From the NCBI RefSeq assembly GCF_016785945.1, contig NZ_JAEMEF010000002.1, forward strand, positions 186,001 through 250,000: 64,000 bases of DNA, in the 5' to 3' direction. This document shows, piece after piece, positions 1 to 64,000 of this stretch (its first letter is position 1; each line of letters starts with the position of its first letter). The notes beneath the pieces are model-generated. The model was not told the origin of the DNA. It did no database searches and worked only from the letters and a program-made list of their open reading frames with translations. The position numbers and the translations under genes are program-made. This stretch comes from Olleya sediminilitoris (GTDB lineage: Bacteria; Bacteroidota; Bacteroidia; Flavobacteriales; Flavobacteriaceae).

Positions 1-1200
1 GCAATTACCACACAAGGACCAGTTCATGTAAATATTCCGTTTAACGAACCCTTGTATGATAGAGTAGATCAATTATCGGTAAATCCAACAAACGTGATGC
101 CAGTTGTTAATCTTGATGCTAATCAAGATTATAACGCTTTCGCGGAAATTTGGAATGGCTCAAAACAAAAGTTAGTCTTAGTAGGTGTTTTACCTCCAAA
201 CAGTGTAGAGCAACATTTTTTAGATGTTTTAGCAGAAGATGAAAGTGTTTTAGTACTTACCGAAACCACGTCTAATTTACATCATGACAAATTTTGTCCA
301 AGTATAGATAAGTTAATAGGAGCCTTGTCTGATAACGAGTTACAAGCCTTGCAACCTGACATTTTACTTACTTTTGGAGGTTTGATTGTATCCAAAAAAA
401 TAAAGAAGTTTTTAAGGACTCATAAACCAATACACCATTGGCATGTTGCCGAAAATGGAGCTAATGATACCTTTTTTGTTTTAAATAAAGTGTTTAAGCA
501 AAGTATAAATTCGTTTTTTAAGCATTTTATTCCGTTAACAAAAGCTGTAAAAAGTAATTATAATCCTTATTGGTCTAATCAAATGACTATAAGACGCGAA
601 AAACATGAGCGTTATATGGATTTAATTTCGTTTTCAGATTTTAAAGCTTTTGATTATATATTAAATGGGTTACCAGAAAATATACAATTACAAGTTAGTA
701 ATAGTTCGACTATAAGATATGCTCAGCTTTTTGATTTAAACCCTACACTAGAAGTTTTTTGTAATAGAGGTACAAGTGGTATAGATGGTAGTACAAGTAC
801 TGCAATTGGTGCAGCTTTAGCTAATCCTAAACCTACAGTTTTTATAACTGGTGATTTAAGCTTTTTTTACGATAGTAATGCTTTATGGAATAACTACATA
901 CCTAATAATTTTAGAATAATAGTCATTAATAACGAAGGAGGAGGAATATTTAGGATTTTACCAGGACATAAAAACACAGATAATTTTGACTATTTTTTTG
1001 AAACTAAACATCACTTAACAGCAAAACAGTTGTGTGATATGTATGGATTAGTGTACAAAAAAGCAGAAAACAAAACAGATTTGCAGACTGCTTTAAAAAC
1101 GTTTTATACGCCTTCTAATCAACCTAAACTGTTAGAGGTGTTTACTCCATCCAGAGATAATGATGCTATATTATTAGATTATTTTAAATACGTAAAATAA
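1..1200 (+). CDS. menD: 2-succinyl-5-enolpyruvyl-6-hydroxy-3-cyclohexene-1-carboxylate synthase MenD (3' part)
   Basis: This is the C-terminal 399 residues of MenD, the thiamine-diphosphate enzyme that joins isochorismate and 2-oxoglutarate in menaquinone synthesis. The frame is open from base 1, so the true start lies upstream and the internal ATG at 52 is not the start. The first residues contain GPVHVNIPF, typical of the middle of MenD. Near the C terminus are RGTSGIDGSTSTAIGAAL and the ThDP/Mg motif starting GDLSFFYDSNALWN, with NNEGGGIF following. Other men genes follow from 4492, separated by five unrelated genes. The frame contains the repeated 16-base word at 133-148, which encodes NAFAE. 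Assignment is certain; only the N-terminal part is unseen. Confidence 0.96.
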   Translation, partial: AITTQGPVHVNIPFNEPLYDRVDQLSVNPTNVMPVVNLDANQDYNAFAEIWNGSKQKLVLVGVLPPNSVEQHFLDVLAEDESVLVLTETTSNLHHDKFCPSIDKLIGALSDNELQALQPDILLTFGGLIVSKKIKKFLRTHKPIHHWHVAENGANDTFFVLNKVFKQSINSFFKHFIPLTKAVKSNYNPYWSNQMTIRREKHERYMDLISFSDFKAFDYILNGLPENIQLQVSNSSTIRYAQLFDLNPTLEVFCNRGTSGIDGSTSTAIGAALANPKPTVFITGDLSFFYDSNALWNNYIPNNFRIIVINNEGGGIFRILPGHKNTDNFDYFFETKHHLTAKQLCDMYGLVYKKAENKTDLQTALKTFYTPSNQPKLLEVFTPSRDNDAILLDYFKYVK

Positions 1201-1324
1201 CTTTTACCGATAAAAAATGTAGTTTGTCGTAATTTGTTTTTAAAACCTTGACGTTTAAAAAAAGAAATAAAATTATTGTACCTTTAAATAGCTTAAAAAC
1301 ATTAATCTAAAATTTTTTATTATT

Positions 1325-1666
1325 ATGAGTAAACGTGATGAATTAATCGCAAAATATGCAACTGACTTAAAAGACAAATGTGGTGTGACTCCAGATATGG
1401 ATTTTTTAACTAAAGTAACTATTGGTTGTGGACCATCAATATACAATAAAGACGCTGCAACTGTTTCTGGATCTGATGATTCTGAATTAGCGACAGTAAA
1501 AAACAATTTTTTAATTAAAAAATTAGGTTTAGAAGATAGTGCAGACTTAGATAAAGCTATAGATTCTGTAATGGAAACTTATGGTAGATCAAATAGAAAT
1601 AAATACAGAGCTGTAGTTTATTATTTACTAGCTAAGCACTTTAAAAAAGAAGCTATTTACAAATAG
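1325..1666 (+). CDS. DUF2853 family protein
   Basis: A 113-residue soluble protein without signal peptide or membrane segment. I recognise the DUF2853 family from the start MSKRDELIAKYA, the GCGPSIYNKDAATVSGSD segment and the C-terminal YGRSNRNKYRAVVYYLL motif. The family is small, mostly helical and of unknown function; it is common in Bacteroidota and Proteobacteria. It stands alone, 124 bases after menD, and is closed by a strong terminator at 1683-1714. A weak TACCTTTA box lies at 1279-1286, but the nearest upstream TTG (1248-1250) is too far away to make a confident promoter. Function is not inferred. Confidence 0.88.
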   Translation: MSKRDELIAKYATDLKDKCGVTPDMDFLTKVTIGCGPSIYNKDAATVSGSDDSELATVKNNFLIKKLGLEDSADLDKAIDSVMETYGRSNRNKYRAVVYYLLAKHFKKEAIYK

Positions 1667-1682
1667 AATAAAATTTTATATA

Positions 1683-1714
1683 AAAAAAGCGTTACAGTTC
1701 TGTAACGCTTTTTT
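1683..1714 (+). terminator. Rho-independent terminator after DUF2853 gene
   Basis: The inverted repeat AGCGTTACAG/CTGTAACGCT has a very short loop, is preceded by an A run and followed by seven T residues. It separates the DUF2853 gene from the next gene, whose -7 box starts nine bases later. Confidence 0.9.
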
Positions 1715-1722
1715 TATATGCT

Positions 1723-1730
1723 TACCTTTG
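1723..1730 (+). promoter_or_regulatory. TAnnTTTG -7 box directly before a start codon
   Basis: TACCTTTG is an exact match to the Bacteroidota -7 element and lies only four bases before the ATG at 1735. Transcription would begin at or very near the A of the ATG, giving a leaderless or nearly leaderless mRNA. No clear TTG -33 box is present because the terminator hairpin occupies that space. Confidence 0.6.
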
Positions 1731-1734
1731 CAGT

Positions 1735-2574
1735 ATGATACAGATAGGAGAGTTTAATACACTTGAGATTTTAAGAGACACAGAACCTGGATTGTTTTTA
1801 GGTGATGCAGATAATAATGAAGTTTTATTACCAAACAGATACGTACCAAAACATTTTGAAATTGGTGATGATATAGAGGTCTTTATTTATTTAGACAATG
1901 AAGAGCGAATGATTGCAACAACTGACGAACCTTATATTGTTAAAGGTGAATTTGCGATGTTGCGTTGTAATGCTGTTTCTAAAATAGGTGCCTTTTTAGA
2001 TTTTGGTTTAGTAAAAGAATTATTTTGTCCTTTTAAAGAGCAAGCTTTTCCAATGAAAAAAGGAGGTTGGTATCTTGTACATTGTTATTTAGACGAAGTT
2101 ACAGAGCGTTTAGTAGCTTCTAGTAAAACAAATCGTTTTTTAGATAATAAAGAATTGACTGTAGATCAGTTTGATCAAGTAGATTTAATTGTTTCTCATC
2201 CAAGTGATTTAGGTATGAATGTTATTGTTAATAATAAGCATATTGGTCTAATATACAAAGACAATATTTTTCAAGATATTAGTGTAGGAGATCGTTTAAA
2301 AGGTATTGTTAAAAAAGTACGTCCAGGAAATAAGTTAGATATTAGCTTAGGTGATATTGGTTACAGAAATATAGAGCCTAATGCAGATAAAATCATGCAA
2401 GAGTTAACAGATGGTAATGGTTTTTTAGCTTTAACAGATAAGTCAAATCCTGAAGCAATCAAAGATCAATTGCAGATGAGTAAAAAAACGTTTAAAAAAG
2501 CAATTGGTACATTGTATAAGCAAAAGCTTATAGATTTAAAACCAGATGGCATTTACCTTAAGACGCAAGACTAG
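1735..2574 (+). CDS. CvfB-like S1 RNA-binding protein
   Basis: A 279-residue protein of the CvfB/YitL family: tandem S1-type OB domains followed by a C-terminal winged-helix-like segment. The start MIQIGEFNTLEILRDTEPGLFLGD and the segment KIGAFLDFGLVKELFCPFKEQ are characteristic, as is the S1-like stretch GDRLKGIVKKVRPGNKLDISLG near residue 190-210. The C-terminal part (about 220-279), with KDQLQMSKKTFKKAIGTLYKQ, fits the winged helix. The family binds RNA and affects gene expression post-transcriptionally in Gram-positive bacteria; the role here is unknown. The start is fixed by family alignment and by the -7 box just upstream, which implies a leaderless transcript. The 3' end overlaps the convergent gene by 17 bases. 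Confidence 0.87.
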   Translation: MIQIGEFNTLEILRDTEPGLFLGDADNNEVLLPNRYVPKHFEIGDDIEVFIYLDNEERMIATTDEPYIVKGEFAMLRCNAVSKIGAFLDFGLVKELFCPFKEQAFPMKKGGWYLVHCYLDEVTERLVASSKTNRFLDNKELTVDQFDQVDLIVSHPSDLGMNVIVNNKHIGLIYKDNIFQDISVGDRLKGIVKKVRPGNKLDISLGDIGYRNIEPNADKIMQELTDGNGFLALTDKSNPEAIKDQLQMSKKTFKKAIGTLYKQKLIDLKPDGIYLKTQD

Positions 2575-2995
2575 TTTTGTTGTCAATAGTTGCGTTTCTA
2601 GCTTTAGACCAATCAATTGCTTTGTAAAGGTTATCAAATCTTACAATATCTGTTTTAAAAAATAAGCGTTCCATTAAAGCATTAAACCAGCTATTTTCAC
2701 TTTTTGTTACAACAGCATAACCGTTTAATTGATTATTTGAGTTTCTAAAAAACTTTAACCAATCTGATGGTTTCAAAGAGTAGTTGTTTACACGATTTGA
2801 GATGTAACAAACACTTATGTCTGGGCCATAAAAATTATGTGCAGCTTGTATTACTTTTGAGGCTTCATTAAAAGTATAGGTTATTCCTTCATTAATTTCA
2901 GAAATAACTATGCCTTCTAAAAAATAAAAATTGCCTTGATTTGTTATGTGTATATCTAATATAGAATCCGCTAGGGTAGAGTCTACTATTTTCAT
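2558..2995 (-). CDS. Uncharacterised protein, tandem paralogue 1 (STAS/SpoIIAA-like fold suspected)
   Basis: A 145-residue soluble protein of unknown function. It is the first of three adjacent minus-strand paralogues (2558-2995, 3125-3592, 3809-4219). All start MK/N-[IT]-[IV]-[DN]-S, share a G-x-[FL]-Y-x-L-[EQ] strand, then I-S-E-I-N-E-G-x-x-x-T, and a central YISNRVNNYS motif. Length and alternating strand/helix pattern resemble the single-domain STAS/SEC14 or SpoIIAA-like proteins of flavobacteria, which I infer rather than prove. The 3' end overlaps the convergent CvfB-like gene. About 130 bases separate it from paralogue 2, so it may be transcribed separately. Confidence 0.7.
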   Translation of the reverse strand: MKIVDSTLADSILDIHITNQGNFYFLEGIVISEINEGITYTFNEASKVIQAAHNFYGPDISVCYISNRVNNYSLKPSDWLKFFRNSNNQLNGYAVVTKSENSWFNALMERLFFKTDIVRFDNLYKAIDWSKARNATIDNKTSLAS

Positions 2996-3124
2996 TCGGT
3001 AATTGTATTTGATACAAAATTAATAGATTGTAAAGTGTTGTAAAAGAACGGTAAATGTTATTCGATAACAGTTTTAAAAAATCAGTTGAAGAGATGTAAA
3101 ACGATAAGCTTATGTAATTGAGCT

Positions 3125-3592
3125 CTATTTTTGTTTGTAGTTAGAGTTAATAGGAATAGGTTGTAATTTTGAAGAACCAATGATTGATTGTTCTAAAAAC
3201 TGATTAGCAAACTTGTACGCTTTTTTTATTGTCGAAAAGCCTTTATAGGGTATTTTACAGAATTGTTTTTCAATTGAAATATTCATTTTATCAAAATGAG
3301 AATAACTAATTATTGCAAACAACTCTAAATTAGGTAATAATTGATTTATTTTGGGGTAGTCTAGGACTTCAATCGAGTAATTGTTTACTCTATTAGAGAT
3401 GTAAGCAAACTTTTTATTTTTACCATAATAAATATGTATACAGTTTAATAGCTCTTGCGCATTTTCTATAGTTAAATGCTCGCCTTCATTAATTTCAGAA
3501 ATAATAACATCTTCTAAGATATAAAAAGTTCCGAATTTAGATAAATAGACGTCTTTAACTTGACCTGCTAGTTGACTGTTGATTGTTTTCAT
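3125..3592 (-). CDS. Uncharacterised protein, tandem paralogue 2 (STAS/SpoIIAA-like fold suspected)
   Basis: A 155-residue paralogue of the genes on both sides. It keeps the best version of the shared motifs: FYILEDVIISEINEGEHLT around residues 23-41 and FAYISNRVNNYSIE around 62-75. The C-terminal 25 residues (KLQPIPINSNYKQK end) are unique to this copy and look unstructured. No signal peptide or membrane helix. Divergence between copies is high, so the duplications are old. Function unknown; the conserved ISNRxNxYS loop is the obvious functional centre. Confidence 0.7.
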   Translation of the reverse strand: MKTINSQLAGQVKDVYLSKFGTFYILEDVIISEINEGEHLTIENAQELLNCIHIYYGKNKKFAYISNRVNNYSIEVLDYPKINQLLPNLELFAIISYSHFDKMNISIEKQFCKIPYKGFSTIKKAYKFANQFLEQSIIGSSKLQPIPINSNYKQK

Positions 3593-3808
3593 AAATATTA
3601 TAGCGTTTACACAAATTTATATTTAAATATATATTTTAAATAATTGATAGTCTGTGTAATATGAGTTTTCGATTAAGCTACGTTTAGTGTCGATTAAATA
3701 CAAAATAAGCTATCAAAATAAGGTTAGGGCTTATTAAGATAGCTTATAAGGTTTCTAATTTTGAACTTGGTTAGTATATCAAAGTAATCACGCTATAATT
3801 ATTTTTAA

Positions 3809-4219
3809 TTAAATTAACACTTTAGGTCTAATATAATTAAAGGCTTCATTTAGACTTTTAAATGTTTTGGACTTTGTATTACCAAAATTGTTTTGTTGAA
3901 ACTGTTTAGTTTCATTTAAATTAGAATAGTCAACAATACCATAAAAGTGTAAATTTGAAAACAGATTAGTGTACTTGTAACAATCTGAATAATCAATAGT
4001 ATACACATTAATATTATTAGAAATTAAAGCGAAATTTTGCTGTTTTAGTTCATAAAACATATAAAGTTCCATCAAAATATCTTCAATTGAATCTTTAGTT
4101 ATGTGTTGACCTTTATTAACTTGTAAAACAGCTACATCTTGAAGCATATATAAATCTCCTAAGCTGTAATTAATTTCTTTTAATACCAAATGGTAAAATG
4201 TTGAGTCAATAATATTCAT
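3809..4219 (-). CDS. Uncharacterised protein, tandem paralogue 3 (STAS/SpoIIAA-like fold suspected)
   Basis: A 136-residue protein, the most divergent of the three paralogues. The motif positions are retained but softened: LYMLQDVAVLQVNKGQHIT instead of FYILEDVIISEINEG, and FALISNNINVYTID instead of FAYISNRVNNYS. The arginine of ISNR is replaced by asparagine here, which may mark a change in binding. It lies next to the menB upstream region and is transcribed away from it. No localisation signal. Function unknown. Confidence 0.68.
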   Translation of the reverse strand: MNIIDSTFYHLVLKEINYSLGDLYMLQDVAVLQVNKGQHITKDSIEDILMELYMFYELKQQNFALISNNINVYTIDYSDCYKYTNLFSNLHFYGIVDYSNLNETKQFQQNNFGNTKSKTFKSLNEAFNYIRPKVLI

Positions 4220-4434
4220 TACTCATAATATTATAAAAATTTAATAGCGAATTAAAACGTAAATATAATAAAATTTATCAAATAGACAAAAAGCATATTT
4301 TATAGATAAAGTGTTTTGTTGTGTTTTGTTATTATAGTCTCAATTTACTGTTATTCAATAAGTATCGATGGATTTGTTGTCAATTTATTATATAATTAAA
4401 ATTTTAAATCATTCTATATATTGAAAGTTAATTA

Positions 4435-4468
4435 TTGTTAGTTAAAAACTAATAATTCCGTATTTTTA
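4435..4468 (+). promoter_or_regulatory. Probable promoter of the menB-menE operon
   Basis: TTG at 4435-4437, 23 bases, then TATTTTTA at 4461-4468, one base off the TAnnTTTG consensus. Start would fall near 4473, leaving a leader of about 20 bases before menB. The spacing is at the upper edge of the usual range, so this is moderate evidence. Confidence 0.45.
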
Positions 4469-4491
4469 TACTTTAAAAATTAGATAATAAT

Positions 4492-5331
4492 ATGAGTGAA
4501 ATAAAATGGCAAAAAGCCAAGGATTATGAAGATATAACCTATTCTAAATGCAATGGTGTAGCACGTATAGCATTTAACAGACCAAATGTTAGAAATGCAT
4601 TTAGACCAAAAACTACTAAAGAGCTATATGACGCATTTTATGATGCAGGTGAGGATACGTCAATTGGTGTTGTTTTATTATCAGCCGAAGGTCCATCTAC
4701 TAAAGATGGTGTTTATAGTTTTTGTTCAGGAGGAGATCAAAAAGCAAGAGGTCATCAAGGTTATGTAGGAGAGGATGGTTACCACAGACTTAATATACTT
4801 GAAGTTCAGCGTTTAATACGTTTTATGCCTAAAGCAGTTATTGCAGTTGTACCTGGTTGGGCTGTTGGTGGAGGACATAGCTTACATGTCGTTTGTGATT
4901 TAACATTAGCTAGTAAAGAACACGCTATTTTTAAGCAAACAGATGCAGATGTAACTAGTTTTGATGGTGGATATGGATCTGCTTATCTAGCTAAAATGGT
5001 TGGTCAGAAAAAAGCTAGAGAAATTTTCTTTTTAGGAAGAAATTATTCTGCTCAAGAAGCTTATGAAATGGGAATGGTTAATGCTGTTATACCTCATGAT
5101 GAGCTTGAAAGTACTGCTTATCAATGGGCTCAAGAGATTTTAGAAAAATCGCCAACGTCAATTAAAATGTTGAAATTTGCAATGAATTTAACAGATGATG
5201 GTATGGTTGGTCAGCAAGTTTTTGCAGGAGAAGCAACACGTTTAGCCTATATGACAGATGAAGCTAAAGAAGGTAGAGATGCGTTTCTAGAAAAACGTAA
5301 ACCTAACTTTCCAAAACAATGGATACCATAG
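4492..5331 (+). CDS. menB: 1,4-dihydroxy-2-naphthoyl-CoA synthase MenB
   Basis: A 279-residue crotonase-fold enzyme that cyclises o-succinylbenzoyl-CoA to 1,4-dihydroxy-2-naphthoyl-CoA. Diagnostic segments are FNRPNVRNAFRP, FCSGGDQKARG with the CoA-pocket glycines, VPGWAVGGGHSLHVVCDL (oxyanion-hole loop), and TDADVTSFDGGYGSAYLA, which separates MenB from ordinary enoyl-CoA hydratases. The C terminus FLEKRKPNFPKQWIP is standard. Length is normal. It heads a tight plus-strand operon: menA begins 3 bases after its stop. Very sure. Confidence 0.97.
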   Translation: MSEIKWQKAKDYEDITYSKCNGVARIAFNRPNVRNAFRPKTTKELYDAFYDAGEDTSIGVVLLSAEGPSTKDGVYSFCSGGDQKARGHQGYVGEDGYHRLNILEVQRLIRFMPKAVIAVVPGWAVGGGHSLHVVCDLTLASKEHAIFKQTDADVTSFDGGYGSAYLAKMVGQKKAREIFFLGRNYSAQEAYEMGMVNAVIPHDELESTAYQWAQEILEKSPTSIKMLKFAMNLTDDGMVGQQVFAGEATRLAYMTDEAKEGRDAFLEKRKPNFPKQWIP

Positions 5332-5334
5332 TCT

Positions 5335-6237
5335 ATGAATAATACTAAAAAATGGTTGTCAGCAATGCGTTTGCGTACATTACCATTATCAATTTCTGGT
5401 ATTATTTTAGGATCTTGTTTAGCCAAACTTAATGGTTTTTTTGATATCACAATATTTGTATTTGCAATACTAACAACTTTAAGTTTTCAGATTTTATCAA
5501 ATCTTGCTAACGATTATGGTGATGGAGTTAAAGGTACAGATAATGACGATAGGATAGGACCAACACGTGCTTTACAATCTGGAGCAATTACACAAAAACA
5601 AATGTATAATGCCATAAGGTTTAATGTAATAGTTAGTATTATTTTGACCATTATACTAATATATGTGTCTTTTGGCGCAGACAGTGTTTTATTAGGAATA
5701 CTATTTTTAATAATTGCTGGTTTTTCTATCTATGCAGCTATAAAATATACTGTTGGAGACAACGCTTATGGATATAAAGGGAAAGGAGATATTTTTGTAT
5801 TCGTGTTTTTTGGTTTAATTAGTGTGATAGGTTCATATATGTTGTATGCTAAACACGTAGATGTAATAACATTGCTACCAGCCATTAGTATTGGCTTATT
5901 AAGTACAGCAGTGCTTAATTTAAATAATATGCGTGATATTGTGTCTGATAAAACCTCTAATAAAATTACATTAGCGGTTAAGTTAGGCGCTGTTAAGGCA
6001 AAACAATATCATTATGTTTTGATAATTACAGCTATTATTTTAACTGTTGTATTTGGACTTATTTATTATAAAACACCATTTAATTTAATCTATTTTATTG
6101 CTTATTTACCTTTATTATTACATTTAAAAAAGGTAAACGCTGTTACAAATCTTAAAGATTTTGACCCAGAATTAAAAAAATTAGCACTAACCACAGTTTT
6201 GTTAAGTATTTTAATAGGTATAGGACAATTATTATAA
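5335..6237 (+). CDS. menA: 1,4-dihydroxy-2-naphthoate polyprenyltransferase MenA
   Basis: A 300-residue integral membrane prenyltransferase of the UbiA superfamily with eight or nine hydrophobic segments. It attaches the polyprenyl tail to dihydroxynaphthoate to form demethylmenaquinone. The motif NLANDYGDGVKGTDNDDR (about residues 60-77) carries the first Asp-rich Mg/diphosphate site, followed by IGPTRALQSG; the second site is LNNMRDIVSDKTSNK near residue 198. Start MNNTKKWLSAMRLRTLPLS is typical. Gaps of 3 bases to menB and 14 to the next gene indicate co-transcription. Confidence 0.96.
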   Translation: MNNTKKWLSAMRLRTLPLSISGIILGSCLAKLNGFFDITIFVFAILTTLSFQILSNLANDYGDGVKGTDNDDRIGPTRALQSGAITQKQMYNAIRFNVIVSIILTIILIYVSFGADSVLLGILFLIIAGFSIYAAIKYTVGDNAYGYKGKGDIFVFVFFGLISVIGSYMLYAKHVDVITLLPAISIGLLSTAVLNLNNMRDIVSDKTSNKITLAVKLGAVKAKQYHYVLIITAIILTVVFGLIYYKTPFNLIYFIAYLPLLLHLKKVNAVTNLKDFDPELKKLALTTVLLSILIGIGQLL

Positions 6238-6251
6238 AACCCATTTTTAAA

Positions 6252-6929
6252 ATGAAAATCACTTTTTACGGTCATGCAAGTTTAGGAATTCAAATAGAGG
6301 ATACACATCTTTTGGTAGATCCATACATAACAGCTAATCCAAAAGCCAGTCATATAGATATTAACACAATAAAAGCAGATTACATTTTACTAACACATGC
6401 ACATCAAGACCATATTTTAGATGTTGAGGCTATTGCAAAACAAACAAATGCTGTGATTGTATCTAATTTTGAAATTGTTGCACATTTTCAAAATTTAGGA
6501 TTTGAAGGTCATCCTATGAATTTTGGTGGAACTTGGGATTTTGATTTTGGTAGCTTAAAATATGTTAATGCTGTACATACATCTTCTTTTCCTGATGGAA
6601 GTTATGGTGGACAACCTGGTGGATTTGTTTTAGAAGGCGAACATAAAAATATTTATATAGCTGGTGATACTGCTTTGACTTTTGATATGAAATTAATACC
6701 TATGCAAACCAAATTAGATTTGGCTATTTTACCAATAGGAGACAATTTTACAATGGGAATTGATGATGCTATTCTTGCTAGTGATTTTGTAAATTGTGAT
6801 AAAGTTTTAGGATATCATTTTGATACATTTGGTTACATCGAAATTGATCATGAAGTGGCTAAACGTAAGTTTTTTGATAAAAATAAAGACTTAATGCTTT
6901 TAGAAATTGGTGAAAGTATAGATTTATAA
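6252..6929 (+). CDS. UPF0173-type metal-dependent hydrolase (metallo-beta-lactamase fold)
   Basis: A 225-residue cytosolic metallo-beta-lactamase-fold protein of the UPF0173/YtkL type. Metal ligands are visible in LLTHAHQDHI (HxHxDH, residues about 48-57), in AGDTALTFDM, and in the C-terminal GYHFDTFGYIEID. Substrate is unknown for the family. It sits inside the men operon between menA and menC, with gaps of 14 and 15 bases, so a link to menaquinone metabolism is possible but unproven; it is not one of the defined men steps. It is not the MenH or DHNA-CoA thioesterase fold. Confidence 0.9.
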   Translation: MKITFYGHASLGIQIEDTHLLVDPYITANPKASHIDINTIKADYILLTHAHQDHILDVEAIAKQTNAVIVSNFEIVAHFQNLGFEGHPMNFGGTWDFDFGSLKYVNAVHTSSFPDGSYGGQPGGFVLEGEHKNIYIAGDTALTFDMKLIPMQTKLDLAILPIGDNFTMGIDDAILASDFVNCDKVLGYHFDTFGYIEIDHEVAKRKFFDKNKDLMLLEIGESIDL

Positions 6930-6944
6930 AATTTAATTATTTTA

Positions 6945-7979
6945 ATGAAAGCAACTTACCACAAACATATTTTAAACTTCAAAACACCAAGCGGAACGTC
7001 AAGAGGCGTTTTAAAAACTAAAGAAACTTGGTTTGTTATAATTGAAAAAGATGGTAAACAAGGTATTGGAGAATGCGGAATTTTAAGAGGTTTAAGTGCA
7101 GATGATACACCAGATTACGAAGCGCAATTACATTATACCTGTCAAAATATTAATTTAGGTTTAGAGGTTTTATATACCAAAAACCATGAGTATCCAAGTA
7201 TTCAAATTGGTCTAGAGATGGCTTTTAATAGCCTAAAAAGTCAAGATCCATTTATTTTATATCCTTCACAGTTTACTAATGGTAAAGCTTCAATAGATAT
7301 AAACGGTTTGATTTGGATGGGTAATCAAGATTTTATGACAGCTCAAATAAAAGACAAAATTGCGTCTGGATTTAGTTGTATAAAACTTAAAATTGGTGCT
7401 ATAGATTTTCAAACGGAACTTGATATTTTAAAAGGTATAAGGCAAAATTTCAGCGAAAGCGATATTGAATTACGTGTCGATGCTAATGGTGCTTTTAATC
7501 CAAATGAAGCTTTAGAAAAACTGAAGCAACTTTCAGAGTATAACTTACACTCTATAGAGCAGCCTATCAAAGCTGGTCAATTTGAAGCTATGGCTAATTT
7601 ATGTCAACAAACGCCTTTACCAATAGCTTTAGATGAAGAGTTAATTGGTGTGTTTGATGATAGTAAAAAAGAAACCTTATTGCAAGCTATTAATCCACAA
7701 TATATAATATTAAAACCTAGTTTTATTGGTGGTTTTAAAGGTAGTGATACTTGGATTAATTTAGCAGAACAACAAAATATTGGTTGGTGGATTACTAGTG
7801 CTTTAGAAAGTAATGTTGGCTTAAATGCTATTGCACAATATACATATACTAAACACAGTAAATTACCTCAAGGTTTGGGTACTGGTAGCTTATTTACAAA
7901 TAATATTAATTCGCCTTTACAGGTTAAAAACGGTACATTGCAGTACATTATTAATACAAATTGGGATTTTAAATTTTAA
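6945..7979 (+). CDS. menC: o-succinylbenzoate synthase MenC
   Basis: A 344-residue enolase-superfamily enzyme that dehydrates SHCHC to o-succinylbenzoate. The KxK catalytic lysine is in CIKLKIGA; metal ligands are D in LRVDANGAF, E in HSIEQPI and D in IALDEEL; the second lysine is in IILKPSFIGG. The N-terminal capping domain starts MKATYHKHILNFKTPSGTSRG. Length is a little above E. coli MenC and usual for Bacteroidota. Three bases separate it from the CPBP gene. Confidence 0.95.
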   Translation: MKATYHKHILNFKTPSGTSRGVLKTKETWFVIIEKDGKQGIGECGILRGLSADDTPDYEAQLHYTCQNINLGLEVLYTKNHEYPSIQIGLEMAFNSLKSQDPFILYPSQFTNGKASIDINGLIWMGNQDFMTAQIKDKIASGFSCIKLKIGAIDFQTELDILKGIRQNFSESDIELRVDANGAFNPNEALEKLKQLSEYNLHSIEQPIKAGQFEAMANLCQQTPLPIALDEELIGVFDDSKKETLLQAINPQYIILKPSFIGGFKGSDTWINLAEQQNIGWWITSALESNVGLNAIAQYTYTKHSKLPQGLGTGSLFTNNINSPLQVKNGTLQYIINTNWDFKF

Positions 7980-7982
7980 ACT

Positions 7983-8939
7983 ATGGATTTTATAAAACAG
8001 GCATTTAAAGTTAAGCACGAATTTTGGCGCTACTTAATTGGGTCTTTAATTATTGCAATATTTGCTTTAATCGGACAAGTGCCTTTTACCATTGCAGCTA
8101 TTATGAAACATGTTGCTGAAGGTGGTTCTGTTTATGCTGTAGATGAGCAGCGCTTAATGACAATATTAGAGCCAAATTTAAATTTGTTTTTACTATTGTT
8201 GTCCTTCGCTTTTGGTTTTTTAGGCTTAATAATTGTTGTTAAATATTTACATAAACAAACCATGTTGTCTGTAACTACAGCTAGATTAAAGGTAGACTGG
8301 AAGCGTGTTATGTTTGCGTTTTTGTTTTGGGGTTTAATAAGTTCTGGAATGATTATTATTGATTACTTTGCTTCGCCAGAAAATTATGTATGGAATTTCG
8401 AGCTAGAACGTTTTTTAATTTTATTGGTAATAGCTATACTTTTAATACCAATTCAAACCAGTTTAGAAGAATATATTTTTAGAGGTTATCTAATGCAGGG
8501 ATTTGGTTTATTAGCAAAAAACAGATGGTTTCCGTTATTAATGACGTCAGTTATTTTTGGAGGAATGCACGTCTTTAATCCTGAGGTTGCAAAACTAGGT
8601 TATGGTGTTATGGTCTATTATATTGGTACAGGATTGTTTTTAGGTATTTTAACTTTAATGGACGAAGGTATGGAGTTGGCTTTAGGGTTTCATGCAGCTA
8701 ATAATTTATTTGGAGCTTTATTGTTAACTAGTGATTGGACTGTTTTACAAACTCACTCTGTTTTAAAAGATGTTGCAGAGCCTGGAGCAGGATTTGGAGA
8801 CATTATTATACCTGTTTTTGTGGTATTTCCTATTTTGTTATTCATTTTTGCTAAGGTTTATAAATGGACTAATTGGAAAGATAAATTATTTGGAAAAATT
8901 GAAGAACCAGTAGAAAACGACTACACAATTTTAGATTAA
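7983..8939 (+). CDS. CPBP-family intramembrane glutamic protease
   Basis: A 318-residue membrane protein with about eight hydrophobic helices and the CPBP (Abi/CaaX-type) signature: SLEEYIFRGYL (EExxxR) near residue 162, GGMHVFNPE near 195, and GFHAANNLFGALL (HxxxN) near 237. The family includes Rce1-like CaaX proteases and bacteriocin self-immunity proteins; substrate here is unknown. It lies between menC and menE with gaps of 3 bases on each side, so it is translated from the same message, a common arrangement in flavobacteria without a known mechanistic reason. Confidence 0.92.
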   Translation: MDFIKQAFKVKHEFWRYLIGSLIIAIFALIGQVPFTIAAIMKHVAEGGSVYAVDEQRLMTILEPNLNLFLLLLSFAFGFLGLIIVVKYLHKQTMLSVTTARLKVDWKRVMFAFLFWGLISSGMIIIDYFASPENYVWNFELERFLILLVIAILLIPIQTSLEEYIFRGYLMQGFGLLAKNRWFPLLMTSVIFGGMHVFNPEVAKLGYGVMVYYIGTGLFLGILTLMDEGMELALGFHAANNLFGALLLTSDWTVLQTHSVLKDVAEPGAGFGDIIIPVFVVFPILLFIFAKVYKWTNWKDKLFGKIEEPVENDYTILD

Positions 8940-8942
8940 GTT

Positions 8943-10001
8943 ATGACACCTACCTTTAATAAAATTCATAATAGGTTTAAGCTAAACGGAAACTACTTTT
9001 CTTTTGATAGCTTAAAAGAAGTTGCTTATAGTTATATTAAGGAAGGTGAAACTTTTGAACAAGAAATTGGTGTATTTTTATTAGATTGGTTAGATGATAA
9101 CGAGTTTTTATCAGTCAATACTTCAGGATCAACAGGTCAACCTAAAAGCATTACATTAAGTAAGCAAGCTATGGTTAATTCGGCTATTGCTACAGGAGAT
9201 TATTTTAATTTAAAACCAGGAAACACAGCATTATTATGCTTGCCAGCAAGTTATATTGCAGGAAAAATGATGTTAGTTCGCGCTTTAATTTTAGGCTTAG
9301 AAATAGACAACGTACAGCCAACAACAACACCTAAAATTAATCAGAATAAGCATTATGATTTTTGTGCAATGATTCCTGCGCAAGCAGAAAAATCTTCAGA
9401 TCAATTAGATGCTATTAAAACGCTAATTGTTGGAGGAGCTCAAGTATCTAAAGCATTAAAACAACAATTTTCAGGATTAAAAACTCAGGTTTTTGAGACC
9501 TACGGAATGACCGAAACTATTACGCATATTGCTGTTAAGCAAATAAATAATACCACAACTAATATTTTCACCACGCTTCCAGGTATTGCAATTAGCCAAA
9601 ACAAAAAAGAGTGTTTAGTTATTGATGCTCCACAATTAACAGCTAATCAAATTATTACTAATGACGTTGTAAAATTGTACAGTAACACTACATTTGAATG
9701 GTTAGGTCGCATAGATAATGTTATAAATTCAGGAGGAGTAAAGCTGTTTCCAGAGCAAATAGAAGCAAAACTTCAGTCTAAAATTAAAGGTCGTTTTTTT
9801 ATAACAGCTCAAAAAGATGATACTTTTGGAGAAGTCCCAGTTTTGGTACTAGAAGCAAAAGATAACCAAGTTAATCCAAACACTTTTACAGATTTATCAA
9901 ACATACAAACGCCTAAAGTTATATTAGCTATTAACGCTTTCGCGGAAACTTCCTCAGGTAAAGTTAATAGGCTAAAAACAATGCAGTTGCTTAAAAAGTA
10001 A
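8943..10001 (+). CDS. menE: o-succinylbenzoate-CoA ligase MenE (short form)
   Basis: A 352-residue adenylate-forming enzyme that activates o-succinylbenzoate to its CoA thioester. The P-loop-like NTSGSTGQPKSITLSK, the YGMTET motif and the hinge WLGRIDNVINSGGVKLFPEQIE are all present; the C-terminal catalytic lysine lies in SSGKVNR. At 352 residues it is about 100 shorter than E. coli MenE, mainly in the N-terminal domain; this short form is usual in Bacteroidota. The C-terminal part contains the repeated 16-base word at 9933-9948, which encodes NAFAE in the same frame as in menD. Last gene of the men operon. Confidence 0.93.
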   Translation: MTPTFNKIHNRFKLNGNYFSFDSLKEVAYSYIKEGETFEQEIGVFLLDWLDDNEFLSVNTSGSTGQPKSITLSKQAMVNSAIATGDYFNLKPGNTALLCLPASYIAGKMMLVRALILGLEIDNVQPTTTPKINQNKHYDFCAMIPAQAEKSSDQLDAIKTLIVGGAQVSKALKQQFSGLKTQVFETYGMTETITHIAVKQINNTTTNIFTTLPGIAISQNKKECLVIDAPQLTANQIITNDVVKLYSNTTFEWLGRIDNVINSGGVKLFPEQIEAKLQSKIKGRFFITAQKDDTFGEVPVLVLEAKDNQVNPNTFTDLSNIQTPKVILAINAFAETSSGKVNRLKTMQLLKK

Positions 10002-10035
10002 AGTTCCCTAACCCAAAATGATACTTCACTCATTA

Positions 10036-10070
10036 TTGGTTTTAAAATTCTAAGGATGGTTATAGGTTTG
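10036..10070 (+). promoter_or_regulatory. Candidate promoter for the VWA protein gene
   Basis: TTG at 10036-10038 and TAGGTTTG at 10063-10070, an exact TAnnTTTG box, separated by 24 bases, one more than the usual maximum. Start near 10075 would give a leader of about 18 bases. Confidence 0.45.
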
Positions 10071-10092
10071 TTTTAAACAAAAAACAACCATT

Positions 10093-12195
10093 ATGAAAAC
10101 AGGATTAAACTTACTAGTTGCATTATTTATGATGATGCAAGTACAAGCACAACAAAAAACAATTTCAGGAACAATAAGTGATGAAAACGGTTCACCACTT
10201 CCATCAGCCAACGTGATTATAAAAGGTAGCACTATTGGAGTAAATTCTAATTTTGATGGGTATTATAGCTTACAAGTAAATGTTGGAGACGTACTAGTCT
10301 TCAGTTATGTTGGTTATTCAAGTCAAGATATTACTGTAGGATCATCAAATACAATCAATGTGACATTGCAACCAGACAATAGTTTGGATGAAGTAGTGGT
10401 TACAGCTTATGCAATTAGAAAGCAAAAAAAGACTTTTAGTAACAGCGTTAGTAAGATTAGTGCAGAATCTTTGTCAGTGACTAAGAGTTATTCTAATCAA
10501 TTAGCAGGACGAGTGTCTGGTGTTAAAATAGCAGATTCAAAAACCAAATCAAATAACAATTCTAATATAGTTATTAGAGGTTATACTTCTGTGTCAGGTA
10601 ATAATACACCTTTATATGTGGTAGATGGTAAAATAGTTTCAAAGTCAAAAGTAGATCAAATTAAATCTAAAAAAGTTGAAGAAATACAAGTTGTAAAAAA
10701 GTATGCTGGACAAGCATTATATGGTAGTCAAGGTGCTAATGGCGTAATTTTAATAAAGACTAAACGTAGTAATTATCAGTTTCCTAATATTAATAAAATT
10801 GAAAATGAATCTTACACTAAAATACATGAAAATAAATTTAAGTTAGCCAATGCAAACCCATTGTCAACATTCTCAATAGACGTAGATAAAGCAGGATACA
10901 GTAACATTAGACGTATGCTTAATAATGGACAAGCAATACCTTCTAACGCTGTAAAAATTGAAGAGATGGTTAATTATTTTAATTATGATTATCCACAACC
11001 TAATGACAAGCATCCTTTTTCAATAAATACTGAAGTGGTTAATACACCATGGAATAAACAAACACAATTGGTTAGAATTGGTTTACAAGGTAAAACTTAT
11101 GAAAACAAAGAGTTGCCAGCAGCTAACCTTACGTTTTTGATAGATGTGTCAGGCTCAATGAATAACCAAAACAAATTACCATTATTAAAAAATGCTTTTA
11201 AGTTATTAGTCAATCAATTAAGAGATAAAGATAAAGTTGCTATAGTTGTTTATGCAGGAGCAGCAGGAGTAGTTTTAAAACCAACCTCAGGAAAAAATAA
11301 AGAAAAAATTATTGAGGCACTAAATAATTTAAGTGCTGGAGGATCAACAGCAGGAGGAGAAGGTATAGAGTTGGCTTATAAATTAGCACAAGAGAATTTT
11401 TCTAAAAAAGGAAATAATAGAGTGATTCTAGCAACTGATGGTGATTTTAATGTTGGTGCATCAACTAATGATGCAATGGAAAAATTGATTGTACAAAAAA
11501 GAGAATCTGGTGTGTTTTTATCTGTATTAGGTTTTGGCTACGGAAACTATAAAGATGATAAGCTAGAAATATTAGCAGATAAAGGAAACGGTAACCATGC
11601 CTACATAGATACAATGCAGGAAGCACGACGTATTTTTGAAACAGAATTTGGTGGTACTTTGTTTACAATAGCTAAAGATGTTAAAATTCAAGTTGAATTT
11701 AACCCTAATCTTGTTCAGGCTTATCGATTAATTGGTTATGAAAACAGATTATTGGCTAACGAAGACTTTGTTAATGATGCAATTGATGCTGGAGAATTAG
11801 GTGCTGGTCATACTGTTACAGCTTTATATGAAGTGATACCTGTTGGAGTAGAAAGTCATTATATTAAAGATCAAATTGATTTAAAATATACAAACACAAC
11901 TGAAGTAAATACTAATTATAAAGATGAATTATTTACTGTGAAATTTAGATATAAAAAACCAGATCAAGATACAAGTATAGAAATGGTGCATATGCAAAAA
12001 AACGAAACAAGTATTGCTAGCCCAGACATGAACTTTGCAAGTGCTGTAGCATTATTTGGTATGCAATTGCGACACTCTCAGTTTTATAATGACTCAACTA
12101 TTAAAGACGTCATAGCTTTAGCTGAAAAGGGTAGAGGGAACGATCAATCTGGTTACAGAGCTGAGTTTATTAGATTGGTTAAAGCGTTTAAGTAG
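10093..12195 (+). CDS. Secreted protein fusing a carboxypeptidase-like domain, TonB plug and VWA/YfbK domain
   Basis: A 700-residue exported protein. Residues 1-20 are a signal peptide ending QVQAQ. Residues about 21-100 form a carboxypeptidase-D regulatory-like domain (GTISDENGSPLPSANV, VFSYVGYSSQDI). Residues about 102-225 resemble a SusC-type TonB plug (LDEVVVTAYAIRKQKK, IVIRGYTSVSGNNTPLYVVDG, ALYGSQGANGVILIKTK), but no beta-barrel follows. From about 255 it matches YfbK-type proteins: SIDVDKAGYSNIRRMLNNG, a VWA domain with MIDAS LIDVSGSMNNQ near 350, ATDGDFNVG near 456, and a C-terminal DUF3520-like region. It probably acts at the outer membrane or periplasm. Closed by a terminator at 12227-12260. 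Confidence 0.88.
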   Translation: MKTGLNLLVALFMMMQVQAQQKTISGTISDENGSPLPSANVIIKGSTIGVNSNFDGYYSLQVNVGDVLVFSYVGYSSQDITVGSSNTINVTLQPDNSLDEVVVTAYAIRKQKKTFSNSVSKISAESLSVTKSYSNQLAGRVSGVKIADSKTKSNNNSNIVIRGYTSVSGNNTPLYVVDGKIVSKSKVDQIKSKKVEEIQVVKKYAGQALYGSQGANGVILIKTKRSNYQFPNINKIENESYTKIHENKFKLANANPLSTFSIDVDKAGYSNIRRMLNNGQAIPSNAVKIEEMVNYFNYDYPQPNDKHPFSINTEVVNTPWNKQTQLVRIGLQGKTYENKELPAANLTFLIDVSGSMNNQNKLPLLKNAFKLLVNQLRDKDKVAIVVYAGAAGVVLKPTSGKNKEKIIEALNNLSAGGSTAGGEGIELAYKLAQENFSKKGNNRVILATDGDFNVGASTNDAMEKLIVQKRESGVFLSVLGFGYGNYKDDKLEILADKGNGNHAYIDTMQEARRIFETEFGGTLFTIAKDVKIQVEFNPNLVQAYRLIGYENRLLANEDFVNDAIDAGELGAGHTVTALYEVIPVGVESHYIKDQIDLKYTNTTEVNTNYKDELFTVKFRYKKPDQDTSIEMVHMQKNETSIASPDMNFASAVALFGMQLRHSQFYNDSTIKDVIALAEKGRGNDQSGYRAEFIRLVKAFK

Positions 12196-12226
12196 TAGGT
12201 TTAGTGGTTGTTTATTATTTAAACTT

Positions 12227-12260
12227 AAAAAGGAATGCTAAACGCATTCCTTTTTTTTTG
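12227..12260. terminator. Bidirectional terminator between convergent genes
   Basis: GGAATGC/GCATTCC stem with a TAAAC loop, flanked by A5 on the left and T9 on the right, so it can serve both the VWA gene and the minus-strand gene ending at 12274. Confidence 0.88.
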
Positions 12261-12273
12261 TTTAAAATAGATA

Positions 12274-14262
12274 TTAAAAACGTTTTTTAAAGACTATATT
12301 TTCTTTTAAGTCGTAAACACGCCAAGTACCCGATTGTTTATCTTTTTTGTATTTTCCAGATATTTTTAGAGCTCCATTAGGATAAAACTCTTGATATTTT
12401 CCATGTTTTAAGCCATCTTTAAGTTCTACAATAAATTTAGTTTTACCATTATTGTGTTTCTTTACAAATTGATTAGCTGTTAAATCTGTTGGATAAATTT
12501 CATTAATATTAAATACAGTATTTTTATCAATGGTATCGCTATTTACTTCTGGGTTTGTATTGTTTTTAGCTGTAGTTATTACACTATCATTAAAAATGTA
12601 TTTTGCTTTTACATCTTCTGGTGCTTCATAATCAATTACTATTTTGCTTTCAAAAAAGTTTTTTTCGGGTGTTAATTGTACACCAATTAAAGGAAAGCAT
12701 ATAAAATAATCCTTGTTAGATTTTAATTGTTTTTTGGTAGCATAATCAACAAAATTATATGCATTATTATAAACACTTGGTGTGTTTATGTAAGCAAATA
12801 TACTAGAGCGTCTATCAAAATTATCACTAAAATCATCAAATGCATCAAAAGTATCAAGAGTTTGTTTGTTGGAGTAAGAGTTAATTATGCTTTTAAGTGT
12901 ATTTGGCTCGTTACTAAATACTACATAATCTTCAATAATTGTAAAATAAGGTTTTTCAATTTCAGAAAATAAATTACCTAATAGTATTTTAAAAAAGCCT
13001 TTAATGGATAAAAAATTGATATCGTATCCTTTATAATTAATAGTTTTAAATTTTACAGGTGAACGTTTCCTGATTTGTTCTAAAATAAAATCTAGGTTTT
13101 CTTTAGCATCATCAACATCGTTTGTTTTTAAAACCAAAGCAACATCTTTAGAAGATTCTGAGACATTAGAATGTAATTGAAGTAAAGCAATCTCATCATC
13201 AATCCAACTCATAAAATGCTCTTTAAGATTTATTTTTAGAAAGTTTTCAATCTGTTCTGTACCATCTAAATAACGTTTAAATTGCTCAGGACTTTGTTTT
13301 TGAATGCTCTCAAAGTTTTCATAAAACTCTTCAAAACTGCTAAACCCAAAGCTTAAGTAAAGTGCAGTTTCTTTTGGAGCCACTTTAACTATTGTGCGTT
13401 TACCTTTTCCAGATTTTTGAAGCGCTTTCAAGTATGATGATGCTTGATCGTTAGTGTTGGTTATACCATTGGCTATTATGGTATTATCATCTAAATCAAA
13501 ACTAAAACCACTAAACTCTAAACTTTTGCTTAAAGTTTCGGTGGTGTAACCAGGTTTATTTGAGAATACTTTTATGTATTCATCCAAATAGTCGTACTGA
13601 AAATACAACCTAAACATATCGTCATGTCCAACTTGTTTTTTAACTTCAATAAAATTTAAATTTCGTCCTATTTCAGGTTCAGCATATTGATCTATAGAGG
13701 CTTCCACAAGCGTATGGACGTAAGACACAATCATTTGATTTTTTATAAAACTAATGTAAAGTGTCTCTCTGCTTTTAGTATCATAAACTTCAGTGATTTC
13801 ATGTTCATGATATTTACGTTTACTGACTTTGTAACTGCTATTTATTAAGCTGTTAAGGTTGTTTTTTACTAGGTTTAGTTTAGCTATTTTTTGTAAGTCT
13901 ACGACATATAAAAAACTGTATTTTTTTGGCGCATAAACATGAGCAGAGATTAAAACCTCACGATTACCAATACGGTTAAAAATACCTTGTTTTTGTTTAA
14001 AAATTGTGTCTAGCTTGTTTAAGTTTTTTGCTAGAGTATTAAAGTAACTGTTAGTGTTTAAATGTTTCCAGATATCACTTTTACTTACAGCGTCCCAATT
14101 GTCAACAGGTTCTTGACTTTCTATTATATAAACAGCATCTTTAGGAACTAAATATATTGACTGTATGTTGTCATTATTATCAAAATAAAACACATATAAT
14201 TGATACAAACCATAACCTACAATTAGGGTAAGTAAAATCGAAATTATTGTACGTTTTTTCAT
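12274..14262 (-). CDS. Membrane-anchored unknown protein with C-terminal MORN/YwqK-like repeats
   Basis: A 662-residue protein with a single N-terminal membrane anchor (IISILLTLIVGYGLYQLYVFYF, residues 8-29) and the rest presumably periplasmic. The large middle region begins LVPKDAVYIIESQEPVDNWD and looks like DUF3352-type proteins, though I cannot confirm this. The last 60 residues contain MORN/YwqK-like units: LKDGLKHGKYQEFYPNGALK and ISGKYKKDKQSGTWRVYD. It begins 5 bases after the carboxylase gene on the same strand, so the two are probably co-transcribed; no functional link is evident. Function unknown. Confidence 0.75.
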   Translation of the reverse strand: MKKRTIISILLTLIVGYGLYQLYVFYFDNNDNIQSIYLVPKDAVYIIESQEPVDNWDAVSKSDIWKHLNTNSYFNTLAKNLNKLDTIFKQKQGIFNRIGNREVLISAHVYAPKKYSFLYVVDLQKIAKLNLVKNNLNSLINSSYKVSKRKYHEHEITEVYDTKSRETLYISFIKNQMIVSYVHTLVEASIDQYAEPEIGRNLNFIEVKKQVGHDDMFRLYFQYDYLDEYIKVFSNKPGYTTETLSKSLEFSGFSFDLDDNTIIANGITNTNDQASSYLKALQKSGKGKRTIVKVAPKETALYLSFGFSSFEEFYENFESIQKQSPEQFKRYLDGTEQIENFLKINLKEHFMSWIDDEIALLQLHSNVSESSKDVALVLKTNDVDDAKENLDFILEQIRKRSPVKFKTINYKGYDINFLSIKGFFKILLGNLFSEIEKPYFTIIEDYVVFSNEPNTLKSIINSYSNKQTLDTFDAFDDFSDNFDRRSSIFAYINTPSVYNNAYNFVDYATKKQLKSNKDYFICFPLIGVQLTPEKNFFESKIVIDYEAPEDVKAKYIFNDSVITTAKNNTNPEVNSDTIDKNTVFNINEIYPTDLTANQFVKKHNNGKTKFIVELKDGLKHGKYQEFYPNGALKISGKYKKDKQSGTWRVYDLKENIVFKKRF

Positions 14263-14267
14263 GCTAA

Positions 14268-15896
14268 CTATACCTGTAAAACTCCCATGTTAAACTGCTT
14301 TTCAATAGGAGCATGGTTTGCTGCCTCAATACCCATACTTATCCAAGTTCTAGTATCTAAAGGATCAATAACTGCATCTGTCCAAATTCTAGCTGCTGCA
14401 TAATATGGTGACACTTGATTGTCATATCTGGCTTTAATTTTGTTAAATAATTCGTCTTCTTTTTCTTTTGTAATGGTTTCACCTTTCTTTTTAAGTGAAG
14501 CGGTTTCAATTTGTAATAACACTTTTGCAGCACTATTACCACTCATAACTGCTAATTCAGCACTTGGCCAAGCAGCAATAAGTCTTGGATCGTATGCTTT
14601 ACCACACATTGCATAATTTCCTGCGCCATAACTGTTACCTAATACAATAGTAAATTTAGGCACCACACTATTACTAACTGCGTTTACCATTTTGGCACCA
14701 TCTTTTATAATTCCTGAATGCTCACTTTTGCTACCAACCATAAACCCAGTAACATCTTGAAGGAATACTAAGGGGATTTTTTTCTGGTTACAATTAGCTA
14801 TAAATCTAGTCGATTTATCTGCACTGTCATTATAAATAACACCTCCAAATTGCATTTCGCCTTTTTTAGTTTTAACTAAAGTACGTTGGTTAGCTATAAT
14901 TCCCACAGCCCAACCATCTATTCTGGCATATGCTGTAATTATAGATTTTCCGTAGTCTTCTTTATATTCATCAAACTCAGAGTTATCAACTAATCGTTTG
15001 ATAATTTCTTTCATATCATATTGATCAGCTCTAGATCTAGGTAAAATTCCGTAGATATCCTCAGGGTTTTCTTTAGGTTTTTTTGGTTCGTTTCGGTTAA
15101 AACCAGCTTTATCATAATCGCCAATTTTATCAACGATACGTTTAATTTTGTCTAAGGCATCTTTATCGTCAGTAGCTTTGTAATCTGTTACACCACTAAT
15201 TTCACAGTGTGTTGTTGCTCCTCCTAAAGTTTCGTTATCTATACTTTCTCCAATTGCAGCTTTTACAAGATAGCTTCCTGCAAGAAAAATACTTGCTGTT
15301 TTATCTACAATAATAGCTTCATCACTCATAATAGGTAAATAGGCTCCACCAGCAACACAGCTTCCCATTATTGCAGAGATTTGTGTTATTCCCATACTAC
15401 TCATAACCGCATTGTTTCTAAAAATACGACCAAAATGTTCTTTGTCTGGAAAAATTTCGTCTTGCATAGGTAAGTAGACTCCAGCAGAATCTACTAAGTA
15501 GATAATTGGTAATTTATTTTCAATTGCAATTTCTTGTGCACGTAAGTTTTTCTTTCCTGTTATAGGAAACCAAGCTCCTGCCTTTACAGTAGCATCATTA
15601 GCAACAACAATACATTGTTTACCTTGTATATAACCCATTTTTACTACCACACCACCTGATGGACATCCACCATGTTCAGCATACATGTCTTCCCCTGCAA
15701 AAGCACCTATCTCAATGCTTTTCTTTTTAGAATCTAAAAGGTAGTTAACACGCTCTCTGGCAGTCATTTTACCTTTTGCATGGTGCTTTTTTATACGTTT
15801 TTCTCCACCTCCTAATTTAACTTTGACTAATTTATTTTTAAGGTCAGAGACTAGTAATTTATTATGATCTTCGTTTTTATTGAAGTTGATATCCAT
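14268..15896 (-). CDS. Acyl-CoA carboxylase carboxyltransferase (beta) subunit
   Basis: A 542-residue carboxyltransferase subunit with two crotonase-like halves, closest in length and layout to methylcrotonyl-CoA carboxylase beta. Visible features are KGKMTARERVNYLLD, the first oxyanion region IMGSCVAGGAYLPIMSDE, and the second, VLGNSYGAGNYAMCGKAYDPR, followed by WPSAELAVMSG. It carboxylates an acyl-CoA using carboxybiotin supplied by a separate alpha subunit, which is not in this window. Methylcrotonyl- versus propionyl-CoA preference cannot be decided from the sequence by eye. The start at 15896 gives the usual N terminus; the upstream region has no clear TAnnTTTG box. Confidence 0.9.
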   Translation of the reverse strand: MDINFNKNEDHNKLLVSDLKNKLVKVKLGGGEKRIKKHHAKGKMTARERVNYLLDSKKKSIEIGAFAGEDMYAEHGGCPSGGVVVKMGYIQGKQCIVVANDATVKAGAWFPITGKKNLRAQEIAIENKLPIIYLVDSAGVYLPMQDEIFPDKEHFGRIFRNNAVMSSMGITQISAIMGSCVAGGAYLPIMSDEAIIVDKTASIFLAGSYLVKAAIGESIDNETLGGATTHCEISGVTDYKATDDKDALDKIKRIVDKIGDYDKAGFNRNEPKKPKENPEDIYGILPRSRADQYDMKEIIKRLVDNSEFDEYKEDYGKSIITAYARIDGWAVGIIANQRTLVKTKKGEMQFGGVIYNDSADKSTRFIANCNQKKIPLVFLQDVTGFMVGSKSEHSGIIKDGAKMVNAVSNSVVPKFTIVLGNSYGAGNYAMCGKAYDPRLIAAWPSAELAVMSGNSAAKVLLQIETASLKKKGETITKEKEDELFNKIKARYDNQVSPYYAAARIWTDAVIDPLDTRTWISMGIEAANHAPIEKQFNMGVLQV

Positions 15897-16002
15897 AGAT
15901 TATAATTTGTTACGAATTTACAAAAACTAAATGCCTTTTAAAACAGGTTTTTTTATTTAGGTTAATAATTTCTTAAAATAGAAGTCATTGTAAATAGTTT
16001 CC

Positions 16003-16033
16003 TTGGAATATATTATTATTTGTTTTATTTTTG
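16003..16033 (+). promoter_or_regulatory. Promoter of the FMN reductase-MarR-pirin operon
   Basis: TTG at 16003-16005, exactly 20 bases, then TATTTTTG at 16026-16033: a full match to the Bacteroidota consensus. Start near 16038 gives a leader of about 12 bases before the ATG at 16050. Confidence 0.75.
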
Positions 16034-16049
16034 AAATAAAATAACAATT

Positions 16050-16583
16050 ATGACTAAAAAAATTATTGCTTTTGCAGGAAGTAACAGTAAAACTTCAATA
16101 AATAAACAACTTGCAACCTATGCTTCAAGTTTAATTAAAGACGCAGATGTAAATGTTTTAGATTTAAACGACTATAAACTTCCTATGTACGGAGTAGATT
16201 TAGAGACCGAAAATGGTTTTCCTGAAGATGCTTTAAAGTTTTACAAGCTTTTAAGTAATGCTGATGGATTAATTATCTCATTGGCCGAGCATAATGGAGC
16301 ATATACTACAGCTTTCAAAAATTTAATGGATTGGTTGTCGCGTGTAGATGCTAATATGTTTCAGGCAAAACCTATGTTATTAATGAGTACTTCTCCAGGA
16401 GCAAGAGCTGGTCAGTCTGTGTTTGAAATTGCTGAAGATAGATTTCCTAGGCATAATGCCAATATTGTAGCTAAGTTTAGTTTACCATCTTTTAACGATA
16501 ATTTTAAAGATGAAAAAGTGATTAATCCAGAACTTAATAATCGTTTAAAGGAAGAAGTTGAGACTTTAGTTAAACACCTGTAA
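16050..16583 (+). CDS. NAD(P)H-dependent FMN reductase family protein
   Basis: A 177-residue flavodoxin-fold oxidoreductase of the NADPH-dependent FMN reductase family (ChrR/YieF/SsuE type). The FMN phosphate loop is AFAGSNSKTSINKQLA at residues 7-22; the central segment SLAEHNGAYTTAFKNLMDWLSR and LLMSTSPGARAGQSV are family hallmarks. It probably reduces quinones, flavins or other small electrophiles. It heads an operon with a MarR repressor (8-base gap) and a pirin, both common in responses to quinone or electrophile stress. Confidence 0.92.
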   Translation: MTKKIIAFAGSNSKTSINKQLATYASSLIKDADVNVLDLNDYKLPMYGVDLETENGFPEDALKFYKLLSNADGLIISLAEHNGAYTTAFKNLMDWLSRVDANMFQAKPMLLMSTSPGARAGQSVFEIAEDRFPRHNANIVAKFSLPSFNDNFKDEKVINPELNNRLKEEVETLVKHL

Positions 16584-16590
16584 TTATATA

Positions 16591-17031
16591 ATGGGAAACT
16601 TTGCAGAAGACATAAAGTCTAAATTTGAAAACAACAAAGTAAAGGCGTTGCTTAATGTATTATATACAGCTAATCACATTACTAGTTTGCAAAACGATTT
16701 TTTTAAACCTTTTGGTCTTTCACCACAACAATATAATATACTAAGGATTTTAAGAGGAGCGAGAAAACCTATAAAAGTTCAGACTATTAAAGAGCGTATG
16801 GTAGAACGTGCTCCAAACTTAACACGTTTAACCGATAAAATGTGTGATAAAAATTTAATCAAACGTATTGCTTATCCTGAAGATAGACGTGTGGTTTTAA
16901 TTGAAATTACTGAACATGGTTTAGATTTATTAAATAAAATTCAACCAAATAATCCATTACATAATTTGTTAGATAACTTAACCGAAGATGAAGCAGGACA
17001 GTTAAGTGATTTATTAGATAAAATGAGATAA
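16591..17031 (+). CDS. MarR-family transcriptional regulator
   Basis: A 146-residue winged-helix regulator. The fold is clear from FGLSPQQYNILRILRGARKPIKVQTIKERM (helices 2-3), APNLTRLTDKMCDKNLIKR (recognition helix) and the wing YPEDRRVVLIEITEHG. MarR proteins of this kind often repress their own operon and respond to phenolics, quinones or oxidants. It lies between the FMN reductase and the pirin gene, with 1 base to the latter, so autoregulation of the three-gene operon from the promoter at 16003-16033 is a reasonable inference. I did not find an obvious palindromic operator there. Confidence 0.93.
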   Translation: MGNFAEDIKSKFENNKVKALLNVLYTANHITSLQNDFFKPFGLSPQQYNILRILRGARKPIKVQTIKERMVERAPNLTRLTDKMCDKNLIKRIAYPEDRRVVLIEITEHGLDLLNKIQPNNPLHNLLDNLTEDEAGQLSDLLDKMR

Positions 17032-17032
17032 T

Positions 17033-17749
17033 ATGAAAACCGTTTTACATAAAGCCTCAGACAGAGGATTCGCTAACCATGGATGGTTACAAGCCAATCA
17101 CAGTTTTAGTTTTGCTAATTTTTTTGATGCCGAAAAAATACAATTTGGAGCATTACGTGTATTGAATGATGATGTTATAGCACCAAGTATGGGTTTTAGT
17201 ACACATCCTCATGATAATATGGAAATTATAACTATCCCGTTAAAAGGTACTTTAAAGCATAAAGACTCCATGGGAAACCAGTGGGAAACAATTAAAGCAG
17301 GAGAAGTACAAGTGATGAGTGCTGGAAGTGGTTTATTACATTCTGAAATGAATGCTAATACAGATGAATATCTGAGTTTGTTTCAAATATGGATCATTCC
17401 AAATAAAAGAAATGTAGAACCTAGATATGATCAACAGTTTTTTAAAGCTGAAGATAGGCAAGGTCAATTACAAACCCTAGTAACCTCAATAGACACTAAT
17501 GACCAAGGTTTAAAAATTCATCAAGACGCTAAGCTATCTAGGATAGATTTAAATCAAGAACAAAAATTTACTTATAACACTAAAACGCTTAAACATGGTA
17601 CATATGTTATGGTTATTTCTGGCGAGGTTGAAATTAATGAGAAAACTTTAAAAACAAGAGATGCTATTGGTGTTTCAAATACAAAAAGTTTTAATGTAAT
17701 AACAAATTTAAACAGTCAGTTACTATTTATAGAAGTACCTATGTCTTAG
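17033..17749 (+). CDS. Pirin family protein (YhhW-like)
   Basis: A 238-residue bicupin. The N-terminal cupin has GWLQANHSFSFANFFD, the metal-binding THPHDNMEIITIPLKG and the later LLHSEMN; the C-terminal cupin is degenerate, as usual. Bacterial pirins of this group include YhhW, which has quercetinase activity. Its position after an NADPH:FMN-type reductase and a MarR regulator suggests a role against quinones or flavonoid-like compounds; this is inference from context. The operon ends at the terminator at 17771-17799. Confidence 0.93.
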   Translation: MKTVLHKASDRGFANHGWLQANHSFSFANFFDAEKIQFGALRVLNDDVIAPSMGFSTHPHDNMEIITIPLKGTLKHKDSMGNQWETIKAGEVQVMSAGSGLLHSEMNANTDEYLSLFQIWIIPNKRNVEPRYDQQFFKAEDRQGQLQTLVTSIDTNDQGLKIHQDAKLSRIDLNQEQKFTYNTKTLKHGTYVMVISGEVEINEKTLKTRDAIGVSNTKSFNVITNLNSQLLFIEVPMS

Positions 17750-17770
17750 TATTGTGCAACCCATAAATTA

Positions 17771-17799
17771 AAAAAGCATCCTATTTAGGATGCTTTTTG
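17771..17799 (+). terminator. Rho-independent terminator after the pirin gene
   Basis: AAAAAGCATCCTA/TAGGATGCTTTTT stem with a very short loop and T run. Confidence 0.88.
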
Positions 17800-17846
17800 T
17801 GTTAAATAATCGATATTTGTAATTCACATTTTACTAAAAACAGATT

Positions 17847-18029
17847 ATGGCAATGAATAAAAATACTGTGTTAGCTTGGGCTACCACAATAATGATAATA
17901 GTAGGATTAGCATTAATAGCACTTGGTGCTTTTAGATATGATGATGTAGCAGGTTGGGGTTTTGCAGCAGTAGGCGTAGGTTTTTTTGCTATAGCATGGG
18001 TTTTTTATGCATTAAAAGGACGCGTTTAA
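17847..18029 (+). CDS. CAL67264 family small membrane protein
   Basis: A 60-residue protein made almost entirely of two membrane helices (about residues 8-27 and 34-55) with a short loop RYDDVAGW between them and a basic end KGRV. I recognise it as the small membrane protein family named CAL67264, regularly found directly before ettA in Bacteroidota. Function unknown. It is separated from ettA by 28 bases and probably shares its transcript. Confidence 0.85.
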   Translation: MAMNKNTVLAWATTIMIIVGLALIALGAFRYDDVAGWGFAAVGVGFFAIAWVFYALKGRV

Positions 18030-18057
18030 TTAATATTTAAATTAAAACATTTAAAAA

Positions 18058-19749
18058 ATGTCAGACGATAAAAAAGTAATTTTCTCAATGTCTGGTTTGA
18101 CCAAGACATTTCAAAGTGCACAAACACCTGTACTTAAAAACATTTATTTAAGCTTTTTTTATGGAGCTAAAATCGGAATCTTAGGTCTTAACGGTTCTGG
18201 TAAATCTACCTTATTAAAAATAATTGCAGGAGTAGATAAAAATTATCAAGGTGATGTAGTGTTTTCTCCTGGATATTCTGTTGGATACTTAGAGCAAGAA
18301 CCACAATTAGACGATGATAAAACAGTAATGGAAGTAGTCCGTGAAGGTGCTGCAGAAACCGTTGCTATTTTAGATGAATATAATAAGATTAACGATCAAT
18401 TTGGTTTAGAAGAAGTCTACAGCGATGCAGACAAGATGGAAAAACTAATGAACCGTCAAGCAGAATTACAGGATCAAATTGATGCTTCTGGTGCTTGGGA
18501 GTTAGATACCAAATTAGAAATTGCTATGGATGCATTACGTACTCCAGATGGTGATAAAAAAATTGGTGTACTTTCTGGAGGAGAAAGACGTCGTGTAGCT
18601 TTATGTAGATTACTTTTACAAGAACCAGATGTATTATTGTTAGATGAGCCAACCAACCACTTGGATGCAGAATCTGTACATTGGTTAGAGCATCATTTAG
18701 CACAATATAAAGGAACTGTAATAGCAGTGACTCACGATAGATACTTTTTGGATAATGTAGCTGGATGGATTTTAGAGTTAGATAGAGGTGAAGGTATACC
18801 TTGGAAGGGTAATTATTCTTCTTGGTTAGACCAAAAATCTAAGCGTATGGCTCAAGAAAGTAAAACAGCGTCTAAGCGTCAAAAAACATTAGAGCGAGAG
18901 CTAGAATGGGTTAAACAAGGTGCAAAAGGTCGTCAAACAAAGCAAAAAGCACGTTTGAAAAATTATGACAAATTAATGAGTCAAGACCAAAAGCAATTAG
19001 ACGAAAAATTAGAAATTTATATACCTAATGGTCCACGTTTAGGTACTAATGTAATTGAAGCGGTTGGAGTAAGTAAAGCGTTTGATGATAAGTTACTTTA
19101 TGAAGACTTAAACTTTAATTTGCCTCAAGCAGGTATTGTTGGTGTTATTGGACCTAATGGTGCAGGTAAGACAACAATCTTCAGAATGATCATGGGAGAA
19201 GAAACTCCTGATAAAGGTGAGTTTAAAACTGGTGAGACCGCAAAAGTGTCTTACGTTGATCAAGCTCACTCTAATATTGATCCAGAAAAATCTATTTGGC
19301 AAAATTTTAGTGATGAGCAAGAGTTGGTTTTAATGGGAGGAAAAGAAGTTAATTCAAGAGCTTACCTAAGTCGTTTTAACTTTTCAGGAAGCGAACAAAA
19401 CAAAAAAGTAAAGTTATTATCTGGTGGAGAGCGTAACCGATTACATTTAGCAATGACGCTAAAAGAAGAAGGAAACGTTTTATTATTAGATGAGCCTACC
19501 AATGATTTAGATGTTAATACATTACGTGCTCTAGAAGAAGGTTTAGAAAACTTTGCTGGTTGTGCAGTAGTAATTAGTCACGACAGATGGTTTTTAGATA
19601 GAATTTGTACACACATCTTAGCATTTGAAGGCGACTCTCAAGTCTATTTCTTTGAAGGAGGATTTAGTGAGTACGAAGAAAATAAGAAGAAACGTTTGGG
19701 TGGAGACTTAATGCCAAAGCGTATTAAATATAAAAAGCTAGTAAGATAA
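18058..19749 (+). CDS. ettA: Energy-dependent translational throttle protein EttA
   Basis: A 563-residue ABC-F protein with two nucleotide-binding domains. Domain 1: GLNGSGKST near residue 44, LSGGERRRVALCRLLL near 173, LLLDEPTNHLDAESVHWLE. Linker with basic arm around 250-320 (ERELEWVKQGAKGRQTKQKARL). Domain 2: GPNGAGKTT near 366, LSGGERNRLHLAMTL, LLLDEPTNDLDVNTLRALEE. EttA binds the ribosomal E site and couples translation to ATP level. Length is normal. Codon choice is that of a well-expressed gene. Terminator at 19770-19799. Confidence 0.95.
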   Translation: MSDDKKVIFSMSGLTKTFQSAQTPVLKNIYLSFFYGAKIGILGLNGSGKSTLLKIIAGVDKNYQGDVVFSPGYSVGYLEQEPQLDDDKTVMEVVREGAAETVAILDEYNKINDQFGLEEVYSDADKMEKLMNRQAELQDQIDASGAWELDTKLEIAMDALRTPDGDKKIGVLSGGERRRVALCRLLLQEPDVLLLDEPTNHLDAESVHWLEHHLAQYKGTVIAVTHDRYFLDNVAGWILELDRGEGIPWKGNYSSWLDQKSKRMAQESKTASKRQKTLERELEWVKQGAKGRQTKQKARLKNYDKLMSQDQKQLDEKLEIYIPNGPRLGTNVIEAVGVSKAFDDKLLYEDLNFNLPQAGIVGVIGPNGAGKTTIFRMIMGEETPDKGEFKTGETAKVSYVDQAHSNIDPEKSIWQNFSDEQELVLMGGKEVNSRAYLSRFNFSGSEQNKKVKLLSGGERNRLHLAMTLKEEGNVLLLDEPTNDLDVNTLRALEEGLENFAGCAVVISHDRWFLDRICTHILAFEGDSQVYFFEGGFSEYEENKKKRLGGDLMPKRIKYKKLVR

Positions 19750-19769
19750 GTTTACTAGTTTATATAAAT

Positions 19770-19799
19770 AAAAAAGCCTGCAATTTGCAGGCTTTTTTA
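19770..19799. terminator. Bidirectional terminator between ettA and the MBL lipoprotein gene
   Basis: AAAAAAGCCTGCAA/TTGCAGGCTTTTTT, a strong symmetrical hairpin with A and T flanks usable from both strands. Confidence 0.9.
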
Positions 19800-19854
19800 T
19801 TTATATATGGTAATCAATCTGATTTATAATTTTATTGAAATCATTTTATATTCA

Positions 19855-20637
19855 CTATTTCTCAGGATACCAATCTAACTGCACCACTTCAATATCAGGA
19901 TTCGCTTCATTTACTATAGTTTTAAATTTGTCTACATCACTTAGTCCTTCAGTACCTCTGTAATGATAAGGATAGACTTGTTTAGGTTTAAAATCTAATA
20001 CAGCACTTGCAGCACTGTCAACAGTCATGGTGTAAGGTAAATTCATACATACAAAAGCTTTGTCTATACTAGTCAGTTGTCTCATTTCTGGTATATCTTC
20101 AGTATCACCAGAGATGTAAATACGTTCTTTATTAATCGTTAATATATAACCATTACCACGACCTTTAGAGTGAAATTTTAAAGCTTCTTCACGTAAATTA
20201 TACATAGGTATAGCTTGTATGGTAACACTGTTAATCATGGTTACATCATCATTAGCTAAAACACTGTAATTTGGTTTAAAATCTTCAGTAAATTTATCAA
20301 CAACAGCTTGAGGTGCAACAACCATAGCATTGCTTAAATCTAAAGCTTTTAAAGTTTCTAGATTTAAATGGTCACCATGTATATCTGTAATTAATACTAA
20401 AGTTGGTGATTTTTGTCCTTCAAAAGCAGCTTTTCCACCTGTTGGATCCACATAAATTGTTTCTTTACCATAGTTTAAAACCATAGTAGCATGGCTTATA
20501 GGTGTGATTTTTAAAGTATTTTCAACAGGAATTTCAGTTTTAGTTTCAGTTAATTCAGCAACATTAGTTTTTGTTTCTTTTTTACAACTAATTAATATTA
20601 AGGTTGTTGCTATTAAGGTTAGCGTGATTTTTTTCAT
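19855..20637 (-). CDS. Metallo-beta-lactamase-fold hydrolase, lipoprotein
   Basis: A 260-residue exported protein. The N terminus MKKITLTLIATTLILISCKK is a lipoprotein signal with Cys18 as lipidation site. The mature part has the UPF0173-like metallo-beta-lactamase fold: LITDIHGDHLN (the first His of HxHxDH is Asp), ISGDTEDIPEM and YPYHYRG. It resembles the cytosolic hydrolase at 6252-6929 in fold but is the exported branch. Substrate unknown. Convergent with ettA, divergent from the coiled-coil gene at 20806. Confidence 0.88.
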   Translation of the reverse strand: MKKITLTLIATTLILISCKKETKTNVAELTETKTEIPVENTLKITPISHATMVLNYGKETIYVDPTGGKAAFEGQKSPTLVLITDIHGDHLNLETLKALDLSNAMVVAPQAVVDKFTEDFKPNYSVLANDDVTMINSVTIQAIPMYNLREEALKFHSKGRGNGYILTINKERIYISGDTEDIPEMRQLTSIDKAFVCMNLPYTMTVDSAASAVLDFKPKQVYPYHYRGTEGLSDVDKFKTIVNEANPDIEVVQLDWYPEK

Positions 20638-20805
20638 TTTAAAAGTTTTGTTTTAAAGGTACTTACTTTTTTTTCTTTTAAATAATTTGTAACAATTTTA
20701 TAACAAATAATACTGATAATATGAGCAACAAATATTTTCACAACTAATATTTTTTAACGAAATTGCTTTCAATAAATTTATCCAACCTTAAAAACTAAAA
20801 TATAT

Positions 20806-22143
20806 ATGTCTGATGATTTTGATTTATTAGAAACAAACTCTAATGAAAAAACCGAAAAAGTAGATGTCAATTGGGGAAAAGCAATTGATACCATGAAATC
20901 TAAACTAGCACAAGAGGACGATCCAGAAAGTCGTCAAAAAATCTTGAATGCGACATTAGATGACGTTGTCGGAATGGCAGAAAAAGATCGTACTACACTT
21001 TTAGATGCTATTAAAGATTTAACAGATTACCAAGACGAGGTTGGTATTCTTTTTGAACGTTTTTCATCTTTAAACGAGACAGAACAAAAAGTCATTGACG
21101 ATGCTCAAAAAGCATTAGAACGTTCTAAAATAGAATTAGAAGATGCACAAAACAAACCAGACACTTGGTGGAATAACCTTTGGGGACGCAAAAGCAAAAT
21201 TAAAGCTGCCGAAAAAGCTGTAGAAACTGCCGAAAAAGTAAGAGCAGGAGCAGACAACAAAGCAAAAGCTATGTTCCAAGAGCGTATAGAAAGTGCAGAT
21301 ATCCAAACCTTATTAAGTGAACTGTCATACAAATCTCAAGCAGCAGTAACACGTCTTAAAAACCGTGAGGTAGAAATCAAAGAAGTAGAAGATAAGCTAC
21401 AAGTAGCAATAGTAGAAGCCTCTAAAAACCATACCAAAGCCTTAGAGAAAAAAGCAGAGACAGAAACTAAACTAGAAACACAATACGCTTTACTAAAGCA
21501 AGCACGTCAAGCCTTAGAAGAAGTTGCAGATAAACAATCTACAGAATACTCTGAAGCATTATCAAAAGTAACAAAACTAGAGCAAGAAGTAGAAGAGTTA
21601 GAAGGACTTAAAAATGCTTACACAACACTAGCAGCATCAAAAGATAGCTTTGTGCACAAGCATAATTTAACAATAAAAGTATTAACATCATTACGTAGTA
21701 ATCTACAAACACATCGTGCAAAATTAAAGTCAGATACAGAAGAGCGTCTTAAATATTACGACGGTTATGTAGTGGCATTAAAAGCACGTACAGATCAAGA
21801 GTTTGCTGCTATTTTAGAGCATTTAGGAGTTAAAACAGATGAGCATATTGGAGAGACCTTAGCATCAATGCATACCGCAAGTGCAAAAGCACGTCAAGAG
21901 ATGATGGACAACATTCCAGTACACGAAAAAGTTATGCAAGGTGTATACCGTAGTTATGCAGAAGCGTTACAGGAAATCAGAGCTAAAGATGTAGATATCC
22001 AAAAGAATTTTGCAGACCGTTATGGTATTGACATGAAAGAGATTTTTGAAGAATATTACAACTCTGACAATGCACCTTCAGGAGACGATGCACCAGCAGG
22101 AGCACCAAAACCAGAAGCATCAAACGACGATTTGTTATCTTAA
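20806..22143 (+). CDS. Large coiled-coil protein, first gene of the AAA+ locus
   Basis: A 445-residue, very acidic and helical protein without signal or membrane segment. Residues about 100-300 are long coiled coils rich in A, E, K and Q (KIKAAEKAVETAEKVRAGADNKAK; VEIKEVEDKLQVAIVEASKNHT; ATKLEQEVEELEG-like heptads). A WWNNLWG patch near residue 121 could be an amphipathic membrane contact. The C-terminal 30 residues are disordered and acidic (DDLLS end). Databases sometimes call such proteins microtubule-binding, which is not meaningful here. It heads eight same-strand genes including an AAA+ ATPase; an oligomer-forming partner of that ATPase is my inference. Codon use suggests high expression. 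Confidence 0.8.
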   Translation: MSDDFDLLETNSNEKTEKVDVNWGKAIDTMKSKLAQEDDPESRQKILNATLDDVVGMAEKDRTTLLDAIKDLTDYQDEVGILFERFSSLNETEQKVIDDAQKALERSKIELEDAQNKPDTWWNNLWGRKSKIKAAEKAVETAEKVRAGADNKAKAMFQERIESADIQTLLSELSYKSQAAVTRLKNREVEIKEVEDKLQVAIVEASKNHTKALEKKAETETKLETQYALLKQARQALEEVADKQSTEYSEALSKVTKLEQEVEELEGLKNAYTTLAASKDSFVHKHNLTIKVLTSLRSNLQTHRAKLKSDTEERLKYYDGYVVALKARTDQEFAAILEHLGVKTDEHIGETLASMHTASAKARQEMMDNIPVHEKVMQGVYRSYAEALQEIRAKDVDIQKNFADRYGIDMKEIFEEYYNSDNAPSGDDAPAGAPKPEASNDDLLS

Positions 22144-22159
22144 AATTATTATAGCGTTT

Positions 22160-22190
22160 CCTACTTTAGCTTTTAACTAGCTAAAGTAGG
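22160..22190. repeat. 11-bp inverted repeat, first part of a structured intergenic element
   Basis: CCTACTTTAGC (22160-22170) pairs perfectly with GCTAAAGTAGG (22180-22190) across a 9-base loop. No T run follows, so it is not a standard terminator. It could partially insulate the coiled-coil gene from the genes downstream by RNA processing or stability. Confidence 0.7.
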
Positions 22191-22320
22191 TCAGGCTTTA
22201 CGTTATATCTTTTGCAAAAAAAAAGCAAAAGGATGCCACTACAATCCTTAACGCGCTTACTCAAAGACTTACTCAGACTATTTAAACCTTAGTTTTAGTC
22301 AATAATTACAATTATTATCA
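22191..22320. repeat. Candidate intergenic repeat element with a second hairpin and direct repeats
   Basis: After the first hairpin comes CTTTTGC-A9-GCAAAAG (about 22209-22231), then AACGCGC, then CTTACTCA twice (22256-22263 and 22268-22275). The composition and nested hairpins resemble repeated extragenic elements of flavobacterial genomes; I infer this and cannot show other copies in this window. Confidence 0.4.
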
Positions 22321-22329
22321 AAAAATAAA

Positions 22330-23385
22330 ATGAGTATAAACCACATTGTCACACCATTAGATTCTGCAATACTAGACAGTAAAGAGCAATATGTTTTTTA
22401 TCATAAAAAAGTAGATTTTGCACTAAAAGAATTAATAGTTGGCGTACAACAAAACGGGTTATGCACACCACAAGAAGTTGTGTTTTTTAAGCAATATTGT
22501 GATCTGTTATTATATTCTATAGAAGCCATGCGTGTCAAGTACATGTATGATGAAGAAGATAACATGAAGGTGGATGTTACTGACTCAGGTTTTCCTAATT
22601 ATCTAGAATTTAGATACCTTTTTAACGACTTGTCATTACGAGATAATTATTTAAACAAACTTAAAGACGTATCAGAACTTCAAGACGAATTTTTAGATCA
22701 ATTACTTCGTAAAAAACAACCCGTAAAACGCGATAAATTATACCAAGCAGCATCAATAGTTTATTATACTTCAGTAGAGCAGCAATATATTTTTAACCGT
22801 TTTGTACAAGGAAAAATAATAAAAGCACCAGAAAATAGCGAAGCCAAATTTATGACTAGCTGGAGTTTTTATGACGTCTCATTAAACAGACCATTTATCT
22901 GCTTTATGTATTTTGATTATGATGGTAATGATCCACTTAAAGAAAAAGATGACATCTATGAGACACTAAAAGCAGTAGCAGATCGTAAAATGAATATGGA
23001 TACCATGGCTTATGGTATTGATAAACGTTTAAAAAATGTATATCCAAAATATTTTAAGCGTATAGATGTAGGTGCTTTTCATAATGTATTTGCTAAAGAT
23101 GATAATGATTTAACACATACCATACTAGACGCTATTAGTAAAAAAGAAATTCCGTTAGAAGCTTACGCTTTATCCTTAAAAATACACGAAGTATATACAG
23201 GAGGCGAATTTAAAGAAGGTGGATATTTTAAAAAACAAATTCTTCAAAATTGGAGTACACCAATCAAAGAAGGTTTCGTGTTTGCACCACATCGTATTAT
23301 TCAATTATTATACAACAAAAACCCAGAAATTATGAATAAGTTGGCAAAACCACCTTTTCAAGTTTCAGATTTAAAAATCAAATAA
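22330..23385 (+). CDS. Uncharacterised 351-residue protein of the AAA+ locus
   Basis: A soluble, mixed alpha/beta protein that I do not recognise. No signal peptide, membrane segment or coiled coil. The N-terminal half (1-165) is helical with DNYLNKLKDVSELQDEFLDQL; the middle contains TSWSFYDVSLNRPFICFMYFDYDG, likely a beta-rich core; the C terminus ends with FVFAPHRIIQLLYNKNPEIMNKL. It lies 186 bases after the coiled-coil gene, downstream of a structured intergenic region, and 63 bases before the AAA+ gene, so it is probably an adaptor or partner of the ATPase (inference from context only). Confidence 0.75.
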   Translation: MSINHIVTPLDSAILDSKEQYVFYHKKVDFALKELIVGVQQNGLCTPQEVVFFKQYCDLLLYSIEAMRVKYMYDEEDNMKVDVTDSGFPNYLEFRYLFNDLSLRDNYLNKLKDVSELQDEFLDQLLRKKQPVKRDKLYQAASIVYYTSVEQQYIFNRFVQGKIIKAPENSEAKFMTSWSFYDVSLNRPFICFMYFDYDGNDPLKEKDDIYETLKAVADRKMNMDTMAYGIDKRLKNVYPKYFKRIDVGAFHNVFAKDDNDLTHTILDAISKKEIPLEAYALSLKIHEVYTGGEFKEGGYFKKQILQNWSTPIKEGFVFAPHRIIQLLYNKNPEIMNKLAKPPFQVSDLKIK

Positions 23386-23448
23386 ATAGACTAAACAGTT
23401 TAAGTTTTTAGTATTAAAATTATTAACTGTTAACAGAAAACCCAAAAC

Positions 23449-25404
23449 ATGGAACACAATTCAACTTTCCCTATAAAAAAATCAGAATTAGACGTTTTAC
23501 GTGACGAAGCTTCATCATATTTAAAAAGTATAAGTTGGGAGCAAGGTGGACGTGCTAAAAACAAAGATAAAGAAGCAAAAGACGAGTCTATTTTATTGTA
23601 CTTATCTAAAGCCAATAATGGGTCTTCAACGTCAATAACTTCGGTTTCTAAAACCATTTTAGCATTAAAAAAACGATTATTACCAGATTCGGTAGCCATA
23701 CCAATTCTTTTAAATCAAACATTATATGCTGTTCAAGAAGGTTTAACCTTAGGGATTTGGATTAAAGATAGTTATTATGATGCCTCAGGTTTATCTAGTT
23801 TAAGCGAGCGTAAATCGACATTTGATACTGATGGTAAACGTGAATATGAAAGTAAAATGCAAACCGCAAGTGCTTTTATGTTATTTGCTTCAGCGTATAA
23901 AATTTTACATTTATTAAAACCTCATGCTTCAGACGATTTAAGTGTAATGAAGCAAAAATTTGCAGGTATACCAGAATTGTCATTACTATCACCATTAAAA
24001 GCTATATCTTGTGCGTTGTTTTATTATGATAAATATTTAGCACATCCTGATATTGTTAAGTCAGATAAAGATGTTGCTGATTTTACAGTAGTGTTTTTTG
24101 AAGCTTTAATAGACGAGATTAACTTACGTAAAAGTAGCCTAGATTTTACAGAAACAATTGTTGATAGAACTTATAAATTAGAAAATAGCGATTTTGCTAT
24201 TTCTGGTTGGGAAAACACATTTCAAGGCACAGCAAAAAGTATTGAATTTAATAAAATTAAATTTGAACAAATTGTTGGTAACAGAGATGCAAAACACTTT
24301 TCTAGACGTTTAACAGAGCGTATGTTAAGCTATGATTTTGAAGCAAAGAAAAATCCTTTTCAAGAGCTTGGTGGATTTATGCCAGTTTTTATGGGTTACG
24401 GTATTCCTGGTACAGGAAAAAGTATGTTAATTGCTGCAATAGCAACACGTTTAAAAGAGCATTGTGATAATTTGGATATACCGTTTTTATTTCACCCAAT
24501 GCCTGACACTTTAATTAGTACTTTTCAAGGTGGATCTGCTGAGAAAATGGTAGATTGGATGAAACCAATGCAAGATCCTACAAAATTAATTTTTGCACCT
24601 ATTGATGATGCTGAAAACAATCTACAAGAGCGTACAGCTCAAGGTGTGTCTGCAGGTGTAAAGGAAGTTATTGGTGTATTTTTAAGATATACAGAAGGTG
24701 CTTATGCGGTAAATTACGGTAATAGCTCGATTGGTTTATTTACTAACCTTCCAGAAATGTTAGATAAAGCAGTTATTTCTCGTGTTCAAGGTCGTTTTAA
24801 AATTGATGGAGCAAGAACAGAGCATGATTTTTTAGACCAAGATCATTTATGGTGGAGTAAGTTAGATAAGACTATGCCAGACTTTGTTAATATGCAAGGT
24901 CCTGCAGATTATAAATATTTACAAGATCAAGGTTTAGCAACTAATATGGGAGAAATCTTAAAAGTATCTGAAAAACCTACAGAGTTACGTGTGTTAGAAG
25001 CGTATGACAAAGCCGAAAAACAACATAAAGCTACAGATCATTTATTTTACGCAACTTTATATAAAGAGATTCAAAAAATATTTCCGTTTTTCTCTTCTCG
25101 TGATGTTCGTAACATACAAAGTGCAGTATCATTACGATTAACAGATTTTGATTTAGAACAAAGCTGGTTTGATAATCCAGAAACATATTTCAAAAAAGAT
25201 TACCAAACTAAATTTAACATGTTACAAGAGTTAATGAAGTCTAACATGAAAGGATTAAACTTTTCTGAAATTAGAAGACAAGAAGTAGTGCGTTATTTAG
25301 ATAATGTAGCCACCATTGCAGACACTGATTTTAAACGTAAAGTAGATGCTAGAATAAACCAATTAAATATTGAGACTAAAGCTAGAGAGCAGTTTGGTGC
25401 ATAG
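23449..25404 (+). CDS. AAA+ ATPase, core of the coiled-coil/AAA+ locus
   Basis: A 651-residue AAA+ ATPase. Residues 1 to about 280 form a helical N-terminal domain. The ATPase core has Walker A GIPGTGKS at residues 318-325, a pore-loop-like TFQGGSAEK near 361, an atypical Walker B IFAPIDDAEN (IDDAE at 385-389), sensor 1 FTNLPEM, and an arginine-finger-like SRVQGRF. The FQGGSAEK segment recalls the GESE region of classical Vps4/katanin/FtsH-type AAA proteins. About 200 C-terminal residues are helical. No membrane segment. It probably remodels or disassembles a partner, most likely the coiled-coil protein at 20806. I do not recognise a named family. Confidence 0.85.
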   Translation: MEHNSTFPIKKSELDVLRDEASSYLKSISWEQGGRAKNKDKEAKDESILLYLSKANNGSSTSITSVSKTILALKKRLLPDSVAIPILLNQTLYAVQEGLTLGIWIKDSYYDASGLSSLSERKSTFDTDGKREYESKMQTASAFMLFASAYKILHLLKPHASDDLSVMKQKFAGIPELSLLSPLKAISCALFYYDKYLAHPDIVKSDKDVADFTVVFFEALIDEINLRKSSLDFTETIVDRTYKLENSDFAISGWENTFQGTAKSIEFNKIKFEQIVGNRDAKHFSRRLTERMLSYDFEAKKNPFQELGGFMPVFMGYGIPGTGKSMLIAAIATRLKEHCDNLDIPFLFHPMPDTLISTFQGGSAEKMVDWMKPMQDPTKLIFAPIDDAENNLQERTAQGVSAGVKEVIGVFLRYTEGAYAVNYGNSSIGLFTNLPEMLDKAVISRVQGRFKIDGARTEHDFLDQDHLWWSKLDKTMPDFVNMQGPADYKYLQDQGLATNMGEILKVSEKPTELRVLEAYDKAEKQHKATDHLFYATLYKEIQKIFPFFSSRDVRNIQSAVSLRLTDFDLEQSWFDNPETYFKKDYQTKFNMLQELMKSNMKGLNFSEIRRQEVVRYLDNVATIADTDFKRKVDARINQLNIETKAREQFGA

Positions 25405-25440
25405 TTTTAAGTTTTAATACATTAAAGTCAAGTTTTATAT

Positions 25441-26031
25441 ATGAATAACAACCGAATTAAAAATCTTAAAATCAATTTACTTTCTGACCATTGGTATACT
25501 TTAAACAAGTTAACTTATGATTATTTACAAAGTAATGGTCAATGGACAGAGGTTGTTAGAGAATGTTATGATAAAGGTGATGGAGCTGTTATTTTATTGT
25601 TTAATAAAACAAAAAAAACAGTAGTGTTAACCAAACAGTTTCGTATACCCACTTTTGTTAACGGTAATGAAGATGGTTTTTTAATAGAAGCTTGTGCTGG
25701 ACTTTTGGATAATGATTTACCTGAGGATTGTATTAAAAAAGAAGTAAAAGAAGAAACAGGTTATAAAATTGAACACGTAGAAAAAGTAATGGAAGCGTAT
25801 TCTGCACCTGGAGCTGTAACAGAAATTTTACATTATTTTATTGCAGAATACACAGGTGATATGAAAATTAATGAAGGAGGTGGAGCAGTCAATGAAACTG
25901 AAGATATCGAGGTTTTAGAAATGTCTTTTGAATCTGCAGTAAATATGATAAATACAGGCGAAATTAAAGATATAAAAACCATTTGTTTGTTGCAGTATGC
26001 ACAGATAAATAACATATTTATTAATAGCTAG
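25441..26031 (+). CDS. nudK: NudK-like Nudix hydrolase (GDP-mannose/ADP-sugar pyrophosphatase type)
   Basis: A 196-residue Nudix hydrolase aligning along its whole length with E. coli NudK, as I recall that sequence: VRECYDKGDGAVILLFN, VVLTKQFRIPTFVNGNEDGFLIEACAG, and the Nudix box GLLDNDLPEDCIKKEVKEETGY at about 88-109, then SAPGAVTEILHYFIAEY. In E. coli NudK the residue after LLDND is Glu; here it is Leu. The core EVKEE metal-binding glutamates are kept. NudK-type enzymes hydrolyse GDP-mannose or ADP-ribose-like substrates. It is embedded in the AAA+ operon (36 bases after the ATPase, 9 before the next gene), so a nucleotide-linked housekeeping role for that locus is possible. Confidence 0.86.
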   Translation: MNNNRIKNLKINLLSDHWYTLNKLTYDYLQSNGQWTEVVRECYDKGDGAVILLFNKTKKTVVLTKQFRIPTFVNGNEDGFLIEACAGLLDNDLPEDCIKKEVKEETGYKIEHVEKVMEAYSAPGAVTEILHYFIAEYTGDMKINEGGGAVNETEDIEVLEMSFESAVNMINTGEIKDIKTICLLQYAQINNIFINS

Positions 26032-26040
26032 TATAAACTT

Positions 26041-26670
26041 ATGAGCAATAAAACAACTGGTAGTAAATTATCACAATTTGGATTACAAGATTATTTGTCA
26101 ATTGGTTATTTGTTTTTGTTAATTTTAGGTGTTGTATATGAGACTATTTATTATAAGTTTTTAGGGATTAATATTTTAGAATATTCGTCCGTTTTAGATG
26201 TGTTAATTAGTCCCATAGCTGTAATGACAGGAAATTTAATTTTAGGACTGGCAGTTGTGTTTAGTATAATTATGGCTTATGTAATGGTTAAAATTACACC
26301 TAAATATTATAAATGGTTAAGCAAAAAGACTAAATATCAATCAGGAAAAAATAAAATTAAGCTAGAAAAAGCACAAGCTAAAATAAATGCTAAAGACGCT
26401 GTTATAACCATGATTGCTTTTTATGTCTTTTCAGTTTTTATAGGATTAGGTATAGGTAGTGGTTATAAAACCAACAAACGAGTAGAAACTAACGATTATA
26501 ATATAAGTCATAAATTAACCTTTGATAATGGTTTAACTCAAGATATTAAAATGCTAGGTAAAAATAGTTTGTATGTATTTTATGTTCTTAAAGATGATAA
26601 AGAAGTAATTATAGCACCTATTGAAGGTAATATAAAAATGATTAAAAAATTGAAGAAAGAAAATAATTAG
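26041..26670 (+). CDS. Uncharacterised membrane protein of the AAA+ locus
   Basis: A 209-residue protein with three membrane helices: about 20-40 (GYLFLLILGVVYETIYY), 57-82 (AVMTGNLILGLAVVFSIIMA) and 121-142 (ITMIAFYVFSVFIGLGIG). A basic loop of about 40 residues (TPKYYKWLSKKTKYQ, KIKLEKAQAKINAK) lies between the second and third helix, and a soluble C-terminal domain of about 60 residues follows. I do not recognise the family. Spacing of 9 and 5 bases to its neighbours ties it to the NudK-like and 411-residue genes. Confidence 0.75.
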   Translation: MSNKTTGSKLSQFGLQDYLSIGYLFLLILGVVYETIYYKFLGINILEYSSVLDVLISPIAVMTGNLILGLAVVFSIIMAYVMVKITPKYYKWLSKKTKYQSGKNKIKLEKAQAKINAKDAVITMIAFYVFSVFIGLGIGSGYKTNKRVETNDYNISHKLTFDNGLTQDIKMLGKNSLYVFYVLKDDKEVIIAPIEGNIKMIKKLKKENN

Positions 26671-26675
26671 GTGTA

Positions 26676-27911
26676 ATGCAAAAACTTAAACTAGCAAATC
26701 TTTACAGAAGCGAACTTATCCCTATTAGTGGTAAACTGGTAGACCGTTATAATCAATGTCTTCAAAAGTTAGGATTCTCACCAACCAAACTAACAAAGTT
26801 TTCAATTGATGGTATTGGTTATAGCCCAGAAATAGCTGAAGAAAAAGGGTCAACAATGTATTTAAATAATGGAGAGGCTAATCCACACGCTATAATTATT
26901 TCACCATTACAAAAAGGTAAACCTGTGTACTCACCATTTCATAGTTTTGACAGAGAAATGATGAAACAAGTGTTTCAAGTACATGGTCAAAAAATAAATG
27001 ACATAACCAGGGATTCAGCTATATGTATTGATTTTGATCAAGATATTGATGCGTTTTACGAGCCTCTTGATGTTTTAAAATATAACAAGGTTTATATTAA
27101 ATTTCATTTAGTTAATAACCTAGATAAAATACAAAAAGAACAACAACAGTTAATAGATACTTTTAGACATGGTAATAATTTTATTGATGAAGAATTACAT
27201 GCTAAAATTTTAGCTTCGGCTAAAAAATATGGTGATTTACGTGGTCGTGATTTAAGCTTACATAGTCTTCAATATCAAACAGACTCATTTTACACCAAAG
27301 CATTTGGAGGTGTTTATATGTTAAGAGATTTTATAACACCAATTGCAGTTTTTGAAGATAAAAAATGGTACAAAGAAGCCATAAAAGATACCATACAAGA
27401 CGTAACTATATTTCATATTCAACAACCCGAATTAATGGATAAGTTACGCGATCATGTTATTATTGAGCATGATTTGGAAGAAGCCCTAAATACAGACCGT
27501 TATCAGCGCATTAAAAAAATGGAATTTGCAATGGCTTTAAAAGATACACAGCATCCATTACGTGATATTTTAAGTGATCCTGTGTTATTTAAAAGTTATT
27601 TAAATAAACTGGATATTACAACGCGTAAACGTGTTATGGGTGTCGAACTGTATTTGGACAAACTAGAAGTAAGTAACCAATATAAAATAGCAGACGTGGT
27701 AGATGCTAATTTATTTAACGCATTGCATATTCCGCATAGTTCTTTAACAGCAAGGCATCAAGATCTAATTTGGAAGCTTTTAATAAATGTATCACCTAGA
27801 GATGTATTGTTTTTATATTGGTATGATAAAGAAGAGTTTTATAGACAATATAATACATGGGATGACTCATTTAAAGACTGGGTGATTGAAACTATTAGTA
27901 ACAATATTTAA
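26676..27911 (+). CDS. Uncharacterised 411-residue protein of the AAA+ locus (possibly DUF6638)
   Basis: A soluble protein without localisation signals. It starts MQKLKLANLYRSELIPISGKLVDRYNQCL and contains GIGYSPEIAEEKGSTMYLNNGEANPHAIIISPLQKGKPVYSP, a patterned region that could be an enzymatic fold. Later segments are helical. I believe this is the family listed as DUF6638, but that identification is from memory and not certain. Five bases separate it from the membrane protein upstream. No catalytic motif is obvious; HxD/ExxH-like combinations are absent. Function unknown; probable partner in the locus. Confidence 0.7.
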   Translation: MQKLKLANLYRSELIPISGKLVDRYNQCLQKLGFSPTKLTKFSIDGIGYSPEIAEEKGSTMYLNNGEANPHAIIISPLQKGKPVYSPFHSFDREMMKQVFQVHGQKINDITRDSAICIDFDQDIDAFYEPLDVLKYNKVYIKFHLVNNLDKIQKEQQQLIDTFRHGNNFIDEELHAKILASAKKYGDLRGRDLSLHSLQYQTDSFYTKAFGGVYMLRDFITPIAVFEDKKWYKEAIKDTIQDVTIFHIQQPELMDKLRDHVIIEHDLEEALNTDRYQRIKKMEFAMALKDTQHPLRDILSDPVLFKSYLNKLDITTRKRVMGVELYLDKLEVSNQYKIADVVDANLFNALHIPHSSLTARHQDLIWKLLINVSPRDVLFLYWYDKEEFYRQYNTWDDSFKDWVIETISNNI

Positions 27912-27975
27912 AAATTATAGACTAATTTAGTAGAGGCTATATAAGTAGCTATTATTACTAATCAAAAATAAAACT

Positions 27976-28512
27976 ATGGGTTTAGAAATTATTATATTTT
28001 TTGGAGCAATCCTTTTTGGGATTTTCTTGTATTGGACAGAGTCTAAAAGTAATAAGTTATATCGTACTTTTAATAAAATTTTTAATAGCAAAGCATTGCA
28101 AATGAAATCTACTGACACGAAAGGTTTTATTTATAAACAAGATGTTTTGCCAAGAGTTTTAACGGTAGCTATTTTATTTTTAGTTCTAGCTTTAATCATT
28201 CAGTTTTTAACACCAATAGCTATTTTTGGTAGTTATTATGGTATTTCCTCTTTAGCATCAGCTATTTTTGGAACCTTAATTGGTACGTATGTTGCTAATT
28301 TTGTTATTAAATCTGGAGAAGTTTTAGAAGAACAAACAGATAGTCTTGAAGACGTTGTTAAAGATGGCTTAAATAAAGGAAAAGAATTTTTAGAAGACCT
28401 TAAAACTCAAGACACAAAAGTTGTACAGGAAGCTAAAAAAGAAATTAAAGAGACACCAAAAGCACCAGAAAAAAGCGCAAGAGAGCGTTTAAAAGACAAA
28501 GGATTAATGTAA
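27976..28512 (+). CDS. Uncharacterised membrane protein with charged tail
   Basis: A 178-residue protein. Helix 1 is about residues 3-22 (EIIIFFGAILFGIFLYW); one or two further hydrophobic segments occupy about 55-105 (VAILFLVLALIIQFLTPIAIF and SLASAIFGTLIGTYVANFVI). The last 70 residues are strongly charged and probably helical (LEEQTDSLEDVVKDGLNKGKEFLEDL, KKEIKETPKAPEKSARERLKDKG). This layout, membrane hairpin plus charged amphipathic tail, fits a membrane anchor for a cytosolic assembly. Seventh gene of the locus, 64 bases after its neighbour. Confidence 0.72.
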   Translation: MGLEIIIFFGAILFGIFLYWTESKSNKLYRTFNKIFNSKALQMKSTDTKGFIYKQDVLPRVLTVAILFLVLALIIQFLTPIAIFGSYYGISSLASAIFGTLIGTYVANFVIKSGEVLEEQTDSLEDVVKDGLNKGKEFLEDLKTQDTKVVQEAKKEIKETPKAPEKSARERLKDKGLM

Positions 28513-28572
28513 TTTGATTATTAATCAAAACCATCACGATCTAAATGCAAGTTTTCAGCTTAAAGCTGAAAA
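28513..28572. repeat. Two hairpins between the last genes of the AAA+ locus
   Basis: TTTGATTA/TAATCAAA (28513-28529) and TTTTCAGCT/AGCTGAAAA (28552-28572, loop TAA). Neither is followed by a T run, so they are weak terminators at best and may modulate downstream expression. Confidence 0.5.
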
Positions 28573-28632
28573 TACTTTAACTAATAAATTATTCGGTTGT
28601 AATTATAAATTGTCAACCTAAATATAAAATAT

Positions 28633-30393
28633 ATGATTAAAAATTATTGGAATCAAGGCGGAAAACAAAAAACAATAGTTATCATTTTAGGTCTAATTGT
28701 ATTTGGTTTGTTATTCTTTTTAAGGGATGATTATCAACCATTATTACTATTTTTCCGTAAGTATATTTTTGTAATTTTAATAAGTGCAATTGTTCTGTTT
28801 TTTGGATTGCGTAAATTTCGTAACTCTGCTTCAACAGGAACTAGATTAGGTGTTTTAGGATTACTTTTAGCCTTTTTTGGTTTGTTATATGCTGCTGGTT
28901 GGCATTTTCAGTTGTATGATTACATGCGTACATACAATGTATTTAATGACTTAAATAAAATTGAAGTTGATGAGTTACCATTAACGCAAAACGAACGTAT
29001 CCAACCTTTACGTAACATTTTTTCTATGGCTAATGAAAGTGTAGGAGAAACCAAAGATGTATCCTTACCTCATTTAGTACGTATTGATGATCAAAATAAA
29101 TGGACTATGGCTATTCAACCAACCGAAAAATACGTTTGGCAAGGGATAAGCGATAATACAGAAGAAGTTTTTTCGGTATCAAGTACAACACCTTTTCCTA
29201 GATTTTCTAACGAAAACCGAATATCAGCAACCTTCTCTATTGGTGAATCATTAAAATTTAGCCGAAACACATACAATGCAGTTGTGCAACGTTTTAATCC
29301 TTGGATGTTATTTAATTACGAGCCAAGTGATACTTTTTACATGAAAAACGATTCTGGTCAATGGGTTGAAGTTGTAAGTTTAATTAAATGGAAAGGTTTT
29401 TTCTTTCCTTATCCAACTTTTGGAGGTGTTATGGTAATAGATAATGGTGCACACGATTTTAACGATTATATAGAGCGTGTAACCATCGGTAAAGGGACTT
29501 TTATAGCGCCTGACCAAATGAAAAATCATCCTTATTTGACGCGTCAAAATACTTTATCAGAAAAAGTATCTCGTTTGCAAGCCGAATCTTTAAAGTTTTT
29601 AGGTGGTTTTAGCGATCCATTACCTTGGAATATGGAAACTGCAGTAAAAATTCCAAACCTTCCTGATGATCAAAACCAGCAACCATTTGTTACAGATTTT
29701 GACTTTTCAGATTCAAAGTCAGATGCCTATAGTGGTCTATACCATTGGTTTGGATTAGAACCAGTAGGAGAGGAGCGTACCAGTTTAACGTTTAGTGTTT
29801 TTGTACCTGCTGATGGAACAAATAGACTATATTATTATGATCATGCATCAAAAAAACAAGGGTATGCAGGTGTATCTGCAATGCCTTTAAAAGTTATTGA
29901 ATCTAGAAAAGAATACGATTGGTCAGTAAATAAACCAGTAGAATTTAGACCATATATAAAAAATATTGCAGGTCGCAAACGTATGTTTTTTCTAGGCACA
30001 ATTTCATCTATAAAAGAAGAAGGTTCACAATTTGATGGAAGTGCAACTCCAGATTTAGCTTTAATAGATAGCGAATACAGAGATGTAGTTTGGATTGATG
30101 CTAAACACCCAAGTCAATGGGAAAAATCTGTTTACGACCAATTAAACGAAGCTTGGAGATCTAGTGAAGGTATAGAAGAGTTTTATTTTGACGAAGACAA
30201 AGCAACCGAAGCTATTGTTAAAGATTTAAATGATCAATATATGGCTATTGATAGTACAACAACATTGCCTAATGCTACTAAAACCGAATCTTTAGAGGTA
30301 TTACAACGTAAATATGATTCTATTTTAAAAGAAAAAGAAGCTAGTAAAATTGAAAGTCTAAAGCGTAAAATAGACTCGTTAGAAGGTCTTTAA
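28633..30393 (+). CDS. Uncharacterised 586-residue membrane protein, last gene of the AAA+ locus
   Basis: Three membrane helices in the first 100 residues (about 14-30, 37-57, 71-91), then a large, probably extracytoplasmic domain (about 100-500) rich in aromatic residues, for example PTEKYVWQGISDN and ESLKFSRNTYNAVVQRFNPWMLF, and a final coiled-coil segment (about 540-586, TESLEVLQRKYDSILKEK). I do not recognise a family. It ends one base before the convergent GNAT gene; the 16-base palindrome ATTTAAACGTTTAAAT (30393-30408) spans the junction. Together with the other membrane genes it suggests that the locus acts at the cell envelope. Confidence 0.73.
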   Translation: MIKNYWNQGGKQKTIVIILGLIVFGLLFFLRDDYQPLLLFFRKYIFVILISAIVLFFGLRKFRNSASTGTRLGVLGLLLAFFGLLYAAGWHFQLYDYMRTYNVFNDLNKIEVDELPLTQNERIQPLRNIFSMANESVGETKDVSLPHLVRIDDQNKWTMAIQPTEKYVWQGISDNTEEVFSVSSTTPFPRFSNENRISATFSIGESLKFSRNTYNAVVQRFNPWMLFNYEPSDTFYMKNDSGQWVEVVSLIKWKGFFFPYPTFGGVMVIDNGAHDFNDYIERVTIGKGTFIAPDQMKNHPYLTRQNTLSEKVSRLQAESLKFLGGFSDPLPWNMETAVKIPNLPDDQNQQPFVTDFDFSDSKSDAYSGLYHWFGLEPVGEERTSLTFSVFVPADGTNRLYYYDHASKKQGYAGVSAMPLKVIESRKEYDWSVNKPVEFRPYIKNIAGRKRMFFLGTISSIKEEGSQFDGSATPDLALIDSEYRDVVWIDAKHPSQWEKSVYDQLNEAWRSSEGIEEFYFDEDKATEAIVKDLNDQYMAIDSTTTLPNATKTESLEVLQRKYDSILKEKEASKIESLKRKIDSLEGL

Positions 30394-30394
30394 T

Positions 30395-30874
30395 TTAAAC
30401 GTTTAAATCGTATTCCATTTTAATGTCTGCACGTTGGTAAGGTGAGTCCGCTTCAAGCACAACCTCTTCAAAACCAAATTTGCGATATAAATAAATAGCG
30501 TTTTCCAGTTTTGTACTAGAATATAATAGTAATTTTTTAAAGTTTTGTTGTTTTGCAAAAGCAATACAATGGGTTAGTAGTTGTTGACCTATTTTAAATC
30601 CTCTATAGTCAGGAGCAACACTCATTTTTGTAAGTTCAAAACCAGGCTCATTTTTTAAAGGCATAAAAGCATAAGTTCCAATAATGTTATGGTTTAATAA
30701 ACCAAAAAATATAAAACCACCTTTATCAATAATATATTTTTGAGGTTGACTTAATACAGCTCTATCATAATCCTCAATTATAAAATAACGCTCTAACCAT
30801 TCTATGTTTAAATCGTAAAATTGTTGAGATAATTTTGGGTCAAAAGGAATGATTTTAATTGTGCTATTAATCAT
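30395..30874 (-). CDS. GNAT family N-acetyltransferase
   Basis: A 159-residue GNAT-fold acetyltransferase. The acetyl-CoA loop is in TKMSVAPDYRGFKIGQQLLTHCIAFA (R/Q-x-x-G-x-G/A variant), followed by LLLYSSTKLENAIYLYRKFGFEEV, the standard motif B. Substrate unknown. It is the third gene of a minus-strand group after hutG and a 96-residue membrane protein, with a gap of 2 bases to the latter. Confidence 0.9.
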   Translation of the reverse strand: MINSTIKIIPFDPKLSQQFYDLNIEWLERYFIIEDYDRAVLSQPQKYIIDKGGFIFFGLLNHNIIGTYAFMPLKNEPGFELTKMSVAPDYRGFKIGQQLLTHCIAFAKQQNFKKLLLYSSTKLENAIYLYRKFGFEEVVLEADSPYQRADIKMEYDLNV

Positions 30875-30876
30875 TT

Positions 30877-31167
30877 TTAATTTAAAATTTTAATAGAAAA
30901 AAACAATAATGCTATTGAAATAACAGAAATAAAAAAGGTCAAATTAAATATAGATTTATCAGCTACATTTTTTCTTACCAAATCCACAATCATCCACAAT
31001 GGAATACCAATGCAAAGTATTAACAATGGTATTGCCATAACTTGAGATAAGCTGTTAAACCAGTTAATAGTAACTTGATTTATATGTAAAAATAAAGGCG
31101 TTATAATTAGTGCAAATACAATAACCGTAAGTGCTAATCTTAAATATTCTAATTGTAATTTAGTCAT
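30877..31167 (-). CDS. Small three-helix membrane protein
   Basis: A 96-residue protein with three hydrophobic helices (about 9-28, 40-64 and 73-94) and little else. I do not recognise it. Its start overlaps the hutG stop by 8 bases, so translation is coupled to hutG. It may be an accessory membrane protein without a specific link to histidine breakdown. Confidence 0.7.
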   Translation of the reverse strand: MTKLQLEYLRLALTVIVFALIITPLFLHINQVTINWFNSLSQVMAIPLLILCIGIPLWMIVDLVRKNVADKSIFNLTFFISVISIALLFFSIKILN

Positions 31168-32188
31168 TTTTTTTGTCGTTTGAGCGTATAAAGTCCGTAA
31201 TTAAATAGCTAATTAATTTACCTATTTGCGGTCCATTTTTCTTTTTGCCTACAGCTTCGCAAATATGTAAATAATTGGCGTTACTATGTGAAGCAAAATG
31301 ATGTAAAAATTGCCTTGTTTTTTCAACCGAAAAACCACTTGGTGTTTGTGCACTACTACTAATATTTAAAATAGCATCACAATCAATTTCTATCCCAAAA
31401 TTAGTTTTTCCAACGTGTTTTGTAGCTTGTTTAAGCGCTTTTTTAAATTTTAACTCTTGTCGTACAGCAATAGCTTCGTAAGTGTTATAATCTAAATGTT
31501 TATTGTTATTAAATTGACTAAGTATAGATGCTGACGTATAGTTTTCGTGTAACCCAAAAGCATAATATCGTTTTAAAAAACTTTCAGCGTAAGCGTAACT
31601 AAAGCCATTACCACTGTGTCTGCCTTCTAAAGCTCTAAAATCTGTATGTGCATCAAGGTTAATACTATTTATTGGTCGCTTTAAAGCCAAGCTAGTCCCT
31701 TTAATCATACCATAAGCGTTATTGTGTCCTCCACCAATAGCTATTGGTATTTTACCAGCATTAACAATGGTTGAAACCAAATCAACCACATGTTTATCTA
31801 TTTGAGCTACTAATTTTCTAGCTCTAATGATTTGCTTTGGATTGTCTTGTTTTAATTTGGTAACTTCTTTTTGTTCTTCCGTAAAATCTAAATGACCTAA
31901 AACTAATACTTTACTAGCCTCATTAAAAACATTGTTTTGTGTGTTTAACAAAATTTTAATTACATGCTTCCAGGTGTTGCAAGCTCCTGATTTTCCGTGG
32001 TTTGCAAAAACGCCAACATCTTCAGGTAATCCAAATAAAACATACTTAACGTCTAAACTTTTAAGTGTGTCGTATATATTGGAAACACTAGTTAATTTAA
32101 TGGTTTGTTGACCAAATTTAGTTTCGCCAGAACGCGCATTAATTAAGTGGTCTGAAAAGGAATTATTAAATAAAATTAACTTATTCAT
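31160..32188 (-). CDS. hutG: Formimidoylglutamase (arginase/ureohydrolase family)
   Basis: A 342-residue ureohydrolase. Manganese ligands are seen in AIGGGHNNAYG, NLDAHTDFRA and EIDCDAILN. The presence of hutI nearby (33294-34529, same strand) supports formimidoylglutamase, the last step of histidine breakdown giving glutamate and formamide, over arginase or agmatinase. The start at 32188 is preceded by no clear TAnnTTTG box. hutH and hutU are not in the window. Confidence 0.88.
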   Translation of the reverse strand: MNKLILFNNSFSDHLINARSGETKFGQQTIKLTSVSNIYDTLKSLDVKYVLFGLPEDVGVFANHGKSGACNTWKHVIKILLNTQNNVFNEASKVLVLGHLDFTEEQKEVTKLKQDNPKQIIRARKLVAQIDKHVVDLVSTIVNAGKIPIAIGGGHNNAYGMIKGTSLALKRPINSINLDAHTDFRALEGRHSGNGFSYAYAESFLKRYYAFGLHENYTSASILSQFNNNKHLDYNTYEAIAVRQELKFKKALKQATKHVGKTNFGIEIDCDAILNISSSAQTPSGFSVEKTRQFLHHFASHSNANYLHICEAVGKKKNGPQIGKLISYLITDFIRSNDKKND

Positions 32189-32287
32189 TTACTTTTTATG
32201 TAGATTTGAAAAAATAAAATTACGTTTTTATTATTACAATAATAATAAGATTTTAAAATTAATGTTTAACTCATAAATTAAAAGATT

Positions 32288-33172
32288 ATGGCAAATAACA
32301 CAGCAAGTACAGGTTTAAAAGTAGCCTTAGGAATCGCTTTAGCATTATTTATTGGTACAGGAATTTACACTTCTACTTTGTACAAAGAAAAAAAACAAAA
32401 TGAGGAGCAGTTAACACAAGAAAAAAACGATGTGTTAACAGACTTGAACACAATGGCAGCAAAATATGACGTTGCTTTAAGTGAAACTCAAGTAACAAAC
32501 CAAAATTTAGTAGAAGCTAGAGATCGTATTCAAGATTTAATAGATTCTTTAAAAGTTTCTGAAACTAACGTAAGAAATTTAGGTCGTTATTACAATAAAT
32601 ATAATGCACTTAAAACTGAAATGGATGCGCTTTTAACTGAAAATGATAGATTAAAAGTTGAAAACATGCAGTTAGCTACAACATTAGATAGTACTAATGT
32701 TAGATATGAAGAAAGCAGAATGTTTAATGACTCTTTACTTATTCAAAATACTGCTTTAGCAGATGTTGTTGAAAGAGCTGCAGTACTTAATGCTGTTAAC
32801 TTAAAAGGTTTTGGAGTTATACAACGTAATAATGGTAAGTTAATACCTACTGAAAGAGCGAAACGTAGTGATAAAATTAGAGTATGTTTTACTGTTACTA
32901 AAAATAGATTAGTACAATCTGGCGATAAAGAATTTTATGTTCAAGTTATTGATCCTACTAGTAATATTTTAGGAGCTGATGAGCAAGTTAAATTTGGAGA
33001 ACAAGTCCTAAATTATAGTCTTATTAGTAAGTTTAATTATGAGAATGATAACCTAGATATTTGTGAGTTTATAGATGCTAAAGAAGATGAAAAATTCCCT
33101 GATGGACTTTACCAAATTAATGTCTTTAATGCAAATGAGTTGATATCAAGTACGGAATTCACCCTTAAATAG
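32288..33172 (+). CDS. Membrane-anchored coiled-coil protein of unknown function
   Basis: A 294-residue protein with one N-terminal membrane helix (about residues 10-30, GLKVALGIALALFIGTGIY), a coiled coil of about 120 residues (QLTQEKNDVLTDLNTMAA through RLKVENMQLATTLDS), and a C-terminal beta-rich domain of about 130 residues (GFGVIQRNNGKLIPT; KIRVCFTVTKNRLVQ; FPDGLYQINVFNANELISS). The layout fits a periplasmic or inner-membrane-attached structural protein. Single gene between hutG and hutI, closed by a terminator at 33204-33237. Confidence 0.78.
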   Translation: MANNTASTGLKVALGIALALFIGTGIYTSTLYKEKKQNEEQLTQEKNDVLTDLNTMAAKYDVALSETQVTNQNLVEARDRIQDLIDSLKVSETNVRNLGRYYNKYNALKTEMDALLTENDRLKVENMQLATTLDSTNVRYEESRMFNDSLLIQNTALADVVERAAVLNAVNLKGFGVIQRNNGKLIPTERAKRSDKIRVCFTVTKNRLVQSGDKEFYVQVIDPTSNILGADEQVKFGEQVLNYSLISKFNYENDNLDICEFIDAKEDEKFPDGLYQINVFNANELISSTEFTLK

Positions 33173-33203
33173 TAACTTGATTAATATTATTAAATAATCC
33201 ATT

Positions 33204-33237
33204 AAAACCTGAAAGTGTTAAGCTTTCAGGTTTTTTT
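33204..33237. terminator. Bidirectional terminator
   Basis: AAAACCTGAAAGC-like stem pairing with GCTTTCAGGTTTTT, followed by T7; lies between the coiled-coil gene and the convergent hutI. Confidence 0.85.
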
Positions 33238-33293
33238 ATACTCTATAGATTACTTTAGAAGACAATTATAATTTCTATTTCCATCTAAATAGT

Positions 33294-34529
33294 TTAAATA
33301 ATAGTGCCATTAATAATAACTTGATCTATATGGTTATCTCCAAAAGCATAAGGTAAATAGTTATATCCTGAAATAGGTTTAGTTATAATAATGTTTGCTT
33401 TTTTGCCTTTAGTAATACTTCCGTATTGCTTAGATATCCCCATTGCATAAGCACCATTTAATGTTGCTGCATTTATAGCTTCTTCAGGTGTTAATTTCAT
33501 TTTAATACAAGCAGTACTTACAACAAAATTCATATTTCCAGAAGGCGTAGAGCCAGGATTATAATCTGTAGCTAAAGCTAGAGGTAAACCAGCGTCAATA
33601 AGTTGTCTTCCTGGTGTATATGGAATACTTAAAAAATAGGAACAAGAAGGTAAAGCTACTGGCATTGTATTGCTATCTTTTAAAGCTTTTATGTCTTCAG
33701 TGTTTAATTCTTCTAAATGATCTACACTAATAGCTCCATATTTTACAGCTAATGCAACACCACCAAAAGCGTTAAATTGATTAACATGTATTTTAGGAAT
33801 TAAATTATATTTTAAACCAGCTTCTAATATTTGTGCAGTATCGTTTAAATCAAAATACCCTTTTTCGCAAAAGATATCAATATATTGTGCTAAGTTTTCT
33901 TTTGCTATTTGTGGTAGCATATCATTAATAATTTGATCTAAATAACCTTGTTTATTTGTTTTAAATTCAAGAGGTAATGCATGAGCACCTAAAAAAGTAG
34001 CTTTTACTTTTACAGGAAAATCTTTTTTTATCCTCTTAATTACTCGTAACATTTTAAGTTCTGCATCTGGTGTTAAGCCATAACCAGATTTAATCTCAAT
34101 AGCTCCTGTGCCTAAATGCATTACATCTTTAACACGTTGTATAGATTGGTTATATAAATCATCTTCAGTTGTGTTTTGAAGGGTTTTGGCACTATTGACA
34201 ATACCACCACCACGATTTGCAATATCTTCATAACTTAAACCGTTAATACGATCTACAAATTCTTGAGATCTATCTCCAGCATAAACTATATGAGTATGTG
34301 AGTCACACCAAGTTGGTAATACCACTTTATTTGTAGCATCAATCGTTTTATCGGCTTTTATGCTGCTTACGTCTATCATAGATCCAAAATCTACAATTGT
34401 ATCATCTTCAATTAATAAGTAGGCGTTAGTTATGCATGGTAATTCTTTCATTTGACTTCCAGAAACTTTTAAAGTATTTTCGTCTCTAACCTGTAGTAAT
34501 TCCTTGATGTTTTTTATTAAAATTGTCAT
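33294..34529 (-). CDS. hutI: Imidazolonepropionase
   Basis: A 411-residue amidohydrolase of the third step of histidine catabolism. The zinc motif is SHTHIVYAGDRSQEF; other hallmarks are YEDIANRGGGIVNSAKTL, TGAIEIKSGYGL, TFLGAHALP and LALATDYNPGSTP. Length is typical. Same strand as hutG but separated by the convergent gene at 32288, so hutI and hutG are not one simple operon. Confidence 0.95.
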   Translation of the reverse strand: MTILIKNIKELLQVRDENTLKVSGSQMKELPCITNAYLLIEDDTIVDFGSMIDVSSIKADKTIDATNKVVLPTWCDSHTHIVYAGDRSQEFVDRINGLSYEDIANRGGGIVNSAKTLQNTTEDDLYNQSIQRVKDVMHLGTGAIEIKSGYGLTPDAELKMLRVIKRIKKDFPVKVKATFLGAHALPLEFKTNKQGYLDQIINDMLPQIAKENLAQYIDIFCEKGYFDLNDTAQILEAGLKYNLIPKIHVNQFNAFGGVALAVKYGAISVDHLEELNTEDIKALKDSNTMPVALPSCSYFLSIPYTPGRQLIDAGLPLALATDYNPGSTPSGNMNFVVSTACIKMKLTPEEAINAATLNGAYAMGISKQYGSITKGKKANIIITKPISGYNYLPYAFGDNHIDQVIINGTII

Positions 34530-34687
34530 GTAAAGTGATTCTGTTTTATTTTTAAATATAGATAAATAACATAGTATTGAACGATTTTAGTTAGTTTACT
34601 TATTGTTGCTCTTTATTTGCGATACATCGAAAAGATACATCTTAAATAAATAAAAGGTATACATTTATCTGTGTGTAAATTAAAATT

Positions 34688-35278
34688 ATGGTAGCAGAAA
34701 AGCAAACATCTTATGAAGATATATATGCTTATATGTGTTCTTTTTATAAAATGTCTATCCAATCGTTTGATTTGATTTTTAATTGTTCAGTGGCTAAAGC
34801 ATTACCTGCTGGCACTATATTAGATAATTCAGGAGATATACCTGACAAAATTTATTTAATAGTTAAAGGGGTTATGCGTTCTTATGTTAGATTAGAAAGT
34901 GGTAAGGAGGTAACAAAGTCTTTATTTACACCAATGACAATAATAGCGTCTTTTGAGGCATTATTAAATAAGACACCTTCTGAAAGCACTTATGAATGTC
35001 TGACTGATAGCGAAATCTATGTGTTGGATTTTACTAAATTTAAAGAATTATATAAGTCTAATACTGAAATATTGGGTTTTTATGCTAAATTTTTAGAAGC
35101 TTTAGTCTGTGAGAAAGATAAAAAGTATATTGAAGTATTAACAATGAACGCTACTGAACGTTATTTAAATCTAAGAAAAATAATTCCTAATATCGATAAC
35201 TTAATTCCTCAGTATCAAATCGCTAAATTTTTGAGTATTACTCCTGTTCAATTAAGTAGAGTAAGAGGTAAACTTTAG
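34688..35278 (+). CDS. Crp/Fnr family transcriptional regulator
   Basis: A 196-residue regulator: cyclic-nucleotide-binding-like beta barrel (about 15-130; GTILDNSGDIPDKIYLIVKGVMRSYV, FASFEALLN-like turn) and a C-terminal helix-turn-helix (QYQIAKFLSITPVQLSRVRGKL) which ends early, as usual in flavobacterial members. No cysteine cluster of the Fnr type is present at the N terminus, so an oxygen-sensing iron-sulfur role is unlikely. It is divergent from hutI and could control it, but nothing in the sequence proves this. Confidence 0.9.
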   Translation: MVAEKQTSYEDIYAYMCSFYKMSIQSFDLIFNCSVAKALPAGTILDNSGDIPDKIYLIVKGVMRSYVRLESGKEVTKSLFTPMTIIASFEALLNKTPSESTYECLTDSEIYVLDFTKFKELYKSNTEILGFYAKFLEALVCEKDKKYIEVLTMNATERYLNLRKIIPNIDNLIPQYQIAKFLSITPVQLSRVRGKL

Positions 35279-35379
35279 TTTTATTAACATATGTTAATGT
35301 GTGTTATTTAGAATTGTTATAAATTTGAGTGGTTATTTATCCATCCCTATTATTTTTTTATTTAATAACTAACTAAACT

Positions 35380-35412
35380 AAAAAACCGATAAAGCTTACT
35401 TATCGGTTTTTT
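35380..35412. terminator. Bidirectional terminator between the Crp/Fnr gene and fumC
   Basis: AAAAAACCGATA/TATCGGTTTTTT stem with an 8-9 base loop, A and T flanks on either side. Confidence 0.88.
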
Positions 35413-35436
35413 AAATTTATAAAAGGTTATAAGTGC

Positions 35437-36834
35437 TTACTTTAAGCTTCCTACCATCTCTTCAGGTTTTACCCATTCGTCATATTCTTCAGCAGTTACA
35501 TAACCTAAATTAACAGCTTCAACTTTTAGAGTTGTTCCGTTTTTATGAGCAGTATTAGCTATTTCTGCTGCTTTATAGTATCCTATTTTAGTATTTAATG
35601 CTGTAACTAGCATTAATGAGTTGTTTAAAAGTTCTTTAATTACTTCGTGATTTGGTTCTATACCTGCAGCACAATTAACATCAAAACTTACACAAGCATC
35701 ACCAATTAACTGCGCAGATTGTAAGATGTTTGCAGCCATCATTGGTTTAAAGACGTTAAGCTCGTAATGTCCTTGTGTACCACCAACGCTTATAGCAACA
35801 TCGTTACCCATAACCTGAGCACAAACCATTGTTAATGCTTCACATTGTGTAGGGTTAACTTTTCCTGGCATAATTGAACTTCCTGGCTCATTAGCAGGAA
35901 TGATGATTTCTCCAATACCTGATCTTGGTCCAGAAGCCATCATACGTATATCATTAGCAATTTTGTTTAAAGAGACAGCTAATTGTTTTAAAGCACCATG
36001 ACTTTCAACAATAGCATCGTGTGCAGCTAAAGCTTCAAATTTATTAGGAGCTGTAATAAATGGTTGTCCTGTAAATTCAGCTATATATTCTGCAACACGT
36101 TTAGAATATCCTTTTGGAGTATTTAGACCTGTACCAACAGCAGTTCCACCTAAAGCTATTTCGCTTAAATGTGGTAGAGTGTTTTCTAAGGCTTTAAGTC
36201 CATGCTCTAACTGAGAAACATATCCAGAAAACTCTTGTCCTAAAGTTAATGGTGTAGCATCCATTAAATGTGTACGACCAATTTTTACTACATTTTTAAA
36301 AGTTTCAGATTTTTTCTTTAAAGTATCACGTAATTGCTTAACACCAGGAATAGTGTTTTTTACAATTTTTGTGTAAGCAGCAATGTGCATTCCTGTTGGA
36401 AAAGTATCGTTTGATGATTGTGATTTATTTACATCATCATTAGGTTGTATTGTTTTATCACCTTCACCAATAGTTTTTCCAGCTAATTGGTGTGCTCTGT
36501 TAGCAATAACCTCATTTACATTCATGTTAGACTGAGTTCCTGAACCTGTTTGCCAGATTACTAACGGAAACTGATCATCATGTTCTCCATTTAAGATTTC
36601 ATCACAAACTGTTGCAATTAAATCTCTTTTTTCAATAGGTAAAACTCCAAGTTCACAGTTGGTATAAGCAGCAGCTTTTTTTAGGTAAGCAAATCCGTAA
36701 ACCACTTCAAGTGGCATTGATGCAACGTTTCCTATTTTAAAATTATTTCTAGAACGTTCCGTTTGTGCTCCCCAAAGCTTGTCAGCAGGCACTTTAACTT
36801 CGCCCATGGTGTCTTTTTCTATTCTATATTCCAT
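35437..36834 (-). CDS. fumC: Class II fumarate hydratase
   Basis: A 465-residue fumarase of the iron-independent class II. Visible signatures are [72 protein letters not shown] and [16 protein letters not shown], the fumarase/aspartase signature. It catalyses hydration of fumarate to malate in the TCA cycle. Single gene on the minus strand. Confidence 0.97.
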
Positions 36835-37055
36835 CTTGATAATTGATTAAATTATGATTGTAAAATTACAAAATTTTGTGGTTTTAAATTAACACATTTC
36901 TACAATAAAAATTAAAAATTAAAGAATATTATTAGTTATTAGTTTCTGCTCAAAAAAAGCTCATTAATTATCGTTAATTCATTTTTAAAAAGATTAAGAT
37001 ATAATAAAAATCAGTTATCTTTATACTCTAAAATGAAGCTATTTTTACAATACTA

Positions 37056-38672
37056 ATGTTTGTATCAAATTCTGTTAAAAATATAAAATATTACCTTATA
37101 GCATTAGTGATTTTAATTATTGGTGCTGTATTGTTGAATAGATTATTAAGTGAAAACAATCAACTAGAACAACAAAAAATTGAAGCTGAATTAAAAAAAG
37201 CTCATACAGAGGCTATTAATAATGCTAAATCCGGAATACAGGTGTATGCTACTTTAGTCTCTTCAATAAAAAGTTACACTAAAAATTCAGAAACGTTTCC
37301 TTCTGAAAAAAATCTTCAAATATATTTAAAAGATTTATTAGGAAACGTAAAGTTTGATGATTCCATACTAGTGAATTATATTGACAAAGACCACGTATTT
37401 AAATACGTTGTTACTCCTAATCAAATAGATCCTCAAAAACTAAAAGGAACATCTGGAAAATCTTTTTTATCTCCTGAAAGAACGATTGAGCTAGAGCAAC
37501 ACATGTTGGATGATAAGATTAGATTGTTTACTCCAATTAATTTGCGTGAAGGTTGGACAGGTTTCCCATTTAACTTTTCAGCTAGAAATAATAAAAATGA
37601 AATATTAGGTTATTTTTCTCCAGTAATTAATGTCAAGTATCTATTAGATTTTTTTTACACTCATAATCAAGAAAAAATATTTCTTCATAAATTTATAATT
37701 AAAGATAGTTTTGATCTTACACGAGAAGGTTATTATAACGACACTAAAATTTATTCTGAAGTTAAAGATGAAGAATATTATAAAAACTATAACATTAATG
37801 ATTCAGATTATATTTATTCTTCAATCGATTTATTTGGTCTAGAACTTAAAGTCGGTAGTGCCTTTAAAATAAAACCACAAACTAGTATTAAAAATAATTG
37901 CTTAGCTTTTGGTTGGTATGCCATATTATCTATTTTAGTACTATTATCTTTGAGTCAATATTTAAAAAATAGACGTTTAAATCAAACTTTAAAGGAGGTT
38001 AACAATTTGGTTGTTCAAAAAAATGATGAATTAGAAATTAATTTAAGCAAAATTCAAACCTTAATTAAAGAGATACATCATCGTATAAAAAATAACATGC
38101 AAATGGTTGCAGGTATCTTATTAATGCAAGAAAATGAATATGAAGATGAAAACATTAAACAAGCATTAAAAGACAGTCAAAATAGAATACGCTCTATGTC
38201 TTTGGTACATGAAAAACTATATGGAAATGTAACTTTAGAAGATGTCAAAACCAAAGAATACGTTGAGCAATTATTAGAATATGTTGAAGATACGGTAAAA
38301 AATAAATCAATGTATTTAGTTAAAGAAATAAATATTGATGAAGGTTTGTTTTTTGATGCAGAAACAGCGTCAGACCTTGGTTTAATTTTAAATGAATTAG
38401 TAACAAACTCGTTTAAATACAGCTTTAAAAATAATGTCAAAAATAAATTAAGTATCACAATTATTGATAATAGACCTAATTTTAAATTAATCTATAAAGA
38501 TTATGGAGAAGGTTTATCAGATGATTTTAATTATAAAACCTCAGACTCATTAGGGATGGAATTAATTAATATTTTAACTGAACAATTACAAGGTAAGTTA
38601 GAATATAAAAAGTTACCTGAAAGCACTTTTATAATTAATTTTAAACCTCATGAAAAAAGTTTTCATAGTTAA
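37056..38672 (+). CDS. Membrane sensor histidine kinase (HisKA_2 type)
   Basis: A 538-residue kinase. Helix 1 is about residues 10-27 (IKYYLIALVILIIGAVLLN); an extracellular sensing domain of about 240 residues follows, then helix 2 near 285-301 (AFGWYAILSILVLLSLSQYL) and a short coiled coil. The dimerisation/phosphoacceptor segment IKEIHHRIKNNMQMVAGILLMQ is the HisKA_2 form, with the phospho-His in EIHHR. The ATPase part has LILNELVTNSFKYSF (N box) and YKDYGEGLSDDF (G1). No response regulator gene is adjacent, so it is an orphan. The extracellular domain is not recognised. Confidence 0.9.
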   Translation: MFVSNSVKNIKYYLIALVILIIGAVLLNRLLSENNQLEQQKIEAELKKAHTEAINNAKSGIQVYATLVSSIKSYTKNSETFPSEKNLQIYLKDLLGNVKFDDSILVNYIDKDHVFKYVVTPNQIDPQKLKGTSGKSFLSPERTIELEQHMLDDKIRLFTPINLREGWTGFPFNFSARNNKNEILGYFSPVINVKYLLDFFYTHNQEKIFLHKFIIKDSFDLTREGYYNDTKIYSEVKDEEYYKNYNINDSDYIYSSIDLFGLELKVGSAFKIKPQTSIKNNCLAFGWYAILSILVLLSLSQYLKNRRLNQTLKEVNNLVVQKNDELEINLSKIQTLIKEIHHRIKNNMQMVAGILLMQENEYEDENIKQALKDSQNRIRSMSLVHEKLYGNVTLEDVKTKEYVEQLLEYVEDTVKNKSMYLVKEINIDEGLFFDAETASDLGLILNELVTNSFKYSFKNNVKNKLSITIIDNRPNFKLIYKDYGEGLSDDFNYKTSDSLGMELINILTEQLQGKLEYKKLPESTFIINFKPHEKSFHS

Positions 38673-38720
38673 TAGTTATAAAATTTATTAATAATACCAT
38701 TAATAAATTTTTACTTTATA

Positions 38721-38751
38721 TTGTATTAAAAATAAGATTACTTTATATTTG
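38721..38751 (+). promoter_or_regulatory. Promoter of the 57-residue membrane protein gene
   Basis: TTG at 38721-38723, 20 bases, TATATTTG at 38744-38751: a perfect Bacteroidota promoter. Start near 38756 leaves about 27 bases of leader before the ATG at 38783. Confidence 0.75.
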
Positions 38752-38782
38752 CAATAATAATAAACACGAAACTAAACACAGT

Positions 38783-38956
38783 ATGTTCGAATTTGACCAA
38801 TATTTAGGCTTTTTAGCATTTTTAACTATCTTAACCATAGGATTTTGGTTAATGATATTTTTAATAACATTTGTAGTTCCTTATTGGATTGGAGGAAGTT
38901 TAATTGAGCGTTTAAACGAGATAAAAGAAGAAAAAAAAGCTAAGCGTAATGCTTAG
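38783..38956 (+). CDS. 57-residue small membrane protein
   Basis: A short gene encoding MFEFDQYLGFLAFLTILTIG as its first residues, with one or two membrane helices (about 7-36) and a charged C-terminal helix (RLNEIKEEKKAKRNA). It has a perfect promoter at 38721-38751 and its own terminator at 39011-39045, which makes it a convincing independent gene despite the small size. Function unknown; the layout resembles small regulatory or assembly subunits of membrane complexes. Confidence 0.72.
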   Translation: MFEFDQYLGFLAFLTILTIGFWLMIFLITFVVPYWIGGSLIERLNEIKEEKKAKRNA

Positions 38957-39010
38957 TTTATAATATATAAATAGTTTTATTTAGTTTAAACTCAATAAAA
39001 TTCAATTTTA

Positions 39011-39045
39011 AAAAAAAGGAAATCAATTTTGATTTCCTTTTTTTT
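39011..39045 (+). terminator. Terminator after the 57-residue gene
   Basis: AAGGAAATCAA/TTGATTTCCTT stem with a short loop followed by T8. Confidence 0.87.
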
Positions 39046-39082
39046 ATGATCTATATTTAAAATAACAGGACTTTGGATATAA

Positions 39083-39115
39083 AAAAAGCTGCTAGAATTT
39101 CTAGCAGCTTTTTAT
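39083..39115 (-). terminator. Terminator of the TonB-dependent protein gene
   Basis: On the minus strand AAGCTGCTAGAA/TTCTAGCAGCTT followed by a T7 run, 16 bases after the stop codon at 39131. Confidence 0.87.
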
Positions 39116-39130
39116 TATGGTATTAATATA

Positions 39131-41590
39131 TTATCCCTCAAATTCATCACCACCACCATCACCATAGTTTCCACGTTGAGTACGCTTCTTTTTCTGGTTA
39201 AATCTGTATGTAAATGAAAGATTAAAACTACGTTCTCTCCATTGAAATTCGCTTTCACTAATATAAGTTGGAGTAGTAGTAGTTTGTTGTCTTTTACGGC
39301 TATTAAATAAGTCACTAACATTAAATGCTAATGAAGCTCTTTCGTTAAATAAGTCTTTACTAAATGCCATAGATGTTGTGAAAATACCTTCATTATCGTT
39401 TTGAGCATCTTGACTTGGACCTCTGTAAAATAAATTTGTTTGCCAATCTATACTAGCAGGTAAAGTAAATTTATTACTTAATCTAGCAAACCAACTTGTG
39501 TTTTTATTATCAAGTGACAATCCATTAGGAGTAGTACCTTCTACTTCAGACTGGAAAAAATTAAAGTTAGTATTTATTCTCCATTTTCTTGATGGGTTAT
39601 AAGTTAAAGTAAATTCGGCACCAACTCTGTCTTCAGTTGCTAAATTAATAGGAGAACGTTGTATAACGTTAACCTCTTGTCCAGAAATTGTAACGACTTC
39701 ACCTGTGTCAAAACTTATAAAATTAAAACCATCTGTTGCATGTGAATAGTAAGTAGATGCATTAAATGTAAACTTACCAAAACGTCTTAAATATCCTAAA
39801 TCAAATTGTCCAGAGTAACTTGGATCTAATTCAGGATTACCTCTAAATACGCTTGTTAAGCTTGAAAAAGAAGGAAAAGGATTGATAAAACGAGAGCGTG
39901 GTCTACGTAAACGTCTAGCATAACCTAGCGTTACATTTTCTCTGTCACTAATTTCATAACTTAAATTTACTGTTGGGAATAATCCAGTGTAATTACGTTT
40001 ACTAAAATTTCCACTTGTTGGTTGATCAATAGTTAATCTTGTGTTTTCTAATCTTAAACCTAAAAGGTATGAAAAGTTACCAATTTTACTACCAAATTGA
40101 GAATATACAGCAATTAAATCTTCACCGTAGTTAAATAAGTTAGATTGTGTATTGTCAAGCTCTAAAGTGCCTTCATCATTTACAGATTGCACAATAAAAT
40201 CTGTAGATTGAGTGTTAAAATTACCTCTAAATCCGGCTTCAAATTGACAGTTTTCTCCGATTGGAAGCACGTAGTCTGTCTGTAGTAAGATACGTTCTTG
40301 TTCTTCAAAACTAGAAATATCATTAGATATTACGTTATCTGAAAGAATGATTGAATTTTCATTTTCATTATTTTCTTCATATTGAAAATCAAAAGTCAAA
40401 GTATGACCACTATCATTAAAATTCTTATTGAAGTTTAATGAATATTGTATGGTTTTATCATCTTCTAGTTCAGGATCTAGACGAACATTTGTAGAAGTGT
40501 TTCCTAAGGCGTCTGTTTGTAAAGTTGTGTTAGTTGTGTTTCTTTCGTTATCACTATCTCTGTATAAGAAAGATGTCGTTAAAGAAGCAGAATCATTAAC
40601 ATACCATTCTACACCAAAATTAGTGTTTAAACCTTTTCTAATACGCTCATAATCTCTAGTTTCTTCAGTATAAGTATCTGGATCATCAGAGACTAAATTT
40701 CCGTCGTCATCAAATTCTGTATTTAAATATTGCGTGTAAGCGTATGAATTACCTGGTGATTCTCTGTAACTATAACCAGTAGTATTAAAAATATTAATAT
40801 TTCCTGTTCTATAGTTTATGTTTCCTGATATTCCTGCTGCAGGATTGTAACCTACGTTTGTGGTTATGGCTCCATTTAAACCTTGTAATTTACTTCTTTT
40901 TAGTATAATGTTTAGTATACCAGCTGTACCTTCTGATTCATACCTAGCAGATGGAGAAGTAATAACTTCAACTCTTTCAATAGATTCTGCTGGTAATTGT
41001 CTTAAGGCATCTGTAGAACTTAAACCAACCAAACCAGATGGTTTTCCATTAATTAATATGCGTACGTTATCATTACCACGTAAAGCCACAGTACCTTCAA
41101 CATCAACTGAAACCGATGGGACATTATCTAATACATCACTTACAGTTCCACCACGTACAGTTAAATCTTTACCAACGTTGTATATTTTTTTATCTAATCT
41201 TATCTCAACAGTAGTTTTTTCAGCAACAATTTCTATTTCGTCTAATGTTTCAGCATCAATTGCTAAATATTGAGTTGGTAATGTTTGATTAGAGTTTATA
41301 GATTTATTATTTAATACTTCGGTTTTAAAGCCAATGTATTCAAAACTTACAGTATAATTACCTGTTTTTACTTCAACTGAATAATTACCATTAGCATCTG
41401 TAATGCCTCCAGAAACTTCATTGGGTGTTGTAATACTTTTAAATACTACTGTAGCATACTCTAAAGGTGCGTTTGTGTCTTTTTCAAGAATCTTTCCTTT
41501 AATGGTTACTGATTTTTGATTTGCATTTTGCGCAAAAGAAAAATTAGCGCATAGTAGCATTAAGCAAAAGGAAATAATATTTTTAGTCAT
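39131..41590 (-). CDS. TonB-dependent receptor-like outer-membrane beta-barrel protein
   Basis: An 819-residue outer-membrane protein. Signal peptide 1-20 (LLCANFSFAQ end). Residues about 27-110 form a carboxypeptidase-D regulatory-like domain (GKILEKDTNAPLEYATVVF; ANGNYSVEVKTGNYTVSFEYIGF). The plug is about 120-235 (TVRGGTVSDVLDNVPSVSVDVEGTVALRGNDNVRILINGKPS), followed by an OMP_b-brl_3-type barrel ending in aromatic strands (FQWRERSFNLSFTYRFNQ), then a basic-acidic tail ending GGGDEFEG. This is the small-ligand, non-SusC type. No SusD partner is adjacent, so substrate cannot be inferred. A -7 box lies at 41616-41623. Confidence 0.92.
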   Translation of the reverse strand: MTKNIISFCLMLLCANFSFAQNANQKSVTIKGKILEKDTNAPLEYATVVFKSITTPNEVSGGITDANGNYSVEVKTGNYTVSFEYIGFKTEVLNNKSINSNQTLPTQYLAIDAETLDEIEIVAEKTTVEIRLDKKIYNVGKDLTVRGGTVSDVLDNVPSVSVDVEGTVALRGNDNVRILINGKPSGLVGLSSTDALRQLPAESIERVEVITSPSARYESEGTAGILNIILKRSKLQGLNGAITTNVGYNPAAGISGNINYRTGNINIFNTTGYSYRESPGNSYAYTQYLNTEFDDDGNLVSDDPDTYTEETRDYERIRKGLNTNFGVEWYVNDSASLTTSFLYRDSDNERNTTNTTLQTDALGNTSTNVRLDPELEDDKTIQYSLNFNKNFNDSGHTLTFDFQYEENNENENSIILSDNVISNDISSFEEQERILLQTDYVLPIGENCQFEAGFRGNFNTQSTDFIVQSVNDEGTLELDNTQSNLFNYGEDLIAVYSQFGSKIGNFSYLLGLRLENTRLTIDQPTSGNFSKRNYTGLFPTVNLSYEISDRENVTLGYARRLRRPRSRFINPFPSFSSLTSVFRGNPELDPSYSGQFDLGYLRRFGKFTFNASTYYSHATDGFNFISFDTGEVVTISGQEVNVIQRSPINLATEDRVGAEFTLTYNPSRKWRINTNFNFFQSEVEGTTPNGLSLDNKNTSWFARLSNKFTLPASIDWQTNLFYRGPSQDAQNDNEGIFTTSMAFSKDLFNERASLAFNVSDLFNSRKRQQTTTTPTYISESEFQWRERSFNLSFTYRFNQKKKRTQRGNYGDGGGDEFEG

Positions 41591-41615
41591 AGATTTTGGT
41601 TTGTCAATATGACTA

Positions 41616-41623
41616 CAAAAGTA
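41616..41623 (-). promoter_or_regulatory. TAnnTTTG -7 box of the TonB-dependent protein gene
   Basis: Minus-strand TACTTTTG, 25 bases before the start codon. No TTG -33 box at the right distance. Confidence 0.4.
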
Positions 41624-41676
41624 CTTTAAGGTTTAAGCGTGTTTGGTTAAAGCTTTGTTAAATAAAAAAGCATAAA

Positions 41677-42054
41677 TCATAAAGTGGAGTTCTGTTTTGG
41701 TTTGATATTAAAAATGCGTTTAGCAGGTTTGCCAACGACTGCTTTTCCTCCGTTTATTACAATTGGACGTTCTATAATGTCTTGATATTCAATCATTATG
41801 TCAATCAAGCTGTCGTCGTTAAATTGTTGACCTTCATCTACAAGAGGTTTAAAGTTTTCAATCCATACTTTATTGTCTTTTCTGATTAGCTCATCTGGTT
41901 TAACATTTAACAGATTTATAATTTTAATTAGTTTTGGTTTATCTAGAGGTCTATCTTGGTATTTTATGACTTCATGATCATGTTTTGAGGTTTCTAAAAT
42001 TTCAAGGCAAGCGTTTGAGTCTGACGACTCAGGGTTGTGATATATTATTATCAT
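41677..42054 (-). CDS. ArsC/Spx-like protein without the catalytic cysteine
   Basis: A 125-residue thioredoxin-like-fold protein of the ArsC family, paralogous to the next gene upstream. The N-terminal active-site loop that should read HNPxCSxSR is YHNPESSDSNACLE here: the catalytic Cys is Ser and the Arg is missing, although a Cys occurs 5 residues later. The rest is intact, including DELIRKDNKVW and IERPIVINGGKAVVGKP. It is therefore unlikely to be a working arsenate reductase and may have a binding or regulatory role, as Spx does. It is the last gene after prfB and arsC on the minus strand. Confidence 0.85.
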   Translation of the reverse strand: MIIIYHNPESSDSNACLEILETSKHDHEVIKYQDRPLDKPKLIKIINLLNVKPDELIRKDNKVWIENFKPLVDEGQQFNDDSLIDIMIEYQDIIERPIVINGGKAVVGKPAKRIFNIKPKQNSTL

Positions 42055-42100
42055 TAGTTTAGTGAGGGAGTTTGATTGTGCTGAAATAATCGTTAATAAA

Positions 42101-42442
42101 CTATAATATTGTTTTTATCAGTTCAGTAGGTCTACCAATAACAGCTAAATTTTTATTGGTAACAATAGGTCTTTCAATTAGTTTAGGATGGGCTTGTAAA
42201 GCCTCAATAATTTGATTGTCTGTTAGGGTTTTGTTTTTGTAGTTGTCTTTCCAAATGGCTTCGTTTTTTCTAACTAGTTCAATTGGCTTAATATTAAGAG
42301 CAGTAATTATCTCTCTAATTTCTTTTATAGATAATGGATTGTCAAGATACTTGATGATTTCAAACTCTTGGTTTGTGTCTTCTAATAACTGTAAACCTTG
42401 TCTAGATTTACTGCATCTTGGATTGTGGTAAATTTTTATCAT
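42101..42442 (-). CDS. arsC: Arsenate reductase (glutaredoxin type)
   Basis: A 113-residue ArsC-family protein with the full active-site loop YHNPRCSKSRQGL at residues 5-17; Cys10 is the catalytic residue. The downstream arginines are in LVRKNEAIWK and IERPIVTNKNLAVIGRP. It reduces arsenate with glutathione/glutaredoxin or a similar thiol. No other ars genes are near. It begins 3 bases after prfB, so it shares the prfB transcript; it could also be a YfgD-like member whose true substrate is not arsenate. Confidence 0.9.
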   Translation of the reverse strand: MIKIYHNPRCSKSRQGLQLLEDTNQEFEIIKYLDNPLSIKEIREIITALNIKPIELVRKNEAIWKDNYKNKTLTDNQIIEALQAHPKLIERPIVTNKNLAVIGRPTELIKTIL

Positions 42443-42445
42443 TGC

Positions 42446-43556
42446 TTAAAGGTTTTCAGTATCAATATCTTGTTGTCCCATCATCATAAGATAGGCTTTC
42501 AAAAAGGGTTCTATATTTCCATCTAAAACAGCGTCTACATTACCTGTTTCATGGCTACTTCTAACATCTTTTATTAGCTTGTATGGATGTAAGACATAGT
42601 TTCTTATTTGGCTTCCCCATTCAATCTTCATTTTACTAGCTTCAATATCTTCACGTTGTGCTAATTGCTTTTGAAGTTCGATTTCATACAACTGTGATTT
42701 TAACATCTGCATTGCTCTAGACCTATTGTCATGTTGAGACCTAGTTTCTGAACACGAAATTTGTATTCCAGAGGGTTTGTGTGTAAGTTGTACTTTAGTT
42801 TCAACTTTATTTACATTTTGTCCACCTGCACCACTAGATCTAGCGGTTGTAATTTCGATATCAGCTGGATTAATATCAATTTCTATGGTATCATCCACTA
42901 ATGGGTAAACGTAAACCGAAGCAAAACTAGTATGACGTTTTGCATTACTATCAAAAGGAGAAATGCGTACTAATCTGTGTACACCATTTTCGCCTTTTAA
43001 CCAACCAAAAGCAAAATCGCCTTCAATTTCTAACGTTACAGTTTTAATGCCAGCAACATCACCTTCTTGAAAGTTTAACTCTTTAACTTTAAAGCCATTT
43101 TTTTCGGCATACATTAAATACATACGCATTAACATATTTGCCCAATCACAACTCTCTGTTCCTCCAGCTCCTGCTGTAATTTGTAAAACAGCACTTAAAC
43201 TGTCACCTTCTCCAGATAGCATGTTTTTAAACTCTAAATCTTCAATTAAAGTTAATGCTTTATTGTAGCGTTCTTCAACATCAGTTAAAGTTGCTTCGTC
43301 TTCTTTGTAAAACTCATAAATAACTTCTAAATCTTCAATGTATGATTTAGAATCTTCGTAATCGTTTATCCATTTTTTTTTCTCTCTTAAGGATTTCATG
43401 ACTAGTTCTGCAGCTGCAGAGTCATTCCAAAAGTTAGGATCAAACGTTTGCTCTTCTTCATTTTGAATCGCAACTAGCTTATTGTCAATGTCAAAGATAT
43501 TGCCTTAACGATTTAAGGCGTGTGTTAAGGTTTTTGATGTGTTCTGAAGTTATCAT
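42446..43556 (-). CDS. prfB: Peptide chain release factor 2, made by programmed +1 frameshift
   Basis: RF2, which recognises UGA and UAA stops. Translation starts at 43556 with [21 protein letters not shown] and meets an in-frame TGA at 43491-43493. The slippery sequence CTT TGA C (43490-43496) allows a +1 shift into the main frame, which continues [15 protein letters not shown] and then to the stop at 42446, for a total of about 369 residues. The tRNA-mimic SPF motif is in VRISPFDSN and the catalytic GGQ in [13 protein letters not shown]. The ATG at 43399 is internal, not the start. An AAGG stretch lies 6 bases before CTT, a candidate stimulatory Shine-Dalgarno-like element. Confidence 0.96.
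43490..43496 (-). other. prfB: Programmed +1 frameshift site of prfB
   Basis: CTT TGA C in the minus-strand reading frame, the classical autoregulatory site: low RF2 favours slippage of the CUU-reading tRNA over UGA termination. Confidence 0.95.
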
Positions 43557-43578
43557 AATTTTAACTTTGAGTGGATAA

Positions 43579-43586
43579 CAAAAATA
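43579..43586 (-). promoter_or_regulatory. -7 box of prfB
   Basis: Minus-strand TATTTTTG, 22 bases before the prfB start at 43556; no TTG at the right spacing. Confidence 0.4.
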
Positions 43587-43656
43587 GAATTATTACTAAG
43601 ATTTAAAAATATTTAACCACAATTTTAATAATTTTATCAAGATTAAAACAAAAGAT

Positions 43657-44676
43657 ATGATTATTGATTTAAGAAGTGATACCGTTACAAAACCTAGTTT
43701 AGAAATGATGGAAGCCATGATGACAGCTAAGGTTGGTGATGATGTGTATAAAGAGGACGAAACTATTAATGCTCTAGAAGAAAAAGTAGCCCAACAGTTT
43801 GGCAAGTCACACGCTATGTTTTTTCCTAGTGGTACGATGGCTAATCAAACTGCTTTAAAACTACATACTAATCCTGGAGATCAAGTTATATGTGACCAGT
43901 ATGCTCATATATATAATTATGAAGGTGGAGGAGCCTCATTTAATAGTGGTATTTCTTGTAAATTATTAGATGGTCATAGAGGGATGTTTACTGCTAGTCA
44001 AGTTGAAGAAGCTATTAATCCTCCTGAATTTTACCATAGTCCTTTAACGACTTTAGTTGAAATTGAAAATACTACTAATAAAGGAGGAGGAGCATGTTGG
44101 GATTTTAATGAAATTTTAAAAATTAAAGACCTTTGTAAAACTCATAATTTAGGGTTTCATTTAGATGGAGCAAGATTATGGAATGCTTTAGTTGCTAAAA
44201 ATGAAACGACAGTACAATATGGAGCTGCTTTTAATACCATATCTGTTTGTCTTAGTAAAGGATTGGGTTGTCCAATTGGATCTGTACTTGTTGGTGATGA
44301 AGCAATCATGAAAAATGCTATAAGAATCAGAAAGATCTTAGGAGGAGGAATGCGTCAAGGTGGATTTTTGGCAGCAGCAGGATTATATGCACTAGAACAT
44401 AATATTGAAAGGTTAGAAGAGGACCATATAAAAGCCAAACAATTAGGTGATGTTTTACTCAAATCTTCCTTTGTAAAAAAGGTCGAACCTGTTGAAACTA
44501 ATATTGTAATTTTTCAACTTAATGAAAAATATTCAGAAAATGATTTTTTAGAGGTGCTTTCTGACAAGAATATTAAAATCATTAGTATGGGAAATGGGAA
44601 ATTAAGATTAGTAACCCATCTTAATTATTCTGATAATCAGCACGATAAAGTCGTTAATGTGCTAGAAAAGTTGTAA
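43657..44676 (+). CDS. ltaE: Low-specificity L-threonine aldolase
   Basis: A 339-residue PLP enzyme of fold type I. The start MIIDLRSDTVTKPSLEMMEAM is characteristic, followed by VGDDVYKEDETINALEEKVA, FFPSGTMANQ and EIENTTNKGGGACW; the PLP lysine is in VCLSKGLGCPIGSVL. It cleaves L-threonine/allo-threonine to glycine and acetaldehyde. Single gene, divergent from prfB, closed by the terminator at 44684-44722. Confidence 0.94.
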   Translation: MIIDLRSDTVTKPSLEMMEAMMTAKVGDDVYKEDETINALEEKVAQQFGKSHAMFFPSGTMANQTALKLHTNPGDQVICDQYAHIYNYEGGGASFNSGISCKLLDGHRGMFTASQVEEAINPPEFYHSPLTTLVEIENTTNKGGGACWDFNEILKIKDLCKTHNLGFHLDGARLWNALVAKNETTVQYGAAFNTISVCLSKGLGCPIGSVLVGDEAIMKNAIRIRKILGGGMRQGGFLAAAGLYALEHNIERLEEDHIKAKQLGDVLLKSSFVKKVEPVETNIVIFQLNEKYSENDFLEVLSDKNIKIISMGNGKLRLVTHLNYSDNQHDKVVNVLEKL

Positions 44677-44683
44677 TTTAGAC

Positions 44684-44722
44684 ACAGTGTTTGTTAAAAT
44701 TAAAAACACTGTTCGCTTTTTT
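44684..44722 (+). terminator. Terminator after threonine aldolase
   Basis: ACAGTGTTT pairs with AAACACTGT around a loop of about 10 bases; TTTTTT follows within 8 bases. Confidence 0.7.
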
Positions 44723-44891
44723 ACATGTAGTTAAGCTGAATTTTAACACTGTTGGTCGAAATTTTAACTTAGCATTATGAATAAAAGTGACTATTTGTTT
44801 GATAAGTATTTTTTTTGAATGAAATTAGAGAACAGTCGTTATTAGTGTTCGACTAAATATGTTTAATAAATAACCATTTAAATTAACAACA

Positions 44892-47123
44892 ATGAAAAAA
44901 GTATTACTAACAATTTTATCTTTTGTAGTCTGCTCAGCAGTTTTTGCACAAGATTTACCAACAAATCCTGAACCAGGGAAATGTTATGTACGTTGTGTAA
45001 CTCCTGATGTATGGGTTAACCAAGACATTACAGTACAGGTAGCACCAGCTTATAAAAAGTTAAGCGTTGTGCCTGCGCAGTACAGAACAGAAAACGAACA
45101 AGTTGTAACTCAATCAGCTGGACAAGAATTATCAGTAGTTCCTGCTAAATATGAAACACAAACTTTTGAAGTTGTTACTCAGGAAGCTTCTCAGAAGTTA
45201 GAAAAAGTACCTGGATCTACAGATACTACAACTGAAGAAATGATTATTCAACCATCTTATCAAGAGCTTTCGGTAGTTCCTGCTAAGTATGCTACAGAAA
45301 ACTTTGAGGTTGTTTCTTCTGAAGGAGGTCAAACTTTATCAGTAGTTCCTGCTAAATTAGGAACAGAAAATTTTGAAGTTGTTGTAAAAGAAGCTGGGCA
45401 ACGTTTAGAGGTTATTCCTGCAAAATATGAAAACAGAACAGAAACAGTATTAGTTGAAGCTGCTTACACTAAGTTACAGTCTATACCTGCTAAATATGAA
45501 ACAAGAACAGAAACAGTTGTTGTAAAAGAAGCCTCTCAACGTTTAGAAGTTGTTCCTGCAAAATGGACTACAGAAAACGTAACAGTATTAGTACAACCTG
45601 AGTCTTCAAGATTAGAAATTGTTCCAGCTAAATATGGTACAGAAACTTTTGAGGTTGTTGTTAAAGAAGCATCTCAACGTTTAGAAGTTATTCCTGCAAA
45701 ATGGGGTAATGAAACTTTATCATATAAGAAACAAGAGTTTGGTTCTACTTTATCAGTAGTTCCTGCTAAATTTACTCCTGGTTACGAAGTAATCGAGATT
45801 AAGCCTGCAACAGCAAAATGGGGAATGAGTGATACTCCAGCAGCCGACTGTGCATCAAGTGATCCTAACGATTGTAGATACTGGTGTTACAAAAATATTC
45901 CTGCTCAAAACATTACAATTAATACAACAGAATTAGCTTCTGATGCTCAAGTAATGACAAAGCCAGGATGTGATCAAGCACCTAACAGTTCTTCTGACTG
46001 TGGAATGGGTACATATACAAGACGTGTGGTTTTAACTCCAGCTACAACAAGAGTTATTGATATTCCTGCTGTAACTAAAACAGTTAAAAAAACAGTAATG
46101 GTAACACCTCCAACAACAAGAACAATTCCAATACCTGCTGTAAATAAAACAGTTAAAAAAACGGTATTAGTATCTCCAGCTACAACAAGAGTAATTGACA
46201 TTCCTGCTGTAACTGAACAAGTAACTAGAAGAGTAATGGTAACACCTCCAACAACAAGAACAATTGAAGTTCCTGCTGTAACTAAAGAGGTAACTAGAAC
46301 TGTAATGGTAACACCTCCAACAACAAGAGTAATTGATATTCCTGCTGTAACAAAAACAATGAAACGTACTATAGTAGTTGACGCTGCTACAACAAGAGTA
46401 ACTGAAATTCCTGCTGTAACTAAAACAATGAAGCGTACTATAATGGCAACACCTCCTACAACAAGAGCGGTTGATATTCCTTCAAAGTCTACTACATTAA
46501 GAAAAACTATCATTACTCCTGAAACTACAAGAGTAGTAACTATACCATCTACATCTACAACAATGAAACGTACTGTAATGGCTACACCTCCAACGACAAG
46601 AGTTATTGAAGTACCTCAAAAAACAGCTACTTTAAAGCGTACTGTTTTAGCTAACGATGCTAGAGTAGAAGAGAAAACGGTACCTGCTGTTAATAAAACA
46701 GTTACTAAAGAAGTATTACAGAAAAAAGGAGGTTTAACAACTTGGAAAGAAGTGGACTGTAAAATCGTTGAATATAACGACTTAAACATAAACTGGAATT
46801 TAGGTTCTGCATCATTAACTGCAGCTGCTAAAGCTGAAATCGATGCTAAATTATTACCAGTATTAGCTGATGGTGTATCAGTAGAGATTGCTTCTCACAC
46901 AGATTCAAGAGGTTCTAAATCATCTAACAGATCTTTATCAGAAAGAAGAGCTCAAGCGGTAACTAACTACTTAATCTCTAAAGGAATCAATTCTTCAAGA
47001 ATTGTATCTAATGGATATGGAGAGTCTAGATTAGCAAACAGATGTTCTGATGGTGTTTCTTGTACAGAAAGAGAGCACTTAGCAAACAGACGTACTCAAT
47101 TTAGAGTTATCAATGCTAACTAA
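44892..47123 (+). CDS. OmpA-domain protein built from 23-residue repeats
   Basis: A 743-residue exported protein. Signal peptide 1-19 (CSAVFAQ end), then PGKCYVRCVTPDVW. Residues about 57-310 hold 11 copies of a 23-residue repeat of the form LEVVPAKYETRTETVVVKEASQR; a Cys-rich linker follows (about 311-384; DCASSDPNDCRYWCYKN and GCDQAPNSSSDCGMG); residues about 385-612 hold 10 more copies of the form TTRVIDIPAVTKTVKKTVMV. The C-terminal 110 residues are an OmpA-like peptidoglycan-binding domain (VEIASHTDSRGSKSSN, LSERRAQAVTNYLISKGI). It probably links the outer membrane or surface to peptidoglycan. Single gene, ended by a strong terminator. Confidence 0.9.
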   Translation: MKKVLLTILSFVVCSAVFAQDLPTNPEPGKCYVRCVTPDVWVNQDITVQVAPAYKKLSVVPAQYRTENEQVVTQSAGQELSVVPAKYETQTFEVVTQEASQKLEKVPGSTDTTTEEMIIQPSYQELSVVPAKYATENFEVVSSEGGQTLSVVPAKLGTENFEVVVKEAGQRLEVIPAKYENRTETVLVEAAYTKLQSIPAKYETRTETVVVKEASQRLEVVPAKWTTENVTVLVQPESSRLEIVPAKYGTETFEVVVKEASQRLEVIPAKWGNETLSYKKQEFGSTLSVVPAKFTPGYEVIEIKPATAKWGMSDTPAADCASSDPNDCRYWCYKNIPAQNITINTTELASDAQVMTKPGCDQAPNSSSDCGMGTYTRRVVLTPATTRVIDIPAVTKTVKKTVMVTPPTTRTIPIPAVNKTVKKTVLVSPATTRVIDIPAVTEQVTRRVMVTPPTTRTIEVPAVTKEVTRTVMVTPPTTRVIDIPAVTKTMKRTIVVDAATTRVTEIPAVTKTMKRTIMATPPTTRAVDIPSKSTTLRKTIITPETTRVVTIPSTSTTMKRTVMATPPTTRVIEVPQKTATLKRTVLANDARVEEKTVPAVNKTVTKEVLQKKGGLTTWKEVDCKIVEYNDLNINWNLGSASLTAAAKAEIDAKLLPVLADGVSVEIASHTDSRGSKSSNRSLSERRAQAVTNYLISKGINSSRIVSNGYGESRLANRCSDGVSCTEREHLANRRTQFRVINAN
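45060..45820 (+). repeat. First array of 69-bp/23-residue repeats in the OmpA-domain gene
   Basis: Eleven tandem units, each beginning with LxVVPAK or a variant (LSVVPAQ, LEVIPAK, LQSIPAK, LEIVPAK), period 23 residues where counted. Unit 3 (LEKVPGS) is the most degenerate. Confidence 0.88.
46044..46727 (+). repeat. Second array of 69-bp/23-residue repeats in the OmpA-domain gene
   Basis: Ten tandem units beginning TTRxIxIPA, again mostly 23 residues long. Aligned at the V/I-P-A position, the two arrays match at P, A, T, T, V, V and R positions, so they are diverged versions of one unit. Confidence 0.85.
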
Positions 47124-47143
47124 TTAGTATATTTACATAAAAT

Positions 47144-47176
47144 AAAAAAAGGAAGCCAATTGGCTTCCTTTTTTTA
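47144..47176. terminator. Bidirectional terminator
   Basis: Perfect palindrome GGAAGCCAATTGGCTTCC (47151-47168) flanked by A7 and T7, between the OmpA-domain gene and the convergent ybaB-like gene. Confidence 0.92.
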
Positions 47177-47191
47177 TACTTCAACATTAAA

Positions 47192-47515
47192 TTATTTAAA
47201 CATATCCATTCCTGGTATATTTGGCATACCTTCTTTAGTAATAGCAGCTAATTCAGTTTCATTAATCTCTGTTGCTTTGGCAATAGCCTTGTTTAGTGTT
47301 AATATTAAGTAATCTTCAAGTTGTTCTTTATCTTCTAATAAATCATCACTAATAGTAATAGATTTAATTTCTCTATTAGCAGTTAAGGTGACTTGTAATA
47401 AATTATCACTACTGTTTTGATCTACTAAAACAGTATTTAATCTCTTTTTTGTTTCCTCTACTTTTTGTTGGGTCTCTTTTAGTTTTCCCATCATACCCAT
47501 TAAGTCTCCAAACAT
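47192..47515 (-). CDS. YbaB/EbfC family nucleoid-associated protein
   Basis: A 107-residue YbaB/EbfC protein: N-terminal helix rich in K, E and Q ([20 protein letters not shown]), central strands ([22 protein letters not shown]) and C-terminal helix ([16 protein letters not shown]) ending in [10 protein letters not shown]. The family forms dimeric tweezers that bind DNA without much specificity. In many bacteria it is next to recR or dnaX; that is not so here. Single gene, divergent from the peptidase. Confidence 0.92.
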
Positions 47516-47584
47516 TTTATTTAATTTTAAGGTTTAAGCTACAAATTTATTAAATTGATAGTTTAAAATTCAAAAAAATTAAAT

Positions 47585-49717
47585 ATGAAAAAACAGTTTA
47601 TGCTAATTATTATAAGTTTTACATTTGTGTTTTCCTGTAAAAACGATATTATAATGACTAAAACTAATGTAAATCCACCTATAGCTAAAAAGGTTGAAAA
47701 GCAATTGCAAATTCATAATGACACCAGAATTGATAATTATTATTGGTTAAATCAAAGAGAAGATCAAGAGGTTTTAGATTATTTAAATGCTGAAAACAAT
47801 TACACTGAGTCAATTTTAAATCATACAGAGGGTTTTCAAAAATCATTATTTGATGAGATGAAAGCCAGAATTAAAGAAGATGACCAAAGCGTGCCCTATA
47901 AACAAAATGGGTATTGGTACATCACTAGATATGAGGAAGGTAAAGATTATCCAATTTATACCAGAAAAAAAGAAAGTCTTGCAGCAGATGAAGAAATTTT
48001 ATTTGATTGTAATCTTATGGCTAAAGGACATAGCTATTTTAAACTAGGTGGTTTAACTATTAGTACAGACAATACTTTAGCAGCCTTTGCAGTAGACACT
48101 GTTAGTAGAAGGCAATATACTATCAAAATTAAAAATTTAGTTACAGGGGAAATTTATGATGATGTTATTGTAAATACAACAGGTGGAATGACTTGGGCTA
48201 ATGACAATAAAACATTATTTTACAGTAAAAAAGATGAAGTTACTTTACGTTCTGATAAAATTTTCAAGCATAAATTAGGTACTGATGCATCAACAGACCA
48301 ATTAGTTTTTCATGAAAAAGATGAAACTTACAATACTTATGTTTACAAAACTAAATCTAAAAAGTATATAATTATAGGAAGTTCAAGTACTTTGGCTACA
48401 GAATATCAAATACTTGAAGCAGATCAACCTGACAATGAATTTAAAGTTTTTAATTCTCGTGAAAAAGATTTAGAATATTCAATAGCTCATTTTGATGATA
48501 GCTTTTATATTATCACAAACAAAGATGGAGCAACTAACTTTAAGCTTCAAAAAACAAACGAAAGTAATACATCAAGTGATAATTGGACAGACGTATTACC
48601 ACACAGAGAAGATGTTTTATTAGAAGATATCGAAATCTTTAAAGATTATTTAGTCGTAAACGAAAGACAAAATGGTTTAAACCAATTAAGAATTATTAGT
48701 TGGAATGGAGCAGAGGATTATTATTTAGATTTTGAAAGTGAAACTTATACAGCTCAATTAGGAAATAATCCTGACTTTGAAAGCGAAACTTTGAGGTATG
48801 GATTCAATTCGTTAACCAATCCAAGTTCTGTAATAGACTACAATTTTAAAACAAAAGAAAAAACAGTTAAAAAAGAACAAACCGTTTTAGACCCTAATTT
48901 TAATAAAGACAACTATCAATCTAAGCGTATTTGGGCAACAGCTAGAGATGGTGAGAAAATACCAATGTCTATTGTTTATAAAAAAGGAATGACACTTAAT
49001 GGTCAAAACCCAGTTTTACAATATGCTTATGGATCTTATGGATCTACAATAGACCCTTATTTTTCATCTATTAGGCTAAGTTTACTGGATCGAGGTTTTA
49101 TCTATGTCATTTCGCACATTAGAGGTAGTGAGTATTTAGGAAGACCTTGGTATGAAAACGGAAAACTGTTAACTAAAAAAAATACATTCACAGATTTTAT
49201 TGATTGTTCAAAGTTTTTAATAGACAATAACTACACGTCACAAAAGCATTTATACGCAATGGGAGGAAGTGCAGGAGGATTATTAATGGGAGCAATTATT
49301 AATATGAATCCAGAACTTTATAATGGAGTAGTAGCTGCAGTACCTTTTGTAGATGTTGTAACCACAATGTTAGACGATTCAATACCATTAACAACTGGAG
49401 AATATGACGAATGGGGAAATCCAAATGATAAAACCTATTATGATTACATGAAATCTTATTCACCTTATGACAATGTTGCACAAAAGGAGTATCCAAACTT
49501 GTTAGTTACTACAGGATTACACGATTCTCAAGTTCAATATTGGGAACCAGCAAAATGGGTTGCTAAATTAAGAGAGTTAAAAACTGACTCAAATTTATTA
49601 TTATTAAAAACAGACATGGAAGCAGGTCATGGTGGAGCTTCTGGTCGTTTTGAAGCCTTAAAAGAGGTCGCTTTAGAATACGCTTTTCTATTTGATTTGG
49701 AAGGAATAAATAAATAG
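47585..49717 (+). CDS. S9 family prolyl oligopeptidase-type peptidase, lipoprotein
   Basis: A 710-residue peptidase of the oligopeptidase B/prolyl oligopeptidase group. The N terminus MKKQFMLIIISFTFVFSCKN is a lipoprotein signal with Cys18, so the enzyme is exported and lipid-anchored. The beta-propeller covers about residues 60-430; the catalytic domain has Ser in GGSAGGLLMG (about residue 560), Asp in LHDSQVQYWEP and His in EAGHGGASGR. RGSEYLGRPWYENGK and GEYDEWGNP are typical of oligopeptidase B. Likely role: cleavage of short peptides after basic residues or proline, outside the cytoplasm. Confidence 0.92.
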   Translation: MKKQFMLIIISFTFVFSCKNDIIMTKTNVNPPIAKKVEKQLQIHNDTRIDNYYWLNQREDQEVLDYLNAENNYTESILNHTEGFQKSLFDEMKARIKEDDQSVPYKQNGYWYITRYEEGKDYPIYTRKKESLAADEEILFDCNLMAKGHSYFKLGGLTISTDNTLAAFAVDTVSRRQYTIKIKNLVTGEIYDDVIVNTTGGMTWANDNKTLFYSKKDEVTLRSDKIFKHKLGTDASTDQLVFHEKDETYNTYVYKTKSKKYIIIGSSSTLATEYQILEADQPDNEFKVFNSREKDLEYSIAHFDDSFYIITNKDGATNFKLQKTNESNTSSDNWTDVLPHREDVLLEDIEIFKDYLVVNERQNGLNQLRIISWNGAEDYYLDFESETYTAQLGNNPDFESETLRYGFNSLTNPSSVIDYNFKTKEKTVKKEQTVLDPNFNKDNYQSKRIWATARDGEKIPMSIVYKKGMTLNGQNPVLQYAYGSYGSTIDPYFSSIRLSLLDRGFIYVISHIRGSEYLGRPWYENGKLLTKKNTFTDFIDCSKFLIDNNYTSQKHLYAMGGSAGGLLMGAIINMNPELYNGVVAAVPFVDVVTTMLDDSIPLTTGEYDEWGNPNDKTYYDYMKSYSPYDNVAQKEYPNLLVTTGLHDSQVQYWEPAKWVAKLRELKTDSNLLLLKTDMEAGHGGASGRFEALKEVALEYAFLFDLEGINK

Positions 49718-49791
49718 TCAAAAAAAATCATTACTTTTGCATGGTTTGATTTTAAAAATCAAAAAAAATAAGTAGCTTTTAAATAGCATTT

Positions 49792-50832
49792 ATGGAACAA
49801 AAAAAACAAGTTTTTGATAACGTATTAGATTTAATTGGTAATACGCCAATGATAAAACTAAAAAAAATGACATCAGGTTTTAAAGGTAATTACCTAGCAA
49901 AGGTAGAGGCTTTTAATCCAGGTCACTCTTCAAAAGATAGAATTGCACTTTATATTATAGAGCAAGCAGAAAAACAAGGTATCATCAAACCAGGTGACAC
50001 TATAATTGAAACTACTTCTGGTAATACAGGATTTAGTATTGCAATGGTTAGTGTAATTAAAGGTTACGATTGTATTTTGGCTGTTAGTTCAAAATCATCT
50101 GCAGATAAAATTGACATGTTAAAAAACATGGGAGCAAAAGTTTATGTTTGTCCTGCAAATGTAAGTGCTGATGATCCTAGAAGTTATTATCAAGTTGCAA
50201 AACGTCTTCATGACGAGATTAAAGGGTCTGTTTATATAAACCAATATTTTAATCAGTTAAATATAGATGCACATTACCATTCTACAGGTCCTGAGATATG
50301 GAATCAAACAGAAGGTAAGATAACTCATCTTGTTGCTTGTAGTGGTACAGGAGGAACAATTTCTGGTACAGCAAAATATTTAAAGGAGCAAAATCCAAAT
50401 ATTAAAGTTATTGGTGTCGATGCTTATGGATCGGTATTAAAAAAATATCATGAAACAAGAGAGTTTGATGATAAAGAAATATACCCTTATCGTATTGAAG
50501 GATTAGGTAAAAACTTAATCCCAACAGCAACAGATTTTGATAGTATTGATGAATTTGTTAAAGTTACAGACGAAGAAAGTGCACATACCGCTAGAGAAAT
50601 AGCTCAAACAGAAGGATTGTTTGTAGGTTATACTTCTGGAGCAGCAATGCAAGCACTTAAACAACTAAATGAATCAAATGAATTTAAGGATACAGATAAC
50701 GTAGTTGTTATTTTTCCTGATCATGGTTCAAGATATATGAGTAAAGTATACAGTGACAAGTGGATGACTGAACAAGGTTTCTTTGACAGTAAAAATGAAG
50801 CTGCAGCACAAAGTATTCAATATATAAAGTAA
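49792..50832 (+). CDS. PLP-dependent lyase of the cysteine synthase family, probable cysteate synthase for sulfonolipids
   Basis: A 346-residue fold-type II PLP enzyme. The PLP lysine is in [12 protein letters not shown] (about residue 45), with [11 protein letters not shown] as substrate loop and [14 protein letters not shown] as phosphate loop. By sequence alone it is a cysteine synthase or cystathionine beta-synthase relative, without a CBS regulatory domain. The next gene is an alpha-oxoamine synthase of the type that makes capnine from cysteate in flavobacteria, so I infer cysteate formation (from phosphoserine or another serine derivative and sulfite). The reading of function is contextual. 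A TACTTTTG box lies at 49732-49739; the gene ends with a terminator. Confidence 0.85.
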
Positions 50833-50848
50833 ACGTTACAAAACATAG

Positions 50849-50890
50849 AAAAAAGTTAATCTTATATTTATAGTAAGATTGACTTTTTTT
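50849..50890 (+). terminator. Terminator between the PLP lyase and the oxoamine synthase
   Basis: AAAAAGTTAATCTTA pairs with TAAGATTGACTTTTT (one T-G pair) and is followed by a T run. Confidence 0.8.
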
Positions 50891-50910
50891 ATTAGAAATA
50901 CATAGGTTAT

Positions 50911-50945
50911 TTGTTATGCATGAATAATAAAATTGCCTAATTTTG
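50911..50945 (+). promoter_or_regulatory. Candidate promoter of the oxoamine synthase gene
   Basis: TTG at 50911-50913 and TAATTTTG at 50938-50945, an exact -7 box, with a spacing of 24, one over the usual range. Start near 50950 leaves a leader of about 68 bases. Confidence 0.5.
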
Positions 50946-51017
50946 TAACATCTAACTAAAATTTAATAGCTTAAGCTAATTATACCTAACTATGATAGCT
51001 TAAAAATCGCATTTTAC

Positions 51018-52277
51018 ATGAAAGATTTATTTGAAAAAATATACAAGGACAAAGGACCATTGGGTAAATGGGCTGCTCAAGCAGAAGGTTACTTTGTATT
51101 CCCAAAATTAGAAGGAGAAATTTCTAACCGTATGAAATTTCAAGGTAAGGAAGTTATCACATGGAGTATCAACGATTATTTAGGGTTAGCAAATCACCCA
51201 GAAGTACGTAAGGTAGATGCAGAAGCAGCTGCTGCTTATGGATCAGCATATCCAATGGGAGCACGTATGATGTCTGGTCACACAGAACTACACGAACAAT
51301 TACAGAATGAGTTAGCAGAATTTGTTGATAAAGAAGCAGCTTATTTATTAAACTTTGGTTACCAAGGGATGGTGTCTACTGTAGACGCATTAGTTGGTAA
51401 AGATGATATAATTGTTTACGATGTTGATGCACATGCATGTATAATTGATGGTGTTAGATTACATCACGGAAAACGTTTTACTTACAAGCACAATGATATT
51501 GAAAGTTTAGAAAAAAACTTAGAGCGTGCTACTAAAATGGCTGAAACTACTGGAGGCGGAATCTTAGTGATTTCTGAAGGTGTTTTTGGAATGCGTGGTG
51601 AACAAGGTCGTTTAAAAGAAATTGTAGCTTTAAAACAAAAATATAACTTTAGATTATTTGTTGATGATGCTCATGGTTTTGGTACTTTAGGTAAAACAGG
51701 AGCAGGAGCAGGACAAGAGCAAGGTGTGCAAGATGATATTGATGTATATTTTGCAACATTTGCTAAATCTTTAGCTAGTACAGGAGCTTTTATTGCTGCT
51801 GATCAAGAAATTATTGATTATTTAAAATATAACTTACGTTCTCAAATGTTTGCTAAATCATTGCAAATGCAATTGGTTGTTGGAGCATTAAAGCGTTTAG
51901 ATATGTTACGTACAATGCCTGAGTTAAAACAAAACTTATGGAAAATTGTAGATGCATTACAATCAGGTCTTAAAGATCGTGGATTTGATATTGGTACAAC
52001 TCAAAGTTGTGTGACACCTGTTTACTTAAATGGAAGTATTCCAGAAGCTATGGCTTTAGTTAGAGATTTAAGAGAAAACTATGGTATTTTCTGTTCAATA
52101 GTTGTGTATCCAGTAATCCCTAAAGGATTAATATTATTAAGAATGATTCCTACTGCAACACATACATTACAGGATGTGTCAGAAACGTTAGATGCTTTTG
52201 AAGCAATTAGAGAGCGTTTAGTTAATGGTACTTATAAGCGTATGTCTGCTGCTTTAATTAAAGCAATGGGTGAATAA
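51018..52277 (+). CDS. Alpha-oxoamine synthase, probable cysteate fatty acyltransferase (capnine synthesis)
   Basis: A 419-residue PLP enzyme of the serine palmitoyltransferase/KBL family. Motifs: WSINDYLGLANHPEV, MGARMMSGHTELHEQLQNEL, LNFGYQGMVS, VDDAHGFGTLGKTGAG, and the PLP lysine in TFAKSLASTGAF. In Flavobacteriaceae such enzymes condense cysteate with fatty acyl-CoA/ACP to form capnine, the base of sulfonolipids needed for gliding; in other Bacteroidota the relatives make sphinganine from serine. The cysteine-synthase-like gene directly upstream supports the cysteate version. 2-Amino-3-ketobutyrate ligase is the main alternative. Own promoter and terminator. Confidence 0.85.
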   Translation: MKDLFEKIYKDKGPLGKWAAQAEGYFVFPKLEGEISNRMKFQGKEVITWSINDYLGLANHPEVRKVDAEAAAAYGSAYPMGARMMSGHTELHEQLQNELAEFVDKEAAYLLNFGYQGMVSTVDALVGKDDIIVYDVDAHACIIDGVRLHHGKRFTYKHNDIESLEKNLERATKMAETTGGGILVISEGVFGMRGEQGRLKEIVALKQKYNFRLFVDDAHGFGTLGKTGAGAGQEQGVQDDIDVYFATFAKSLASTGAFIAADQEIIDYLKYNLRSQMFAKSLQMQLVVGALKRLDMLRTMPELKQNLWKIVDALQSGLKDRGFDIGTTQSCVTPVYLNGSIPEAMALVRDLRENYGIFCSIVVYPVIPKGLILLRMIPTATHTLQDVSETLDAFEAIRERLVNGTYKRMSAALIKAMGE

Positions 52278-52298
52278 TTATTACGTTTTTTACATATA

Positions 52299-52332
52299 AA
52301 AAAATCCGATTCAGTTTTGAATCGGATTTTTT
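52299..52332. terminator. Bidirectional terminator
   Basis: AAAAAATCCGATTC/GAATCGGATTTTTT with a 6-base loop; separates the oxoamine synthase from the convergent GNAT-like gene. Confidence 0.92.
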
Positions 52333-52360
52333 AGTTTAGATAATTATTTGTTTTCTAAAA

Positions 52361-53479
52361 TTATAATTGTTTTTTAAATGTACAACGTCTCATATATATT
52401 TCTGGACTAAAGTGTTTCCATATTTTTTTAATAGCTTCATTGTCTTCTAACTCTGGTGTGCGATAACACATTTTTATACCTCTTTCAGTAAATGTGTTAT
52501 AATATTCATTAAATATTACTGCATGTACACCTTTATTTTGGTAATCAGGATGTACACCTATTAGGTAAAACATGACATCTTTACTTTCTTTTTTAGCTTT
52601 TAATAATTTTAAAAAACCTAAAGGAAAAAGTTTTCCATTTATTTGTTGTAAAGCTTCTGCAAAACCAGGCATAACTACTGCAAATGCAATTAATTTATCA
52701 TCACTATCTACAACAAATTTTATGTATTCTGGATTTATAAAACTAATAAACTTCTTTTTAAAATATTCTTTTTGAATATCTGTGATAGCTACAAAAGAGG
52801 ATAGTGAAGCATAAGTTTCGTTAAATAAATCAAACATCTTATCTGCATAAGGCATGACTTCTGATGTCTTTTTTAAATCTAAAGCTCTCAGTTTGTAACG
52901 TCGTTTTATTAATTCTTGTGCTTTATAGAAAAATTCAGGTTTAACATTTTCAAAAGGGAATCTGCTTTCTATATATTTTTTTTCAACAGTAAAGCCATGG
53001 GCTTCGTAGTGTTTGACATAATAACTATGATTGTACCATGTTACCATGTTACTTAAGTTGTTATAACCTTCGGTCATTACTCCAACTTTATCTAAGTTAG
53101 AAAAGCCAACAGGACCTTCACTATATACTAAATGATGTTTTTTACCAATGGTATAAACTTCATTTAAAAGCGCTTTACTAACTTCTAAATCGTCAATAAA
53201 ATCAAACCAGCCAAAACGCATTTTTTTTAAGTCTTGATCTTTGACTTCTAACCAATTTATAATTGCAGCAATACGTCCTACAACTTTGTTAGCTTTATAG
53301 GCTAAAAATAATGTAGCTTCGGCATCATTAAATATTGGGTTTTTCTCTTTATCAAATGTGGCTAGTTCTTGACTAATAATAGGAGGTACCCAATATTTAG
53401 AATCCTTATATATTTGAAAAGGGAATTTAACAAACGTTTTATAGTCTGCTTTTGTTTCTACTTTTTTAATTGTAATCAT
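52361..53479 (-). CDS. GNAT-like acyltransferase of the flavobacterial 370-residue family
   Basis: A 372-residue protein with two GNAT-like halves. The N terminus contains KFPFQIYKDSKYWVPP, FLAYKANKVVGRIAAI and a central YNHSYYVKHYEAHGF; the C-terminal half has FYLIGVHPDYQNKGVHAVIFNEY, a credible CoA-binding loop. The family is widespread in Bacteroidota, is usually annotated as hypothetical or GNAT, and often lies close to serine palmitoyltransferase-like genes. The bacterial ceramide synthase of Caulobacter is also GNAT-like, so an N-acylation step of capnine is a hypothesis. It is convergent with the synthase gene, and shares no operon with it. Confidence 0.82.
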   Translation of the reverse strand: MITIKKVETKADYKTFVKFPFQIYKDSKYWVPPIISQELATFDKEKNPIFNDAEATLFLAYKANKVVGRIAAIINWLEVKDQDLKKMRFGWFDFIDDLEVSKALLNEVYTIGKKHHLVYSEGPVGFSNLDKVGVMTEGYNNLSNMVTWYNHSYYVKHYEAHGFTVEKKYIESRFPFENVKPEFFYKAQELIKRRYKLRALDLKKTSEVMPYADKMFDLFNETYASLSSFVAITDIQKEYFKKKFISFINPEYIKFVVDSDDKLIAFAVVMPGFAEALQQINGKLFPLGFLKLLKAKKESKDVMFYLIGVHPDYQNKGVHAVIFNEYYNTFTERGIKMCYRTPELEDNEAIKKIWKHFSPEIYMRRCTFKKQL

Positions 53480-53497
53480 ATGGTAAAAAAGGCCTAG

Positions 53498-54559
53498 TTA
53501 GTTTTCGTCATCAAAATCAATCTCCTTAGTTTCTTTTTTACGTTTTCCAGAATCTGAAGGAGTGTCAGAATCATCACCTTTTTTCTTGTTTTTCTTATTA
53601 CGGTTGGCTTTACGCTCGTATTCTTCTAAAACATTTGTACCATTATCTATGTCAGTATCTGGATCTTTATGAAAGTCTAAACGATAAGAAGCTCCAAAGT
53701 TAAAGCTAAATACAGAAGGTGTGTCTTTAGTATTAAATGTAACTGCAGTATCTAACTGAAAATCTTTATTCCATAAATACGCTCCACCAAATCTAAAAAG
53801 GTTATCAGCATAGTAGTCACTTTTAATACCTTCGGTCTCACCAAAAAGTACCCATTGTTGGTTGATGGCTTTTGTTAGTGTTAAGATGTATTGAAAATCC
53901 GAATAATCTGAACCTATCCTATCTTTAGCAAAATTCATTACTAAAACCCAACCGCTATTAAAATTGTGTTGTGTTGAAATCATCACTTTTGGCGAAAATC
54001 CACCTTCGTAATTAGGTCGTGTCAAAGGATTAGTATATGGCACGTATGAGTTGTTTTTTGCATCATAGTTGGCTCCAACATAAATAGAAACAGCCGGAAT
54101 CAAGCTACTCCATCTAAATTTACGATTAGCATGATAACTAAAAATATTTGGTTTTTCTTCACCTAGTTTTTTGTAAGGATCATAAACTAAGTATTTAGCA
54201 CCAAGTGTCAAATATCTAAAATTTGCGCGATCTGTTTCAATAGGAGAGTTTACAGATCTGTTGTCAGTAAATGTGTCATTTTGATACGTTCCTTCTATAT
54301 TTAATTCTAGTTGTTCCCAAAGCAAACCATATCTGGCAGCAAAATCAATACCAAAACCAGAAGCTTCATTTTTTAAAGGTGTATGTTCTTCTTTAACAAG
54401 GTAAGGTCCAACTTCAAATTGAGCCACATTTTTACCAACAGAAAACGCACTTCTTGACACACCAGGTCTGTTAGAGTTAATAACTTCAGTGTATTGCGCA
54501 GTAGCAGTAAAACTTGCTAATAGCAATACATAAGTGAATACTATTTTTGGGTTAAGCAT
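53498..54559 (-). CDS. Outer-membrane transporter-like protein (MetA-degradation type beta barrel)
   Basis: A 353-residue exported protein. Signal peptide 1-21 (ATAQ end). The body consists of beta strands with aromatic ends typical of the phenol MetA-pathway/transporter barrel family: VINSNRPGVSRSAFSVGKN, GIDFAARYGLLWEQLEL, FSFNFGASYRLDFH. After the barrel comes a charged, disordered tail of about 60 residues (RKANRNKKNKKKGDD to DFDDEN). Substrate is unknown. It begins 18 bases upstream of the GNAT-like gene on the same strand, so the two are co-transcribed. Confidence 0.82.
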   Translation of the reverse strand: MLNPKIVFTYVLLLASFTATAQYTEVINSNRPGVSRSAFSVGKNVAQFEVGPYLVKEEHTPLKNEASGFGIDFAARYGLLWEQLELNIEGTYQNDTFTDNRSVNSPIETDRANFRYLTLGAKYLVYDPYKKLGEEKPNIFSYHANRKFRWSSLIPAVSIYVGANYDAKNNSYVPYTNPLTRPNYEGGFSPKVMISTQHNFNSGWVLVMNFAKDRIGSDYSDFQYILTLTKAINQQWVLFGETEGIKSDYYADNLFRFGGAYLWNKDFQLDTAVTFNTKDTPSVFSFNFGASYRLDFHKDPDTDIDNGTNVLEEYERKANRNKKNKKKGDDSDTPSDSGKRKKETKEIDFDDEN

Positions 54560-54678
54560 AAATATTTGTTTAAAGTCAAATATAAGATTTTATATTTTTT
54601 TTATGTATTTAAAACTTAATTTAAAACTGAAGAATTGTATTTTTGTTAAAGAAATGATTACTTATTAAATATTACAAC

Positions 54679-54930
54679 ATGGGTTTATTAAGAACCATCC
54701 TTATAATTATATTAATTTATTACGGTTTAAAAATCTTATCTCGTTTGTTTGCTCCTGCGCTTTTTAAATATGCAGCCAAAAAAGCAACACAACGTTTTGG
54801 TGGTGCTTTTAACCAGCAAAGACAAGAACCACTAAAAAAAGAAGGCGAAATTACCATAGATAAAATGCCTGAAAATAAATCTTCAAATAAAAATGTTGGT
54901 GAGTATGTAGATTACGAAGAAATTGAGTAA
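54679..54930 (+). CDS. DUF4834 family small membrane protein
   Basis: An 83-residue protein with one N-terminal membrane helix (LLRTILIIILIYYGLKILSR), a basic stretch (FKYAAKKATQRFGGAFNQQ) and an acidic end (YVDYEEIE). I recognise the DUF4834 family, a small Bacteroidota-specific membrane protein of unknown function. It is 30 bases upstream of the YfhO gene and probably shares its transcript, as commonly seen. Confidence 0.85.
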   Translation: MGLLRTILIIILIYYGLKILSRLFAPALFKYAAKKATQRFGGAFNQQRQEPLKKEGEITIDKMPENKSSNKNVGEYVDYEEIE

Positions 54931-54960
54931 TTTTCGACCTCACAGTTTTTAAAATCATTT

Positions 54961-57399
54961 ATGCAATTCTCTTTTAAAAAAATCTTACCTCATTTTTTAA
55001 TTTTGGTAGGGTTTATTATCTGCTCATTAGCTTATTTTAGTCCTGTTTTACAAGGAAAAGTCATTTACCAAAGTGATATTGTTCACTACACAGGAATGGC
55101 CAAACAACAAAAAGATTTTAAAGCCCAAACAGGTCAAGAAACCTATTGGACAAACAGTGCTTTTGGAGGTATGCCAACCTACCAATTAGGTGCAAAATAT
55201 CCTCACAATTATATTAAAAAGTTAGATTTGTCTTTAAGGTTTTTACCTAGGCCAGCAGACTATTTATTCTTATATTTTTTAGGTTTTTATGTTTTACTCT
55301 TAGTTTTAAAAGTCGATTGGAAATTAGCAGCTCTTGGTGCTTTGGCATTTGGTTTTTCTACCTATCTTATAATAATATTAGGTGTTGGACATAATAGTAA
55401 AGCGCATGCTATAGCTTACATGCCTTTAGTTTTAAGTGGTATTCTTTTAACTTTTAGAGGTAAGTTTATAGCAGGGTTTTTATTAACTACTGTAGCTATG
55501 GGTCTCGAGTTGGTTGCTAACCATTATCAAATGACCTATTATTTGATGTTATTAGTTTTAGTATTAGGTGGCGCATATTTGGTTGACGCGTATCGTAAAA
55601 AAATGATACCTCATTTTTTTAAAGCTGTAGGTGTATTGTTAGTTGCTGTAATTTTAGCAATAGGTTTAAATGCTACTAATATATTAGCTACTCAGGAGTA
55701 TGTTAAAGAAAGTACTCGTGGGCAAAGTGAGATTACCATTAATGCAGATGGTTCTAAAAAAGAAATCACAAACGGGTTAAGTAAAGATTACATTACAGAA
55801 TACAGTTATGGTAAATTAGAAACCTTTAACTTGTTTGTGCCAAGATTTTTAGGAGGAGGAAGTGGAGAAGACGTCGGAAAAGATTCTGCAATGTATGATT
55901 ATTTTGTATCTCAAGGTGTACCACCTGTTCAAGCTAGAGACTATGCTAACGGATTACCAACATATTGGGGAAGCCAAACCATCGTTGAAGCTCCAGCCTA
56001 TATTGGTGCTGTTGTTATATTTTTATTTGTACTTGGTTTATTTTTAGTCAAAGGACGTTTAAAATGGTGGCTTGCTGGCGGAACGGTTTTGTCATTATTA
56101 CTGTCATATGGTAAGAATTTAGAGTTTTTAACTAACTTTTTTATAGATTTTGTACCGCTTTATAATAAGTTTAGAGCAGTCAGTTCTATTCAGGTTATTA
56201 TGGAATTGTGTATTCCTGTTTTAGCTGTTTTTGCATTAGTTAGACTATTTAATGATGTTGTAAAAACCGAAGAAAAATTAAAAGCTTTAAAATATACCGT
56301 TTATACAACAGCAGGTTTAGCAGTTTTGTTTTTAGTAGCAAAATTTGCAGGACTTATAAGTTTTGTTGGAGGATCTGATGGACAAATAAGAGCCAGTTAC
56401 GGTCAAGCCTTTTTGGATGCTTTAAAAGAAGACAGAGCAAGCTTTTTTACTAATGATACTCTCAGGACTTTAGTTTTTGTTTTATTAGCAGCAGCAGTTA
56501 TTTATTTCTTTTTAAATAAAAAAATAAACGAAACTAAAGTTGTAGTAATTATGGCTTTATTAATTGTTATAGATCTTGTTGGTGTTGATAGACGTTATGT
56601 TAACAACGAAGATTTTGTATCTAAACTAAAAATGGAACGTCCATATCAAGCTAATGGAGCAGATTTAGAAATCCTTAAAGATAAAGACAACTTCCGTGTG
56701 TTTGATATTACTTCAGGAGGAGCAAAAGCTAGTTATTTCCATAATGCATTAGGTGGTTATCATGCTGCAAAACCAAAACGATATCAGGATTTATACGAGT
56801 TTTATATTTCTAAAAATAATATAAACGTGTTAAGTATGCTTAATGCAAAATATATTATCGGTCAAGCCGAAAACAACCAGCCATTTCCGTATGTTAATAA
56901 TGATGCTAATGGTAATGCTTGGTTTGTGCAAAACATGAAAGAAGTTGCTAGTCCTACTGATGAAATATTAGCATTAGATACATTAAAAAGTAAGGAAACA
57001 GCCATTTATTCAAGAGAGCAAATTAAAAGTATTAACTTACCTAAGACATTTAAAACGGACTCTTTAACATCAATTAAAGTAGCGAGTTATAAACCAAACT
57101 ATATAAAATATCAATCTGATAATACAAACAATGGTTTTGCTGTGTTTTCAGAAATGTACTATGGTAATGGATGGAATGCTTATATCGACGGTCAAGCTAA
57201 ACCACATTTTAAAGTTAATTATGCTTTAAGAGGTATGGAAGTACCAAAAGGTAATCATACTATTGAGTTTAAGTTTGAGCCAAAGGTGGTTGAAACAGGA
57301 AGTACTATTGCATTAGCAAGTTCATTAATATTTGGACTGCTTGTATTTGGTGGTTTATTTTTAGGATTTAAAAGTTTTCGTAAAAAGGAAACTGCTTAA
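54961..57399 (+). CDS. YfhO family membrane protein
   Basis: An 812-residue polytopic membrane protein with about 12 helices in the first 560 residues and a soluble C-terminal domain before a last helix (about 780-805). The family signature SPVLQGKVIYQSDIVHYTGMAKQ at the N terminus and the loop AFGGMPTYQLGAKYPHN match YfhO. YfhO proteins are GT-C-like and are thought to add sugars to lipid-linked or wall polymers in Gram-positives. Here it is followed by a glycosyltransferase and a flippase, so a role in surface glycan assembly is likely. Confidence 0.9.
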   Translation: MQFSFKKILPHFLILVGFIICSLAYFSPVLQGKVIYQSDIVHYTGMAKQQKDFKAQTGQETYWTNSAFGGMPTYQLGAKYPHNYIKKLDLSLRFLPRPADYLFLYFLGFYVLLLVLKVDWKLAALGALAFGFSTYLIIILGVGHNSKAHAIAYMPLVLSGILLTFRGKFIAGFLLTTVAMGLELVANHYQMTYYLMLLVLVLGGAYLVDAYRKKMIPHFFKAVGVLLVAVILAIGLNATNILATQEYVKESTRGQSEITINADGSKKEITNGLSKDYITEYSYGKLETFNLFVPRFLGGGSGEDVGKDSAMYDYFVSQGVPPVQARDYANGLPTYWGSQTIVEAPAYIGAVVIFLFVLGLFLVKGRLKWWLAGGTVLSLLLSYGKNLEFLTNFFIDFVPLYNKFRAVSSIQVIMELCIPVLAVFALVRLFNDVVKTEEKLKALKYTVYTTAGLAVLFLVAKFAGLISFVGGSDGQIRASYGQAFLDALKEDRASFFTNDTLRTLVFVLLAAAVIYFFLNKKINETKVVVIMALLIVIDLVGVDRRYVNNEDFVSKLKMERPYQANGADLEILKDKDNFRVFDITSGGAKASYFHNALGGYHAAKPKRYQDLYEFYISKNNINVLSMLNAKYIIGQAENNQPFPYVNNDANGNAWFVQNMKEVASPTDEILALDTLKSKETAIYSREQIKSINLPKTFKTDSLTSIKVASYKPNYIKYQSDNTNNGFAVFSEMYYGNGWNAYIDGQAKPHFKVNYALRGMEVPKGNHTIEFKFEPKVVETGSTIALASSLIFGLLVFGGLFLGFKSFRKKETA

Positions 57400-57435
57400 T
57401 CATACTTGGCTTAATTTCCGCGAAAGCGTTATATC

Positions 57436-58722
57436 ATGGATAAAAAAAAGGTACTTATAATTACATATTATTGGCCACCAGCAGGAGGACCAGGAGTACA
57501 GCGTTGGTTAAAATTTGTAAAGTATTTACCAGAGTTTAATATTGAGCCAATTGTGTATTGTCCTTCTAATGCTAATTACCCTATTTTAGACCAGTCTTTA
57601 CAGTCAGAAGTTGATCCAAGTATAACTATTTTACAACAGCCCATTAAAGAGCCTTATAAACTTGCACAATTGTTTTCTAAAAAAAGTAAAACAATTAGTA
57701 AAGGGATTATTGCCGAAAAAAATAAACAAAGCTTAATCGAGCGTTTGATGTTATTTGTTAGAGGTAATTTTTTTATACCTGATGCTAGAAAAAATTGGGT
57801 TAAGCCTTCAGTAAATTATTTATCTACTTACATTTTAGATTTTAATATTGATACAATTATTACTAGTGGTCCTCCACATAGTTTGCATTTAATTGGTATA
57901 CAATTACAGCAAAAATTAGGTGTTAAATGGATAGCAGATTTTAGAGATCCGTGGACAAGTATAGGTTACCATAAACAATTAAAACTGACTAAAACATCTG
58001 CTAAAAAACATAAAAATTTAGAGTATAAAGTGCTTAATAGTGCCAACCAAATTATTGTAACTAGTCCTAGTACTAAAACGGAGTTTGAACAGATAACTAA
58101 TCAGTCAATTTCTGTCATAACTAATGGTTATGACAAAGAAGAAGTTGTTGTAAATCAGTTAGATAAAAAGTTTACTTTATCGCATATTGGGTCTTTGTTA
58201 TCCAAACGAAACCCTCAAGTTTTATGGAAAGTACTCCAAGATTTAAAACAGGAAGATCAAGATTTTGCAAATCAGTTTCAGTTAAATTTAGTAGGTTCAG
58301 TTGGTGAAGAAATACTTCAATCTATCGCTAAATTTGATTTAACTAATAGTTTAAATAATGTTGGTTATTTAACTCATATTGAAGCAATTGAGTATCAAAA
58401 AAAATCCCAATTATTATTATTGATTGAAATAGATAGTGAAGATACAAAAGCAATCATACCAGGAAAAATATTTGAATACATGGTTGCTAATAGACCAATT
58501 ATTGCAATTGGTCCAAAAGGTGCAGATGTGGCTTCGATTATTAAAGACACAAACACTGGAGTATTTTTTAATTATCAAGAATATGAAGCTTTAAAACAAA
58601 CCATAAAAAATCATTTTGAAGCTTATAAAAATAATAATTTGTCGACCAATCCTGTTGGATTACAACGTTACTCAAGACGACAATTAACCAAAAAATTAGC
58701 AAGCTTAATTAACCCTTGCTAA
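57436..58722 (+). CDS. Glycosyltransferase family 4-like
   Basis: A 428-residue GT-B glycosyltransferase. N-terminal domain: ITYYWPPAGGPGVQRWLKFVKYLPEF (the acceptor side); a TSGPPHSLHLIGIQL loop near residue 140; C-terminal domain: LSHIGSLLSKRNPQVLW and PGKIFEYMVANRPIIAIGP near residue 345, with the conserved Glu for nucleotide sugar binding. Donor and acceptor unknown. It lies 36 bases after YfhO; the gap contains one copy of the repeated 16-base word (57415-57430). 26 bases separate it from the flippase gene. Confidence 0.9.
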   Translation: MDKKKVLIITYYWPPAGGPGVQRWLKFVKYLPEFNIEPIVYCPSNANYPILDQSLQSEVDPSITILQQPIKEPYKLAQLFSKKSKTISKGIIAEKNKQSLIERLMLFVRGNFFIPDARKNWVKPSVNYLSTYILDFNIDTIITSGPPHSLHLIGIQLQQKLGVKWIADFRDPWTSIGYHKQLKLTKTSAKKHKNLEYKVLNSANQIIVTSPSTKTEFEQITNQSISVITNGYDKEEVVVNQLDKKFTLSHIGSLLSKRNPQVLWKVLQDLKQEDQDFANQFQLNLVGSVGEEILQSIAKFDLTNSLNNVGYLTHIEAIEYQKKSQLLLLIEIDSEDTKAIIPGKIFEYMVANRPIIAIGPKGADVASIIKDTNTGVFFNYQEYEALKQTIKNHFEAYKNNNLSTNPVGLQRYSRRQLTKKLASLINPC

Positions 58723-58748
58723 CTTAGTTTTTAATCCACCACTACCTT

Positions 58749-60200
58749 ATGGGAATCGTTGTTAATCAATCTATCAAAAATACTGTAATTACATACATTG
58801 GATTTGGTGTTGGAGCTATTAATGTCATTTTTTTATATACTCAATTTTTAAGTGAAGCTTACTTTGGATTAATAACTTTTATATTATCTACAGCTAATAT
58901 TTTAATGCCTTTAATGGCTTTTGGTGTACATAATACTATTGTTAAATTTTATTCTTCCTTTAAGACTAGACAATCTCAAAATAGCTTTTTAACCTTAATG
59001 TTAGTGTTGCCTTTAGCAGTAGTAATTCCTGCAGGAATTGTAACACATTTTGGTTATGATTATATCGCAAATTGGTTATCTAAAAAAAATAGTATAATCA
59101 AAGATTACACATGGTTAATATATGTTTGCGCAGTTATGTTTGCTTATTTTGAAGTGTTTTATGCTTGGAGTAGAGTGCAAATGCAAAGTGTTTTTGGAAA
59201 CTTTATGAAAGAGGTGTTTCATAGAGTATGCATTATGGTTTTATTGTTGCTATTGCATTATAAATACCTATCTGTAGATCAATTAATATACAGTATTGTT
59301 TTGGTTTATATTTTAAGAACTTTAATAATGAAATTGTATGCGTTTAGCTTGAGACTTCCTGTTTTAAAGTTAGTTAAGATTCCAAATTTAAAATCGGTTT
59401 TAAAATATTCTGCTTTAATAATTATTGCAGGCTCTGTAGCAAACATAGTTTTAGAAATTGATAAGTTTATGCTTGGTCAGTTTGAAGCTATTACTAATGT
59501 AGCGTATTATGGTGTAGCTATTTATATTGCAGCTGTTATTGGTGTGCCTTCAAGAGCTATGCATTTAATAACGCATCCAATTACTGCTAAGTTGTTAAAC
59601 GATAAGGATAAGATTGGTCTAAATACTTTGTATCAAAAAAGCTCTATTAACTTGTTTATAATTAGTGGGTTTATTTTTTTATGTATTATCATAAATATTA
59701 ATCAACTGTATTTATTAATTCCTGATAATTATAGTGAAGGCTTTATGGTGGTTTTAATAATAGGATTAGCTAAACTGTCAGATAGTTTAACAGGAAATAA
59801 CAACGCTATACTTTTTAATAGTGACTATTATAGAATGGTTTTGGTTTTTGGAGTGATGTTAGCAATTTTGACGGTATTATTAAATTATATGTTTATTCCG
59901 TCGTTTGGATTAAACGGAGCAGCTTACGCAAGCGGTATTACTATTGTTTTATATAACATGGTTAAACTGCTGTTCGTTTACAGTAAGTTTAAGATTCAAC
60001 CCTTTACAATTTCAACTTTAAAAACTTTAGTTTTAATAGTTGTTTTTGGTGTAGCACTTTATTTTTGGGAGTTTAGTTTTAATCCAATACTTAACATTGT
60101 TTTAAAAACTATAATTTTAATAATCGCTTATGGAGTTTCTGTGTATAAATTTAATTTATCCGAAGATATTTCTGTTATAGTAAAACGTTTTATCCCATAA
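58749..60200 (+). CDS. Polysaccharide flippase (Wzx/MATE-like)
   Basis: A 483-residue membrane protein with about 12-14 helices of the MOP superfamily, the flippase for lipid-linked oligosaccharides. Typical segments are YIGFGVGAINVIFLYTQFLS (start), VHNTIVKFYSSF, IIAGSVANIVLEIDKFMLGQFE and PSRAMHLITHPITAKLLNDKD. It is the last gene of a group with YfhO and a glycosyltransferase, so it likely exports the glycan they build. Ends at the terminator at 60201-60251. Confidence 0.88.
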   Translation: MGIVVNQSIKNTVITYIGFGVGAINVIFLYTQFLSEAYFGLITFILSTANILMPLMAFGVHNTIVKFYSSFKTRQSQNSFLTLMLVLPLAVVIPAGIVTHFGYDYIANWLSKKNSIIKDYTWLIYVCAVMFAYFEVFYAWSRVQMQSVFGNFMKEVFHRVCIMVLLLLLHYKYLSVDQLIYSIVLVYILRTLIMKLYAFSLRLPVLKLVKIPNLKSVLKYSALIIIAGSVANIVLEIDKFMLGQFEAITNVAYYGVAIYIAAVIGVPSRAMHLITHPITAKLLNDKDKIGLNTLYQKSSINLFIISGFIFLCIIININQLYLLIPDNYSEGFMVVLIIGLAKLSDSLTGNNNAILFNSDYYRMVLVFGVMLAILTVLLNYMFIPSFGLNGAAYASGITIVLYNMVKLLFVYSKFKIQPFTISTLKTLVLIVVFGVALYFWEFSFNPILNIVLKTIILIIAYGVSVYKFNLSEDISVIVKRFIP

Positions 60201-60251
60201 AAAAAAATCCTATTTAAATTGTTTGATTAACAATCTATAATAGGATTTTTT
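60201..60251. terminator. Bidirectional terminator with a nested hairpin
   Basis: AATCCTAT pairs with ATAGGATT over a 26-base loop, which itself contains the inner stem ATTGTT/AACAAT; flanked by A and T runs. Confidence 0.82.
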
Positions 60252-60273
60252 GACTATTCAAATGTGTCTATTT

Positions 60274-61356
60274 CTATCTTCTAGATCTTGTGCTTCTTGA
60301 TTTGCTTGAAGATTTACTTCTAGAGTTTGTACTTCTTGTAGTAGATTTGGCTCTACTAGTATTTCTAGTGCTTTTTGTTTTAACAGCACTTCTTGTTCTT
60401 GGCTTAGCAACAGATGTTTTTGTTCTAGTTCTAGGTATACTTGTTCTAGTGTTATTAGTTCTAGGTTTAGAGGTTACCGTTTTATTTGTTCTAGTTCTTG
60501 GTGTACTAGTCGTAGCTCTATTGTTTCTAGTTCTAGGAGTAGAAGTTGCAGTTTGGTTACCTCTAGTTCTTGTGGAAACAGTTTGGTTTCTTCTTGTTCT
60601 AGGTGTTGAAACAGCATTGTTTCTTGATCTAGTTGTACTTGTTGCTCTTGGAGTTCTTCCATTTGTTCTAGAGGCTAAAGCTCTGTTTCTAGAGATAGTG
60701 TTTCCTCTTCTGTTAGCAACAGCTGTTCTACGTCTGCTATTGTTTAAATATGGTCTATCATATCTGTATCTAACAGGTCTGTAATGTTGTCTATACGGTG
60801 TTGTATATAATACTCTGTAATGTACAGTAGGTAAGATATAGTAGTTGTGCCATGGTCTATAAACATAGGCTCTGTTGTAAATGTTTATAAATCCAGTACA
60901 ATGTGAGTATCTGTTATAACGGTTATAATGAACATATAGTCCTCCAACACGTGTTACATAGCCTCTGTTGTTATAGTTTATGTATACATTTCCAACTTGA
61001 GTAACACGACCGTAATAATCATAATAAACAGGTGTGTTTTCTACTTGTATAACAGCTCCATATTCGTCATACTGTACATAAGCACCATAATCATAACCAG
61101 TGTTAAAGCTAATACTAATGTTTCTAGTATTGATGTTTACATTAACTTTAGGACCATAATTAGGCATATAAAAGTCAAACTGACCATCTGCATAAACCGA
61201 AAACTCGATACCTGCTTCTTGAAATATAAATTGATTACCATATCCTCTTACATAAGAGTTGTTAATAATACCATTATCTACTGTGTTGTTAGTGTCTGCA
61301 TTAACAGTAAATCCGCTAAGGAATAAAGCTGATAATAAAAGGAATAAATGTTTCAT
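60274..61356 (-). CDS. Secreted repeat protein with an Arg/Ser/Thr-rich tail
   Basis: A 360-residue exported protein. Signal peptide about 1-20 (FTVNA end). Residues about 40-60 contain AGIEFSVYADGQFDF, shared with the neighbour at 61519. Residues 100-147 are three 16-residue repeats of the form GRVTQVGNVYINYNNR. After about 210 comes a 150-residue tract extremely rich in R, T, S, P and N, with imperfect repeats like TSTPRTRNNR. The mature protein is very basic. It may bind a polyanion such as LPS, DNA or teichoic-like glycan (inference). A sigma-54-like site is upstream at 61391-61407. Function unknown. Confidence 0.82.
   Translation of the reverse strand: MKHLFLLLSALFLSGFTVNADTNNTVDNGIINNSYVRGYGNQFIFQEAGIEFSVYADGQFDFYMPNYGPKVNVNINTRNISISFNTGYDYGAYVQYDEYGAVIQVENTPVYYDYYGRVTQVGNVYINYNNRGYVTRVGGLYVHYNRYNRYSHCTGFINIYNRAYVYRPWHNYYILPTVHYRVLYTTPYRQHYRPVRYRYDRPYLNNSRRRTAVANRRGNTISRNRALASRTNGRTPRATSTTRSRNNAVSTPRTRRNQTVSTRTRGNQTATSTPRTRNNRATTSTPRTRTNKTVTSKPRTNNTRTSIPRTRTKTSVAKPRTRSAVKTKSTRNTSRAKSTTRSTNSRSKSSSKSRSTRSRR
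60277..60729 (-). repeat. Low-complexity repeat tract encoding the basic tail
   Basis: Imperfect short repeats encoding [ST]-x-P-R-T-R units; the plus strand shows repeated TTCTAGTTCTAGG-like words. The spurious long open frames on the opposite strand here come from this composition. Confidence 0.75.
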
Positions 61357-61390
61357 AACTAATTGTTTTAAGATTGAACAATTAACTAAT

Positions 61391-61407
61391 TACAAGCATC
61401 GTGCCAA
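61391..61407 (-). promoter_or_regulatory. Sigma-54-like -24/-12 promoter of the 360-residue protein gene
   Basis: Minus-strand TTGGCACGATGCTTGTA. The -24 half TTGGCACG is perfect; the -12 half is TTGT where TTGC is consensus. Distance to the ATG at 61356 leaves a leader of about 25 bases. Confidence 0.6.
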
Positions 61408-61463
61408 AAACAAAAATGTAACAATATCAAGGGTTTATGAAGGTTGTTGCTTTTTAAAACAAC

Positions 61464-61496
61464 AAAAACCCATAACGCTTGTTTATGGGTTTTTTA
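61464..61496 (-). terminator. Terminator after the 215-residue protein gene
   Basis: Minus-strand AACCCATAA/TTATGGGTT with a 7-base loop, followed by a T-rich run and a second weak hairpin. Confidence 0.82.
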
Positions 61497-61518
61497 TATT
61501 TAAAATGTAAAAAGGGTA

Positions 61519-62166
61519 TTATCTTTTTCTAGTTTCTGTTACAATCTTTTTTTGTTCTTGTCTATAATAATAGTTGTCATTGTTATTTTGGTTATACTCA
61601 TAATGACCATTATTAGTTTGGTTAACAATAGGAGTGGAGTTATGGTTATTATTATATCTGTTTATTTGACCTATAGTTCTTACCAATTGACCAAATCTGT
61701 TATATTGTAAACGCATACCACCAATTTGACTAACAAAACCTTGACGGTTATAACTTACATAAACCGATCCTAATCTTTTAATTTGCCCGCTTCTGTTATA
61801 ATTTAAAAACACATTACCAACACGTCTAACTTTACCATCTCTATCATGTGTAATGATAACACCATTGTCTCTTGGGTTAAAATATTGTGTTCCAGGTGCA
61901 CCATAAGTAGTATTTAAAGCACGTCTTTTATTAGTGCTTTGTCTATAATAATTGTCACCTTGAGTTTGTGATAACTGTGTGTTAAAATCAAAAGTTCCGT
62001 CATTAAATAATAAAAACTCAACACCACGTTCAATAAAAGTAATAGGTTGTGTGTAATAATTTCTGTTTTGTACTAAATCTTCACCTTGCGATGCAGACTT
62101 AGTTTCTGCTGTAACGGTTGTTAATCCCATTAACAAACCTGTAAATAATAGTACTAATTTTTTCAT
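61519..62166 (-). CDS. Secreted repeat protein, paralogue without the basic tail
   Basis: A 215-residue exported protein paralogous to the next gene downstream. Signal peptide about 1-20 (TTVTA end). It shares RGVEFLLFNDGTFDFN around residues 47-62 with its neighbour. Residues 111-174 are four tandem 16-residue repeats of the form GKVRRVGNVFLNYNRS, with Y-N-R and G-x-V positions conserved. The C-terminal 30 residues are Asn-rich. Soluble, probably periplasmic or surface. A sigma-54-like site lies at 62234-62250. Function unknown. Confidence 0.82.
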   Translation of the reverse strand: MKKLVLLFTGLLMGLTTVTAETKSASQGEDLVQNRNYYTQPITFIERGVEFLLFNDGTFDFNTQLSQTQGDNYYRQSTNKRRALNTTYGAPGTQYFNPRDNGVIITHDRDGKVRRVGNVFLNYNRSGQIKRLGSVYVSYNRQGFVSQIGGMRLQYNRFGQLVRTIGQINRYNNNHNSTPIVNQTNNGHYEYNQNNNDNYYYRQEQKKIVTETRKR

Positions 62167-62233
62167 AGTAAAAAGGATTTAGATTTTGCCTACTTATCAA
62201 GCGTTTCGGCATTCGCTATATTGACTAGTTAGT

Positions 62234-62250
62234 TTCAATAGCTGTGCCAA
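62234..62250 (-). promoter_or_regulatory. Sigma-54-like -24/-12 promoter of the 215-residue protein gene
   Basis: Minus-strand TTGGCACAGCTATTGAA. TTGGCAC is perfect, spacing to TTG is 5 as in the neighbouring site, and the -12 half is TTGA instead of TTGC. A leader of about 57 bases would follow. Confidence 0.6.
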
Positions 62251-62306
62251 ACTTGTTAAGTGTTGATTTCACTATGCTTTTCAGCTTATTTTTAAAGTGT
62301 TTTTTA

Positions 62307-62321
62307 TTCGGTTAAACCGAA
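62307..62321. promoter_or_regulatory. Palindrome upstream of the sigma-54-like promoter, possible activator site
   Basis: TTCGGTTAAACCGAA is a perfect palindrome about 60 bases upstream of the -24 element. Another AACCGAA copy lies at 62393-62399 next to the palindrome GAAACATTGTTTC (62397-62409). Sigma-54 promoters need upstream activator sites, so this position is suggestive. Confidence 0.4.
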
Positions 62322-62414
62322 ATTAAAGCGCATGATAAATACGCTTGCCAGCTAATTTGAAATTTACTAACAAAAATTTTAAGACTGTTTCAAACCGAAA
62401 CATTGTTTCAAGAT

Positions 62415-64000
62415 CTATAACTTCTCTTTTAAGTACTGGGCAGTTAAACTGGCTTTTTCTTTAACAACGTCTTCTGGAGTACCAAAAGCAACTAAATGAC
62501 CACCATTTTCACCTCCTTCAGGACCTAAATCAATAATATGATCGGCACATTTTATTAAATCTAAATTATGCTCAACCACAATAATTGAATGTCCTTTAGC
62601 AATTAAAGCATAAAACGATTTTAATAACTTTTGAATATCATGAAAATGTAAACCAGTCGTTGGTTCGTCAAAAATAAATAAGGCTTTATCTTTAGTGTTT
62701 CCTTTACCTAAAAAGGTTGCTAATTTTATACGTTGTGCTTCTCCACCAGATAAGGTTGAACTACTTTGCCCTAAAGCAACATAACCTAGACCAACATCTT
62801 GTAATGGTTGAAGCTTGTTTTTTATTTTAGTTACTCCGTTTTTATCAAAAAAGGCAATAGCATCATCGATAGTCATATTTAATATATCGTCAATGTTTTT
62901 ATCGGCAAAGGTGACTTCTAAAACTTCTTTTTTAAAGCGCTTGCCTTTACAAGTTTCGCATTCTAAATGGACATCAGCCATAAATTGCATTTCAATAGTT
63001 ACAACACCTTCACCTTTACAGGTTTCGCAACGTCCACCATCCACATTAAAACTAAAATGTTTAGCAGCATAATTGCGTATTTGACTTAATTTTTGCTTGC
63101 TATAAAGCGCTCTAATATCATCATAAGCTTTGACATAAGTAACAGGATTAGATCTTGAGGATCTACCAATTGGATTTTGGTCAATAAACTCGATATTTTT
63201 AATATTAACAAAGTTACCTTGAAGTTCAGAGAACTGTCCAGCTTTATCGCTAACACCTGTTAAATGTTTTTGAATAGCAGGATATAATATTTTTTTAACC
63301 AATGTACTTTTTCCACTTCCGGATACACCAGTAATTACAGTTAGCATCTCTAAAGGAAAGGATACGTCAATATTCTTCAAGTTATTTTCTCTTGCTCCAA
63401 TAACATCAATACTATATTTACTAGTACGTCTGGTTTTAGGGACTTCAATTTGAAGGGATTCGTTTAAATACTGTGCAGTTAAAGATTTAGATTTTAAAAT
63501 ATCTTTAAATGTACCGACTGCGACAACCTCACCACCTAATGTACCTGCTTCTGGACCAATATCTATAATTTGATCGGCTTCTTTCATGATGTCTTCATCA
63601 TGCTCTACCACAATTACAGTATTACCTAAATCTCGTAATTGTTTTAATACTAGTATTAAACGTTCGGTATCTTTTGGATGTAAACCAATGCTAGGTTCGT
63701 CTAGAATATACATGGATCCAACCAAGCTACTACCTAAAGAGGTGGCTAGATTAATACGTTGACTTTCACCACCAGATAAGGTATTTGACTTTCGGTTTAA
63801 GGTTAAATAATTTAAACCTACATTATGTAAAAATTTTAGTCTGTTTTTAATTTCGACTAATAATCGTTCTGCAATTTTAGTATCGTATTCATTTAATTTT
63901 AAGTTCTCAAAAAATACGGATAACTTGTTTAAAGGAAGTTCGACTAAATCTGTAAGTGTTTTATCTCCAATTTTTATAAAATTAGATTCTGGTCTTAAGC
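62415..64000 (-). CDS. uvrA: Excinuclease ABC subunit UvrA (C-terminal part)
   Basis: The C-terminal 528 or so residues of UvrA; the frame stays open to the end of the window, so the gene starts beyond 64000. The ATG at 63725 is internal: just before it lies LSGGESQRINLATSLGSSL, the signature of ATPase domain I, followed by YILDEPSIGLHP. Domain II has GVSGSGKSTLVKKIL, the zinc finger CETCKGEG...CETCKGKR, LSGGEAQRIKLATFL and FIFDEPTTGLHFHDI. UvrA recognises DNA lesions in nucleotide excision repair. Spacing to the next gene downstream is 248 bases. Confidence 0.97.
   Translation of the reverse strand, partial: LRPESNFIKIGDKTLTDLVELPLNKLSVFFENLKLNEYDTKIAERLLVEIKNRLKFLHNVGLNYLTLNRKSNTLSGGESQRINLATSLGSSLVGSMYILDEPSIGLHPKDTERLILVLKQLRDLGNTVIVVEHDEDIMKEADQIIDIGPEAGTLGGEVVAVGTFKDILKSKSLTAQYLNESLQIEVPKTRRTSKYSIDVIGARENNLKNIDVSFPLEMLTVITGVSGSGKSTLVKKILYPAIQKHLTGVSDKAGQFSELQGNFVNIKNIEFIDQNPIGRSSRSNPVTYVKAYDDIRALYSKQKLSQIRNYAAKHFSFNVDGGRCETCKGEGVVTIEMQFMADVHLECETCKGKRFKKEVLEVTFADKNIDDILNMTIDDAIAFFDKNGVTKIKNKLQPLQDVGLGYVALGQSSSTLSGGEAQRIKLATFLGKGNTKDKALFIFDEPTTGLHFHDIQKLLKSFYALIAKGHSIIVVEHNLDLIKCADHIIDLGPEGGENGGHLVAFGTPEDVVKEKASLTAQYLKEKL

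Follow-up and report, generated by a model that had tools for sequence, protein, structure and literature searches.

A co-inherited six-gene unit of Flavobacteriaceae combines an AAA+ ATPase with a conserved coiled-coil protein and may form an undescribed ATPase module of the cell envelope

The window analysed here is a stretch of 64,000 nucleotides from Olleya sediminilitoris, and all positions given below refer to it. Between positions 20806 and 30393, eight open reading frames on the plus strand, here called A to H, were confirmed at their coordinates; all features described below lie on this strand. The gaps between the genes are 186 (A-B), 63 (B-C), 36 (C-D), 9 (D-E), 5 (E-F), 64 (F-G) and 120 (G-H) bases. 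A sequence-only reading of the locus had correctly placed the tightest spacing at 5-36 bases, but ascribed it to three genes, while these gaps span four (C-D-E-F). The same reading saw no terminator inside the locus. There is indeed no terminator-like site on the plus strand, but the scan carries no information, because terminator-like sites (4 observed vs 4.0 in shuffled sequence) and promoter-like sites (58 vs 57.9) both occur at the level of shuffled sequence.

Gene A (20806..22143) encodes a 445-aa acidic, all-helical coiled-coil protein with a net charge of -23. The tryptophan patch noticed in it by the sequence-only reading is present as WWNNLWGRK (residues 121-129; 21166..21192), an aromatic/basic loop that is a candidate for contact with the membrane. 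The protein ends, after a variable linker, on the peptide DDLLS (22126..22140). Across 88 orthologues, A is 80-98% identical to the window copy (here and below, ortholog counts of 88-91 include a few duplicate genomes), and it is the most conserved part of the cluster other than the ATPase; the median is 86% for each of these two proteins. The loop is kept as WNNLWGRK in 79 of the 88 orthologues and the tail as DD[LM]L[SG] at the C-terminal end in 77 of 77.

Gene C (23449..25404) encodes an AAA+ ATPase in which the full set of AAA motifs, including an aromatic pore loop, is found in 96 of 96 sequences. The alignment gives a Walker A motif (GYGIPGTGKS; 24394..24423) and two arginine-finger candidates, R445 and R449 (24781..24795), that are invariant in 11 aligned rows and lie in SRVQGRF in 91/91. 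The pore loop, whose role was assigned by eye from an alignment with FtsH, reads F-Q-G (24523..24531) in 91/91 flavobacterial and Y-Q-G in 5/5 proteobacterial sequences. Walker B was read earlier as an atypical IDDAE, which is what the sequence contains: in I-D-D (24601..24609), an Asp replaces the usual catalytic Glu in all 91 and 5 sequences. By profile, the nearest relatives are Cdc48/VCP, proteasomal ATPases and Vps4. Thus, C has the AAA core of a Vps4-type motor (Walker A, sensor, arginine fingers and aromatic pore loop), while its Walker B is IDD and not the IDE of Vps4. C does not have the features of an FtsH-type protease; hydropathy predicts no membrane segment, and the Pfam matches are confined to the AAA domain, with no M41 peptidase domain. 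The N-terminal region of about 270 aa belongs to no known family, with no Pfam match in residues 1-262 and no MIT domain found by Pfam, and its comparison with the AAA region gave 0.1% for an internal duplication. Among four stretches with distant AAA matches, no convincing second cluster gene was found: three (G034, G046, G058) hold FtsH proteins as read by eye, and the fourth (G010) holds another AAA protein, near which a 194-aa ORF matches the H profile at 4.3e-4 in a small search.

The remaining genes fall into core genes and optional passengers. B (22330..23385) is a core gene for a 351-aa soluble protein without known family; its weak profile match to a Csm6 chain (0.015) is not believed. 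F (26676..27911), also core, is a member of DUF6638 (PF20343; 7e-37, 127.7 bits vs a cut-off of 27), as are its Vibrio (199.1 bits) and Sinorhizobium (256 bits) counterparts. To our knowledge, this family has no assigned function, and a literature search found no paper naming it. The confident structural model of F gave 0/91 PDB matches with E<=0.001 by Foldseek, 0/74 in BFVD and a best Z of 5.1 over 42 and 40 residues against VIA, and F is possibly of a new fold as judged from this model. D (25441..26031) is the NudK-like Nudix hydrolase noted before: it scores 164.1 bits against the YffH/AdpP subfamily (TIGR00052; cut-off 79.55) and, with 232.7 bits, just below the cut-off of 234 of the NudK equivalog (NF011585). 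The three membrane proteins of the earlier reading correspond to the three with membrane segments predicted by hydropathy, i.e. E, G and H. E (26041..26670; 209 aa) has three such segments and is, like D, an optional passenger. For G (27976..28512; 178 aa), three hydrophobic segments are predicted, and its C-terminal tail is charged and carries, after a variable linker, the conserved peptide SARERLKDKG (28474..28503); SAR[DE]RLKxKG is found in 69 of 76 sequences and the other 7 are one residue different. A match of G to ArcB (5.8e-6, 24.8 bits vs a cut-off of 838) is not believed. H (28633..30393; 586 aa) combines three N-terminal membrane segments with a large C-terminal domain that is probably periplasmic, judging by eye from the positive-inside rule, and its mean column identity is 74% over the whole protein. 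None of the profiles of A, B, F, G and H found a credible match among PDB sequences.

The sequence-only reading treated the eight genes as a candidate system, a proposal that would suffer if they were not conserved together. We observed the opposite for six of them. Among the best 80 loci of 565 relatives, from a profile scan of genome contigs, all titled Flavobacteriaceae except one titled just Bacteroidia, 76 carry A-B-C-F-G-H in unbroken order, and the remaining four lie on contigs of just 3.4-12 kb in total, which break off inside F or shortly after it. With such recurrence, the arrangement is not due to chance. The Nudix gene D is present in 58/80 loci and E in 7/80; thus, all eight ORFs exist, but the conserved unit comprises A, B, C, F, G and H. 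Every locus long enough to show it has B and F alongside C, H closes the unit wherever it is complete (76 loci), and in a search covering A, B, C and H these four were found in the identical 20 of 60 relatives' genomes. An upstream ABC-F gene is near in 58/78 loci, absent in 16/78 and beyond reach in four that are too short to tell; its absence from 16 loci bears on the border of the unit. Therefore, A, B, C, F, G and H are one co-inherited unit in Flavobacteriaceae. This unit occurs in 61/198 sampled genera of the family, or about one third, and as a single copy in 62/62 genomes, yet its only named part is DUF6638.

Remote homologues of A, B, C and F lie in the same order in the six Vibrio and Rhizobiaceae records examined. 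Profile-profile comparison of the window families with five Vibrio/Rhizobiaceae counterparts gave E-values of 1.5e-10 (A), 7.8e-19 (B), 8.6e-51 (C) and 4.4e-34 (F), while all 20 wrong pairings, used as control, stayed at or below 3.7% probability. On the basis of these comparisons, A-B-C-F is an older core common to Flavobacteriaceae and some Proteobacteria. The proteobacterial A proteins carry a hydrophobic-basic stretch at the site of the loop (GIFFKKK, GIFSRQK, GIFSKQK, GFLSKKK), and the C-terminal tail is absent from all 5 sequences. No relative of G or H was found in seven proteobacterial stretches. Three of the four rhizobial loci with the full core (3/6 full-core loci overall) add a DUF2333 protein with membrane segments predicted by hydropathy; a relationship of H or G to DUF2333 was rejected (0.5% and 0.2% probability). 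DUF2333 is absent from both Vibrio loci and from the R. leguminosarum TP16 locus, and a membrane partner within the operon is therefore not universal. The 279-aa protein upstream in Vibrio does not match G, H, E or B. On R. leguminosarum pSK03, A adjoins DUF2333 where Sinorhizobium has the full core, and the two are present without B, C and F. In the portions of the literature available, DUF2333 appeared only beside an hcp3 locus, with no bearing seen on this cluster. The S. meliloti copy presumably carries tags near SMc02733, to which we give no weight. According to the available part of one study, a ChvI-binding fragment lies inside SMc02733 (PMC3687685).

Based on the data reported here, we tentatively suggest, somewhat short of an even chance, that these co-inherited genes specify an undescribed ATPase module of the cell envelope in which C threads A and thereby reshapes a coiled-coil assembly at the inner membrane. 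In this model, C would assemble into an AAA+ ring whose aromatic pore loop threads a stretch of protein. The substrate would be A, a long coiled coil assembling at the cytoplasmic side of the inner membrane, contacting the membrane via the candidate loop and, in Flavobacteriaceae, recruited through its C-terminal peptide. B and F would adapt between C and A, while G and H, replaced by DUF2333 in several rhizobia, would tether the assembly to the inner membrane, with the large domain of H linking it to the periplasm. ATP hydrolysis would then disassemble or reshape the assembly, with the Asp in Walker B perhaps slowing hydrolysis. Polymerisation of A, its binding to membranes and its role as the substrate of C are what we infer. 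A changes as slowly as the motor C, which suggests strong constraint on its surfaces, as is the case for machines acting on a polymer.

Other readings place the weight on different parts of the unit. C could be an unfoldase for client extraction or quality control that pulls membrane or membrane-bound clients apart; B and F would then serve as adaptors for the clients, A would be the scaffold positioning the ring at the membrane, and H would act as a sensor. The AAA motifs with the pore loop, the soluble B and F accompanying C and the well-conserved H are all consistent with this, but A is conserved above the expectation for a passive scaffold, and C has neither a detected protease domain nor a membrane segment; we consider this reading rather unlikely. 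If, instead, G joined with H's outer domain in a trans-envelope complex that cytoplasmic A-B-C-F built or energised, the conservation of H and its constant last position would follow, but the proteobacterial stretches have DUF2333 (3/6) or nothing in place of G and H. Because no relative of G or H was found in these stretches, the two cannot define the core function, and an envelope-complex assembly factor is decidedly improbable.

That A is a true, very divergent ESCRT-III/PspA homologue with C as its Vps4 is very unlikely. C shares its AAA-level relationship with Vps4, and the low-confidence helical model of A (mean pLDDT 68.5, pTM 0.47) has a long helical hairpin and aligns to Vipp1 (7o3x) with Z 9.0 and rmsd 5.8 over 133 residues at 13% identity. 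The same model scores higher against many unrelated bundles, among them designed ones (up to Z 14.5) and those of pore-forming toxins (up to Z 12.7), so that Vipp1 is one of many tied bundles, and Foldseek gave 0/721 PDB matches with E<=0.001. A has no match to PspA_IM30 (PF04012) or Snf7 (PF03357) in Pfam-A at E<=1, where HMMER filters drop many weak matches, its own genome has no match to either, and C has no Pfam MIT domain. Least credible of all is that the locus is an AAA-ATPase-based defence against phages. C weakly matches IetA profiles (1.6e-5), and two other proteins give weaker matches, D with PDC-S07 (5e-4) and A with the coiled-coil JetC (0.001), but the IetA match covers the AAA domain alone, none of the other seven proteins matches IetS (E<=1), and IetA together with its partner IetS is thus not found here. 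Moreover, the cluster is single copy in all 62 genomes, the rhizobial AAA has no match in 50,697 phage records, and a family-profile search of viral contigs gave 33 pattern stretches, none of them a relative. Weak profile matches of A to CofC (0.0034, Pfam-A) and to SMC-type coiled coils are not believed.

Among known systems, TelA shares with A its helical nature and similar length, but A as TelA (PF05816) was rejected: there is no Pfam match, and hhalign gave 0.1-0.4% probability compared to 0.4-0.5% for a control coiled coil, a weak negative as one flavobacterial TelA sequence was used; TelA is above cut-off in 1/199 family genomes. DUF6638 includes F. The flavobacterial operon of PspA, CesT-Tir-like, flotillin, YuaF-like and AAA+ proteins, as described in the part of the source available (PMC11237479), also combines a coiled-coil protein with an AAA ATPase and membrane proteins, and its PspA-linked ATPase is described there with an inactive N-terminal AAA; the proteins differ as far as compared. 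PspA genes occur within the family, and the cluster and PspA share 1/199 genomes vs 5.3 expected (P(overlap <=1)=0.012, with phylogeny ignored), with neither in 121/199; both counts were taken as the same 199 genomes, as size, family and listed entries agree. In the set of relatives, PspA is found in 0/20 genomes with the cluster vs 10/40 without. Possibly, yet on balance unlikely, the module is a non-homologous bacterial counterpart of ESCRT-III/Vps4, in which C, as a dedicated threading motor with an Asp-type Walker B, disassembles A, a membrane-bound coiled-coil polymer of a new class, via two adaptors, F possibly of a new fold among them, with lineage-specific membrane anchors, and which stands in for PspA in the lineages carrying it. 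The sequence-only reading had invoked ESCRT-III/Vps4 and PspA logic while seeing no member of those families by eye. The latter agrees with Pfam for A, and no clear match of the ATPase and the coiled-coil protein to a characterised system was found. The former holds as an analogy, in that C is nearest to Cdc48, proteasome and Vps4-type motors and keeps the pore loop, and that overlap with PspA is rare; it goes no further than that, as A has no match to either family and its low-confidence model resembles many unrelated bundles, and as Pfam finds no MIT domain in C, whose Walker B lacks the usual glutamate. ESCRT-III/Vps4 and archaeal Cdv differ further in that the N-terminal region of C has no known family and B and F have no counterpart found there. 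Common to all are a coiled-coil partner and an AAA motor with a pore loop, and we infer functional parallels in the C-terminal peptides on linkers and the membrane setting. Thus, the module is most likely analogous to ESCRT-III/Vps4 or PspA-type systems, homology being claimed for the ATPase alone, and should A prove to be a membrane polymer that C remodels, polymer-plus-AAA membrane machines would have evolved more than once in bacteria, from different polymers.

All eight genes, here called A to H, were confirmed as open reading frames on the plus strand at 20806-30393. They code for a coiled-coil protein (A, 445 aa), a soluble protein without known family (B, 351 aa), an AAA+ ATPase (C, 651 aa), a Nudix protein (D, 196 aa), three proteins with predicted membrane segments (E, 209 aa; G, 178 aa; H, 586 aa) and a protein of the Pfam family DUF6638 (F, 411 aa), and minus-strand genes flank the locus on either side. 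Of 15 wider neighbourhoods fetched, 11 contain the cluster, and in all 11 A, B, C, F, G and H follow one another in that order; the other four are weak AAA matches in which no convincing second cluster gene was seen. Four further genomes, from the phylum sample, retain the unit throughout the part that was fetched, two of them complete from A to H and two covered from C to H. Among the best 80 of 565 loci from relatives, the order is A-B-C-F-G-H in 76, A-B-C-F in two and C-F in two, and each of the four incomplete loci is an entire contig, 3.4 to 12 kb long, that ends within F or shortly after it. All core genes share a single strand in 80/80 of these best loci, while D is present in 58 and E in seven; besides these two, the insertions in the gaps comprise five recurrent families, each with 5 to 16 members, and numerous singletons or smaller groups. 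Median identity to the window is lowest for D, at 52%, compared with 86% for both A and C. Of the 78 loci with A, 58 have the upstream ABC-F gene close by, 16 lack it and four are undecidable; the unit is thus conserved independently of its flanking genes.

Several insertions were seen in passing. In the gaps of the 80 Flavobacteriaceae loci (L055-L134), a small-ORF family of 104-133 aa recurs in 16 cases and another of about 100 aa, GIY-YIG-like by eye, in seven; four Winogradskyella loci have a 442-aa protein, hydrophobic by eye, after C. In the two phylum-sample genomes covered from C to H, both of one genus, a gene of 1490-1618 aa and two opposite-strand genes lie between D and F (L138:9789-16131 and L141:10106-16879).

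The unit is co-inherited. Profiles of A, B and H are positive in the identical 20 of 60 relatives and in no others, and the C profile finds those 20 plus four weak matches, which by eye are FtsH in three cases and another AAA protein in one. Of 199 genomes (198 genera) sampled from the family, 62 carry A, always as a single copy. DUF6638 occurs in 5/395 genomes across the phylum, all five Flavobacteriaceae, and in none of 14 control genomes.

An older core is found in Proteobacteria. Searches of plasmid records by tblastn with C and with F returned the same 10 records, replicons of 0.88 to 4.6 Mb from Vibrio (four) and Rhizobiaceae (six). In all six of these that were examined (L049-L054), a coiled coil, a second protein, an AAA protein and DUF6638 follow in that order, with sizes in the two annotated types of 359/362, 371/382, 634/638 and 412/429 aa, respectively. 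In profile-profile comparison with five of these six loci, the four proteins pair one to one with A (E = 1.5e-10), B (7.8e-19), C (8.6e-51) and F (4.4e-34), and the 20 wrong pairings reach a probability of at most 3.7%. Because rhizobial A matches the single flavobacterial profile only weakly (8e-4 to 1e-6), the claim of homology for A rests on the profile-profile result together with position. Relatives of G, H, D and E were absent from the fetched proteobacterial stretches (533 ORFs). DUF2333 follows DUF6638 in the two Sinorhizobium loci and in Shinella, and is absent from the R. leguminosarum TP16 locus and the rest of that replicon. As a side observation, a small endonuclease-domain gene lies between the AAA gene and DUF6638 in Sinorhizobium (L050:10851-11255 and L054:10843-11286), and strain Ak57 additionally has an ISRm16 element.

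The one exception seen to all-or-none occurrence came from tblastn with rhizobial A, which added R. leguminosarum pSK03 to the 10 records already found, giving 11 in all. On pSK03 (L146:6777-9131), an A-like coiled coil adjoins DUF2333 at the site that holds the full cluster in Sinorhizobium, with a choline transporter and thymidine kinase upstream, and B, C and F are absent from that replicon. This arrangement hints that A with a membrane protein forms one part and B-C-F another.

By its sequence, C belongs to the AAA+ motor class. It matches Pfam AAA at 1.9e-8, and the PDB domains matched by its profile are those of Cdc48/VCP, proteasomal ATPases, Vps4, Pch2 and FtsH. All C sequences, 91/91 flavobacterial and 5/5 proteobacterial, have the Walker A motif and a pore loop with an aromatic residue ([FY]QG); the arginine fingers are invariant in an 11-row alignment and in 91/91 flavobacterial sequences, and in the five proteobacterial ones were counted with a loose pattern only. 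The sequence-only reading had pointed to an atypical IDDAE Walker B motif, and this is a real and fixed trait of the C family, since Asp rather than Glu follows the Walker B Asp in 96/96 sequences. Changes of this Glu-to-Asp type may slow hydrolysis.

A orthologues (n=88) are 80-98% identical to the window protein, and about 85 residues around 265-350 are almost unchanged within the family. The predicted model of A, of low confidence, is all helical with long hairpins, and Foldseek gave no match to it at E<=0.001. In the VIA ranking, designed bundles (Z 14.5 and 12.5) and bundles of ClyA-type pore-forming toxins (Z up to 12.7) come top, with SMC, F-BAR, BAR and Vipp1 helices (7o3x: Z 9.0, rmsd 5.8, 133 residues) at lower ranks, and because helical bundles with Z under about 13 may share just a common arrangement, we read A as a putative long helical bundle, nothing more. 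Two traits of A stand out as specific. One is a Trp/basic loop flanked by long helices, which reads WNNLWGRK in 79/88 family members and gives way to a hydrophobic/basic stretch in proteobacterial A. The other is the C-terminus: behind a variable linker, A ends in DD[LM]L[SG] in 77/77 sequences, a tail absent from all five proteobacterial A proteins, and G ends in SARERLKDKG, also behind a variable linker (strict pattern in 69/76, one change in seven). Terminal peptides that are conserved and sit on variable linkers frequently serve to bind partners, and those of A and G are candidate partner-binding tails.

No structure in the PDB and no viral model matched the AlphaFold model of F (mean pLDDT 90.9, pTM 0.86), and DUF6638 was not mentioned in the literature searched. 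In H, three membrane segments are predicted close to the N-terminus and a large remainder follows, with a whole-protein mean column identity of 74% (29 rows); the positive-inside rule, judged by eye, makes a periplasmic location of this large remainder probable.

The proposed logic had been that of ESCRT-III/Vps4 or PspA. PspA and Snf7 have no match in the window's own genome. Among 60 relatives, PspA exceeds the cut-off in 0/20 with the cluster vs 10/40 without it (Fisher two-sided 0.023), and in the family sample in 1/62 vs 16/137. Cluster and PspA are thus seldom in one genome, which is only a hint because the test on the family sample (P(overlap<=1)=0.012; Fisher two-sided 0.025) ignores phylogeny and 121 of the 199 genomes have neither. 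The cluster is complete in the genome with both (G605). In three family genomes (L149-L151), PspA lies between a 131-aa protein and proteins of 204-230 and 688-692 aa, with a very large protein cut off at the stretch end and, in one case, one further gene before. PMC11237479 describes an operon with PspA, CesT/Tir-like, YuaF-like, flotillin and AAA+ parts, to which these neighbours appear, by eye, to correspond.

We suggest that A would be the substrate of C and would polymerise on a membrane, with B and F possibly acting as adaptors. The sequence of A does not place it in ESCRT-III/Vps4, and in structural comparison of its low-confidence model Vipp1 is one of many tied bundles; the cluster is therefore not classed as a member. 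By analogy, it may be a system with an ESCRT-III/Vps4-like mode of work.
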